DNA of 64,000 nt, from the NCBI RefSeq assembly GCF_000526515.1, contig NZ_JAGF01000001.1, forward strand, positions 4,092,001 to 4,156,000. Reading direction: 5' to 3'. Under the pieces are notes generated by a model that did not search any database, was not told where the DNA came from, and was given only the letters and a program-made list of their open reading frames with translations. The translations under genes were made by a program, and so were the position numbers. Positions 1 through 64,000 of this stretch are shown one piece after another; the stretch's first letter is position 1, and every line of letters begins with the position of its first letter. Source of the DNA: Cellulomonas sp. KRMCY2 (GTDB taxonomy: Bacteria; Actinomycetota; Actinomycetes; Actinomycetales; Cellulomonadaceae).

Positions 1-797
1 AGCAGGGCCCGGAGGTCGGCACCGAGGAACGACGGCCGCTCGTCCGGCGTGGCCAGGACGGCGTCACGCGCCGAGCTCACGCCGGTGAAGACGTGCAGAC
101 CCGGGTAACCGGCAGCACGCGCACCCGCCAGGTCCGTGTCGAGACGGTCCCCGATCACCAGGGGTCGGTGGGCCCCGGCACGCTGCGCGCCCAGGGTGAA
201 CATCGTCGGCTCCGGCTTGCCCGCACTGACCGGCGTGACACCTGTCGCGGCACGCACGACGGCAACGAGCGAGCCGTTGCCCGGAGCGAGTCCGCGCTCG
301 TTGGGAAGCGTCAGGTCGAGGTTGCTGACCACGTGCCACGCGCCCCGCTGGACGGCGTAGGCGGCCTCAGCGAGCTCACGCCAGCCGAGCTCCGGAGCGA
401 ATCCCTGCACCACGGCCTCAGGCTTGTCCTCGGCGGAGCCGACGACCTCGAACCCCGCAGCCCGGACTGCGGTCAGCAGTCCGGCACCGCCGACGACGAG
501 GACCCGCGCACCCGGGGCCAACCGCCTTGTGAGCACAGCCGCCGCCGCCTGGGCCGCGGTCATCACCTCGTCCGGCTCGGCCGGTATCCCGAGGGTCGAG
601 AGCTGGGTCGCCACCGACTCCGGCTCACGCGACGCGTTGTTGGTCACGAACAGGAGCTGCATCCCCGAGGCGCGCGCGGCCATCAGGCTCGACGCGGCAT
701 GGTCGATCGGCTCCGGACCGCGGTAGGCGACACCGTCCAGGTCGACAAGCGCCAGGTCGAAGGCGGCCGCGAGCGGCCGGCTGCTCGCGATCAGCAT
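1..797 (-). CDS. HAD-superfamily class IIA hydrolase (NagD-like), C-terminus cut by window edge
   Basis: Reading the minus strand from the ATG at 797 gives a continuous protein with the HAD nucleophile motif DLDGVAY near residue 18, then VTNNAS (motif II), a cap region, and GKPEPTMF followed by VIGDRLDTDLAGARAAG (motifs III and IV). This is the class IIA layout of NagD, AraL and p-nitrophenylphosphatase-like sugar-phosphate or phosphoglycolate phosphatases. The substrate cannot be told from sequence. The start overlaps the stop of the upstream TPR gene by one base (TGATG), so the two are probably translated together. The stop codon lies beyond position 1. Confidence 0.85.
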   Translation of the reverse strand, partial: MLIASSRPLAAAFDLALVDLDGVAYRGPEPIDHAASSLMAARASGMQLLFVTNNASREPESVATQLSTLGIPAEPDEVMTAAQAAAAVLTRRLAPGARVLVVGGAGLLTAVRAAGFEVVGSAEDKPEAVVQGFAPELGWRELAEAAYAVQRGAWHVVSNLDLTLPNERGLAPGNGSLVAVVRAATGVTPVSAGKPEPTMFTLGAQRAGAHRPLVIGDRLDTDLAGARAAGYPGLHVFTGVSSARDAVLATPDERPSFLGADLRAL

Positions 798-2128
798 CAG
801 CCCACGTCCTGCCGCGGCAGGTCGCCACCGACGAGATCGGTGGGCTCAGCCGGGTCGTCGCCGTCGTCGCCCGTGGCGCTGGTGACCACGGCACCCTCCT
901 GATCGACGACCCGCACCGCGTGCTCGGCACCGTCGTCCTCGAGGTCGAAGACGAAGACGTCGTCCTCCGTACCGCCCGGCGAACCCTCATGGCCGACCGG
1001 CAGCGTGCCCAGCAGTGCGTCCGCCTCGGCATCCCGGCCCAGCGCCGCGAGCGCGGAAGCCTTGGCCTCGGTCACGCGGTGCGCGAGCTCGCCCGCTGCG
1101 CTACGCACGGTCGCGCCGGTCAGCACGGCCAGGGCGGCCTCAGGGTCACCGAGGTCGAGGCGCGCCCCGCTCACGACGATCGCCAGCTCGACCTGTGCGT
1201 CGTCCGGCAGAGCATGCGCACCGTCTTCCTGCGCGAGGGCGATGGCCCGATCGGGTCGGCCGAGACCCCGTTCACAGTCCGCCATCAACGGGAGGTGCTC
1301 GTCGGACCCGTTGAGCCGCCGAACCGTACGGAGCTCCCGCAGCGCCTCGGCGTACCGACCGGTCCGGTAGGCGGTGATCGCTGCGGCCTCGCGGACCACG
1401 TCGACCCGACCGGCTCGCCGGACCGCGGCCTGGGCGTGGGCATAGGCGAGCTCGGGGTCGTCCTCGATCAACCGACCGGCCATCACGAGGTGACGCGCGA
1501 CACCGTCCGCATTGTCCTTGCTCAACGTCCGCAGCCGCGACCGCGCCGCACGATCGAGGTCGCTCGCCAGCACATCCTCGGGGATCTCCGGAGCAATCGG
1601 CTTCCGGTCGCCTGTCGGGATGACGCGGTCCGGCCCCTGGCTCCGTGGAGCGACAGCGCGCCCACCCGACCGCCCGGCAGCACTGTCCGGACGACCACCC
1701 GACCGCCCGGGGCGACCGGCCGATGCGCCCGCCGGACGACCGGAAGTGCTACCCGCGGGACGACCGGACGAGCTGCTCGACGGACGGCCAGTAGAGCCAC
1801 CCTGAGCGCGGCCGGCGCCGCCTGCGCGACCGGGCGTCCCGCCGTCCCGCGTCCAGCCCGAGCCCGCGGCGCGCGACGGCGTGCCTGCGCGTCCGTGGTT
1901 CGGCAGACCGCTCGAGCCGGCCGACTGCGACGCACCTCCGGCCGCACCACCACGACCACCGGCGTCCCCACGGCTGGATCCACCAGACCCCGGGGTGCGC
2001 GGCTTGCGCGCGGCACCGTCCGGGCGCCCTCGGTCGCGTCCCGCGCGGCCACCAGATCCCTGGTTCGCGCTCTCTGCTCGGTCTGCGTCGCCAGATTCCA
2101 CTGTTCGTCCCTTCGTGACGCCGGCCAT
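797..2128 (-). CDS. Tetratricopeptide-repeat protein with low-complexity N-terminus
   Basis: The first roughly 190 residues are almost entirely Gly, Ser, Arg, Pro and Ala and look disordered and basic. From about residue 200 the protein becomes helical, with TPR-like pairs such as ELAYAHAQAAVRRAGR, RYAEALRELRTVRRLNG and DPEAALAVLTG. It ends in an acidic tail containing VFDLEDDG. Proteins of this shape sit next to a HAD phosphatase in many actinobacteria, but I know of no assigned function; scaffolding is an inference. The start is uncertain: the ATG at 2128 (MAGVTKG) is chosen because the next upstream candidate, 2167, has no better ribosome binding site. The gene overlaps the HAD gene by one base. 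Confidence 0.75.
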   Translation of the reverse strand: MAGVTKGRTVESGDADRAESANQGSGGRAGRDRGRPDGAARKPRTPGSGGSSRGDAGGRGGAAGGASQSAGSSGLPNHGRAGTPSRAAGSGWTRDGGTPGRAGGAGRAQGGSTGRPSSSSSGRPAGSTSGRPAGASAGRPGRSGGRPDSAAGRSGGRAVAPRSQGPDRVIPTGDRKPIAPEIPEDVLASDLDRAARSRLRTLSKDNADGVARHLVMAGRLIEDDPELAYAHAQAAVRRAGRVDVVREAAAITAYRTGRYAEALRELRTVRRLNGSDEHLPLMADCERGLGRPDRAIALAQEDGAHALPDDAQVELAIVVSGARLDLGDPEAALAVLTGATVRSAAGELAHRVTEAKASALAALGRDAEADALLGTLPVGHEGSPGGTEDDVFVFDLEDDGAEHAVRVVDQEGAVVTSATGDDGDDPAEPTDLVGGDLPRQDVG

Positions 2129-2232
2129 CGTCTCACGCGTGTCATCGCGTCGCGTCTGGCCGGCCATGGCCTGCACCGGCTGCCGTCGCCCGAGGACTGC
2201 ACCCGCTCGGTGCACCTGCTCACGGACAACGC

Positions 2233-2266
2233 AGAAAGGGCCACCCCTGACGGGGTGGCCCTTTCT
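2233..2266 (-). terminator. Rho-independent-type terminator of the rrn operon
   Basis: A perfect 15-bp stem (2233-2247 with 2252-2266) closes a 4-base loop directly downstream of the 5S gene on the minus strand. The 3' arm ends CCCTTTCT and is followed by GCGTTGT, so the U-tract is short, as is usual in GC-rich actinobacteria. It separates the rRNA transcript from the TPR gene. Confidence 0.85.
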
Positions 2267-2274
2267 GAAGTAAT

Positions 2275-2393
2275 GTTCGGCGGCGACCTACTCTCCCACA
2301 CAGTCACCCGTGCAGTACCATCGGCGCAGAAGGGCTTAGCTTCCGGGTTCGGAATGGAGCCGGGCGTTTCCCCTTCGCTATGACCGCCGAAAC
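2275..2393 (-). rRNA. rrf: 5S ribosomal RNA
   Basis: The minus strand shows a typical actinobacterial 5S: it begins GTTTCGGCGGTCATAGCG, contains the conserved CCGAACCCGGAAGCTAAG segment, and ends in GGTCGCCGCCGAAC, which pairs with the 5' end. Length is about 119 nt. Ends are set by the complementary terminal helix and may be off by a few bases. Confidence 0.95.
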
Positions 2394-2466
2394 TCTATGG
2401 AGATGTCAATCGGATTCCCGACCGTATCTCGGGAACCGCACAGTGGACGCGTAGCACAAGTAAGTT

Positions 2467-7443
<4,977 letters not shown>

Positions 7444-7640
7444 GATGTCTATTGGTATCCGCACTCTCGCACGGGGTTACCGACTTACGAAGTGGCCCCG
7501 AAGGACCGTTATCATCTGGCGTCGATCAAATGTACAACTGACGTTAAACATTTGTCTCAGCCAAGTCATTCGCATCCGGTTCGAGCTGGCCGTGTGGCTG
7601 GCTCTCGCTTTGCTGCGATGACGATTGGCATCGACTTTTG

Positions 7641-7661
7641 GCACGCTGTTGAGTTCTCAAG
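7641..7661 (-). promoter_or_regulatory. rrn leader antitermination-like (boxA-type) element
   Basis: The minus strand reads TTGAGAACTCAACAGCGTGC. I recall the same core, TTGAGAACTCAA, from actinobacterial and mycobacterial rrn leaders, where it is proposed to recruit Nus factors. A close copy occurs in the 16S-23S spacer at 5596-5619, which supports a role in rRNA transcription rather than chance. Confidence 0.6.
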
Positions 7662-7715
7662 GAGCGGACGCGCATCCCTCGAGGTCCTTACGACCTGTCC
7701 GGAGGCAACCGTTCA

Positions 7716-7744
7716 AACTTAGCCGAGTCGATTTCCCCTGTCAA
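7716..7744 (-). promoter_or_regulatory. rrn promoter P2
   Basis: On the minus strand a perfect -35 TTGACA (7739-7744) is separated by exactly 17 bases from a -10 TAAGTT (7716-7721). It is the closest match to a housekeeping sigma70 promoter in the window and lies about 270 nt upstream of the 16S gene. Confidence 0.8.
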
Positions 7745-7908
7745 ACCGGCTGCTTGCCGGTCGAACAACATCATCAACCCATCCTGGCACGGCTGACCTG
7801 ACGCCGAAGCGTCGTAGTCTGTGGTTCCAGGGTTTTCGCCTGCGGGGACCGGCCTGCGAGCAACCTTCGCTCTGCTGTCCGTTCCTCCCCACCGGGGCGA
7901 CTTAGAGA

Positions 7909-7937
7909 ACACTACGCACGGCGCGGACCTCCGTCAA
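7909..7937 (-). promoter_or_regulatory. rrn promoter P1
   Basis: On the minus strand TTGACG (7932-7937) and TAGTGT (7909-7914) are spaced by 17 bases. This gives the rrn operon a second strong promoter about 190 bases upstream of P2, the tandem-promoter arrangement usual for rRNA operons. Confidence 0.75.
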
Positions 7938-8061
7938 ATCGCCTGCCAGTGACCCCGGTCACGCGGCCGGGAAACGGCCCCTGATCTGCGCGAACGCTCG
8001 TCTGGTGCGCTTCGCCGGCACCGGGGGGGCGCGACGACCTGCCGATGCCGTCGCGGCGCGC

Positions 8062-9327
8062 CTACCGGGACCGTTCGGCGACGGCCAGCGTCCGCTTGCC
8101 GCGGCGCAGCACTGCCCACCGGCCGTGCAGGAGCTGGTCCGCGGTGAGGACCGCGTCCTGGTCCTCCACCCGGACGTTGTTTACCGAGACCCCACCCTCG
8201 CCGATCGCCCGACGGCCGGCACCGCGGCCACCGACGAGCCCGGCGGACACCAGGAGATCGACGACCTCCGGCGCGTCCCCGTGCACCTCGGCGCGTGGGA
8301 GCTCAGCCACCGCCGCCGACAGCGTCGACTCGTCCAGGTCGCCGAGCTCCCCTCGGCCGAACAACGCCTGGCTCGCAGCCACGACCTTGTCGGTCGCGTC
8401 GGAGCCGTGCACCAGGCAGGTGACGTCATAGGCCAGGGTGCGCTGTGCCTGCCGTGCGGCGGGTCGCTCGGTCACGGCCGTCCCGAGCTCGGCGATCTCG
8501 TCCCGACTGCGGAAGGTGAAGATCTTCAGGTAGCCCATCACGTCGTCGTCGTCGGTGTTGAGCCAGAACTGGTAGAAGGCGTACGGCGTCATCATGTCGG
8601 GCGCGAGCCAGATCGCCCCGCCCTCGGACTTGCCGAACTTGGTGCCGTCGGCCTTGGTGATCAGTGGCGTCGTCAGCGCGTGCACGGACGCCTGGTCGCT
8701 CTTGCGGATCAGCTCGACCCCGGACAGCAGGTTGCCCCACTGGTCGTTCCCACCCGTCTGCAGCGTGCAGCCGTGCCGTCGGCTGAGCTCGAGGTAGTCC
8801 ATCCCCTGCAGGATCTGGTAGCTGAACTCGGTGAAGCTGATGCCCTCCGGGCTGGCCAGCCGCCGCGCGACGGTGTCCTTGGCGAGCATCGTGCCGAGCC
8901 GGTAGTGCTTGCCGATCTCACGCAGGAAGTCGATCGCCCTGAGGTCGGCGGTCCAGTCCAGGTTGTTGACCATCTGCGCCGGGTTGTCGCCCTCGAAGTC
9001 GAGGAACCGGGAGATCTGGGAGCGCAGCCGCTCGACCCACTCGGCGACGGTCTCCTTGGTGTTGAGCACGCGCTCCCCGGACATCCGGGGGTCACCGATC
9101 AGGCCGGTCGCGCCGCCCACGAGGGCAAGGACGCGGTGGCCGGCGAGCTGCAGGTGGCGCAGCAGCACCAGCTGGACCAGGTGTCCGTGGTGCAGGCTCG
9201 GCGCGGTCGGGTCGAACCCGCAGTAGAGGGTGACCGGACCGGCCGACAACGCCTCACGCAGGGCCTGCTCGTCGGTGGACTGGGCGATCAGGCCCCGCCA
9301 CGACAGCTCGTCCAGGATGTGCGCCAC
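8062..9327 (-). CDS. tyrS: Tyrosine--tRNA ligase
   Basis: A class I aminoacyl-tRNA synthetase of 421 residues that charges tRNA-Tyr in the cytoplasm. The substrate motif YCGFDPT is at 35-41, the HIGH-type motif HHGH at 46-49, the tyrosine-recognition stretch [12 protein letters not shown] follows, and the KMSKS-type loop reads KFGKS. The C-terminus has an S4 RNA-binding domain ([12 protein letters not shown]). The GTG start at 9327 is chosen because GGAGGAGC lies 4 bases upstream and the length fits the family; the frame is open far upstream. It is the most downstream coding gene before the rrn operon and follows the DNA glycosylase by 175 bases. Confidence 0.97.
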
Positions 9328-9502
9328 CGATGCTCCTCCGCTCCCCGGCCGGGCGGTCCCGGCACCATGCTCCGGACAGTCTGCCGTGTCCGGGTCCCGA
9401 CGGTGCACGCAGCGTGCGGCACGCGGGCCTCTGCCGTGGTGTCGATCCATGGTGACGTGAGCGACACGTCGTCTCCCGGCCGTCGGTCGGCCGAGCGCGT
9501 GA

Positions 9503-10176
9503 TCATGGCAGCCCACGCCGCTCGGGCCCGCGACTCCCCGGCCGGCGCGGTCGTGGCTGGGCCGGCCGGTAGGCGGACACCGTCGCCTCGCCGTCCAGCC
9601 AGAACCGCCACGGGTGCGTGACGGCGTCACCACCGTCGCCCGAGACACCCACCCGAGGGCCGGTCCGGTGCTCCGGCACCGACGCGGTCCGCACCAGGCG
9701 AACCGGACCGGCATCGTCCAGGACGTCGACGCCGTACAGGGTGAGGTCGATGCCGAGGGAGTCGGCGAGACGGGCCGGCCCCCGGGCCAGGTCGGCGTCC
9801 GTGCGGACGACCCCACGGCGGCGGCGGCGCTCGAGCGCGAGGTCCCGGCCCTGCACGACCTCACCGGCCCGCAGAAGGACCGCGGCGGCGGTCCCGGCCA
9901 CACCCGTGACGATGTTGGCGCAGATGTGCAGCCCGAGGTGCCGGTAGACGTACAGGTGCCCGGCGGGCCCGAACATCGCGGCGTTGCGCGCGGTGCGGCC
10001 GCGGAACGCGTGGGAGCCCGGGTCCTGCTGCCCGGCATAGGCCTCGACCTCGGTCAACCGGACCGTGACGACGCCGTCGGGCAGGGCGGTCGTGAGGTGC
10101 GCACCGAGCAGGCGCGGCGCCACCTCGAGCACGGGGCCGGCCAGCCAGTCCCGCCCGGCCCCGGCGGCCGACCCGG

Positions 10177-10180
<4 letters not shown>
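9503..10180 (-). CDS. DNA-3-methyladenine glycosylase (AAG/Mpg family)
   Basis: A 225-residue base-excision repair enzyme removing alkylated purines. Family features seen in order are LLGAHL near the N-terminus, TEVEAYAG with the catalytic Glu, [20 protein letters not shown], the helix-inserting [15 protein letters not shown] (often YVYxxYG in relatives), LARGPARL, and a C-terminal RVGVSGDGG segment. The GTG start at 10180 overlaps the stop of the upstream kinase gene (GTGA). The last 20 residues are Pro- and Arg-rich and unlike the family. Placement between argH and tyrS is common in actinobacteria and probably only reflects operon read-through. Confidence 0.92.
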
Positions 10181-13419
<3,239 letters not shown>

Positions 13420-13530
13420 GACGGTTCTCTTTCTCGACAGGTGGTGCTGGGCGTCTGCTGTGCTGGGCGTCAGGTGCGCTCAGCGGGAGCGTCTCGGGGG
13501 TCGGTGGTCAGGAGGTCGGTGGCGCACCGG

Positions 13531-16293
<2,763 letters not shown>

Positions 16294-16297
<4 letters not shown>

Positions 16298-17273
16298 GCG
16301 TCGCCCTCCGTCCTGGCGTGCACGATCGGCAGCGAACCCGTGCGCAGGTCGTCCGGCAGCACCATCGTCCCGATGCCGCGTTCGGTGAAGACCTCCATGA
16401 GCACCGAGTGCGCAGCGCGCCCGTCGACGACGTGCGCCTGCGGGACCCCGCCGCGGACCGCCCGCAGACAGGCCTCCATCTTCGGCACCATGCCCGACTC
16501 GAGACGGGGCAGCAGCGCCGCGAGCGCCGAGACCCGGATCCGCCGGGCGAGCGAGGTGCGGTCCGGCCAGTCGGTGTAGAGCCCCTCGACGTCGGTCAGG
16601 ATGATCAGCTTCCGGGCGCCCAGGGCGACGGCGAGCGCGGCAGCAGCAGTGTCCGCGTTGACGTTGAGCACCTGGGTGGGGTCGTCGATGTCGGGTGCGA
16701 CCGTCGAGACCACCGGGATCCGGCCGGCGTCGAGCAGGTCGCGCACGGCCCGCGGGTCGACCTCCACGACGTCCCCGACCTGTCCGACGTCGACCTGCTT
16801 GCCGTCGACGGTCGCGGTGCGCCGTCGGGCCCGCAGCAGCCCGCCGTCCTCGCCGGACAGGCCGACCGCGTACGGGCCGTGCGCGTTGAGCAGTCCGACG
16901 AGCTCGCGGGAGACCTTGCCGGTGAGCACCATGCGCACCACGTCCATGCTCTCGGGCGTCGTGACCCGCAGGCCGCCGCGGAACTCGCTCTCGATGCCGA
17001 GCCGGTTGAGCATCGTCGAGATCTGCGGGCCGCCCCCGTGCACGACGACCGGGTGCAGACCGACCATGCGCAGGAAGACCATGTCCTGTGCGAAGGCCCG
17101 CCGCAGGTCGTCGTCGATCATCGCGTTGCCGCCGTACTTCACGACGAACAGCGCGCCGGCGAACTCCTCGAGCCAGGGCATCGCCTCGATCAGCACCTCG
17201 GCCTTCTGGTCCGGGCGCAGATCGGTCCGGATGTCGATGTCGAGACCCTCGGCGGGCTGGGGCGTCAGGTGGC

Positions 17274-17277
<4 letters not shown>
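16294..17277 (-). CDS. argB: Acetylglutamate kinase
   Basis: The 327-residue amino-acid kinase of the second committed arginine step. VVKYGGNAM (ATP-binding lysine), [23 protein letters not shown] and the C-terminal [14 protein letters not shown] block are present in order. The N-terminal helix [19 protein letters not shown] is the extension typical of arginine-feedback-inhibited hexameric kinases, so allosteric inhibition by arginine is likely (inference). The start overlaps the argJ stop. Confidence 0.97.
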
Positions 17278-20559
<3,282 letters not shown>

Positions 20560-20563
<4 letters not shown>

Positions 20564-21093
20564 CGCCCGTGCCGTCGGTGCCGTCCGTGCCGTCACCGCC
20601 GCCGCTGCGCCCCGTCGGGCCGGGCGACCTCGTGGCACTCGCCGCGCTCAACGACGCAGCCGTGCCCGCCGTCAACCGGCTCGGCCTCGACGGGCTCACC
20701 GCACACGTCCCGGGGTGCGACCTCGCCGTGGTGGCCCACGACACCGCCGGGCTGCCCACCGGCTTCCTGCTCGCTCTCGCGCCCGGCGCACCGTACGCGA
20801 GCGAGAACTACCTGTGGTTCGAGGCCCACCGCCCCGGTTCGCTGTACGTCGACCGCATCGTCGTCGCACCGCACGCCCACGGGCGTGGGATCGGCCGCGC
20901 GCTGTACGACGCCGCCTTCGCCCGCGCGGCCGAGCTCGCGCTCGCCGAGGTGACCTGCGAGGTCAACCTCGAGCCGCCCAACCCTGGCTCCCTCGCGTTC
21001 CACGGGCGCCTGGGCTTCGTCCAGGTCGCCGAGCAGGTCACCAAGGGCGGGACGGTGCGGGTGGCACTGATGGCCCGGGCGTCCGAGACCTGA
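20560..21093 (+). CDS. GNAT-family N-acetyltransferase
   Basis: A 177-residue acetyltransferase. Motif A reads YVDRIVVAPHAHGRGIGRAL (acetyl-CoA pyrophosphate loop HGRGIG), preceded by the YLWFEAHRPGS strand region and followed by EVNLEPPNPGSLAFHGRLGF, a motif-B-like segment seen in single-domain protein or small-molecule acetyltransferases. The substrate is unknown. The GTG start at 20560 overlaps the oxidoreductase stop. The first 14 residues are a Pro/Val/Ser repeat (VPSVPSVPS). It ends just before a strong hairpin shared with pheT. Confidence 0.85.
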
Positions 21094-21109
21094 GGCCTGG
21101 GCCCGAGCT

Positions 21110-21153
21110 CCGAGCCTGAGGGTCTGGGCCGGGGCCCGGACCCTCAGGCTCGG
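21110..21153. terminator. Bidirectional terminator between GNAT gene and pheT
   Basis: A 15-bp perfect stem (21110-21124 with 21139-21153) has GGGCC/GGCCC pairing in its centre. It lies between two convergent genes and reaches into the last codons of pheT (stop at 21144-21146). Being symmetrical, it can stop transcription from both sides, though neither side has a strong U-tract. Confidence 0.7.
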
Positions 21154-23758
21154 AGCACCGCGCCGAACCGCCGGTTCGCCTCGGCGACTGCGCACTCCCG
21201 CACGTCAGCCGCCTCCGCGGCCGTCAGCGTGCGGTCGCCCGCACGGAGCCGCAGCGAGAACGCGAGCGACTTCTTGCCCGCACCGACCTGTGATCCGGTG
21301 TACACGTCGAAGAGCCTGAGCTCCTCGACGATGTCACCGGCCGCTGAGGCCGATGCGCCGACCCGGACCGCCTCGAGGAGCTCGCCGGCCGACACGCCGG
21401 CGTCCACCACGAGAGCGATGTCCTCCTTGGCGACCGGGAAACCGGAGACCGGGCGGGCCTGGAGGGGTTCGCTCGGCGCGGCCGCGAGCAGGACGTCGAG
21501 GTCGACCTCGAAGGCGACCGCGCGGGCCGGCAGGGCCAGCGCAGCAACGACCTTCGGGTGCAGCTCGCCGGCGTGCCCGACGAGCGTTCCGTCGGCGGTC
21601 TGCAGACGCGCGGTCCGGCCCGGGTGCCACGGTGCGTGGTCCGCGTCGCGGGCCACGACGACGTCGGCCCGCACGGTCCGGGCGACGAGCAGCGCGGCGG
21701 CGATGGCGTCGGTGTGGTCGGCTCGACGGCCCGGGCCCCACCAGCCGGCAGGCTCTCGCACACCGGTGAGCACACCGGCGACCCGGCGAGGCTGGGGCGG
21801 TACGGCGGCAGCGAGCCGGGCAAGATCCTGCTCCGAGGGACGGACCGCTCCCGGCAGCCGGGGCGCGGCCGGTGCACCGTCGACCGGTCGGGTGACCAGG
21901 CCGATCTCGAAGACCGCCAGGTCGGTGGTGCCGCGGGCGACGTTGCGGCGGGCGGCGTCGAGCAGGGTCACCAGCAGGTTCGTGCGCATCTCGGGCTGCT
22001 CGTCGGACAGCGGGTTGAGCAGGCGCACCGCACGGCGACGGACGTCGTCAGCCGGCAGGGCGAGCTCGTCGTGCTGGTGCGCGCCGACGAACGGGTAGGT
22101 CAGGACCTCGACGAAGCCCGCGCCGGCCAGCGCCCAGGCCACCGAGCGGCGGGCCCGCTGGCCGTCGGTGAGGCCGCGCCCGGCTGGTGCAGTGGGCAGG
22201 ACGGACGGGATCGCGTCGTAGCCCCGTAGGCGGGCGATCTCCTCGACCAGGTCGACCGGCCTGGTCAGGTCAGGACGCCAGCTCGGCACCGAGACGTCGA
22301 CGACACCGGCATCGGGCGGGCCGGACACCTGGCAGCCGATCTCCTCGAGCGTCTCGCGCACCTGCGCCGCGGAGTAGTCGACGCCGACCAGTCGTGCCGG
22401 CAGCTCCACCGGCAGGCTGACGACGGCGGGCTGCGCGGTCCGGTCGACGTCGGTCACAGCGCTGTCCGCCTGACCGCCACCGTGCTCGAGCAGCAGGGCG
22501 ACGACGCGCGCCACCGCCACTCGGGGCAGCTGCGGGTCGACGCCACGCTCGAAGCGCCGGGCCGCCTCGCTCGGCAGCTTGTGCCGGCGCGCGGTGCGCG
22601 CGACCGACACCGGGTCGAAGTGCGCAGCCTCGATGAGCAGGTCGGTCGTGACCGTCGTGATCTCGCTCTCGGCACCGCCCATGACACCCGCCAGCCCGAG
22701 GACGCGGGATCCGACGACCCCGTCGCGGCCGTCAGGGCCGGCAGGGCTGGCAGGGCTGTCTGTGATCAGCAGGTCCTGCTCGAGCAGCCGCCGGTCCACG
22801 CCGTCGAGCGTGCGCAGCCGGTCCTGCGGGCGGGCTCGCCGCACCACGATCGGCTCCACGACCTGCCCGAGGTCGTAGGCGTGCAGTGGCTGACCCAGAT
22901 CGAGCATCACGTAGTTGGTGACGTCGACCGCGAGCGAGATCGGCCGCATCCCGGCCTGCGTCAGACGACGCTGCATCCACACCGGTGACGGCCCGGACGC
23001 TGCCACGCCGCGCACGACCTGCGCGACGAACCGATCACAACCCGCCCGACCGTCGATCGGGGCGTCATCGGCCAGCTCGACGCCGAACCCGCCACCGGCC
23101 GGGCGCACGTCCGCGCCGTCCGGGTCCAGCCCCGGAAGCCCGCGGTCGGTGAAGACAGCTCCGGTGGAGTGCCCGTACTCCCGGGCCACGCCGCGCATGG
23201 AGAAGCAGTAGCCGCGGTCCGGCGTGACGTTGATCTCCAGGACCTCGTCACCGAGACCCAGCAGCGCGCGCGCATCCGTGCCGGGCTCGGCGTCGAGACC
23301 GAGCCGCGAGATGACGATGATCCCGTCGTGGTCCTCGCCCAGGCCCAGCTCACGCGCCGAGCAGATCATCCCGTCGGACACGTGGCCGTAGGTCTTGCGG
23401 CTCGCGATCGGGAACGGGCCGGGCAGCACCGCTCCCGGCAGGGCGACGACGACGCGGTCGCCCACCCCGAAGTTGTGCGCGCCGCAGACGATCCCGCGCG
23501 GTCGCGACGAGCCGTCCGGCGTGACCTCGTTGAGCGGGCCGACATCGACCCGGCACCAGTTGATCGTCTTGCCGTTCGTCTGCTCCTCGGGTGTGCACTC
23601 GACCACCTGGCCGATCACGAGCGGCCCGGTCACGGCAGCCGGGTGGATGGCCTCCTCCTCGAGCCCGACGCGGACCAGATCGGCCGCGAGGTGCTCGGCC
23701 GTGGTGCCGGCGGGCAGCTCGACATGGTCGGCCAGCCAGGTCAGTGGGATCCGCGGCA

Positions 23759-23759
<1 letters not shown>
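21144..23759 (-). CDS. pheT: Phenylalanine--tRNA ligase beta subunit
   Basis: The 871-residue beta subunit of the alpha2beta2 synthetase. Domains in order are an N-terminal block with MPRIPLTWLADHVELP, an EMAP-type tRNA-binding domain (VIGQVVECTPEEQTNGKTINWCRVDVG), the B3/B4 editing region, the B5 domain (RLVGVDYSAAQVRETLEEIGC), the catalytic-like core (RARRSVAWALAGAGFVEVLTYPF), and a C-terminal ferredoxin-fold anticodon-binding domain (FPVAKEDIALVVDAGVSAGEL). The start overlaps the pheS stop by one base. The end lies inside a bidirectional hairpin. Confidence 0.97.
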
Positions 23760-24940
<1,181 letters not shown>

Positions 24941-25016
24941 TCAGTCGCGTGGCCCACCTGCGGGCCCGGTAAATCGGCGACCACAGGCCACCGTGACGGG
25001 GATGGACGACATGCCG

Positions 25017-25703
25017 TCATCCTGCCACAGCTGCCAGGGCGAACCGGCGCACGATCTCGTGCCTGGCGTGCCCCGACGGTCCCGCCCCGAGCTCGGAGGA
25101 CACGAGGACGAGCTCGTCGACCCGCCAGGTCGGCCCCCGGTAGACGGCCAGGGCGCGGGCGAGCGACCCGACACCGGCCGGGTCGTCCGCCCCGTCGTGC
25201 CCACCCGTGCCGCCGTGCCCACCCGTGCCGCCGTTCCCACCTGCCCCGCGCCGCGTCGTCGACCACCGGTCGGGTCGGGTCCGGGCGCGTCCGCCGACCC
25301 GTGCGACGGTCAGGTGGGCACGGGAGCGCACCCGGTCGTCGGATCGGCCGAGCAGGTCACGGCCGACGGCGACCGCCTCGCGGGTCAGGCGCGCGAGCGC
25401 CGCGGCGTCACCGGCGCAGCCGATCCACAGCGTGCGCCGGTCGAACGTCCCGGCGCCGCGCAGGGCGAGGTCGAAGGGAGCACGACGAGCGGCGATGCCG
25501 GCGAGCTCGTCGGCGACGTCTCGGAGGTAGCCCTCGGGAACGTCGCCGTAGAAGGCCACCGTCAGGTGACGAGCCTCCGGCGGGCTCCACCGCAACGCCT
25601 CCCCGGCCCCCGACGACCCGGTACCGCATCGCACGGCCTCGAGCGCACCGTCGAGGTGTCCGAGCACCTCCGCAGGGGGGAGCACCGCCGCGAACAGTCG
25701 CAT
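25017..25703 (-). CDS. thpR: RNA 2',3'-cyclic phosphodiesterase (2H / LigT-ThpR family)
   Basis: A 228-residue 2H phosphoesterase. The two catalytic HxTx motifs are HLTVAF (about residue 46) and HLTVAR (about residue 132), with MRLFAAVLPP at the start and WRVDELVLVSS near the end as in the family. Between residues 155 and 175 there is a Gly/His/Thr insert (GGNGGTGGHGGTGGHDG) encoded by short repeats and absent from typical members. The family acts on cyclic-phosphate RNA ends, and the in vivo role is unclear. It is probably cotranscribed with the methyltransferase 73 bases upstream. Confidence 0.87.
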   Translation of the reverse strand: MRLFAAVLPPAEVLGHLDGALEAVRCGTGSSGAGEALRWSPPEARHLTVAFYGDVPEGYLRDVADELAGIAARRAPFDLALRGAGTFDRRTLWIGCAGDAAALARLTREAVAVGRDLLGRSDDRVRSRAHLTVARVGGRARTRPDRWSTTRRGAGGNGGTGGHGGTGGHDGADDPAGVGSLARALAVYRGPTWRVDELVLVSSELGAGPSGHARHEIVRRFALAAVAG

Positions 25704-25775
25704 GCCCCAGGATCGCGCAGATGGCGTCCGTCGCGCAGATGGCTTGCCGCCGGCGTCGGGTCCGCGGACGGGCGC

Positions 25776-26678
25776 TCAGCGCTGGGCGCGCGCGCTCGCG
25801 TACAGGCAGACGGTGGCCGCGGCCGCCAGGTTGAGCGACTCGGCGCTCCCCCGGATCGGCACCCGTACGACCGCATCGGCCAGGGTGCGGTCATCGGGAC
25901 GCAGACCCCATGCCTCGTTGCCGAAGACCCACGCGGTGGGTGCGGAGAGGTCGGGCGCGGGGATGCCGGGGGCCGGGCTGCCGGGCACCATGCTGCCTGC
26001 GAGGGCACCGGAGTCGGCTGCCGCGACGGCTCGCGCCCGGTCCGCGGCGTCGAGCAGATCGTCCAGGTCGTGCTCGCCGGAGCCGTCGGCCGCGAGCACC
26101 GAGAGCCCGGCGGCACGCAGCGCAGCGAGCACCTCGTCGAGCGGCAGACCCGTGACCACCGGGAGATGGAAGATCGAACCGGCCGTCGCGCGGACCACCT
26201 TCGGGTTGTGCAGGTCGACGCTCTCGGCCGTGATCACCACGGCGTCGGCGCCGGCGGCGTCGGCGGCACGGATCACCGTGCCGGCGTTCCCGGGGTCACG
26301 TACGTGCGCGAGGACGGCGACGAGCCGTGGACGCGCGGCGAGCACCTCCGCCATGGACCACGCTCGGATCTCGACCACCGCCAGGACCTGCTGCGCGTCC
26401 GGGCTCATCGCCGCGAGCACCTCAGGGGTGCCGACATGGACGCGCAGCCCGCGATCCTGAGCCTCGGCGACGATCTCCGGATACCGCTCCGCGGACTCCT
26501 CGGTGACGTAGAGGTCCCGGACCGACCGGCGGGTGCCCGCCGGCTCAGCCCGGACCGCCTCGCGGACCGCCTGCGGCCCCTCGGCAAGGAACTGGCCGTG
26601 ACGCCGACGCGCCGAGCGCCCGGCCAGCGCACGAACTGACGCGACCCGCTCTGCGCGGGGGTTGGTCAGCTCGGGCAT
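25776..26678 (-). CDS. SpoU-family RNA 2'-O-ribose methyltransferase
   Basis: A 300-residue SPOUT/TrmH methyltransferase with an N-terminal substrate-binding domain (RRRHGQFLAEGPQAVREAV) and the knotted catalytic domain. The three SpoU motifs are visible: HVRDPGNAGTVIRAADAAG (motif 1), VFGNEAWGL (motif 2) and VPIRGSAESLNLAAAATVCLY (motif 3). Members near rplT-pheS are usually annotated as 23S rRNA or tRNA methyltransferases (TsnR/RlmB-like). The exact nucleotide is unknown. The low-complexity segment VPGSPAPGIPAPDLSAP inside the catalytic domain is unusual. It follows rplT by 48 bases on the same strand. Confidence 0.9.
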   Translation of the reverse strand: MPELTNPRAERVASVRALAGRSARRRHGQFLAEGPQAVREAVRAEPAGTRRSVRDLYVTEESAERYPEIVAEAQDRGLRVHVGTPEVLAAMSPDAQQVLAVVEIRAWSMAEVLAARPRLVAVLAHVRDPGNAGTVIRAADAAGADAVVITAESVDLHNPKVVRATAGSIFHLPVVTGLPLDEVLAALRAAGLSVLAADGSGEHDLDDLLDAADRARAVAAADSGALAGSMVPGSPAPGIPAPDLSAPTAWVFGNEAWGLRPDDRTLADAVVRVPIRGSAESLNLAAAATVCLYASARAQR

Positions 26679-26726
26679 CGGCCGGGCGCTCGTCGGTCTG
26701 GCGTCTGTCGGTCGCAGCTCAGGACG

Positions 26727-27110
26727 TCACGCCGCGGACGGCGCGTTCACGTCCGCCGGGAGGGCATCCTTCGCCACCTTGACGAGGACGTTGAAGGCCG
26801 GTGCGTCGTTGACCGCGAGGTCGGCGAGCACACGGCGGTCGACCTCGACGCCGGCCAGCTTGAGGCCCTGGATCAGGCGGTTGTAGGTCATGCCCTGCGC
26901 CCGCGACGCCGCGTTGATCCGCTGGATCCACAGCTTGCGGAAGTCGCCCTTGCGGGCCTTGCGGTCGCGGTACGCGTAGACGAGGGAGTGGGTGACCTGC
27001 TCCTTCGCCTTGCGGTACAGACGCGAACGCTGACCGCGGTAGCCGCTTGCGCGCTCGAGGGTTGAACGGCGCTTCTTCTGGGCGTTGACCGCCCGCTTCA
27101 CGCGTGCCAC
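26727..27110 (-). CDS. rplT: Large ribosomal subunit protein bL20
   Basis: A 127-residue ribosomal protein with the standard beginning [15 protein letters not shown], the basic helix [19 protein letters not shown], and [21 protein letters not shown]. The start codon is GTG at 27110, with AAGGAG 6 bases upstream. It is the third gene of the infC-rpmI-rplT operon, where in other bacteria L20 represses translation of its operon. No classic L20 pseudoknot was recognised here. Confidence 0.98.
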
Positions 27111-27174
27111 GTGATGCTCCTTGCGTTTCGGGGCTCACAGGTGAGACAGGGGCGCGCAGGACGCGCCACGAGGC

Positions 27175-27369
27175 TCACTTGCCGAGCAGCTTCTTGATCT
27201 TCGGGGTATCGACGGCCGAGACGACCTGGTCGGAGGCGAGACGACGCGTTCGGCGGCTCGACTTGTGCTCGAGCAGGTGCCGGGCGCCGGCCTGCTCGCG
27301 CATGACCTTTCCGGTCCCGGTGATCCGGAAACGCTTCTTCGCACCACTGTGCGTCTTGTTCTTCGGCAC
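27175..27369 (-). CDS. rpmI: Large ribosomal subunit protein bL35
   Basis: A 64-residue protein (M)[20 protein letters not shown] followed by the conserved [12 protein letters not shown] and IKKLLGK end. The start is GTG at 27369, with GGAAGAGAG about 9 bases before it. The frame stays open further upstream, but the family always begins at this point. It lies 80 bases after infC; that gap contains an 8-bp hairpin (27422-27441). Confidence 0.97.
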
Positions 27370-27421
27370 TGGTGTGCTCTCTTCCATCAGGTCGCCCCGG
27401 CAGGGACGACACGGTTCGACA

Positions 27422-27441
27422 TGCGGGCCGGTGGGCCCGCA
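27422..27441 (-). promoter_or_regulatory. Hairpin in infC-rpmI spacer
   Basis: An 8-bp GC-rich inverted repeat, TGCGGGCC and GGCCCGCA, around a GGTG loop lies just after the infC stop. It may attenuate or stabilise the downstream ribosomal-protein mRNA. There is no U-tract, so a full terminator is unlikely. Confidence 0.45.
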
Positions 27442-27449
27442 CACGGATT

Positions 27450-28577
27450 TCAGGACTGCGCGCCCTCCGGCCCGACAGGCTTGGTCGCGCGGACCCCAGG
27501 CTTTGCCGGAGCGGGCTTGACCGCCGCAGGCTTGGCCGGGGTCGGCTTGACCGGGGTCGGCGTGACCGCGGCGGGCTTCACCACGGCCGGATCGGCCGCA
27601 GCAGGCTTGACCGTGACCGGCTCCGGGGTGGTGTCCGCCGCCGCTTCCTTGGCGACCTTGGCCACAGCCGGCTTGGCCACAGCTGGCTTGGCCACAGCCG
27701 GCTTGGCCGCAGCAGGCTTGGCCGCAGCAGGCTTGGCCGCAGCAGGCTCGACCGTCGCAGGCTTGACCGTCGCCGGAGCGGCCTTCTCGGCAACGACAGG
27801 CTCGTCGACGGTCTCGGGCTCGGTCACCACGGGCTCGGCCACCTCGGGCACAGCGACCGCGACCTCAGCGACCTCAGGTGCCGCCACGACGGGCTCGGGC
27901 GCGACAACAGCGGCAGGAACCTGCTCCGGGGGAACGGCCGCGGCGTCCGGGGCCTGGGCGTTCGGCGCCTGGCGCGGGGCGGCGGGTGCGACCGCCGCTG
28001 CGGCTGCCTCGCCCGTCGCGGACTCGGCCTCCTGCACGCGGCGGCGCTGCTCGATCTTGGCGTCGGCCTTCTTCTTGGTCGGGCCGAGCACCATGATCAT
28101 GTTGCGGCCGTCCTGCTTCGGCATGCTCTCGATGAAGCCGAGCTCGACGACGTCGTCGGCGAGTCGCTGCAGCAGCCGCACGCCCGCCTCGGGCCGCGAC
28201 TGCTCGCGGCCACGGAACATGATCATGACCTTGACCTTGTCGCCGACCTTGAGGAACCGCTCGACGTGGCCCTTCTTGGTGGCGTAGTCGTGCGGGTCGA
28301 TCTTGAGCCGGAAGCGGATCTCCTTGAGCACCGTGTTGGCCTGGTTGCGTCGGGCCTCACGGGCCTTCATGTCGGCCTCGTACTTGAACTTGCCGTAGTC
28401 CATGAGCTTGCAGACCGGCGGTCGGGCGTCGGGTGCGACCTCGACCAGGTCCAGGTCTGCCTCCTGCGCAAGGCGCAGGGCGTCTTCCACGCGGACGATG
28501 CCGACCTGCTCGCCGTTGGGGCCGACCAGGCGGACCTCGGCGACACGGATCCGATCGTTGATGCGGGGCTCGCTGAT
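27450..28577 (-). CDS. infC: Translation initiation factor IF-3 with long Ala/Pro/Lys tail; probable ATC start
   Basis: IF-3 binds the 30S subunit and checks the start codon. The first about 178 residues are a normal IF-3: [33 protein letters not shown], the basic linker, [16 protein letters not shown], and [15 protein letters not shown]. About 195 extra residues of Ala, Pro, Val and Lys follow, including six copies of a 15-nt unit. The family begins at (M)IS-EPRIN; here that first codon is ATC at 28575-28577, preceded by GAGGAG with a 6-base gap. Rare AUU/AUC starts are known for infC and underlie its autoregulation. GTG codons upstream (for example V21-V22 of the open frame) are alternatives. 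Confidence 0.9.
27661..27750 (-). repeat. Six tandem 15-nt repeats in infC tail
   Basis: Six consecutive 15-base units of the form GCC(A/G)CAGC(C/T/A)GGCTTG (plus strand) encode A-K-P-A-(V/A) pentapeptides in frame. The three units at each end resemble one another most, suggesting two rounds of duplication. The length being a multiple of three keeps the IF-3 tail open. Confidence 0.9.
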
Positions 28578-28623
28578 GTGGGACTCCTCGTGCGTCGTCG
28601 GTGTGACCACCAGCACACGGAGA

Positions 28624-28655
28624 AGGCCTCCGCTGCCGAGCATGAGCGGAGGCCT
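28624..28655 (-). promoter_or_regulatory. infC leader hairpin
   Basis: An 11-bp perfect stem (28624-28634 with 28645-28655) closes a 10-base loop 46 bases upstream of the proposed ATC start of infC. It is followed on the minus strand by TCTCC and then a smaller GTGTG/CACAC hairpin. The pair of stems resembles a ribosomal-protein leader that could act in attenuation. The rest of the region between infC and furA (to 28914) shows no gene. Confidence 0.55.
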
Positions 28656-28914
28656 GGAGTCCTGCGGCATCGCACCGGCCCGCAGGCACGCACGACACCG
28701 GGTTGCGCGGCGCGCATGACGCGGCCGGCAACCGTCGGACCGGACCCGGTACCTGTCGTCCGCTCACGCGGACCGTCGGCGCCTGGGTGGGATCAGCTCC
28801 ACTTGTGCATCGGCGAGTCGCCACCTGCGAGCAGGCGCATCTCACCGATCGGTCGTCGCAAGGGTAGCACCCCCGCAGCCGACGCCTCCGACGGCCCGGC
28901 TCGCCCGGTCACAC

Positions 28915-28943
28915 TTGAACTATTCCAGATCACGTGCGAGAGT
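28915..28943 (+). promoter_or_regulatory. furA promoter with FurA-operator-like sequence
   Basis: TTGAAC (28915-28920) and GAGAGT (28938-28943) are spaced by 17 bases, and the ATG follows 7 bases after the -10, so the mRNA would be leaderless. The sequence ACTTGAACTATTCCAGA closely resembles the operator I recall upstream of mycobacterial furA-katG (CTTGACTAATTCCAGA). That suggests autoregulation by the redox-sensing Fur protein. Confidence 0.65.
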
Positions 28944-28950
28944 CGACCTC

Positions 28951-29364
28951 ATGACCGCACACCAGGCGCTGCGGGACCACGGGTTGCGGGTCACCGCCCC
29001 ACGCATCGCCGTGCTGGACGCCGTCGGACGCCTGCCGCACGCGACGGCCGACACCGTGCTGCGCGCCGTACGGACCACCGTGCCGACGGTCTCGGTGCAG
29101 ACGGTCTACGACGTGCTCCACGCCTTGACGCACGCGGGCCTGCTGCGCGAGATCGAGCCGGCCGGTCACGCGGCGCGCTACGAGCGGCGGGTCGGAGACA
29201 ACCACCACCACATCGTGTGCCGCTCGTGCGGCGCGCTCGACGACGTCGACTGCGCCATCGGCGACTCCCCCTGCCTGGTGCCGAGCTCGACCAGCGGGTT
29301 CACCGTCGAGCTGGCAGAGGTCACCTACTGGGGCCTGTGCCCCGCCTGCCGTGAGGCCGCCTGA
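28951..29364 (+). CDS. furA: Fur-family peroxide/redox regulator (FurA/CatR-like)
   Basis: A 137-residue metalloregulator. The winged helix is HQALRDHGLRVTAPRIAVLDAV with recognition helix TVSVQTVYDVLHALTHAGLL; the metal-binding dimer domain has HHHIVCRSCGALDDVDC and a second CPAC near the end. Direct coupling to a catalase gene 117 bases downstream is the classic furA-kat arrangement, so it most likely represses the catalase and itself until oxidised. The ATG at 28951 is taken because the upstream open frame starts inside the promoter. Confidence 0.92.
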   Translation: MTAHQALRDHGLRVTAPRIAVLDAVGRLPHATADTVLRAVRTTVPTVSVQTVYDVLHALTHAGLLREIEPAGHAARYERRVGDNHHHIVCRSCGALDDVDCAIGDSPCLVPSSTSGFTVELAEVTYWGLCPACREAA

Positions 29365-29481
29365 CGGCCCCGCGCCTCGTCGGGCTCCGGCTCCGTCGGA
29401 ACCGAGCAGCCGGACCGCCGACACCGGCCCAGATCTCACCCCGCGCCACCACGCAGGGATGCCTACCAGGAAGGAACCACC

Positions 29482-30930
29482 GTGCAGAACGACCCGTTCA
29501 CCACGTCCCAGACCGGATCCCCGGTGCCCAGCGACGCACACTCCCTGACCACCGGACCCGATGGCACCACCGCGCTGCACGACCGCTACCTGGTCGAGAA
29601 GCTGGCTCAGTTCAACCGCGAGCGCATCCCGGAGCGGATCGTGCACGCCAAGGGCGGCGGCGCGTTCGGCGAGTTCGTCGTGACCGGCGACGTCGAGCGC
29701 TACACCCGCGCGGCGGTCTTCGCGCTCGGCGCGGTCACCGAGACCCTGCAACGCTTCTCGAGCGTCGCGGGCGAGCAGGGCAGCCCTGACACCTGGCGGG
29801 ACGTGCGCGGGTTCTCGGTGAAGCTCTACTCGACCGAGGGGAACTACGACATCGTCGGGAACAACACCCCGGTGTTCTTCATCCGGGACGGGATCAAGTT
29901 CCCCGACTTCATCCACTCCCAGAAGCGACTGCCGGGCTCCGGCCTGCGGAACCCCGACATGCAGTGGGACTTCTGGACGCTCTCCCCCGAGTCGGCCCAC
30001 CAGGTCACCTACCTCATGGGCGACCGCGGACTGCCGCGGAGCTGGCGTCAGATGCCCGGCTTCGGCTCGCACACCTACCAGTGGATCAACGCCGACGGCG
30101 AACGGTTCTGGGTGAAGTACCACTTCAGGTCCAACCAGGGCAACGCCGAGCTGACCGTCGACGAGGCCCAGGAGATCGCCGGCGCCGACGCCGACCACTA
30201 CCGACGTGACCTGTACACCGCGATCGCAGCCGGCGACTTCCCCTCGTGGGACCTGCACGTCCAGGTGATGCCCTACGACGACGCGAAGACGTACCGCTTC
30301 AACCCGTTCGACCTGACCAAGGTCTGGCCGCATGCCGACTACCCACTGATCAAGGTCGGGACGCACACGCTGAACCGGAACCCGGAGAACTTCTTCGCCC
30401 AGATCGAGCAGGCCGCGTTCTCGCCGGCGAACCTCGTCCCGGGCATCGACATCAGCCCGGACAAGATGCTCATGGCGCGCGTCTTCTCCTACCCCGACGC
30501 CCAGCGGTACCGCGTCGGCACCAACTACAACCAGATCCCGGTCAACGCACCGCACGCGGCTCCCGTGCACACGTACACGCAGGACGGCGCCGCGCGGCAC
30601 GGCTTCAACCCGCCGTCGACCCCGGTCTATGCCCCGAACTCCTTCGGCGGGCCGGTCGCCGATGCAGCGCGGGCGGGCGCCGGCAGCTGGGAGAGCGACG
30701 GCGAGCTCGTGCGCACGGCTGCGACCCTGCACGCGCAGGACGACGACTTCGGCCAGGCCGGGACGCTGTACCGCGACGTGTTCGACGACGCCGCGAAGGC
30801 CCGCTTCCTGGCGACCCTGACCGGTCAGGGCCACGCCATCACCTCGCCCGAGATCAGGGAACGCTTCTTCTGGTACTGGACCAGCGTCGACGCCGGGCTC
30901 GGCGCCCAGCTGCGGGCGGCGTTCGCCTGA
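29482..30930 (+). CDS. katA: Monofunctional haem catalase
   Basis: A 482-residue small-subunit catalase that disproportionates hydrogen peroxide. The catalytic His is residue 55 in [12 protein letters not shown], the distal Asn is in [10 protein letters not shown], and the proximal haem-ligand Tyr is in [17 protein letters not shown]. The GTG start at 29482 has AAGGAA about 7 bases upstream. No signal peptide is seen, so it is cytoplasmic. It lies downstream of furA on the same strand and is probably de-repressed by peroxide. Confidence 0.97.
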
Positions 30931-31017
30931 TCGGGCGACCGGGTTCATGACCGAACGGCCGGGGGTTCGCACCGCACGGGCGCGGGCCCCCGGCCCGGCA
31001 GTGAGAGGATCGGCGTC

Positions 31018-31389
31018 ATGCCCGACCTGACACCCGTACAGCTCGCCCCGACCGCCTCGGCGGTCCGTGACATCGCCGAGGTCGCCGCCGTCGAGGTGAT
31101 CACGACCGCGGCCGTGCACCTGATGAGCGCCGCCGCCGTCAAGTGCGGGTTGAGCGAGGACGCCGGGGGCCTGCGGGGCGCCGACCTGACCGACCTGGAC
31201 GAGGCGCGCAAGCTGATCACCGCCCTGGCGGGCCTCGTCACCGCCTCGGCGCCGGACCTCGGCAACCAGCACGCGCGGTCGCTGCGGGACGGTCTGCGCT
31301 CGCTCCAGCTGGCCTTCCGCGAGGCGTCCCCGTTCCCGGACGCCCTGGGCGAGGGCCCCGGCGAGGACCTGACGGGTCCGGTCAGCTGA
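31018..31389 (+). CDS. DUF1844-family protein
   Basis: A 123-residue protein with the DUF1844 hallmarks: RDIAEVAAVEVITTAAVHLMSAAAVK near the start, DLDEARKLITALAGLVTAS in the middle and LRDGLRSLQLAFREAS at the end. It is all-helical and soluble. The function is unknown. The gene is usually found near infC in actinobacteria, as here. A GAGGAT hexamer 7 bases before the ATG suggests a leaderless transcript. It is followed by 88 bases without a gene. Confidence 0.88.
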   Translation: MPDLTPVQLAPTASAVRDIAEVAAVEVITTAAVHLMSAAAVKCGLSEDAGGLRGADLTDLDEARKLITALAGLVTASAPDLGNQHARSLRDGLRSLQLAFREASPFPDALGEGPGEDLTGPVS

Positions 31390-31465
31390 CCGGCAACGTG
31401 CCTGACCTGCCGCAATCCTGCGGGGCACGGCACGGACACCCCGCCCGCCCCGGCGCCGACTCTCC

Positions 31466-31471
31466 TATCCT
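31466..31471 (+). promoter_or_regulatory. -10 hexamer for leaderless transcript of the membrane coiled-coil gene
   Basis: TATCCT lies 6 bases before the ATG at 31478, too close for an untranslated leader and with no Shine-Dalgarno between. No clear -35 is visible. Confidence 0.5.
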
Positions 31472-31477
31472 GGTGCG

Positions 31478-32499
31478 ATGACCGACCCGTCGACGGTCCC
31501 CGGATCCGCGCCCCCCGAGGCTGCGGACCTCGGTGAACTCGCGCGCCTCGGCACCGGCCGGCACGCACCGGTCTCCGAGATCGCCGTCGAGGTCGCCGCC
31601 GACGACCCTGTGCAGGGCGACGTCCCGGAACCTGTGGGCGATGCGCTGCCGCAGCAGCAGGGACGAACGGGAGCGCGCCGCGCCTCGCGGGAGGCACCCG
31701 CCGACGACGCACCCACCCCAGACGATCCCCCGACGACGCACCCACCCCAGACGATCCCGCCAACGACGCACCCACCCCAGACGATCCCCCCGACGACGCA
31801 CCGGCCCTCACCGATCCGACGGACGACGACGCACCCGCCCTGCCCGACCCGACGGACGACGACGGATCGGTCGCCGGGTCCGAGCAGCCCGCGCCGAGCG
31901 TGCCGACAGTGCCGCCAGTGCCGCACGTACCGACCCACGTGACGACGACCGCGGCCGCGACGACCCCCGGCGGCCACCGCCATCGGCGCAGGCGTCGCCT
32001 GTACACCGTCCTGACGGTGCTCCTGGTCCTCGCGCTGGTGGCCACCGCAGGGGTCGGCCTCCACCTGTATCGCACCTCGCAGGCCTGGGAGGACCGGTCC
32101 GGGACCTACCTGGCCGAGGCGCGGCACCTCGGCGAGGAGGTGGCGGCGACCCGCGCCGAGCTGGACGGGACACAGGCCGAGCTCGACGCCGTCCGCGCCC
32201 AGCTCACCACCGCCCAGGATCGGATCCGAAGCCTCGCAGACGAGAAGGCCCAGCTGCGCGACGACAGCGAGATCCAGCGCCAGGTCGTCGACTACCAGGA
32301 ACGTGTGACCGACGCCGCCGGCCGGGTCGCGCTCGCCCTGGACGAGTGCGTGCAGGGCCAGAACCAGCTCATCGGCTACATGGAGAACGCGGCGGCGTAC
32401 GACCCAGCGGAGCTCGAGCAGTTCGGGCTGGACGTGCAGGCCCTGTGCCAGGCCGCGACCGAGGCGAACACCGCCCTGCAGCGCGAGCTCGCCCGATGA
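31478..32499 (+). pseudogene. Membrane-anchored coiled-coil protein, frameshifted in a repeat tract (broken or phase-variable)
   Basis: Two reading frames join into one sensible gene if a single C is restored. Frame one starts at ATG 31478 (MTDPSTVPGSAPPEAADLGE) and after the tract at 31727-31731 turns into low-complexity nonsense ending at 31942. The other frame continues the acidic repeat DDAPTPDDPA, NDAPTPDDPP, then a basic stop-transfer HRHRRRRRLYTVL, one membrane helix (VLTVLLVLALVATAGVGLHL) and an extracellular coiled coil to 32499. Read from GTG 31900 it gives 199 residues, but that GTG has no ribosome binding site. The stop overlaps the protease start (ATGA). It may be a sequencing error, a true mutation or a switch. 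Confidence 0.65.
31703..31791 (+). repeat. 30-nt minisatellite, one unit shortened to 29 nt
   Basis: Three units, GACGACGCACCCACCCCAGA plus CGATCC(C/G)..., occupy 31703-31731 (29 nt, five Cs at its end), 31732-31761 (30 nt) and 31762-31791 (30 nt, six Cs at its end). They encode DDAPTPDDP(P/A). Two more diverged units follow. Only the first unit breaks the three-base phase. Confidence 0.9.
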
Positions 32500-33299
32500 C
32501 CGCGCGGTCGGTGCAGAACCACCACCCGAGCGACCGCGACCGACGATCGCGGGTCCGCTCCCCCGCGGCGGGCGCCGCCGCCGCCGTGCTGGCGTTCGCG
32601 ACGCTCGCCGGCTGCGCCACGCTCGAGGACTTCCCGCAGATGCCGGGCCCGGCAGCGACCGGCTTCGTCCCCACCGAGGCGCCGGTCGTCGTTCCGACCG
32701 AGATCGGCAACCTCTCCCCGGACGGCTTCGACGCCGTCGAGCGGATGGCGGTGCGGATCCGGAACGTCGGCTGCAGCTCGCTGTCCACCGGGTCGGGCTT
32801 CGCGTACGACTCCACCACCTTGATCACGAACCGGCACGTCGTGTCGGACTCGGCCGAGCTGCAGATCTCCACCTACGACGGTCGCGACATCGATGTGACG
32901 GCCGCGAGCACCGCGGCGATCGCCGACCTCGCGGTCGTGCGCACCGCGGAGGAGCTGCCGACGTTCGCCGAGCTGGCCGACGTCGACCCGGTGAGCGGCG
33001 ATGCGGTGACCGTCGTCGGCTACCCGCAGGGCGGCGCGCTGACCCTGACGACCGGCCAGGTCATCGGGACGACGACCGACCCGATGAACGAGAACCTCGG
33101 CGAGGTCCTGGTCACCGATGCGCCGGTCGAGCCGGGCAGCTCGGGATCGGCCGTGCTGGACGAGGACGGGCGCGTGGTCGGTGTCGTCTACGCGAAGAAC
33201 GCGTCGGGGCAGAGCTACATCGTGCCGGTCAGCACGCTGCGCAACCTGCTCGCCGACGACGCGGCGTTCACGCCGACGACCGGCTGCGGCACGCCCTGA
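32496..33299 (+). CDS. Lipoprotein trypsin-like serine protease
   Basis: A 267-residue predicted surface lipoprotein: a basic start, a hydrophobic stretch and the lipobox LAGC with Cys40. The chymotrypsin-fold triad is visible as His114 in ITNRHVV, Asp144 in IADLAVV and Ser216 in PGSSGSAV, spaced as in HtrA/MarP-like proteases. No PDZ domain follows. The ATG overlaps the stop of the coiled-coil membrane gene by four bases, so the two are translationally coupled and may work together outside the membrane (inference). The substrate is unknown. Confidence 0.88.
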   Translation: MTARSVQNHHPSDRDRRSRVRSPAAGAAAAVLAFATLAGCATLEDFPQMPGPAATGFVPTEAPVVVPTEIGNLSPDGFDAVERMAVRIRNVGCSSLSTGSGFAYDSTTLITNRHVVSDSAELQISTYDGRDIDVTAASTAAIADLAVVRTAEELPTFAELADVDPVSGDAVTVVGYPQGGALTLTTGQVIGTTTDPMNENLGEVLVTDAPVEPGSSGSAVLDEDGRVVGVVYAKNASGQSYIVPVSTLRNLLADDAAFTPTTGCGTP

Positions 33300-33367
33300 C
33301 CCTCGGACCCGCCTCGGGCCGCCGATCCCCTCCCGCCGGCCGGTCCGCACGGTGCACGATGGGACGC

Positions 33368-33856
33368 ATGAGCACCCCGGAGAACAGCTCCACGAGCACA
33401 GGCCCTGAGCAGCACCGCCCCGACCGGGGCGACCACCCCGGTCGGCGGCGGCGCGGCAAGGTCGGCCCGCGGGGCGCGGCCACCATCCCGCGGGTCGCGG
33501 CGGACCTCCTGCACGTCCGGCGCGCCTTCGGCGAGCCTGTCCGGCACGACGACGTCACGATCGTCCCGGTCGCCAGGGTGGTGGGCGGCTCCGGCACGGG
33601 CTACGGGACCGGCGCCACCGCCGGCGACGGGTCGGGCCAGGAACCCGGTGGGTCAGGTGACTCGGCCTGGGGCACCGGCAGCGGTGGCGGCTTCGGGATC
33701 CGGATCACGCCGATCGGCGTGTACGTCGTGCGCGGCACCGACGTGCAGTGGCAGCCGGCGATGGACCTCAACCGCACGATCCTGGGCGGGCAGATCGTCG
33801 GCGGGATAGCCCTGGTCGCCCTGGCCTGCGCCCTGCGCAGGCGTCGCCGCGCCTGA
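33368..33856 (+). CDS. GerW/YtfJ-family protein
   Basis: A 162-residue protein. After a basic polar N-terminus comes the family core: GEPVRHDDVTIVPVARVVGGSG, a Gly-rich stretch, GGGFGIRITPIGVYVVRGTDVQW and PAMDLNRT, followed by a C-terminal helix (GGQIVGGIALVALACAL) and an RRRRR end. YtfJ/GerW proteins are linked to spore germination in Bacillus; in non-sporing actinobacteria the role is unknown. The start ATG at 33368 is preceded by CACGAT with a 7-base gap. It converges on sseB with a 26-base gap. Confidence 0.85.
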   Translation: MSTPENSSTSTGPEQHRPDRGDHPGRRRRGKVGPRGAATIPRVAADLLHVRRAFGEPVRHDDVTIVPVARVVGGSGTGYGTGATAGDGSGQEPGGSGDSAWGTGSGGGFGIRITPIGVYVVRGTDVQWQPAMDLNRTILGGQIVGGIALVALACALRRRRRA

Positions 33857-33882
33857 TCCCGCGCGCCTCCGAGGGCGGCAGC

Positions 33883-34605
33883 TCAGACGGACGTGACCCG
33901 GAGCTCGAGGGTGTCCACGGCGCCGGTCACGACCTCGTCGGCGGCGAGGCGCCCGCCGACCTGCGCGAGCAGCCGATCGAGGCCTGCCCGGTCGAGGCCA
34001 CGACGGAGCCCGAGAACGACGGCCACCTCGGCGCCGGTCCCGGGGACGGCGTCGACGGCGACCACGTGGTCGAGCGCACCGACGGCAGCCACGACGGCTG
34101 CCCTGACGTCGGACCGCACCTGCCCCGCACCGGTGGCCGGGACCCACTGCGCACCTGCGGCGAGGGCCTGCACCGCCGGCCGAGGCACCACGACCGTGAC
34201 CGGACCACCGGGGTCGAGGACCAACAGCTCCCAGCCCTCCTGGAGGGCCGACGCCGCGGCGCGGACGGACTGCGCCGGCACCGGGCGGGCATCCGTGCGC
34301 CAGGCCGTCATCGTGGCGACGCTGCTGAACACCGGCAGCGCGGTGCGCCCGTCCGGCGTGCGCAGCGCGACGACGCCCGCGGACGCCTCCTTGTCGACGA
34401 CCAGCCCGGTGTCGGTGGTGTCGCAGGCCTCGAGCTCCGCGAGCACCGGGACGAGCACGCGCGCGGCGGCGAGCACGACGACGACGTCTCGCAGGGTCGC
34501 CGAGCCGACGGCGAAGCCGGTGAGGGTGGCCTGCAGGTCCTGGTCCGCGGCGCCGTCGTCGCCGGCGAAGGGCGACGGCGGGGGCAGTGCCCTGCCGGTG
34601 GCCAC
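33883..34605 (-). CDS. SseB-family protein
   Basis: A 240-residue protein with the SseB N-terminal domain pattern: a long first helix and strand region (ARVLVPVLAEL), then GVVALRTPDGRTALPVFSSVATMTAW, the most conserved segment, and LVLDPGGPVTVVVPRPAVQALA. The molecular role is unclear. It typically follows priA in actinobacteria, as here, where its GTG start at 34605 overlaps the priA stop by one base (TAGTG). It likely belongs to the hisH-priA-sseB transcript. Confidence 0.87.
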   Translation of the reverse strand: MATGRALPPPSPFAGDDGAADQDLQATLTGFAVGSATLRDVVVVLAAARVLVPVLAELEACDTTDTGLVVDKEASAGVVALRTPDGRTALPVFSSVATMTAWRTDARPVPAQSVRAAASALQEGWELLVLDPGGPVTVVVPRPAVQALAAGAQWVPATGAGQVRSDVRAAVVAAVGALDHVVAVDAVPGTGAEVAVVLGLRRGLDRAGLDRLLAQVGGRLAADEVVTGAVDTLELRVTSV

Positions 34606-35333
34606 TACGGCCGTCCGGCGACGTCCAGGGCCTGCGGCAGCGTGAACGCGCCGGCATACAGCGCCTTGCCGACGATCGCGCCCTCGACGCCCTCACCGAC
34701 CAGGCCACGCAGCACCGCGAGGTCCTCGAGGCTCGAGATCCCGCCGGACGCCACGACCGGTGCGTCCGTGCGGGTGCACACCTCGCGCAGCAGCTCGACG
34801 TTGGGACCGCGCAGCGTGCCGTCCTTGGTCACGTCGGTGACGACGTACCGGGCGCACCCGGCACCGTCGAGGCGCTCGAGCACCTCCCAGAGGTCGCCCC
34901 CCTCCCGGGTCCAGCCGCGCGCGGCCAACGTGGTGCCGCGCACGTCGAGCCCGACCGCTATCGCGTCACCGTGCTCCGCGATGACCCGCGCGGTCCACTC
35001 GGGGTCCTCGAGCGCGGCCGTGCCGAGGTTGACCCTCGTGCACCCGGTGGCGACCGCGCGGGCGAGCGATGCGTCGTCGCGGATCCCGCCGGACATCTCG
35101 ACCTTGACGTGCAGCGCCGCGACGACCTCGGCCAGGAGATCGGCGTTCGAACCGCGTCCGAACGCGGCATCGAGGTCGACGAGGTGGATCCACTCGGCAC
35201 CGTCGGCCTGCCAGTCGAGGGCAGCCTGCAGGGGGCTACCGTAGGAGGTCTCGGACCCGGCCTCGCCCTGGACGAGGCGGACGGCCTGCCCGGCGGCGAC
35301 GTCGACGGCCGGCAGCAGCTCAAGGCGTCGCAT
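34605..35333 (-). CDS. priA: Phosphoribosyl isomerase A (HisA, probably HisA/TrpF bifunctional)
   Basis: A 242-residue (beta/alpha)8 barrel. [19 protein letters not shown] carries the first catalytic Asp; [39 protein letters not shown] and [16 protein letters not shown] (second Asp) follow in order. In most actinobacteria that lack a separate trpF, this protein also isomerises phosphoribosylanthranilate; whether trpF exists elsewhere cannot be seen. The ATG follows the hisH stop with no gap. Confidence 0.95.
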
Positions 35334-35975
35334 TCAGAGTCCCTTCAGGCTGGTGACCCAGCTGGTCAGCAGATGTGCACCGGCGTCGCCGGACTTCTCG
35401 GGGTGGAACTGCGTCGCGCACAGCGGCCCGTTCTCCACGGCTGCCACGAACGGACCACCGTGATCGGACCAGGTGACCGCAGGTGGCGCGAACCGGGCGT
35501 CGCCCAGGGCGGCGAACGTGCGGGCGGCGTAGGAGTGCACGAAGTAGAACCGCTCGTCCTCGATCCCGTCGAAGAGGACGCTGCCCGCCGGTGGCGTGAC
35601 CCGGGACCACCCCATGTGCGGCACGACCGGGGCCTCGAGCCGGTCGACGACACCCGGCCACTGGCCCAGCCCGTCGGTCCGGACCCCGTGCTCGTCGCCG
35701 GCCTCGAACATGATCTGCATGCCCACGCAGATACCGAGGACGGGCCGGCCGCCGGCCAGGCGCCGGTCGATGATCAGATCACCACGGACGGCCCGCAGCC
35801 CCGCCATCACCGACGCGAAGGCACCGACACCCGGCACGACGAGCCCGTCGGCCGCACCGGCCGCCGTGGGGTCCGCGGTCAGCTCGACCTGCGCACCGAC
35901 CCGCTCGAGCGCGCGCACGGCCGAACGGACGTTGCCGAAGCCGTAGTCGAGGACGACGACGCGAGGGGAGGTCAC
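35334..35975 (-). CDS. hisH: Imidazole glycerol phosphate synthase, glutaminase subunit
   Basis: A 213-residue class I glutamine amidotransferase supplying ammonia to HisF. Nucleophile Cys83 is in GICVGMQ, and the His-Glu pair is in QFHPEKSG near the C-terminus. The oxyanion strand is PGVGAF. The GTG start at 35975 is preceded by TAAACT with a 6-base gap, so this gene probably opens its own leaderless transcript with priA and sseB. HisF is not in the window. Confidence 0.96.
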
Positions 35976-35981
35976 GGCGCG

Positions 35982-35987
35982 AGTTTA
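35982..35987 (-). promoter_or_regulatory. -10 hexamer for leaderless hisH-priA-sseB transcript
   Basis: The minus strand reads TAAACT, then CGCGCC, then the GTG of hisH. A near-consensus -10 at 6 bases from the start leaves no room for a ribosome binding site. It splits the histidine genes into two transcripts. No clear -35 is seen. Confidence 0.6.
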
Positions 35988-36042
35988 CGGCGAGCCGACT
36001 GCCGGTCCCGGCCGTGTCCACCGCCGTGCGGGACGCACCACC

Positions 36043-36489
36043 TCAGCGCTTGCGGCCGGCCTTGGCTGCCGCCGCCAGGATCCGCATCGCCTTCCAGCGG
36101 GACATCCCGGCAGAGGTGACCACACCCGGCAGCTCGCTCGCGGACAGCTGGCCGAGCAGCAGCTGCTCGACCTCGGGCGGCGCACCGTCCAGCATCAGGG
36201 CCGGCGAGAGCTCCTCGTCCTGCTTGCCGTCGGCCCACCGGGCAGCGGTCATCTGCCCGTCGCGCTGGGTCAGCAGGACGACCGGCGTGTTGGACAGCAT
36301 CTGCGAGATCACCTGCGCTGCGGTCTCGGGGTCGCCGATCCCGGTCGAGCGGCACACCGCAACCGCGCCGATGGCCGTCGGCACGGCGTCGATCGGGATC
36401 TTGCTCATCGCGCACGCCGCGGCCAGCCCTTCGGGCACCGCGACCTTGGTCAGGATGACCGCGGTCGCGGGCAGGTCCAGGTCGGTCAC
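36043..36489 (-). CDS. Uncharacterised protein in the his operon
   Basis: I do not recognise a named family for this 148-residue protein. It begins [21 protein letters not shown], contains two hydrophobic segments (around [14 protein letters not shown] and [19 protein letters not shown]) that look like buried strands and not membrane helices, and ends in a basic helix ([20 protein letters not shown]). No signal peptide is present. The GTG start overlaps the hisB stop (GTGA), so it is translated with hisB. The tight coupling suggests a link to histidine synthesis or its control. I recall similar small genes at this spot in related actinobacteria but no function. Confidence 0.8.
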
Positions 36490-37121
36490 AGGGCGCCCTT
36501 GGTCGACGGGACGCCCTCCACGCGAGGATCCGGCGCCACCGCGGCGCGCAGGGCCCTGGCCAGGGCCTTGAACTGCGCCTCGACGATGTGGTGCGGGTCG
36601 CGGCCGGCGAGCACGCGCATGTGGATGCAGATCCCGGCATGGTGCGCGATCGACTCCAGGACGTGCCTGGTCAGCGAGCCCGTGAAGTGGCCGCCGATCA
36701 GGTGCAGCGCCTGACCCTCCGGCTCGCCCGAGTGCACGAGGTACGGCCGACCGGAGACGTCGACGACGGCCTGCGCGAGCGCCTCGTCGAGCGGGACGAG
36801 CGCATCGCCGAAGCGGGCGATCCCGGCCTTGTCCCCCAGCGCCTGTCGCAGCGCCTCGCCGAGCGCGATCGCGACGTCCTCCACCGTGTGGTGCACGTCG
36901 ATGTGGGTGTCCCCGGTCGCGCGTACCACCAGGTCGATCAGGGAGTGCTTGCCCAGCGCGGTGAGCATGTGGTCGTAGAACGGCACGGTCGTGGAGATCT
37001 CGGTCCGCCCGGTCCCGTCGAGGTTCACCTCCACCAGGACTGTCGACTCCGACGTCGCCCGCTCGATGCGCGCGGTCCGGGCGACGCGTCCCACGGGGCT
37101 CCCGCCAACAGCTGTGCTCAC
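36486..37121 (-). CDS. hisB: Imidazoleglycerol-phosphate dehydratase
   Basis: A 211-residue monofunctional dehydratase. The metal-binding histidine clusters are [30 protein letters not shown] and [16 protein letters not shown]; the C-terminal PSTKGAL is typical. The GTG at 37121 overlaps the hisC stop (GTGA), and an upstream open frame is ignored because the family starts at [10 protein letters not shown]. There is no fused HisN-type phosphatase domain. Confidence 0.96.
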
Positions 37122-38251
37122 AGTCCTGCCACCTCCACCAGGGCGTCCTTGAACGCCGCCATCTCCGCCGGTGTGCCGATCGACACCCGCAGCCAACCTT
37201 CCGGTCCGGTCTCCCGGATCAGCACCCCGCGGTCGAGCAGACCCTGCCAGATCGCGTGCCGGTCGTCGAACATGCCGAACAGCACGAAGTTCGCGTCGGT
37301 GTCCGGGACGGTCAGTCCACGGTCCCGCAGCCAGGTCACCGTGACGTCCCGCTCGGCCCGCAGCGAGCCGACCTGCGCCATCAGCTCGGTCGAGTGGGCG
37401 AGCGCCGCGCGCGCGACGGCCTGGGTCACGGCCGACAGGTGGTACGGCAGACGCACCACCCGGAGCGCGTCGATCAGCGCCGGAGCCGCGGCGAGGTACC
37501 CCACCCGTGCCCCGGCCAGACCGAAGGCCTTGGACATCGTGCGGCTCACGGCGAGGTTCGGGTGGTCGGCGAGCAGCTCGAGCGCGGACGGCGTGCCGGC
37601 CCGCCGGAACTCGCCGTACGCCTCGTCCACCACGACCACGCACCCACCCGGGACGCCGTCGGCCGCGGCGAGGACGCCGGCGATGCTCGCTGGCCGCAGT
37701 GCCGTGCCGGTCGGGTTGTTGGGGCTGGCCAGCAGGATCACCGACGGCACGTGCCGCTCGATCTCGGCGACGACCTCGTCGGGGTCGAGCGTGAAGTCCG
37801 CTGCCCGGCGGCCGGCGATCCAGGCCGTGGCGGTGTCCCGCGCGTACTCGGGGTACATCGAGTACGTCGGCGCGAAGGACAGTGCGGTGCGCCCGGGACC
37901 GCCGAAGGCCTGCAGCAGGTGCAGCATGACCTCGTTCGAACCGTTCGCCGCCCAGATCTGCTCGGGTCGCAGCGTGACACCCGACTCCCGCAGCAGGTAG
38001 GTCGCCAGGTCGGCCCGCAGCGCGTCGAAGTCACGATCCGGGTAGCGGTTCAGTCCGCGGGCCGCCTCCGCGACGGCGCCGGCGATGTCCGCGACCACCC
38101 GGTCGGACGGCGGGTAGGGGTTCTCGTTGACGTTGAGCAGCACCGGGACGTCGAGCTGAGGTGCACCGTAGGGCTCGATCCCGCGCAGCTCGGGGCGCAG
38201 CGGGAAACCCGGTCGCGGGTCGGACCCGGCGCGGGCGAGGTCGGCGGTCAC
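37118..38251 (-). CDS. hisC: Histidinol-phosphate aminotransferase
   Basis: A 377-residue fold-type I PLP aminotransferase. [12 protein letters not shown] is the substrate-contact N-terminus, [10 protein letters not shown] and [10 protein letters not shown] follow, and [17 protein letters not shown] holds the Schiff-base lysine. The open frame extends about 46 codons upstream into a repeat tract. The GTG at 38251 is chosen from protein similarity and from TACGAT 7 bases before it, which would make the message leaderless. It heads a hisC-hisB-orf run. Confidence 0.94.
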
Positions 38252-38258
38252 GTGCTCG

Positions 38259-38264
38259 ATCGTA
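38259..38264 (-). promoter_or_regulatory. -10 hexamer for leaderless hisC transcript
   Basis: The minus strand reads TACGAT, then CGAGCAC, then the GTG start of hisC. There is no ribosome binding site in the 7-base gap and no obvious -35. Confidence 0.5.
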
Positions 38265-38335
38265 GTCAGGTCGACCGCCTCGGCCCGCAGGCCGGGCCGC
38301 GCGCGGACGCACGCGCACCGCCGACCTGTCGTCGT

Positions 38336-38395
38336 CACCGACACCGCCGTCACAGGCACTGCCGCCACAGGCACCGCCGCCACAGGCACCGCCGC
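38336..38395. repeat. 15-nt tandem repeats in the hisC / DUF952 divergent promoter region
   Basis: Three near-perfect units of CACAGGCACCGCCGC (38351-38365, 38366-38380, 38381-38395) are preceded by one degenerate copy from 38336. They lie in the 167-base gap between two divergent genes, immediately upstream of the DUF952 promoter. Confidence 0.8.
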
Positions 38396-38418
38396 CGGGA
38401 CGGCGATAGGTTCGCCCG

Positions 38419-38847
38419 ATGAGCACAGTCCTGCACCTGGCCGAGCGGACCGACTGGACCGCTGCGGTGCGCAGCGGCTCCTACGACCGCTCGACGCGCG
38501 GCGCCTCGGTGGCGCAGACCGGGTTCGTGCACGCCTCGACGGCGGACCAGATGCCCAGGGTCGCGGACGTCGTGCACGCCGGCGTCCCGCCGGAGGATCT
38601 GGTGCTGCTGGTGGTGGACCTGGAAGCCCTCGCGCTGGCCGGGGTGCCGGTGCGCTGGGAGAACCTCGACGGCGGCGACGAGACCTTCCCGCACATCTAC
38701 GCGCCGCTGCCGACGTCCGCCGTGGTCGCGGCGCTGCCGGTCACCCTCGACGACGCAGGGCACGTCCGACTGCCCGACCTCGGTGGGCTGGACGTCATCG
38801 ACCGCCGCCTTGCGGCGCCGTCCGAGCCGCCGCCCGGCGGAGAGTGA
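38419..38847 (+). CDS. DUF952-family protein
   Basis: A 142-residue protein with the DUF952 pattern: VLHLAERTDWTAAVRSGSY at the start, GFVHASTADQMPRVAD in the middle and WENLDGGDETFPHIYAPLP as the signature close to the end. Members are distantly related to ADP-ribosyltransferase-like folds as I recall; the function is not established. TAGGTT lies 6 bases before the ATG (38407-38412), another leaderless arrangement. It ends one base from the convergent gene. Confidence 0.87.
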   Translation: MSTVLHLAERTDWTAAVRSGSYDRSTRGASVAQTGFVHASTADQMPRVADVVHAGVPPEDLVLLVVDLEALALAGVPVRWENLDGGDETFPHIYAPLPTSAVVAALPVTLDDAGHVRLPDLGGLDVIDRRLAAPSEPPPGGE

Positions 38848-38848
38848 C

Positions 38849-39487
38849 TCAGGCGTCGACGAGCTCGAGGGCCTGCCGATCGCCCTGACGGACGAACCCG
38901 ACCGCACGCAGGTACTTCTCGGACGCCGCCATCCCGGGCGAGGCCAGGACACGATGGGTGCCGAGCGCCGCGAACGGCCCGTCGGCCCGGAACACGAACT
39001 CCCCCGGCGTGAAGTCGCGGAACGGCGGCAGCACGTAGTCGAGCACGACCTGCTGCTCGTCCGGCGTGTCGCCCGCCCTCGAGAGCACGACCCCGACGAG
39101 CTGGTCACCGGTGCTCACCAGGAACGCGTGCTCGGCCACGGCCGGCACGTCGGACGGCAGGTCGGGGTTGAACGCGACGATGTCGGCGCGGTGCCGGTCG
39201 AGCAGGTGGCGCAGGTACGGCTCCCGCACGCCGATCGGGACGACGTCGTAGGCACGCTCGTCGTGCCGCTCACGGAGCAGGCGGGCGATCACCCAGAGGT
39301 TGATGCCGACCAGCACGACGTTCATCGCCACCATCGGCCAGACGCCGACCAGCGCGTTGTAGCCGATCAGCACCGCACAGGACACGGTGTTGAGCACGCG
39401 GAACCGCATCACGCGGGTCTGCAGCAGGGAGGTGATCAGGACGGCTGAGCCGAGCCAGCCGATGATCTCGAGCACTGGCACGGGCAC
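38849..39487 (-). CDS. Membrane protein with YgjV-like N-terminus and GNAT-like C-terminal domain
   Basis: A 212-residue protein. Residues 5-75 form three likely membrane helices (EIIGWLGSAVLITSLLQ, VLNTVSCAVLIGYNALVGV, MVAMNVVLVGINLWVIARLL) in the pattern of small YgjV or PQ-loop-like proteins. From about residue 85 a soluble domain with YLRHLLDRHRADIVAF, AFLVSTGDQLVGVVLSR and ASEKYLRAVGFVRQ looks like a GNAT acetyltransferase fold, though the acetyl-CoA loop is not clear. The function is unknown. The start may be GTG 39487, or GTG 39481, which has GGTGGAG 7 bases upstream. Confidence 0.75.
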   Translation of the reverse strand: MPVPVLEIIGWLGSAVLITSLLQTRVMRFRVLNTVSCAVLIGYNALVGVWPMVAMNVVLVGINLWVIARLLRERHDERAYDVVPIGVREPYLRHLLDRHRADIVAFNPDLPSDVPAVAEHAFLVSTGDQLVGVVLSRAGDTPDEQQVVLDYVLPPFRDFTPGEFVFRADGPFAALGTHRVLASPGMAASEKYLRAVGFVRQGDRQALELVDA

Positions 39488-39538
39488 ACTCCACCGATCA
39501 GAGGTCCGGACGCCGTTGTGCGTCCCTCGTCGGCGATC

Positions 39539-40378
39539 CTACGGCCCGGCGAGCACCGTCCCGTCGATCCAGTCGATCAGCAGCTCACCGACGGTGCCGG
39601 GCTGGTAGATGTCACCGTGGTCGGCTCCGGGCACGAGCTCGACGGTCACGTCGTGCCCGGCGTCGTCCAGCAGTGCGGCGAAGTCGCTGGTGAACGCGGT
39701 CGGGACGTCGCTGTCCGACTCTCCGTGCACGAGCAGGTAGGGCACGTCCGGGCGCTCGTCCACCCACGTGAGCGGGTTCCCGGCCGCCCAGAGCTCGGCG
39801 TCCTCGTCCTGCCCGACGCCGAACAGGTTCCGCGCGAGCCCGCCCGTGCGGGTGACGTCATAGGGACCGGCCAGGCCGACGACAGCGTCCGCCGCGTGGT
39901 CCGGGTACGCGCAGTCCCGGGCCCCGGCGGGGTCGGGCTCCGGGACGAGACCGACGAGTGCGACGAGCTGGGCGCCGGCGGAGTGCCCGACGAGCACCAC
40001 CGGGACGCCCGGTACCTGCGCGGCGGCGAACGCGACAGCACAGCGGACGTCGTCGACCGGCGTCGGGTAGAAGGCATCGGTGCCGGAGGTGCCGTACGTG
40101 ATCGTCACGACCGCCAGGCCGTCCTCGGCGAGGGCCGCTGCCAGGGGGGCCAGGCCGCCAGGATCGGCGCTCGACCAGCCACCGCCGGGCACCAGCACCA
40201 CGACGGCAGTCGGCTCGGTCCCGGTGGGCAGGTCGATCGTGGCGGACAGGCCGTCGCGGTACTCGGTGGGCCCCGCCGCCGACGAGCCGGGCGGTTCCGG
40301 CGTCGGCTCAGGGTCGGCCGGTGCGCAGCCTGCCAGGAGCACCATCACCAGGGCCAGGTAGGCGGTGCTGCGTCTCAC
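39539..40378 (-). CDS. Lipoprotein alpha/beta-hydrolase (esterase-like)
   Basis: A 279-residue predicted lipoprotein with a short signal (MRRSTAYLALVMVLLAGC, Cys18). The alpha/beta-hydrolase triad is visible: the nucleophile in GHSAGAQLVAL, an Asp in HGESDSDVP and His in PGADHGDIYQ. The oxyanion motif is VPGGGWSS, as in the BD-FAE/carboxylesterase group. The substrate is unknown; location outside the membrane suggests ester or feruloyl-type polymer breakdown (inference). The GTG at 40378 is preceded by GAGACT with a 6-base gap; the open frame upstream overlaps recQ on the other strand and is not real. Confidence 0.85.
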   Translation of the reverse strand: MRRSTAYLALVMVLLAGCAPADPEPTPEPPGSSAAGPTEYRDGLSATIDLPTGTEPTAVVVLVPGGGWSSADPGGLAPLAAALAEDGLAVVTITYGTSGTDAFYPTPVDDVRCAVAFAAAQVPGVPVVLVGHSAGAQLVALVGLVPEPDPAGARDCAYPDHAADAVVGLAGPYDVTRTGGLARNLFGVGQDEDAELWAAGNPLTWVDERPDVPYLLVHGESDSDVPTAFTSDFAALLDDAGHDVTVELVPGADHGDIYQPGTVGELLIDWIDGTVLAGP

Positions 40379-40486
40379 CCGGCAAGTCTCGCACCGCGCG
40401 GTGCGGCGCGGGGATGATCGGTCCGGAGCGGTCCGGAGCAGGCCCGGTCGTCCGCAGGTGTCGGCACCGGCTGAGAGACTGCGCTG

Positions 40487-42748
40487 ATGCCTCCCGACGC
40501 ACGACCCCACGACCTGCCTGCCCGGCTGCCGTCGAGCGCAGCCCTGCGTGCCCGCGCGGAGGAGGTCCTGCGCAGGCTCGTCGGCCGCCAGGACGCCGTC
40601 CTGCGCGAGGACCAGTGGTCCGCGATCGAGGCCCTGGTCGCCGATCGGCGACGGACGCTGGTGGTGCAGCGGACCGGCTGGGGAAAGTCGGCGGTCTACT
40701 TCGTGGCGACGGCGCTGCTGCGCGAGCAGGGTTCCGGTCCGACGGTCATCGTCTCCCCGCTGCTCGCCCTGATGCGCAACCAGGTCGACGCCGCGCGTCG
40801 GGCCGGGATCGCAGCCGAGACGATCCACTCGGCGAACACCGACGAGTGGGAGCAGGTCCATGACCGGGTCGCGGCCGGGACCACCGACGTCCTGCTGGTC
40901 TCGCCGGAGCGGCTGAACAACCCCGGCTTCCGCGACGAGGTGCTTCCGCGGCTGGCACACGACGCAGGGCTGCTCGTGGTGGACGAGGCGCACTGCATCT
41001 CCGACTGGGGGCACGACTTCCGGCCGGACTACCGACGGATCCGCACCCTGCTCGCCGAGCTCCCGCCCGGGACGCCGGTGCTCGCCACGACCGCCACCGC
41101 CAACGCCCGGGTCACCGCCGACGTCGCCGAGCAGCTCGCCCACCACGGCGCCCAGGACCCGGACGCCGCCGAGGCGAGCGACGGCCTCGGGCAGGCAGCG
41201 GCTCGTGACGCCGACGCGGTCCTGGTCCTGCGCGGGTCGCTCGATCGCGAGAGCCTGCACCTGGCGGTGCGCGAGCTGCCCGACCACGCCGCCCAGCTCG
41301 CGTGGCTGACCACCAATCTGCCGGCCATCACGGGTTCTGGCATCGTGTACTGCCTGACCGTCGCGGCTGCGGAGCAGGTCGCCGCCCACCTGCGCGGCGC
41401 GGGTCTGGCGGTCCGGTCCTACACCGGCCAGACCGACCCGGCCGAGCGCCTCCTGTGCGAGCAGGACCTGCTCGACAACCGGGTCAAGGCGCTCGTCGCC
41501 ACCTCCGCCCTCGGCATGGGCTTCGACAAGCCCGACCTCGGCTTCGTCGTGCACCTCGGCGCGCCCAGCTCCCCGATCGCCTACTACCAGCAGGTGGGCC
41601 GGGCCGGCCGTGCCACCGAGCGCGCCGAGGTCGTGCTGCTGCCCGGTCGCGACGACCGGGCCATCTGGGACTGGTTCGCCTCGATGGCGTTCCCGCCGGA
41701 GCAGGCGGTCCGGGCCACCCTCGCGGCCCTCGACGGCGCGCACGGACCGATGTCGACAGCAGCGCTCGAGCCGATGGTCGACCTGCGCCGCAACCGCCTC
41801 GAGCTCATGCTCAAGGTGCTCGACGTCGACGGCGCGGTGCATCGGGTGCGCGGCGGCTGGGAGTCGACCGGCCAGTCGTGGTCCTACGACGCAGAGCGTT
41901 ACGCGCGGGTCGCCACGACGCGGCGCGCCGAGCAGGACGCGATGCTCGACTACGTCGCGACCCGGGGGTGCCGGATGGCCTTCCTGCGTGCCGCCCTCGA
42001 CGACCCGGACCTCGATCGCGACGAGGACGGCGCGTCCGCCTGGCGATGCGGGCGGTGCGACCGGTGCGGCGGCTGGACGCAGGACGCGGCGCCGGAGGCC
42101 GCAGCGGTGGCAGCCGCCCGTGCTGCGCTGGCGGTGCCAGGGGTCGAGCTCACACCGCGGCGGCAGTGGCCGAGCGGGATGTCGGCGCTGGGGATCGAGC
42201 TGTCCGGCAGGATCGTCGCCGGCGACGGCGCCGAGGCCGGTCGTGGCGTGGCCCGCCTGGACGGTCTCGGCTGGGGCGGGGCGCTGCGCGAGATGTTCGC
42301 GGTCGGGCCGGGCGGCGGGACCGTGGACGGGCCCCTGCCGGTCGGTCTCCGGGCGGTGGTCACCGAGGTGCTCGACGCCTGGCGGGACGACCTCGACGGC
42401 GCGATCGACGGCGTCGTGGTCATCCGATCAGCGACCCGGCCGGTGCTGACCGACCACCTCGCGGCCGGCGTCGCGCGTCATCTCGGCGTCCCGCTCGTGG
42501 GGGCGGTCGTCCCGGACCCTGCGCTCCCGCCAGGTCGGCACGACGTGAACTCCGCACAACGGCTCTCCGGCGTGGTGCGACGGCTCCGCCTGGACCTGAC
42601 GCCGGCTGCCGCGGCGGGCCTGGCCGGACGCTCGGTGCTGCTCGTCGACGACCGGTACGACACCGGCTGGACGATGACGGTCGCGGCGCGGCTGCTCCGG
42701 CGGGCCGGCGCGCGGGCCGTGCACCCGTGGGTGCTGGCCGTCGGCTGA
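40487..42748 (+). CDS. RecQ-family DNA helicase fused to a phosphoribosyltransferase-like domain
   Basis: A 753-residue protein. The helicase part has Walker A QRTGWGKS (61-68, where RecQ usually has APTGxGKS), DEAHCISDWGHDFRPDY (DEAH box plus RecQ aromatic loop), TTATAN, and SALGMGFDKPDLGFVVHLG with QQVGRAGR (motifs V and VI). A zinc cluster follows (CRMAFL... then CGRCDRC). After about residue 590 there is no HRDC domain but a region ending VLLVDDRYDTGWTMTVAARLLR, which looks like the PRPP-binding loop of a phosphoribosyltransferase. GAGACT lies 6 bases before the ATG at 40487. Helicase activity is very likely; the role of the C-terminus is unknown. Confidence 0.9.
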   Translation: MPPDARPHDLPARLPSSAALRARAEEVLRRLVGRQDAVLREDQWSAIEALVADRRRTLVVQRTGWGKSAVYFVATALLREQGSGPTVIVSPLLALMRNQVDAARRAGIAAETIHSANTDEWEQVHDRVAAGTTDVLLVSPERLNNPGFRDEVLPRLAHDAGLLVVDEAHCISDWGHDFRPDYRRIRTLLAELPPGTPVLATTATANARVTADVAEQLAHHGAQDPDAAEASDGLGQAAARDADAVLVLRGSLDRESLHLAVRELPDHAAQLAWLTTNLPAITGSGIVYCLTVAAAEQVAAHLRGAGLAVRSYTGQTDPAERLLCEQDLLDNRVKALVATSALGMGFDKPDLGFVVHLGAPSSPIAYYQQVGRAGRATERAEVVLLPGRDDRAIWDWFASMAFPPEQAVRATLAALDGAHGPMSTAALEPMVDLRRNRLELMLKVLDVDGAVHRVRGGWESTGQSWSYDAERYARVATTRRAEQDAMLDYVATRGCRMAFLRAALDDPDLDRDEDGASAWRCGRCDRCGGWTQDAAPEAAAVAAARAALAVPGVELTPRRQWPSGMSALGIELSGRIVAGDGAEAGRGVARLDGLGWGGALREMFAVGPGGGTVDGPLPVGLRAVVTEVLDAWRDDLDGAIDGVVVIRSATRPVLTDHLAAGVARHLGVPLVGAVVPDPALPPGRHDVNSAQRLSGVVRRLRLDLTPAAAAGLAGRSVLLVDDRYDTGWTMTVAARLLRRAGARAVHPWVLAVG

Positions 42749-42757
42749 CGGCTGCTC

Positions 42758-42817
42758 TGCTCGGTCTGCGCCGCGTGGTGTGCTCATTCTGCGCTGCGTG
42801 CTGCTCAGTCTGCGACG
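42758..42817. repeat. Imperfect 21-23-nt triplicate after recQ
   Basis: Three imperfect copies of TGCTC(G/A)(G/T)TCTGCG(C/A)(C/T)G... begin at 42758, 42781 and 42802. They fill the convergent gap after recQ and enter the last codons of the opposing gene. Confidence 0.55.
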
Positions 42818-43290
42818 AGGACCGTCAGCTCGACGCGGGTGCCGATCCACCGGACCGGCGGCTCGGGTGCGAGGTCCGGCTGGGCCGACACCGTGACGAC
42901 CTCCCCGCGAAGGAGACCCGTGATCGTGCAGGCGGCCGGCACGTCGGGCCGGGGTGCGACGCCGCAGGAGAGCCGCACGTCCCGCACGTCGTCCGCAGCG
43001 AGGAGGTCGGCGACCCCGACCAGCGCCTGCTCGGGCTCGGCCGACGTGGTCCAGCACCGGACCGCTGTGGCACAGGGGACCTCCACGCCACCGCCCGCCA
43101 GGACGAACCGCTCGGCGAGCCGGGCGTGCGCGTCCAGCGTCGCAGCGTGCCGCGACGCGGCCAGGGCCGGGACGCCGTACACCCCGACCAGAACGAGCAG
43201 CACGGCCAGCAGCACGAGACCGCCGAGCACGCGCATCGGCCTGCGGTCCGCGGGCAGGAGCGGGTCACGGACCGACGAGGCAGTCGTCAT
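42805..43290 (-). CDS. Membrane-anchored protein overlapping hisD
   Basis: A 161-residue protein of no family I recognise. Residues 20-43 form one hydrophobic helix ([20 protein letters not shown]) after a short basic N-terminus, so the remaining about 115 residues are probably outside. That part has four cysteines ([22 protein letters not shown]), which could form two disulfides. The ATG at 43290 overlaps the hisD stop (ATGA), so it is translated with hisD. Proximity alone does not show a role in histidine synthesis. Confidence 0.78.
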
Positions 43291-44615
43291 CGACCGAACC
43301 GGGCCCGAACCGCCTCACCGTGCGCCGGCAGGTCCTCGTCGTCGGCGATGGCGACGATCCGGTCAGCCAGCGTCGCCAACGCGTCGGCGTCGTACTCGAT
43401 GACCTGGACCGCCCTGAGGAAGCTGTGCACGCCCAGCCCGCTCGCGTAGTGCGCGCAGCCGCCGGTGGGCAGCACGTGGTTCGAGCCGGCCATGTAGTCG
43501 CCGAGGGACACCGGCGAGTAGGACCCGACGAAGATCGCTCCGGCGCTCGTGACCCGGTCGGCGACCGCTGCGGCGTCAGCGGTCTGCACCTCGAGGTGCT
43601 CCGCGCCGTAGGCGTTGACCACAGCAAGGCCCTGCTCGAGGTCCTCGACCAGGACGACGGCGGACTGCGGACCCGCCAGTGCTGTGGCGACCCGCTGCGA
43701 GTGCCGCGTCCCAGCCACGACGGCCGGCAGGAGGGCGTCTACCGCGTCGGCCAGCTCGACCGAGTCCGTCACCAGGACCGAGGCCGACGTCGGGCCGTGC
43801 TCGGCCTGGGAGACCAGGTCGGCGGCGACGTGACCGGCATCGGCGCCGGCATCGGCGAGGATCGCGATCTCGGTCGGACCCGCCTCGGAGTCGATGCCGA
43901 CCGTCCCGAGCACGAGGCGCTTCGCTGCGGTCACGTACTGGTTCCCCGGGCCGGTCACGACGTCCACCGGCTCGCACAGGATCTCGCCGTCCTCCGGCGT
44001 CTGGCCCGCGGCGCCGTAGGCGAGCATCGCGATCGCCTGTGCACCACCTGCGGCGTAGACCTCGTCGACACCCAGCAAGGCGCACGCGGCGAGGATCGTC
44101 GGGTGCGGCAGGCCGCCGTTCTCGACGCGGGGCGGGCTGGTCACGGCGAGCGAGCGCACGCCCGCCTCCTGCGCGGGGATGACGTTCATGACCACCGATG
44201 ACGGGTACACAGCCAGCCCGCCCGGCACGTACAGACCCACGCGTCCGACCGGCAGCCAGCGCTGGCGCACCTGGGCGCCAGGAGCGAGGTCGATCTTCAG
44301 GTCGTCCGGCACCTGCGCAGCGTGGACGGTGCGCACCCGGGTGATGGCCTCCTCGAGCGCAGCACGCACCCCGGGGTCGAGCGCGGACAACGCGTCGGCC
44401 AGGGCCTGGGCCGGGACGCGCAGGTGCACGGGCCGCACACCGTCGAAGCGCTCGGCGAGGTCGCGCAGCGCGGCCGCACCGCGGTCGCGGACGTCCTGCA
44501 TGATCGGGGCGACCAGCTCGGCCGCACCCGCGACGTCCAGGTCGGGACGGGGCAGCACCTGGGCGAGCTGACGGGGGGTCAGGGGCCGGCCGCGGAGGTC
44601 GATGCGCGAGATCAC
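43287..44615 (-). CDS. hisD: Histidinol dehydrogenase
   Basis: A 442-residue zinc enzyme catalysing the last two oxidations to histidine. [71 protein letters not shown] and AEHLEVQT are consecutive signatures; [21 protein letters not shown] carries the general-base region. The GTG at 44615 gives the family N-terminus (ISRIDLRG), with TAGACT 7 bases upstream, so the transcript is probably leaderless. In many relatives hisD directly precedes hisC; here about 5 kb intervenes. Confidence 0.95.
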
Positions 44616-44622
44616 GGACCGA

Positions 44623-44628
44623 AGTCTA
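44623..44628 (-). promoter_or_regulatory. -10 hexamer for leaderless hisD transcript
   Basis: The minus strand reads TAGACT, TCGGTCC, then the GTG start of hisD. A near-consensus -10 at 7 bases leaves no space for a ribosome binding site. Confidence 0.55.
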
Positions 44629-44709
44629 GGTCGGCCGCCGCTGCGGCGGGCGGGGTCGGCGGGCGTTGAGACGCGAACCACTCGCAGCGCCGGGAGCCCG
44701 TGCCGGACG

Positions 44710-44783
44710 GTGCCCGCTGCAAGGCTGTGCCCGCTGCAAGGCTGTGCCCGCTGCCGGTCTGTGCCCGGTGCCAGACTGTGCCC
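44710..44783 (+). repeat. 17-nt tandem repeats forming the S4-gene promoter
   Basis: Units of GTGCCCGCTGCAAGGCT occur at 44710-44726, 44727-44743, 44744-44760 (diverged) and 44761-44777 (diverged), followed by the first 6 bases of a fifth, which then runs into ATGG. The end of unit four has changed to CAGACT, a -10-like hexamer 6 bases before the ATG at 44784. Confidence 0.9.
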
Positions 44784-45044
44784 ATGGACCCCGACGACAC
44801 ACCGTCCGCTCCGATGCACGAGGGCACCGAGACGGTCGAGGTGGCCGGCAGCATGATCCGCCTCGGTCAGCTCCTCAAGCTGGCCGGGATCGCCGAGTCG
44901 GGCGGGCACGCACGCGCCCTGCTGGCCGATGGCGAGGTCCGGGTCAACGGTGAGATCGAGCAGCGCCGCGGTCGTCAGCTCTCGACCGGGGACGAGGTCG
45001 TCGTGGCCCTGCCGGGTGGCGACCACCACCTGCGCGTGAGCTGA
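44784..45044 (+). CDS. S4-domain RNA-binding protein
   Basis: An 86-residue protein consisting of a short acidic start ([14 protein letters not shown]) and one S4 fold: [50 protein letters not shown], in short pieces typical of YaaA/YbcJ/RlbA-type proteins. Such small S4 proteins bind RNA, often near ribosome or replication genes; the target is unknown. ATG 44814 is an alternative start. The stop lies in a palindrome shared with the convergent gene. Confidence 0.87.
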
Positions 45045-45065
45045 GGTCCCGGCCGGGACCTCAGC
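45040..45065. terminator. Palindromic bidirectional terminator overlapping two stop codons
   Basis: A 26-base perfect palindrome (13-base arms GCTGAGGTCCCGG) includes the stop codon of the S4 gene (45042-45044) and that of the convergent PPOX gene (45061-45063). It can fold on either transcript. There is no U-tract. Confidence 0.65.
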
Positions 45066-45468
45066 GGGTCATGTAGTCCGAGCCGAGCACCCGGTCGACC
45101 GCGAGCCGCAGGACGACGCGCCGCGGGTCCTCCTCGAGGTGCCGGTACCGCACGGCGTACCGACGCATCGCGTCGTCGATCTCCGCCCGGTCGCGGACGA
45201 CCACGATCGTGCCCTCGAAGGTCAGCCAGCGCCCGCCGTCGACCTGGCAGACCGCGGCCCGGGCCGGCTGCCCGGCCGATGCGGCGGCCTCGACGTTGCG
45301 GACCTTGGCCGACGTGCTCCGGGTGGTGATCCGCAGGACTCCCTCGTCCGGGTCCCAGGTGAAGCCGACCGGCACGACGTGCGGGGTGCCGTCGGCGCGC
45401 AGGGTCGTGAGGGTCGCCAGGTGCCGCTCGGTGACGAAGACATGCTGCTCCGGCGTCAGATGGACCAC
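45061..45468 (-). CDS. PPOX-class / pyridoxamine-oxidase-like flavin or F420-binding protein
   Basis: A 135-residue split-barrel protein: [24 protein letters not shown] and [21 protein letters not shown] near the start, [17 protein letters not shown] in the middle and a basic end. This matches small actinobacterial PPOX-class proteins that bind FMN or F420; which cofactor and substrate cannot be told. The GTG start at 45468 is preceded by TAGACT with a 6-base gap (45475-45480), so it is another leaderless candidate. It converges with the S4 gene. Confidence 0.85.
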
Positions 45469-45528
45469 CCGGTGAGTCTAGGTTGCCCGTTCGGGCACGC
45501 CGAGCGGCGCTGCAGGCGCGGCGGCAGC

Positions 45529-48500
45529 TCAGGTGGCGAGGCAGCCCGGACCGAGCAGCGCCTTGAGGTCGCCGAAGAGCGCCGGGGACCGGTCGATCCG
45601 CAACCCCTCCTCGAGCCGCATGACCGTGGACCGGCCGGGCTGGGTCAGACGCAGGTGCACCTCGGTCACACCGGGATGGGTGCCGAGGATCTCGCGCAGG
45701 CGCTCGACGACGGGCGGGGTGCAGCGCGAGACCGGCAGGGTGATCGTCACCGGCTTGGTCTCGACCGACGAGACATCGGGCAGCCAGACCTCGACGGCCT
45801 GCAGCTGCATCGTCTCGTCGCGCCGCCTGACCCGGCCACGGATCGTGACGACGGCATCCTCGGCGAGCGCCGTCGAGTACGCCAGGTACGTCTCACCGAA
45901 GAACATGATCTCGACCGAGCCGTCGATGTCCTCGAGCGTCACCGCAGCCCAGGGGTTCCCGTTCTTGGACATCTTGCGCTGGAGCGACGTGATCAGTCCG
46001 CACACGGTGACCATCGAGCCGTCGGCACGCGTGTCGTCGGCCATCAACGTGGCGATCGAGCAGTCGGCCGCGGCGGCAAGCACGTGCTCGAGACCCGAGA
46101 GGGGGTGGTCCGAGACGTACAGGCCGAGCATCTCCCGCTCGAAGGCGAGCCGCTGCTTCTTGTCCCAGTCCGGGACCGCCGGCACGTCGACCGTGAAGGA
46201 CAGCGCCCCGGCGTCGTCGGGCGCCCCGCCGAAGCCGGCGAAGAGGTCGAACTGCCCCTCGGCCTCCTTGCGCTTGACGCCAATGACGGCGTCGACGGCC
46301 TGCTCGTGCACCAGGAGCAGGGCCCGCCGGCTCGGTGCGAGGGAGTCGAACGCGCCGGCCTTGATCAGCGACTCGATGGTGCGCTTGTTGCAGACCACCG
46401 CCGGCACCTTGTCGAGGAAGTCGGTGAACGAGGCGAACTCACCCTTGCTCTCCCGCGCCGCCACGATCGCGTCGACGACATTGGCACCGACGTTGCGCAC
46501 AGCCGTCAGGCCGAACCGGATGTCCACCCCGACGGCGGTGAAGTTGGCGGACGAGGAGTTGACGTCCGGCGGGAGCACCGTGATGCCCATGTGCCGGCAC
46601 TCCCCCAGGTACAGCGCCGACTTGTCCTTGTCGTCGCGCACGCTGGTGAGCAGCGCGGCCATGTACTCGGTCGGGTAGTTGGCCTTGAGGTAGGCCGTCC
46701 AGTACGAGACGACGCCGTACGCGGCGGAGTGCGCCTTGTTGAAGGCGTAGTCCGAGAACGGCAGCAGGATGTCCCACAGCATCGTGACGGCGGCCATCGA
46801 GTAGCCGCGCTCGCGCATCCCGCCGGAGAACTTCTCGAACTGCTGGTCGAGCTCGGACTTCTTCTTCTTGCCCATCGCGCGGCGCAGGATGTCCGCCTGG
46901 CCGAGCGTGTAGCCCGCGACCTTCTGGGCGACGGCCATGACCTGCTCCTGATAGACGATCAGGCCATGGGTGGCGCCGAGGATCTCCTCGAGCGGCTCGG
47001 CGAGCTCCGGGTGGATCGGCACGACCGGCTGCATGCCGTTCTTGCGCAGCGCGTAGTTGGTGTGCGAGTTGGCACCCATCGGACCCGGCCGGTAGAGCGC
47101 GCCGACCGCTGAGATGTCTTCGAAGGTGTCGGGCCGCATGAGCCGGAGCAGGGTCCGCATCCCACCGCCGTCGAGCTGGAAGACACCGAGCGTGTCGCCC
47201 CGACCGAGAAGCTCGTACGTGGCCGGATCATCCAGCGTGAGCGACTCGACGTCGATCGGCGTCTTGCCGTTCATCGCGATGTTGGCCAGCGCGTCATCCA
47301 GGATCGTCAGGTTGCGCAGCCCGAGGAAGTCCATCTTGATCAGGCCGAGGCCTTCACAGGTCGGGTAGTCGAACTGCGTGATCATCGCGCCGTCCTGCGG
47401 GCGGCGCATGACCGGGATGATGTCGATCAGCGGCTCGCTCGACATGATCACGCCGGCCGCGTGCACGCCCCACTGGCGCTTCAGGCCCTCGATGCCCTTG
47501 GCGAGCTCGACCACGCGCTGCGCGTCGGGGTCGGTGGCATGGATCTGGCGGAACTCCTCGGCCTCGGCGTACCGCTTGTCCTCGGGGTTGAAGATCCCGG
47601 AGAGGCTGATGTCCTTGCCCATGATCGCCGGGGGCATCGCCTTGGTGAGCTTCTCCCCCATCGCGAAGGGGAAGCCGAGCAGCCGGCTCGAGTCCTTGAG
47701 CGCCTGCTTCGCCTTGATCGTGCCGTAGGTGACGATCTGGGCGACGCGGTCCTCGCCGTACTTCTCGGTCACGTACCGGATGACCTCGCCGCGGCGGCGC
47801 TCGTCGAAGTCCACGTCGAAGTCGGGCATCGAGACGCGGTCCGGGTTGAGGAAGCGCTCGAAGATCAGCCCGTGCTGCAGCGGGTCGAGGTCCGTGATCC
47901 GCATCGCGTAGGCAGCCATCGACCCGGCACCCGAGCCACGGCCGGGCCCGACCCGGATCCCGTTGTCCTTCGCCCAGTTGATGAAGTCGGCGACGACGAG
48001 GAAGTACCCCGGGAAGCCCATCTGGGTGATGACCTCGGTCTCGTAGACCGCCCGCGCCCGGACCTCGTCCGGGATGCCACCCGGGTAGCGGTAGTGCAGC
48101 CCCTTCTCGACCTCCTTGACGAACCAGGAGGTCTCCGTCTCCCCCGCCGGGCAGGGGTAGTTCGGCATGTAGTTGGCGTCCGTGGCGAACTCGACGCTGC
48201 ACTGCTCGGCGACCAGCAGGGTGTTGTCGCACGCCTCGGGCAGCTCGGCCCACAGGCGGCGCATCTCCTGGGCGGACCTGACGTAGTAGCCGTCGCCGTC
48301 GAACTTGAACCGGTCCGGGTCGGACAGCGTCGAGCCCGAGTTGATGCACAGCAGCGCCTCCTGGGAGGCCGCGTCCTCGCGCGTGACGTAGTGCAGGTCG
48401 TTCGTCGCGATCAGGGGCGCGCCGATCTCCTGGGCGATGCGCAGCAGGTCCTTCTGCACCCGACGCTCGATGTCCAGGCCGTGGTCCATCAGCTCCACGT

Positions 48501-49074
48501 AGTAGCTGTCACGACCGAAGATGTCCTGGAAGTCGCCCGCTGCCCGCAGGGCCTGGTCGTACTGCCCGAGCCGCAGCCTGGTCTGGACCTCACCCGACGG
48601 GCAGCCGGTGGTCCCGATCAGACCCGTGCCGTAGGTGGACAGGAGCTCCCGGTCCATCCGGGGTGCCTTGCCCATCTGGCCCTCGAGCGAGGCGAGCGAA
48701 CCGAGGCGGAACAGGTTGTGCATGCCCTGCGTGGTCTTCGCGAGCAGCGTGATGTGCGTGTAGGAGCCGTTCGCCGACACGTCGTCCGACTTCTGGTGCT
48801 GCTCACCCCACTTGACCCTCGTCCGGTCGTGCCGGCTCGTCCCGGGAGTCAGGTACGCCTCGAGGCCGATGATCGGCTTGATGCCGGCCGCGGTCGCCTT
48901 CGACCAGAAGTCGTACGCACCGAAGAGGTAGCCGTGGTCGGTCATGGCGATGGCCTTCTGGCCCTGCCGGTTCACCTCGACGAAGAGGTCGCCCAGCCGT
49001 GCCGCACCGTCGAGCATCGAGTACTCGGTGTGCGCGTGCAGGTGGACGAAGTCCGATCCACCCGCGTCAGCCAT
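45529..49074 (-). CDS. dnaE: DNA polymerase III alpha subunit
   Basis: The 1,181-residue replicative polymerase. The N-terminal PHP domain reads FVHLHAHTEYSMLDGAARL and keeps its metal-binding histidines, so it may proofread, as known for mycobacterial DnaE1. The catalytic aspartates are in MPDFDVDFDERRR near residue 400, with GRGSGAGSMAAYA before it. QWGVHAAGVIMS, SDYAFNKAHSAAYG, the helix-hairpin-helix region and an OB fold (VTVCGLITSLQRKMSKNG) follow. The ATG at 49074 has TAGAAT 7 bases upstream. This is DnaE1-like and not the mutagenic DnaE2. Confidence 0.97.
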   Translation of the reverse strand: MADAGGSDFVHLHAHTEYSMLDGAARLGDLFVEVNRQGQKAIAMTDHGYLFGAYDFWSKATAAGIKPIIGLEAYLTPGTSRHDRTRVKWGEQHQKSDDVSANGSYTHITLLAKTTQGMHNLFRLGSLASLEGQMGKAPRMDRELLSTYGTGLIGTTGCPSGEVQTRLRLGQYDQALRAAGDFQDIFGRDSYYVELMDHGLDIERRVQKDLLRIAQEIGAPLIATNDLHYVTREDAASQEALLCINSGSTLSDPDRFKFDGDGYYVRSAQEMRRLWAELPEACDNTLLVAEQCSVEFATDANYMPNYPCPAGETETSWFVKEVEKGLHYRYPGGIPDEVRARAVYETEVITQMGFPGYFLVVADFINWAKDNGIRVGPGRGSGAGSMAAYAMRITDLDPLQHGLIFERFLNPDRVSMPDFDVDFDERRRGEVIRYVTEKYGEDRVAQIVTYGTIKAKQALKDSSRLLGFPFAMGEKLTKAMPPAIMGKDISLSGIFNPEDKRYAEAEEFRQIHATDPDAQRVVELAKGIEGLKRQWGVHAAGVIMSSEPLIDIIPVMRRPQDGAMITQFDYPTCEGLGLIKMDFLGLRNLTILDDALANIAMNGKTPIDVESLTLDDPATYELLGRGDTLGVFQLDGGGMRTLLRLMRPDTFEDISAVGALYRPGPMGANSHTNYALRKNGMQPVVPIHPELAEPLEEILGATHGLIVYQEQVMAVAQKVAGYTLGQADILRRAMGKKKKSELDQQFEKFSGGMRERGYSMAAVTMLWDILLPFSDYAFNKAHSAAYGVVSYWTAYLKANYPTEYMAALLTSVRDDKDKSALYLGECRHMGITVLPPDVNSSSANFTAVGVDIRFGLTAVRNVGANVVDAIVAARESKGEFASFTDFLDKVPAVVCNKRTIESLIKAGAFDSLAPSRRALLLVHEQAVDAVIGVKRKEAEGQFDLFAGFGGAPDDAGALSFTVDVPAVPDWDKKQRLAFEREMLGLYVSDHPLSGLEHVLAAAADCSIATLMADDTRADGSMVTVCGLITSLQRKMSKNGNPWAAVTLEDIDGSVEIMFFGETYLAYSTALAEDAVVTIRGRVRRRDETMQLQAVEVWLPDVSSVETKPVTITLPVSRCTPPVVERLREILGTHPGVTEVHLRLTQPGRSTVMRLEEGLRIDRSPALFGDLKALLGPGCLAT

Positions 49075-49081
49075 GACCCAG

Positions 49082-49087
49082 ATTCTA
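49082..49087 (-). promoter_or_regulatory. -10 hexamer for leaderless dnaE transcript
   Basis: The minus strand reads TAGAAT, CTGGGTC, then ATG. TAGAAT differs from TATAAT by one base, and the 7-base gap contains no ribosome binding site. Confidence 0.6.
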
Positions 49088-49143
49088 GGTGGCCCCACCC
49101 ACATCCCTGACCACCGGCGCCGGCCAGGTCAGGTCCGGCGCGG

Positions 49144-50091
49144 CTACGTGTAGGTGTCGCGCAGGATGGCGAGGGCCGTGGCCAGGTCCTCCGGGTACTC
49201 GCTGGTGACCTCGAGCCGGCGTCCGGTCGACGGGTGCTCGAAGGCGAGCCGCATGGCGTGCAGCCACTGCCGGGTCAGACCGAGCCGCGCCGCCAGCGCG
49301 GGGTCGGCGCCATAGGTCACGTCACCGACGCACGGGTGCCGCAGGGCCGCCATGTGCACCCGGATCTGGTGTGTCCGACCGGTCTCGAGGTGGACCTCGA
49401 CCAACGAGGCCGCCGGCACCATCTCCAGGACCTCGTAGTGCGTGACCGACGGCTTGCCCGCTGCGGTGACGGCGAACTTGTAGTCCGAGCTGGGGTGCCG
49501 GCCGATCGGCGCGTCGATCGTGCCGGTGGTCGGCTCCGGGTGGCCCTGGACCACGGCGTGGTAGATCTTCTCGACCGTGCGCTGCTTGAAGGCGCGCTTG
49601 AGGGCGGAGTACGCGTGCTCGCTCTTGGCCACGACCATGAGGCCGGACGTCCCGACGTCGAGCCGGTGGACGACACCCTGGCGCTCGGCCGGCCCGGAGC
49701 TCGCCAACCGGTACCCCGCAGCAGCGAGCGCGCCGACGACCGTCGGCCCGGTCCAGCCGGGGGACGCGTGCGCCGCGACCCCGACGGGCTTGTCGACGAC
49801 GAGCAGGTCGTCGTCCTCGTAGACCACGCGCATCCCGGGCACGGGCTCGGAGTTGCCGAGCACGGACGCGGCGGTCGCTGCGTCGTCGAGCGCGTCCACG
49901 TCCACCTCGAGCCACGCGCCGGCGACGAGGCGGTCGGACTTGCCGACCGGCTGCCCGTCGAGCACGACGAGACCGGCGGCGGCCAGGTCGGCGGCCCGGG
50001 TCCGCGAGACTCCGAGCAGCCGCGAGAGGCCGGCGTCGACCCGCTCTCCGGCCAGGCCGTCCGGGACCGGGAGGGACCGCAGGGAGCTCAC
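49144..50091 (-). CDS. RluA-family rRNA pseudouridine synthase
   Basis: A 315-residue enzyme with an N-terminal S4-like domain ([41 protein letters not shown]) and the RluA catalytic domain. The catalytic Asp lies in [17 protein letters not shown], and [19 protein letters not shown] is the second signature. RluD is the best guess because of the S4 domain and the lspA neighbour, but the exact uridines are not certain. The GTG start at 50091 overlaps the lspA stop (GTGA). Confidence 0.93.
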
Positions 50092-50771
50092 AGCTCCTCC
50101 GCCCGCGCATCGACCGTACGTACCTCGGGGCGGGACTCCGACGGCGCGTCGGCCGTGGCTTCGGCCAGGCCGTCGGCAACGGACTCCGGCCGCTCGTCGA
50201 GCCCGGCATCCGACGGGTCGCCGGGCGCGGCATCCGACAGGTCCGCACCGGCGGGCTCGACGCCGTCCGCAGGGACCGGGACCGGCCGGCTGCCGTCGAC
50301 GCCGATGCCCCGCATGCTCAGCGCGACGATGAGCAGGGCCGCCAGGACGATGGCGATGTCCGCGACGTTGCCGACGAAGATGTCGCCGTAGGCGATGAAG
50401 TCCACCACGTGGCCGCGGGCGAAGCCCGGCTCCCGCAGCAGCCGATCGACGAGGTTGCCCAGCGCGCCGCCGAGCAGCAGCCCGAGCGCGACGGTCCAGC
50501 CACGCGACCCGAGCCGCTTGGCCACCCGAAGGATCACCACCGAGACCGCCGCTGCCACGATCGTCAGGAGCCAGGTCATCCCGGTGGCGATGCTCAGTGC
50601 GGCGCCAGGGTTGTACAGCAGGCTCAGACCGAGGAGATCACCGATCAGCGGCGTCCGCTCACCCTCGACGAGGGACTGGACCGCCCAGACCTTGGTCAGC
50701 TGGTCAGCCACCAGGACCAGGACAGCCAGGGCGAGCAGGATCAGGACGAGCGGGCGACGGGTGCTGCGCAC
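50088..50771 (-). CDS. lspA: Lipoprotein signal peptidase
   Basis: A 227-residue inner-membrane aspartyl protease that cleaves prolipoprotein signal peptides. Four membrane helices are seen; [22 protein letters not shown] and [13 protein letters not shown] carry the family blocks with the two catalytic Asp residues. The last 65 residues (after MRGIGVDG) are an acidic, Ser/Pro/Ala-rich cytoplasmic tail not found in E. coli LspA. Its substrates in this window include the protease at 32496 and the hydrolase at 39539. Confidence 0.95.
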
Positions 50772-50774
50772 GGT

Positions 50775-51245
50775 TCAGCGACGCTCCTGGCGGGCCTTGC
50801 AGCTCACGCAGAGGGTCGCCCGGGGGAACGCCTGGAGGCGAGCCTTGCCGATCGGCTCGCCACAGGTCTCACAGGTGCCGAAGCCCGCTGCCCCGACGCG
50901 GCGCAGGGCGTGCACGTTCTGCTCGAGCAGATCACGCGTGTTGTTGACGAGCGTCAGCTCCTGCTCGCGCTCCAGCGCGCTCGAACCCGAGTCGGCCTGA
51001 TCATCACCCGCACCGTCACCCGAGTAGCGCAGCAGGGCGGACAGCTCGGCGTCGGCCTCGGTGAGCTCGACCCGGAGTCGCGCGATGTCCAGCGCGAGCT
51101 CCTCGGCGATCGCGCGGACCTCCTTGACGGTCCACGGCTTCTCGCCCTCGCGGACGGGGAACGTACGCACGACCTTGGCCAGGTCGGGCATCTCGTGGAC
51201 GGTCCCGGGGTCGATCGTCGCGCTCAGGGCGTCGTCGGCGGCCAT
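50775..51245 (-). CDS. TraR/DksA-family zinc-finger protein
   Basis: A 156-residue protein with a polar N-terminus, a helical middle (VRAIAEELALDIARLRVELTEADAEL) and a C-terminal four-cysteine zinc finger (CETCGEPIGKARLQAFPRAT then CVSC). DksA-like proteins insert into the RNA polymerase secondary channel, but the acidic tip residues of true DksA are not obvious here, so a transcriptional role is only likely. The ATG at 51245 has AGGAG about 4 bases upstream. It lies just before lspA (3-base gap). Confidence 0.87.
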   Translation of the reverse strand: MAADDALSATIDPGTVHEMPDLAKVVRTFPVREGEKPWTVKEVRAIAEELALDIARLRVELTEADAELSALLRYSGDGAGDDQADSGSSALEREQELTLVNNTRDLLEQNVHALRRVGAAGFGTCETCGEPIGKARLQAFPRATLCVSCKARQERR

Positions 51246-51300
51246 GGTTCTCCTGTCGCAGAAGGTCACGCGAGAGTAGACCTCCCACGGGGGACACACA

Positions 51301-51333
51301 ACGCACCACACCGGTCACCCCGGTGTGGTGCGT
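51301..51333 (-). terminator. Terminator after divIVA
   Basis: A 14-bp perfect stem (51301-51314 with 51320-51333) closes a 5-base loop in the gap between divIVA and the TraR-like gene. It is followed on the minus strand by TGTGTGTCC. It probably ends the divIVA transcript. Confidence 0.7.
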
Positions 51334-51358
51334 CGCGCAGGTGGTGCGAGGCTCGAGA

Positions 51359-52075
51359 TCAGCCGTTGAAGCCGAGGCCCTGGTCGCCCGTGCTGCCGGG
51401 CCGCGGGGCGACCGAGCTGCCGCGCGCATCCAGGTCGCCGAGCAGGTTCTCCAGGTAGCTCTTCAGGCGGGTCCGGTAGTCCCGCTCGAAGACCCGGAGC
51501 TCGTCGATCTTGCGCTCGAGGAGGCTGCGCTCCTGCTCGAGCTGGGCGAGCGTCCGGTTCGAGGTCTCCTCGGCCTCCCGCACGATGCGCGTTGCCTGGG
51601 ACTTGGCGTCCGTGATGATCCGGTCGCCCTCCTCCTGGCCCGATCGCACGTAGTCGTCGTGCAGCTTCTGGGCCAGCTGGAGCATCCCGGTGGCGGACTC
51701 CGGCTCGCTCACCCGCTGCGGTGCGGCAGCGGCCGTGACGCGCTCCTGGACAGCCGTCGGTGCCGGCGCGGCGGCGACGACCGGTGCAGGCGCGGGAGCC
51801 GGCTCGGGCTCCGCCACCGGCTCGGACTGCGTCTGCGCGAACGGCGACGCCTGGACCGGCGCCGCGTTGGCTGCACCCGAACGGCTCAGCTCGGCGATCC
51901 GGCGCTCAGCGGCGGCAAGCTTCGCCTTGAGGTCGTCGTTCTCTGCCGTGACCGCCCTGAGCGTGTTGACGATCTCGTCCAGGAAGTCGTCGACTTCGTC
52001 CTGGTCGTAGCCCTCCCGGAACTTGGTCGCCTGGAACTTCTTGTTCAGGACGTCGTCTGCGGTGAGCAGAGCCAT
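51359..52075 (-). CDS. divIVA: DivIVA / Wag31 polar growth protein
   Basis: A 238-residue coiled-coil protein that marks curved membrane at poles and septa and directs actinobacterial tip growth. The N-terminal lipid-binding domain is LLTADDVLNKKFQATKFREG followed by DQDEVDDFLDEIVNTLR. Then come a coiled coil, an Ala/Pro/Glu linker (about 90-140), and a second long coiled coil (DRIITDAKSQATRIVREAEE). The ATG at 52075 has GAGGTGA 7 bases upstream. It closes the ftsZ-sepF-yggT-divIVA cluster. Confidence 0.95.
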   Translation of the reverse strand: MALLTADDVLNKKFQATKFREGYDQDEVDDFLDEIVNTLRAVTAENDDLKAKLAAAERRIAELSRSGAANAAPVQASPFAQTQSEPVAEPEPAPAPAPVVAAAPAPTAVQERVTAAAAPQRVSEPESATGMLQLAQKLHDDYVRSGQEEGDRIITDAKSQATRIVREAEETSNRTLAQLEQERSLLERKIDELRVFERDYRTRLKSYLENLLGDLDARGSSVAPRPGSTGDQGLGFNG

Positions 52076-52194
52076 GATGTCACCTCGGTTGATCGCGCTG
52101 GTCGGACCGGGCAGTCCGCCGACCGCCACGCCTCACGGTAGCGGACAATGCCTGCTGCGCAGGTTGGTGCGGCGCCTTTGGCACGGCGTGTCGG

Positions 52195-52482
52195 TCAGAC
52201 GGCGCTCAGCAGCGCCATCAGGATGTAGCACGCGATCAGCACGATCATGAAGGCCAGGTCGAGCCGGAACGCGCCGATCGTCAGCGGCGGGACGAAGCGC
52301 CGGACCAGACGGAGCGGCGGGTCGGTCACGGTGTAGACGACCTCGAAGACCACGATCCACACACCGCGCGGCCGCCAGTCGCGGGCGAAGGCCTGGACCC
52401 ACTCGAGGACCAGTCGCACGAACATGATCAGGACGAAGAGCCACACGACCAGGTACAGGACGTCGGCAACGGCTCCGAACAT
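52195..52482 (-). CDS. YggT-family membrane protein
   Basis: A 95-residue protein with two hydrophobic segments (VLYLVVWLFVLIMFVRLVL and LDLAFMIVLIACYILMALL) and the YggT motif VYTVTDPPLRLVRRFVPP between them. It is usually found between sepF and divIVA, as here, and is thought to take part in envelope or division functions, not yet defined. The ATG is one base after the sepF stop. Confidence 0.93.
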   Translation of the reverse strand: MFGAVADVLYLVVWLFVLIMFVRLVLEWVQAFARDWRPRGVWIVVFEVVYTVTDPPLRLVRRFVPPLTIGAFRLDLAFMIVLIACYILMALLSAV

Positions 52483-52483
52483 G

Positions 52484-52969
52484 TCAGCTCTGGTTGTAGA
52501 AGCCGGCGCGCTGCTCGCCGGCGACGACCTGCTCCTCGCTCGTGACCTCGACGTGCTCGGGCGACAGCAGGAACACCTTGCTGGTGACCCGCTCGATGGC
52601 ACCGTGCAGTCCGAAGATCAGTCCGGCCGAGAAGTCGACGAGGCGCTTGGCGTCCGCGTCGGTCATCTCGGACAGGTTCATGATGACCGGCGTGCCTGAC
52701 CGGAAGGCCTCGCCGATGACGCGCGCGTCGTTGTACGAGCGCGGGTGGATGGTGGTGATGCGGCGCAGCTCGGGCGCCTGGGCATGTCCCTGACCTGCGG
52801 CGACCTGCCCGCGGGAGGACGCTCGGTTGATCGGCGTCACGTCGGCCTCATACTCGTGCGGCACGGTGTACTCCTGGTCGTACTCGTCGACGTACTCGTC
52901 GCCCTCGGCCGGCCGGTCGTCCTCGGCCAGACCCAGGTACAGCATCGTCTTGCGCAGCGCTCCGGCCAT
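52484..52969 (-). CDS. sepF: Cell division protein SepF
   Basis: A 161-residue membrane-binding partner of FtsZ. The N-terminal amphipathic helix is [18 protein letters not shown]; an acidic linker ([13 protein letters not shown]) follows, and the C-terminal ring-forming domain has [23 protein letters not shown] and [20 protein letters not shown] lies 5 bases before the ATG at 52969. In actinobacteria lacking FtsA and ZipA, SepF anchors the Z ring, which matches the absence of ftsA here. Confidence 0.95.
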
Positions 52970-53093
52970 CGCGGCCTCCATCCCAGAACGGTCCGTTGTG
53001 GACCGCCGCCCCAGGGCTGCGATCCGGTCGTCACTGACGCTAACCCCTCGCACCTGCGCCGCTGCGGCGACACGCCACACGCGGCGCGGCTGC

Positions 53094-53876
53094 TCAGGAT
53101 CGCGGCAGGAGCCTGACGACACCGGCGAAGCGCCCGTGCGGCCGGCGTGAGCCGTCGACGCTCGACCCGCGGTGCGAGAACCAGCGCTCGTCGGTCAGCG
53201 TGCAGCCTCCGACGGCAACGATCTGCCCGATGCCGCAGGACATCAGCTGACGGGTCACGGCGACCGGCAGGTCGAGGGCAGGCGTGCCCCAGGACGTCGT
53301 CGAGGCGCTGCCCGGGACGGCCGCGTCGACCTCGCGCCGGAGATCGGCCGGCACCTCGTAGCACCGGCCGCACACCGCCGGCCCGACGGCCGCCCGGATG
53401 TGGCCGACCCGGGCGCCGTGGGCGACCATGACGGCCACGGCTGCCGGGACCGCACCGGCGACCACCCCACGCCGTCCGGCGTGCACGGCCGCCACCACGC
53501 CGGCGCGCTCGTCCGCCAGCAGGACCGGCACGCAGTCCGCGACCAGCACCGCGAGCGCGAGCGTGTCGAGGGTCGTGACCAGCGCGTCGGCCACGGCGAC
53601 GGGCTCCTGGGACGTCGGCGGGCTGCGACACACGTGCACCTGCGCGCCATGGACCTGATGCGGATAGGCGATCGGTGCACCGACCCATGCCTCGAGCCTC
53701 GCCCGACGCGCCAGGACCCGGTGCTCGTCGTCGCCGAGGACGAGACTGAGGTTCTGTGCCGCCCCGTCGGGCTGAGCGGGATCGGGCTGAGCGGGATCGG
53801 GCGTCGCAGTCGTGAAGGCGGCACGGACGCCCTGCCCGAGATCGACCTCGAGCAGGGCGGGTGCCGCAGACGTCAC
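53094..53876 (-). CDS. pgeF: Laccase-domain purine nucleoside phosphorylase / PgeF-type peptidoglycan editing factor
   Basis: A 260-residue protein of the YfiH/YlmD family, with [39 protein letters not shown] and [14 protein letters not shown] carrying the conserved His and Cys residues that bind metal. Relatives act as adenosine/purine phosphorylases or remove mis-inserted serine from UDP-MurNAc, and the gene is regularly next to ftsZ. The GTG at 53876 overlaps the ftsZ stop (GTGA). Residues 25-37 hold a repeated [12 protein letters not shown]. Confidence 0.9.
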
Positions 53877-55174
53877 TGCGGGTTCTTGAGGAAGTCGGGC
53901 AGGTCGAGATCGTCGTTGCTGCGGCGCGACGCGCGGTCCTCGAAGACCCGAGGGACCTCGACCGCGCCGGTGCCGGGCGTGTGGTCGTCCGTCAGGAACG
54001 ACGGCACCGAGATCTCCTCGTGGGCCGCGCCGTCGCCGGACGGCACCGGACGCGCGGCACCGGCGTGTGCCGGGGTCGTACGCCAGCCCTCCGACCCGCT
54101 CTGCGGGGTGGGGATGCTCGGCGGCAGGTCGCTCGACGTCGGGCGCACCGGGTGCTGCTCGGCAGCGGGTGTGCGGGGGGAACCGCTGACCTGGCCGAGC
54201 GCCCTGCTGTCGCGACGGATCGTCGGGGACCCGCTGTCGAAGCCGGCCGCGATGACAGTGACGCGGACCTCGTCGCCGAGCGCGTCGTCGATGACCGCAC
54301 CGAAGATGATGTTGGCCTCCGGGTGGGCCGCCTCCTGGACCAGCCGTGCTGCCTCGTTGATCTCGAAGAGGCCGAGGTCCGAGCCGCCCTGGATCGAGAG
54401 CAGGACGCCGTGCGCACCGTCGATGCTCGCCTCGAGCAGCGGCGAGGAGATCGCGAGCTCGGCAGCCTGGACGGCGCGGTCGTCGCCGCGAGCCGACCCG
54501 ATGCCCATCAGGGCGCTGCCTGCGCCCTGCATGATGCTCTTGACGTCCGCGAAGTCGAGGTTGATCAGGCCGGGGGTCGTGATCAGATCGGTGATGCCCT
54601 GGACACCGGAGAGCAGCACCTGGTCGGCGGAGTGGAAGGCGTCGAGGACCGAGACCGATCGGTCCGAGATCGACAGCAGGCGGTCGTTGGGGATGACGAT
54701 GAGCGTGTCGACCTCGGAGCGCAAGCCGTCGATGCCGGTCTCCGCCTGCACCGAGCGACGCCGGCCCTCGAAGGTGAACGGGCGCGTGACGACACCGATC
54801 GTCAGGGCACCGAGCCCGCGGGCGATGCGCGCGACGACAGGCGCCCCGCCGGTGCCCGTACCGCCACCCTCACCTGCGGTGACGAAGACCATGTCCGCGC
54901 CGCGCAGCACGTCCTCGATCTCCTCGGCGTGGTCCTCAGCCGCCTTCTTGCCGACCTCGGGGTCCGCACCCGCGCCCAGGCCGCGGGTGAGCTCGCGGCC
55001 GACGTCCAGCTTCACGTCCGCGTCGGACATCAGCAGCGCCTGGGCGTCGGTGTTGATCGCGATGAACTCGACACCCTTGAGGCCGACCTCGATCATCCGG
55101 TTGACGGCGTTGACGCCACCGCCGCCGATCCCGACCACCTTGATGACCGCCAGGTAGTTCTGCGGAGCTGCCAC
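53873..55174 (-). CDS. ftsZ: Cell division protein FtsZ
   Basis: The 433-residue tubulin homologue that forms the division ring. The GTP-binding signature GGGTGTG is at residues 103-109, with [15 protein letters not shown] near the start and [13 protein letters not shown] closing the core. A disordered linker of about 100 residues follows. The conserved C-terminal peptide [13 protein letters not shown] is the docking site for SepF and FtsW. The GTG at 55174 has AGAGG about 7 bases upstream. A promoter lies just ahead (55191-55219). Confidence 0.97.
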
Positions 55175-55190
55175 GTCGGTGCCTCTCGTC

Positions 55191-55219
55191 CTGCTACGGC
55201 CCCCAACCTTCACGTTCAA
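55191..55219 (-). promoter_or_regulatory. ftsZ promoter with overlapping inverted repeat
   Basis: On the minus strand TTGAAC (55214-55219) is followed after 17 bases by TAGCAG (55191-55196), placing the start of transcription near 55185. The 7-base inverted repeat AACCTTC/GAAGGTT (55205 to about 55229) spans the -35 and could be an operator. Confidence 0.6.
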
Positions 55220-55340
55220 CCGGAAGGTTAGAGTTATGTCAGATGCTGTCAGGAGCGACGCTAGGTCGCGCAACGGCAACCGGCAACGACCGAAGGCGCG
55301 TGTCGCGCGATTGCCCGGCCGACAGCGGGTGACGTCCGGC

Positions 55341-56348
55341 TCAGGAGCGCGTGATCGGCCACGTCGGCGCCGACACGTCGAAGACCGAGGCCGTCTGGCT
55401 GGCCGGTGCGGCGCGCAGAGTCGCCAGCACGGTGACCTTGAGGGCTGTCTGGTCCGCACTCCCCCACTCCACCGTCGCACCGTCGCGGAGACCGAAGCTG
55501 ACCGTGTCCTGGCTGTCGGCGGACGCCGTCGCCACCTGGGCGGCGAGATCGTCCGGGAGCTGCTGGAGCACCGCGAGCACCGCTGTCATCGCGCGGGCGT
55601 CGGGGTCGTCGAGGGGGACCGAGATGACCGGGAGCCCGTCCGGCGGCACATCGGAGCGCCCGACCTGGATCCCCTCGACGTCGAGCAGCGCGAAGCCGCC
55701 GTCGTCCTGCGGCACGGCGGCGACCGGCTCGCGCGAGACGACCGTGACCAGCAGGCCGTGCGGCCACTCCCGGGTGACCTCGGCGGCCCGGACGCCCGGG
55801 ACGTCGAGCACAGCACGCCGCAGCGCCACCGTGTCGAGACGCGGCAGGGGGGTCCCGGCGTGCGGATCGACGACCGCCGCCACCGCCGCGGCGTCGACGA
55901 CCGTCCCCTGTCCTTGGATGCGGACCTGCGCCAGGTCCAGGGCGAGCACCGGCGAGACGAGCAGCAGCCAGCCGAGGAGCGCCGCGAACCCGACCGCACC
56001 GGCCGCGAGCCAGATACGCTGCCGGGTCAGGCGACGGCGCATGGCGGCACGCTCGGCGAACCTCGCGGCCGACCCGCTCGAGACCACCGGTGGGCGCACC
56101 GGCTGCCAGGCCCGTGGCCCGGTGATCAGCTCGGTCGAGGCGCTCTGGCCGGGTGCGGAGCCCTGGCCGCCGGCCACGTCCTGGCCAGGCGATGGTCGGT
56201 CGGGCGCCCGCCGTGGTGTCGGCGGACGACCAGGTGCAGCGCGGGTCGGTGCCGGCTGTGCTGGGGCCGGCTGTGCTGGGGCCGGGCGGGTGGGTGCGTG
56301 GGCGACGGTGACGGGCGCGACGCGTCGGGGGCGAGCCGGCTGCCTCAT
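55341..56348 (-). CDS. ftsQ: Cell division protein FtsQ
   Basis: A 335-residue bitopic protein that links early and late divisome parts. The first about 100 residues are cytoplasmic and Pro/Ala/Arg-rich, including two exact PAPAQ-type repeats (56254-56283). A membrane helix follows ([19 protein letters not shown]), then a POTRA domain ([48 protein letters not shown]) and the C-terminal beta domain. The cytoplasmic tail is longer than in most bacteria. The ATG overlaps the murC stop (ATGA). Confidence 0.93.
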
Positions 56349-57754
56349 CGCGGGACCGCGCGCAGGACGATCGGAGCGAGCGCGGTCACGTCCCCGGCAC
56401 CGACGGTCAGGACGAGATCACCGGGACGGGCCAGGCGGCCGACAGCCACGGCTGCCGCATGGCGGTCGGCGACGTACTGCACCTGCGCGGATCCGGTCAC
56501 CCGGTCGGCGATCAGCGCACCGGTCACCGCGGGGTCCGGGTCCTCGCGGGCGCCGTAGACGCCGGTGACGACCACCACGTCGGCCAGGCCGAGCGCATCG
56601 GCGAACTCCTGCGCGAAGGTCACGGTCCGCGAGTACAGGTGCGGCTGGAACAGGACGAGCACGCGCCCGGTGCCGGCCACCTGGCGCGCGGCGCGCAGCA
56701 GGGCGGCGACCTCGGTCGGGTGGTGGGCGTAGTCGTCGACGACCCGTACCCCGCCCGCCGAACCACGCTCCTCGAAGCGCCGACCCGTGCCGTGGAACGT
56801 GCCGAGCCCCTGCGCCGCGGTGAGCTCGTCGACACCGAGCAGTCGGGCGACTACCCAGGCGGCAGCGGCGTCGAGCGCGTTGTGGGCACCGGGGACCGTC
56901 AGGTCGAGGTCCACCGGTCGCCCGCCGGGCTCCTGCACCGTCGTCGAGCCGCCGGTCACCCCGGACGAGGTGAGCCACGGCCCCACCCGGACGTCGGCGT
57001 CCGGTCCGGTGCCGTACGTCCGCACGTGGGTGCCCGCCGACCTGACCGTCGCGGCGAGGGTCGCCGCGCCAGGGTCGTCCGCGCAGGCGACGAGCCACCC
57101 GCCCGGTTCGATCCGTCCTGCGAAGGCGACGAAGGCGGCCTCGAACGCCGCCCGGCTGCCGTAGTGGTCCAGGTGGTCGGGCTCGATGTTCGTCACGACC
57201 GCGATCGAGGGCGTGTAGGCGAGGAAGGAGCCGTCCGACTCGTCGGCCTCGGCCACGAAGACGTCGCCGCGGCCGTCGTGCGCTCCACCGACCACCGCGA
57301 CCGCCCCGGTCAGGACCGTGCCACCGATCGCGTAGGACGGGTCGAGCCCGGCGTGGGCCAGCGTGACCGCGATCATGGCCGACGTCGTGGTCTTCCCGTG
57401 TGCGCCGGCCACCGCGACGCTGCGGCGACCCGACATCAGCGCCGCGAGGGCCACGGACCGGTGCAGCACGGGTAGGTCGAGCTCGCGTGCGCGGGCCAGC
57501 TCAGGGTTCGTGGGCCGGATCGCGCTCGAGACCACGACCGTCCCGGCGCCCTCGACGTTCTCCGCGCTGTGCCCGACGTGCACCCGGATCCCGGCGTCGC
57601 GCAGGCCCTGCAGCGCCACGCCCTCCCGGGAGTCCGAGCCGGAGACCTGCAGGCCACGGGCCACGAGCAGGGCCGCGACGGCCGACATGCCCGCGCCGCC
57701 GATCCCGATCAGGTGCACCCGGCCGGCCTGCCTCATCCGCTCGAGCTCGCTCAT
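56345..57754 (-). CDS. murC: UDP-N-acetylmuramate--L-alanine ligase
   Basis: A 469-residue Mur ligase adding the first amino acid of the stem peptide. HLIGIGGAGMSAVAALL is the UDP-sugar-binding N-terminus, VAVAGAHGKTTTSAMI the ATP P-loop, EADESDGSFL and TNIEPDHLDHYG the metal and substrate loops, and DDYAHHPTEVAALL the C-terminal domain signature. The ATG at 57754 overlaps the murG stop (ATGA). Confidence 0.97.
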   Translation of the reverse strand: MSELERMRQAGRVHLIGIGGAGMSAVAALLVARGLQVSGSDSREGVALQGLRDAGIRVHVGHSAENVEGAGTVVVSSAIRPTNPELARARELDLPVLHRSVALAALMSGRRSVAVAGAHGKTTTSAMIAVTLAHAGLDPSYAIGGTVLTGAVAVVGGAHDGRGDVFVAEADESDGSFLAYTPSIAVVTNIEPDHLDHYGSRAAFEAAFVAFAGRIEPGGWLVACADDPGAATLAATVRSAGTHVRTYGTGPDADVRVGPWLTSSGVTGGSTTVQEPGGRPVDLDLTVPGAHNALDAAAAWVVARLLGVDELTAAQGLGTFHGTGRRFEERGSAGGVRVVDDYAHHPTEVAALLRAARQVAGTGRVLVLFQPHLYSRTVTFAQEFADALGLADVVVVTGVYGAREDPDPAVTGALIADRVTGSAQVQYVADRHAAAVAVGRLARPGDLVLTVGAGDVTALAPIVLRAVPR

Positions 57755-58878
57755 GCGAGCCCCTCCACCAGGTCGGCGACCCGCGCGGCACCGTCGGTCA
57801 CCCCGACGGTGCGGGCCGCGGCGCCCATCGCGGCGAGCCGGTCGGGGTCGGCGAGGAGCGGGATCACGTGGCTGCGCAGCCACTGCGGCGTCAGGTCGGC
57901 GTCGGCGACGAGCACCCCACCGCCGGCCTGCACGACGGGTCCGGCGTTGAGTCGCTGCTCGCCGTTGCCGATCGGCAGCGGGACGTAGACGGCCGGCAGC
58001 CCGAGGGCGGCCAGCTCGCTGACGATCCCCGCTCCCGATCGTGCGAGCACCAGGTCGGCGACGGCCAGGGCCTGGTGCATCTCCGCGAGGTACTCGCGCA
58101 CCTGGTAGCGCAGCGCGACACCGGGTCTCGCATCGCGGGTGACGGCCGCGACCGCTGCCCGCACGGCGTCCGCCTTGCCCGCACCGGTCAGGTGCAGGAT
58201 CTGGGCACCGGCGGCCAGCAGGTCCGCGGCGACGCCGGCGACGGCGGTGTTGAGGCTCAGCGCGCCGAGCGACCCGCCCGTCACCAGGACGGTCGGCAGC
58301 GTGGGATCCAGACCGAGCAGCGCGGCCGCCTCGGTCCGCGCCCGGCCGGCGTCGCGGTGCCGGGCCGCCACGAGCTCGGCGACCTGGGGACGCAGGGGCA
58401 GTCCGGTGACCTGCGCCCCGGGCAACGGCGTGCCGGGGAACGTGACCGCGACGGCCCGGGCCCAGCGCGCTCCGAGGCGGTTCGCCAGGCCCGGTCGCGC
58501 ATTCTGCTCGTGGATCACCACGGGGATGCCGCGGCGCCGGGCCGCCAGGTAGGCCGGCGTCGCGACGTAGCCGCCGAAGCCGACGACGACCTGCGCGCCC
58601 GACCGGTCGATCGCCTGCCCGGCCACGCGGACGGCGGCACGCAGTCGCCCCGGCAGCCGGAACCAGTCGAGCGTCGGCCGGCGCGGCAGCGGGACCCGCG
58701 GGACAGTCACCAGCCGGTACCCGTGGGCCGGCACGAGCTCGGCCTCGAGACCCGCTGCGGTGCCCAGGACGACGACCCGGACGTCGGGCCGGCGGCGGCG
58801 CAGCTCGTCCGCCACAGCGAGCAGCGGGTTGACGTGACCGGCGGAACCCCCGCCGGCCAGCAGCACGGACTCAAGCAC
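57751..58878 (-). CDS. murG: UDP-N-acetylglucosamine--undecaprenyl-PP-MurNAc-pentapeptide transferase
   Basis: A 375-residue GT-B glycosyltransferase making lipid II at the inner membrane face. GGGSAGHVNPLLAVA is loop 1, VGFGGYVATPAYLAA loop 2, VIHEQNARPGLANRL follows, VTGGSLGALSLN is loop 3, and RSGAGIVSELAALGLPAVYVPLP binds UDP-GlcNAc. The start is GTG at 58878 and overlaps the ftsW end by 8 bases. Confidence 0.97.
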   Translation of the reverse strand: MLESVLLAGGGSAGHVNPLLAVADELRRRRPDVRVVVLGTAAGLEAELVPAHGYRLVTVPRVPLPRRPTLDWFRLPGRLRAAVRVAGQAIDRSGAQVVVGFGGYVATPAYLAARRRGIPVVIHEQNARPGLANRLGARWARAVAVTFPGTPLPGAQVTGLPLRPQVAELVAARHRDAGRARTEAAALLGLDPTLPTVLVTGGSLGALSLNTAVAGVAADLLAAGAQILHLTGAGKADAVRAAVAAVTRDARPGVALRYQVREYLAEMHQALAVADLVLARSGAGIVSELAALGLPAVYVPLPIGNGEQRLNAGPVVQAGGGVLVADADLTPQWLRSHVIPLLADPDRLAAMGAAARTVGVTDGAARVADLVEGLA

Positions 58879-60127
58879 GGGCGCCCCGGGTCGAACGGCC
58901 GATCACCGCGAGCGAGCGCCGCACGACGCCCGGCCGGGCAGCGAGCGCCTCGGCCGCACCCGGCTCGTGCCGGGCGAACGACAGCACGACGCCGAGGGCC
59001 ACCATCGTCGTGATCAGGGCCGAGCCACCGGCCGAGACCAGCGGGAGCGGGACGCCGACCACCGGGAGCAGGCCGATGACGACCGCGATGTTGATCATCG
59101 CCTGACCCAGGATCCACGCTGCGATTCCGGCGGTCACGATCTGGACGAACGGGTCGGTGTGCCGCCTGATCACCCGCGTCATCGCCACCGCGAGCACCCC
59201 GAACAAGGCGAGCACGAGCAGCGTGCCGAGCAGCCCGAGCTCCTCGCCGAGGATCGCGAAGATGAAGTCGTTGTGCGCCTCGGGCAGGTAGGACCACTTC
59301 TCCCGGCTCTCACCGAGGCCCAGGCCGGTCCAGCCGCCGGATGCCAGGCCGTACATGCCCCGGGTGGTCTGGTAGCACTCGTTGAACTTGTCGCAGTCCG
59401 GCTCGAAGAACGCCTGGATCCGTCCGACCCGGCTCTCGTTCAGCTGCGCGAGCTGCGAGACGGCGAACGCGGCAAGGACGCCGGCGACGGCGAACATGCG
59501 CAGCGGCACGCCCGCCACGAACAGGGCTCCGGCCACCAGGAGGATCAGGATGATCGCGGTCCCCAGGTCGCTGCCGAGCAGGACGAGGCCGATCGCTGCC
59601 AGCGCCACGAGAACGCCCGGCACAAGCACGTGAAGCCACCGGTGCAGCAAGGGGCGCTTGCGAGCCAGGACGGCGCCGAGCCAGACGGCCAGGGCCAGCT
59701 TGGCGAGCTCGGAAGGCTGGATGGACTGCCCGCCGACCAGGATCCAGTTCCGGTTGCCGTTCGCCTCCACGCCCAGGCCCGGGACGAAGACGAGGAGCTG
59801 GAGCACCATGGCGACGGCGAGCGCAGGCCAGGCGATCCGCTTGTACGCCGCGGGCGGCAACCGGCTCGCGACCCACGCGAAAGGCAGCCCGATGATCGCG
59901 TACCGCGCCTGGTTGAAGAAGATCGAGTAGGGCGAGGCGCCATGGGTCGCGGTCAGGGAGTCGACGCTCGAGCTCGAGAGCACCATGACCAGCCCGAGCG
60001 CGACGAGCATCGCCGATGCCCCGGCGATCAGGTAGTAGCTCGAGACCGCGCTGTTCCACTGCCCGAGGACCGCGCCACGATCCCGTGGGGCGGCCTCGAT
60101 GTCATGCAGACCCGTCTGGACCGCCAC
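58871..60127 (-). CDS. ftsW: Peptidoglycan glycosyltransferase FtsW
   Basis: A 418-residue SEDS-family polymerase with about ten membrane helices. YSIFFNQARYAIIGLP, IQPSELAKLALAVWLG, LGSDLGTAIILIL, the extracellular loop with EAHNDFIFAILGEELGLLG, and PLPLVSAGGSALITTM are signatures. The GTG at 60127 has GAGG about 8 bases upstream; upstream open frame is ignored. The 10-base gap to murD keeps it in the cluster. It works with the class B penicillin-binding protein FtsI, outside this window. Confidence 0.95.
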   Translation of the reverse strand: MAVQTGLHDIEAAPRDRGAVLGQWNSAVSSYYLIAGASAMLVALGLVMVLSSSSVDSLTATHGASPYSIFFNQARYAIIGLPFAWVASRLPPAAYKRIAWPALAVAMVLQLLVFVPGLGVEANGNRNWILVGGQSIQPSELAKLALAVWLGAVLARKRPLLHRWLHVLVPGVLVALAAIGLVLLGSDLGTAIILILLVAGALFVAGVPLRMFAVAGVLAAFAVSQLAQLNESRVGRIQAFFEPDCDKFNECYQTTRGMYGLASGGWTGLGLGESREKWSYLPEAHNDFIFAILGEELGLLGTLLVLALFGVLAVAMTRVIRRHTDPFVQIVTAGIAAWILGQAMINIAVVIGLLPVVGVPLPLVSAGGSALITTMVALGVVLSFARHEPGAAEALAARPGVVRRSLAVIGRSTRGARA

Positions 60128-60137
60128 CGTGCGTGCC

Positions 60138-61604
60138 TCAGCCGTCCGCGGCGGCCCGGTCGCCCGTGCCGAGGTCGGCGACCGCGTCGACGAAGGCCTC
60201 GCCACGGTGGGTGTAGGAGCTGAACTGGTCCATCGACGCGGACGCCGGCGCGAGCAGCACCGTGTCACCCGGGCGGGCGAGCCGACGGGCCTGGGACACG
60301 GCGCGGTTCATCACCGTCCCAGTGTCGGTCGGATCGATCGACACCACCGGGATTGACGGCGCGTGTCGGCCGAGCGCCTCACGCCACGGCGTCTGGTCCA
60401 CCCCGATGAGCACCACGGCGCGCAGGCGGTCGGCCCGGGCGAGCACGAGGTCGTCGAACCGTGCGCCCTTGGCCAGGCCACCGGCGATCCACACCACGGA
60501 GCCCGCGGCGAACGCGGCGAGCGAGGCCGCCGCAGCGTGCCCGTTGGTCGCCTTGGAGTCGTCGACGTACCGCACGGCACCGACCGTCGCGACGTGCTCG
60601 ATCCGGTGCGCGCCGGGCCGGTAGCTGCGCAGACCGTCCCGCACCGCCGCTTCACCCACGCCGTGCGCGCGGGCCAAGGCAGCCGCGGCCAGCGCATCGG
60701 CGACCACGTGCCCGGCCACGCGAGCATCGGGCCCGGCGAGGTGTGCGAGATCCTCGAGCGTGGCGAGCTCGGCCGCGAAGCCGGCCCGCGACGGGTCGCC
60801 CGCAGGTGCGTGGAACGCCCGGTCGACCAGGATCCCGTCGACGACCCCGAACCGGCCCGGTCCCGGCGCGCCGAGCGTGAACCCGACGGCGTGCGCGCCC
60901 TCGGCGACGTCGGCGTCGCGCACGAGGCCCTCGACCCGCTCATCGCCCACGGGGTACACGCAAGCGACCTCGACCCCCGCGAAGATCCTGGCCTTGTCCG
61001 CGACGTACGCCTCGAACGAGCCGTGCCAGTCGACGTGGTCGACGGCGATGTTCAGGACCGCCGCCGCCTGGGCCGCCATCGTGTGCGTGAAGTGCAGCTG
61101 GAAGCTCGAGAGCTCGACGGCGAGCACGTCGTTCGTCGGGTCGGTCGCCGCCTCGAGGACCGCCGCGCCCACGTTCCCCACGGCCGGCCCACGCTCACCG
61201 GCAGCCGCAAGGATCGCCGCGAGCATGCCGACGGTCGTCGTCTTGCCGTTCGTCCCGGTCAGGACGAGCCACGGTGCCGGGCCGCCGCCCGCCGACCGGT
61301 CGACCCGCAGGCGCCAGGCGAGCTCGACCTCGCTCCAGACCGGGATGCCGCGGCGGGCGGCCTCGGCCAGCACGGGGGCGGACGGCGGCCAGCCCGGGGA
61401 GGCGACCACCAGGTCGACCGCGCCGAGGTCCACCTGGGCGGCATCGGCCAGGTCGGCGTCCGGAGCCCGTGCGTCCAGGGTCACGACGGCCGACGGGCCA
61501 CGGCCCTGTGCGGCGCACGCGGCCAGTGCGGCGACGACCGCCCGTCCCGTGACCGCGAGCCCCGCGACGAGCACCCGCTGCCCGCGAAGGTCGAGGTCGG
61601 CCAC
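60138..61604 (-). CDS. murD: UDP-N-acetylmuramoyl-L-alanine--D-glutamate ligase
   Basis: A 488-residue Mur ligase adding D-glutamate. LRGQRVLVAGLAVTGRAV is the N-terminal domain, LVLTGTNGKTTTVGML the P-loop, AVELSSFQLHFT and NIAVDHVDWHGSFEAYV the central signatures, and VDDSKATNGHAAAASL and LLAPASASMDQFSSYTHRG the C-terminal domain. The GTG at 61604 overlaps the mraY stop by one base (TAGTG). It is somewhat longer than the E. coli enzyme. Confidence 0.96.
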   Translation of the reverse strand: MADLDLRGQRVLVAGLAVTGRAVVAALAACAAQGRGPSAVVTLDARAPDADLADAAQVDLGAVDLVVASPGWPPSAPVLAEAARRGIPVWSEVELAWRLRVDRSAGGGPAPWLVLTGTNGKTTTVGMLAAILAAAGERGPAVGNVGAAVLEAATDPTNDVLAVELSSFQLHFTHTMAAQAAAVLNIAVDHVDWHGSFEAYVADKARIFAGVEVACVYPVGDERVEGLVRDADVAEGAHAVGFTLGAPGPGRFGVVDGILVDRAFHAPAGDPSRAGFAAELATLEDLAHLAGPDARVAGHVVADALAAAALARAHGVGEAAVRDGLRSYRPGAHRIEHVATVGAVRYVDDSKATNGHAAAASLAAFAAGSVVWIAGGLAKGARFDDLVLARADRLRAVVLIGVDQTPWREALGRHAPSIPVVSIDPTDTGTVMNRAVSQARRLARPGDTVLLAPASASMDQFSSYTHRGEAFVDAVADLGTGDRAAADG

Positions 61605-62686
61605 TACCCGGCCACCCACTCCGTGTAGAAGATGCCGACACCGCCGGCGACGAACAGGCCGGCGATGATCCAGAACCGGATGACGATCGTGACCTCGCCC
61701 CAGCCCGAGAGCTCGAAGTGGTGGTGCAGCGGGGCCATCTTGAACACCCGTCTGCCGGTCAGCTTGAAGAAGCCGATCTGGATCACGTCGGAGAGCACGA
61801 CGAGCACGAACATGCCGCCGATGATCGCCGCGAGGATCTCGGTGCGGGACAGGATCGACAGGCCGGCCAGGGCGCCACCGAGGGCGAGGGCCCCGGTGTC
61901 CCCCATGAAGATCTTGGCCGGTGAGGCGTTCCACCACAGGAAGCCGAAGCACGCTCCGGTGATCGCCGCGGCGACGATCGCGAGGTCGAGCGGGTCACGC
62001 GTGTCGTAGCAGCGCGCACCCGCCGTCACGAGGTTCTGGCAGCTCTGGTTGGACTGCCAGACCCCGACCAGGACGTACGCGCCGAAGACGATCAGCGAGA
62101 CGCCGGTCGCCAGGCCGTCGAGGCCGTCGGTGAGGTTGACCGCGTTCGACCAGGCAGTGATCAGGAAGTTCGCCCAGATGACGAAGAGGATGACGCCGAG
62201 CGTCGTGCCGGCCCAGGCGAGGTCGATGTTCGTGTCCCGGATGAACGAGATCCGGGTCGAGGCCGGGGTGCGGAAGTTCTGGTTCGGGAACTGCAGGGCG
62301 AGCACCGCGAAGGCCAGTCCGATCAGCCCCTGACCGACGATCTTCCATCGGGCCGACAGGCCGAGACTGCGCTGCCGCGAGATCTTGATGAAGTCGTCGA
62401 GGAACCCGACCACGCCGAGCCCGGTCATCAGGAAGATGACGAGCATCGCCGACGCGCTCGGCCGGTTGCCGGTCACCAGCCCCGCGCCGCTCCAGCCGAT
62501 CAGGGTCGCGATGATGATCACGACGCCGCCCATCGTCGGCGTCCCACGCTTGGTGAAGTGCGCGGTCGGGCCGTCCTGGCGGATGAACTGGCCGTACTGC
62601 TTACGCACCAGGAAGCGGATGAACAGCGGGGTGGCGAGCAGCGCCACGAGCATCGACAGCCCGCCGGAGATCAGGACAGCCCTCAT
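61604..62686 (-). CDS. mraY: Phospho-N-acetylmuramoyl-pentapeptide transferase
   Basis: A 360-residue membrane transferase forming lipid I. Ten membrane helices are seen. [38 protein letters not shown] (active-site Asp pair), [15 protein letters not shown] and [14 protein letters not shown] are the four cytoplasmic signatures, and [12 protein letters not shown] the His loop. The ATG at 62686 overlaps the stop of the upstream Mur ligase (ATGA). Confidence 0.97.
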
Positions 62687-64000
62687 CCGGCTGTCACCTC
62701 GCTGCCGGCGAGGTCGTCGGCAAGCCCGGACAGGCCGGCCTCCGGTGCGGCCTTGACCAGGACGACGTCACCGGGCCTGAGCTCGTCGGCCAGCCACGCG
62801 GCCGCGGCCTCGACGTCCGGCAGGATCCGCGTCTCCTCACCGAAGGAGCCCTCCTGGAGGGCGCCGGTGTGGATCGCGCGGACGGTGTCCCCGACCACGA
62901 CCAGACGGGCGATGTTCAGGCGGACGGCGAGGCGCCCGACGGCGTCGAACGCGGCGATCGCGTCCGGCACGGCCATCCCGCGCACGTCCATCGCACCGAG
63001 CACCGCGATGCTGCGGCGTGCACCGCTGCGTACCGCGAGGTCACGGAGCGCGATCCGCACGGTGTCGGGGCCGGCCTCGCCCGACTCGTCGATCACTGTC
63101 ACGCCGTCCGCGCGCTCGGTGACCCGGGAGACCTGCGGTCCCGACGCGGAACCTGCGTCACCGTGCTCCGGGTCGATGAGCTGGTCGGCGACGGCGAGGA
63201 AGACCTCGCGGTCGTTGTACCGGTGGAAGACGCCGGCGATCTCCTGCGTGGGCTCGTGACCCTTGCCCGTGACGATCACCGTGTCCTGGTCTCCGGCGAG
63301 GCCGACGGCGAACCTGATCGCCTCGGCGCGCGAGGGGGCCTCGTGCACGTCGTGCAGGTCGGGCCGCTCGGCGCGGACACCGTCGAGGATCGCGGCACGG
63401 ATCTCCTGCGGTGGCTCGGAGCGAGGGTTCTCGTCGGTGACGACCAGGACGTCGGCCAGCCGGGCCGCGATCTCGCCCATCATCGGTCGCTTGCCCCGGT
63501 CGCGGTCCCCGTCCGACCCGAACACGATCACCAGGCGCCCGGGGGTGATCGGCCGCACGGCCTCGAGCGCCAGCACCAGGGCATCCGGGGTGTGCGCGTA
63601 GTCGACCAGGCACAACGGCAGGCCACGGCCGCGTTCGACGACGCGCTCCATCCGGCCCGGGATCGCGTGCGCCGTCCCGACCGCCGTCGCGGCTGCGTCC
63701 AGCGCGATGCCGGCGCGGTATGCGAGCACGACGGCGAGCGCTGCGTTGGAGACGTTGACCAGCCCGGGCAGGGGGCTCGCCGCCGCGACCTGCTCACCGT
63801 CCGGCCCGGAGAGGGTGAACGTCGAGCCGACGCCGTCCAGCCCGATCGTCGCGTCGGAGACCCGCCAGTCGGCCGTCGCCGCGCCGACCGAGCCGTCGCG
63901 CGTGGCCACGGTGTCCACCGGGATCCTCGCCTCGGCGGCGAGCCGGACGCCCCAGGCGTCATCGACGCACACGACGCCCCGGCGGGCGCTCTCGGGCGCG
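62683..64000 (-). CDS. murE: MurE ligase fused to a MurF-like C-terminal domain (N-terminus beyond window)
   Basis: Partial: the gene begins beyond 64000. The visible part starts in the MurE central domain ([48 protein letters not shown]) and continues through a complete MurE C-terminal domain ([51 protein letters not shown]). After [15 protein letters not shown] the reading frame runs on for about 150 residues resembling domain 3 of Mur[69 protein letters not shown]. MurF's P-loop and central domain are not between them, and mraY follows at once. Confidence 0.85.

Follow-up and report, generated by a model that had tools for sequence, protein, structure and literature searches.

MurF is regarded as a soluble, essential enzyme and as a drug target; its YNANP and HRM motifs have functional roles, as do the P-loop, a lysine of domain 2 and the DD..N.NP sequence of domain 3. 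The genome described here encodes two departures from canonical MurF (TIGR01143), a MurE with a C-terminal tail that is homologous to MurF domain 3 but lacks domains 1 and 2 and the motifs, and a MurF-like protein, here called TM-MurF, which is homologous to MurF domains 2 and 3 but carries a predicted membrane module instead of domain 1. The nearest known systems are the bifunctional MurE-MurF and MurT, and neither fits. In Bordetella pertussis, according to PMC6420597, MurE is likewise followed by MurF in one polypeptide (PRK11929/NF008896), whereas the fusion described here has MurF domain 3 only, without the MurF ATPase domain, YNANP or HRM. MurT of the MurT/GatD pair, characterised by a GatD partner gene and a zinc ribbon, resembles TM-MurF in being a Mur ligase that has no UDP-binding domain 1, but membrane helices are predicted within TM-MurF itself, and its gene adjoins Ddl and hydrolase genes. 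The substrates that MurT/GatD amidates are lipid II and lipid I rather than UDP-linked precursors (PMC6085368 and PMC6113224), and the latter paper reasons that the membrane and a UDP-binding domain would probably clash. Among the papers listed in searches of the PMC literature, there was no membrane-bound MurF in Actinomycetota and no MurF domain-3 stump.

The window, a stretch of 64,000 nt from Cellulomonas sp. KRMCY2, ends within a reading frame on the minus strand (62683..63999, open up to the window edge), the stop of which overlaps the start of mraY (61604..62686, minus strand) by 4 bases (62683-62686); the names mraY, murD, ftsI, murA, plsC, gpsA and thiL are our reading of the sequences. 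An earlier note on this DNA had described a MurE C-terminal domain continuing in frame into about 150 residues of MurF domain 3, with mraY overlapping the stop and no murF ahead of mraY, and this description was upheld throughout. Extension past position 64000 showed that the MurE frame runs on to a GTG start at the equivalent of window position 64749, 749 bases beyond the window end, giving a single ORF of 688 aa in the whole genome (L020:8684-10750). The 688-aa protein matched the MurE model NF001124 with 510.3 bits (curated cut-off 476), the C-terminal portion of the MurE part occupying 63190..64000 on the minus strand. The tail of 161 aa follows in frame (62686..63168, minus strand), and the family-model search that the note had suggested placed it above the cut-off of Mur_ligase_C PF02875 (44.9 bits, cut-off 28.4) and on positions 287-417 of the murF model TIGR01143 with an E value of 5e-14. 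A profile of ten tails searched against solved structures returned MurF chains as its top four matches (3zl8 at 2.9e-4; 1gg4, 4qdi and 4ziy at 0.005-0.009); a single-sequence model of the tail alone was poor (pLDDT 55.6), and a Foldseek search with that poor model gave no PDB match at E ≤ 0.001. The middle ATP-binding domain of MurF is absent from the tail, as the sole PF08245 stretch of the 688-aa protein (residues 135-343) is that of MurE, and with 478.6 bits the fusion did not reach the cut-off of 1023 for NF008896, the model of two complete ligases in one protein.

Among 19 genomes of the genus that were searched, ten carry the fused MurE-tail protein and the other nine a separate MurF, in every case above the TIGR01143 cut-off (one of the nine, G143, is a draft in which murF is present and murE was not found), which answers the proposal that related genomes be surveyed for the same domain order. 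All ten tails match TIGR01143, and in the eight same-genus genomes compared, domain 3 of the intact MurF shares 59-63% identity with the tail. In the intact genomes murE/murF and murF/mraY each overlap by 4 bases where the starts are clear, and the fusion retains the 4-base overlap with mraY; about 320 MurF codons are deleted, what remains of MurF starting close to HRM, which two intact MurF have at residue 324 or 323, and the linkers between MurE and the tail vary among lineages. Since murE and murF are separate genes in the intact relatives, the anatomy indicates an in-frame loss of MurF domains 1 and 2 across the murE/murF boundary, and an origin from a decayed bifunctional MurE-MurF enzyme, one of the explanations raised in the earlier note, is ruled out. 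That note had also argued against an assembly deletion, and rightly so: an assembly or frameshift artefact concealing a complete murF has the unusual gene order in its favour and nothing more, and it is refuted by the recurrence of the fusion in ten genus genomes with differing linkers and by a host assembly that is one complete 4.5-Mb contig with no frame over the MurF cut-off, so that its probability is close to nil.

A four-gene tree (murE-mraY-murD-ftsI, 18 genomes) placed one intact genome, G079 (L219), within the fusion group, which possibly reflects regain, repeated deletion or weak resolution. A single fusion clade was not rejected (p-AU 0.177), and one or more deletion events are therefore possible. 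There were no fixed MraY or MurE differences separating fusion from intact genomes, and no residue of these proteins tracks the switch.

Alignment of the ten tails with eight intact same-genus MurF sequences showed that HRM, YNANP and (M/L/G)ELG are absent from all tails and present in all eight MurF; in the window, the counterpart of YNANPDS is a degenerate GEAGPDT (63061..63081, minus strand), and the domain has diverged as had been claimed. The lysine closing GDVVLVK is kept in three tails and gone in seven. The best-kept motif is QEGS(W/F)..E, with QEGS at 62845..62856 on the minus strand of the window; it is found in all ten tails with W (seven) or F (three), and in its W form in 8/8 intact MurF, and it lies in a conserved core VRL...(R/K)L..VG...RA...GA.QEGS(W/F)..E, followed by D, W and GDV.LV. 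EGSW is frequent in canonical MurF of actinobacteria: it occurs in 15 of 17 MurF from other genera (G229 has QGSW, G198 neither), in all 18 same-family fragments read and in genome G523. Its absence from the MurF of Nocardioides YR527 and of Paractinoplanes means that MurF catalysis does not require it in every lineage. Separately, five loci of family f19 (L334, L335, L337, L339 and L341) encode a MurF over the cut-off in which the pattern used found no YN(A/S)NP.

The loss of HRM and YNANP in 10/10 tails might suggest a passive relic, a functionless tail kept open by the essential MurE and by a stop that overlaps mraY, and that must only fold and not frameshift. Consistent with such a relic, the tail evolves faster than MurE: in seven close pairs of genomes ω was 0.22-0.37 for the tails and 0.14-0.21 for MurE, the tail value being the higher in every pair and its dN about twice that of MurE. 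The same seven tail values are nonetheless all below 0.4, and position 3 was the most variable codon position in all eight pairs examined, with 2.0-3.3 times less change at positions 1 and 2 in the seven close pairs and 1.4-1.6 times less in the eighth (G113-G000); ω in 38 distant pairs (0.45-1.00) is weak evidence because of extensive synonymous change and a GC-rich composition. The tail core is under purifying selection.

The host genome consists of one contig of 4,495,232 bases and is 99.98% complete, and no frame in it reaches the TIGR01143 cut-off of 288.6 bits. Six PF02875 matches were found: MurE, the tail, MurC and MurD (both named by position), one further ligase, and a MurF-like frame at 3153285, 1 Mb distant, which with 185.7 bits is the best MurF-like frame of the genome. 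The expectation in the earlier note that a true MurF lies elsewhere was thus half right, in that such a frame exists, but rather than a relocated murF it is a different, apparently membrane-bound type, TM-MurF. In this protein predicted membrane helices stand where MurF has the UDP-binding domain 1, and the ATPase domain and domain 3 are retained; there is no PF01225 match for domain 1, and the TIGR01143 match begins at 43. Its structure model (pLDDT 94) has the MurF middle and third-domain fold and MurF as its best structural matches, in a comparison that barely covers the first ~90 residues, and over residues 1-161 the model is helical and has no strands. The membrane module of the window genome's TM-MurF was unmatched in Pfam at E 0.1, with only scattered single-member matches among 30 such modules, and a profile search against the PDB found no credible relative (best E 0.0014 over 21 residues). 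The P-loop, the domain-2 lysine and DD..N.NP of domain 3 are conserved in 48 aligned TM-MurF sequences and form invariant or nearly invariant columns among 36. TM-MurF seems to perform MurF catalysis in the host.

TM-MurF of the genus reaches position 387 of the 418 positions of TIGR01143 at most, and the tail sits on the enzyme that makes the MurF substrate, which together with the GDVVLVK lysine of three tails could be read as a sign that the tail still works as domain 3, either in trans with TM-MurF or as part of a split MurF. This is very improbable, as TM-MurF has a domain 3 of its own, which has a conserved NDLPDH end and in the window genome contains DDTYNANP, the tails lack HRM and YNANP throughout and mostly the lysine, and TM-MurF exists without a stump in other lineages (see below).

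TM-MurF is present in all ten fusion genomes and in none of the nine intact genomes of the genus, a co-occurrence that may be one event. A profile of the TM-MurF N-terminus matched at least 16 of 396 phylum genomes, a lower bound with only nine candidates scored in most genomes; a single N-terminal sequence matched seven of 396 genomes of the order, of which two weak cases (G187 and G014, E 6e-4 and 9e-4) have a canonical MurF and were counted as lacking TM-MurF. On named contigs, the best 80 of at least 566 relatives included long matches in Acidimicrobiia MAGs, Candidatus Actinomarina, Gulosibacter, Yonghaparkia, Nocardioides YR527, a Modestobacter MAG and others, rows beyond L168 being dropped as they covered the ATPase part only. 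Of 72,556 plasmid records searched, two matched over 22-44% of the query, each time at a gene annotated as murF. The window clade forms a single group (0.985) in the TM-MurF tree, where Gulosibacter/Yonghaparkia join it (0.954).

A MurF over the cut-off was found in none of 22 TM-MurF genomes versus all 22 others, in none of five versus all four others in a second set, and in one (Nocardioides YR527) of 37 further TM-MurF genomes, mostly MAGs. The truncated L162 and L168 stayed outside this last search, and L200, which was part of it, is not a TM-MurF. Within these 37, G523 has, between murE and mraY, a full-length MurF that at 259.7 bits falls short of the cut-off, and G545 a doubtful near-full-length match (129.8 bits). 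TM-MurF is thus usually the sole MurF found, with few genomes having both kinds, a state through which displacement would pass. Nocardioides sp. YR527 (L300) and G523 (L301), with an ordinary MurF and a TM-MurF, are possible intermediates.

An alpha/beta hydrolase gene lies directly upstream of TM-MurF at 49 of 51 loci, both misses being at contig ends, and Ddl lies downstream at 42 of 51, the nine misses comprising four contig ends, one Ddl on the other strand and four loci with room but no Ddl. In the host genome, outside the window, the hydrolase is at L021:4021-4872, and two adjacent, convergent Ddl genes are at L021:6410-7600 and L021:7706-8665. Intact genomes G050, G079 and G107 have an ordinary ddl between gpsA and thiL (in G089 ddl and thiL are visible before the contig ends), and the same slot in the window genome, G113, G008 and G066 holds hydrolase, TM-MurF and Ddl plus the second, convergent Ddl, a 42-46% identical relative of which sits elsewhere in intact genomes. 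The operon is also located between gpsA and thiL in Yonghaparkia and two Microbacteriaceae MAGs, which would fit its transfer by recombination through the flanking genes.

Stumps of MurF were also found unfused. In three Gulosibacter-type MAGs with TM-MurF (G513, G518 and G548), murE and mraY are separated by a stand-alone frame of 144-177 aa, counted from the first possible start. This frame is a MurF domain 3 that lacks YNANP and HRM and has VRLN(V/I)HHL(I/V)VVGE....MH..AE(Q/H)EGSW.GES. Codon differences between G513 or G518 and G548 amount to 0.19-0.21 at positions 1/2 and 0.50-0.55 at position 3. Scores against NCBIfam are weak (best E 1.5e-4, to a MurE/MurF model, and for G548 the best model is another family), and the assignment of these stumps consequently rests on BLAST against MurF domain 3 (E 7e-15 to 2e-14), position and alignment. 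Yonghaparkia Root332 has a stump of 216 aa (from the first ATG) in the same place, which includes the end of domain 2 and has GLEGSWDGES (E 1e-24). The TM-MurF tree has Gulosibacter and Yonghaparkia as sisters, so that their stumps may be one event; the stump of the window clade is separate, judging from its fused anatomy and a MurE that is only 41-43% identical.

These unfused stumps with a similar motif cannot be explained by hitch-hiking on MurE, and they speak for a non-catalytic role having been retained rather than for a plain relic. The stump is absent from all three f17/g50 genomes, in which MurE directly meets MraY, and from all four further TM-MurF dcw loci inspected (G525, G530, G544 and G549), all titled Acidimicrobiia or Acidimicrobiaceae; any role of the stump is accordingly dispensable in some lineages, which speaks for a relic, while the direct abutment of MurE and MraY in f17/g50 also indicates that translational coupling needs no domain, which speaks against it. 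Taken with the selection on the tail, a passive relic is a serious but clearly less probable explanation.

We favour, with a probability of roughly 0.6, a displacement of MurF catalysis by TM-MurF with retention of domain 3 for a non-catalytic, probably docking, role. The ancestor of the clade would have had murE, murF and mraY as adjacent genes and would have gained the hydrolase, TM-MurF and Ddl operon at its ddl locus, after which TM-MurF would have assumed MurF catalysis. The resident murF would then have lost domains 1 and 2 when an in-frame deletion of some 320 codons fused MurE to domain 3. The resulting stump, having lost the key motifs, would no longer be a ligase. It would instead be a selected domain, most likely keeping an earlier docking function of MurF domain 3, with MurE held at a membrane site of MraY, MurG and the putatively membrane-inserted TM-MurF; PMC6420597 cites contacts of MurF with MraY and with MurG in other bacteria.

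A further, tentative proposal is that TM-MurF might add D-Ala-D-Ala to a lipid I/II-linked tripeptide after MraY, and that domain 3 might have an EGSW-centred non-catalytic job that outlives catalysis; the conservative alternative, at least as likely, is that the membrane module binds UDP-MurNAc-tripeptide. For a Mur ligase that lacks domain 1 and acts on lipid-linked substrate, MurT offers a precedent. If the proposal is true, a branch of Actinomycetota assembles the stem peptide in a different order. The displacement of MurF by a membrane-bound MurF without the UDP-binding domain would raise the question of whether the last stem-peptide step can use a lipid-linked precursor, and in the stumps any scaffold role would be naturally separated from MurF catalysis. 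Should domain 3 matter in the absence of catalysis, a piece of 150 residues would allow the suspected Mur complex to be tested.
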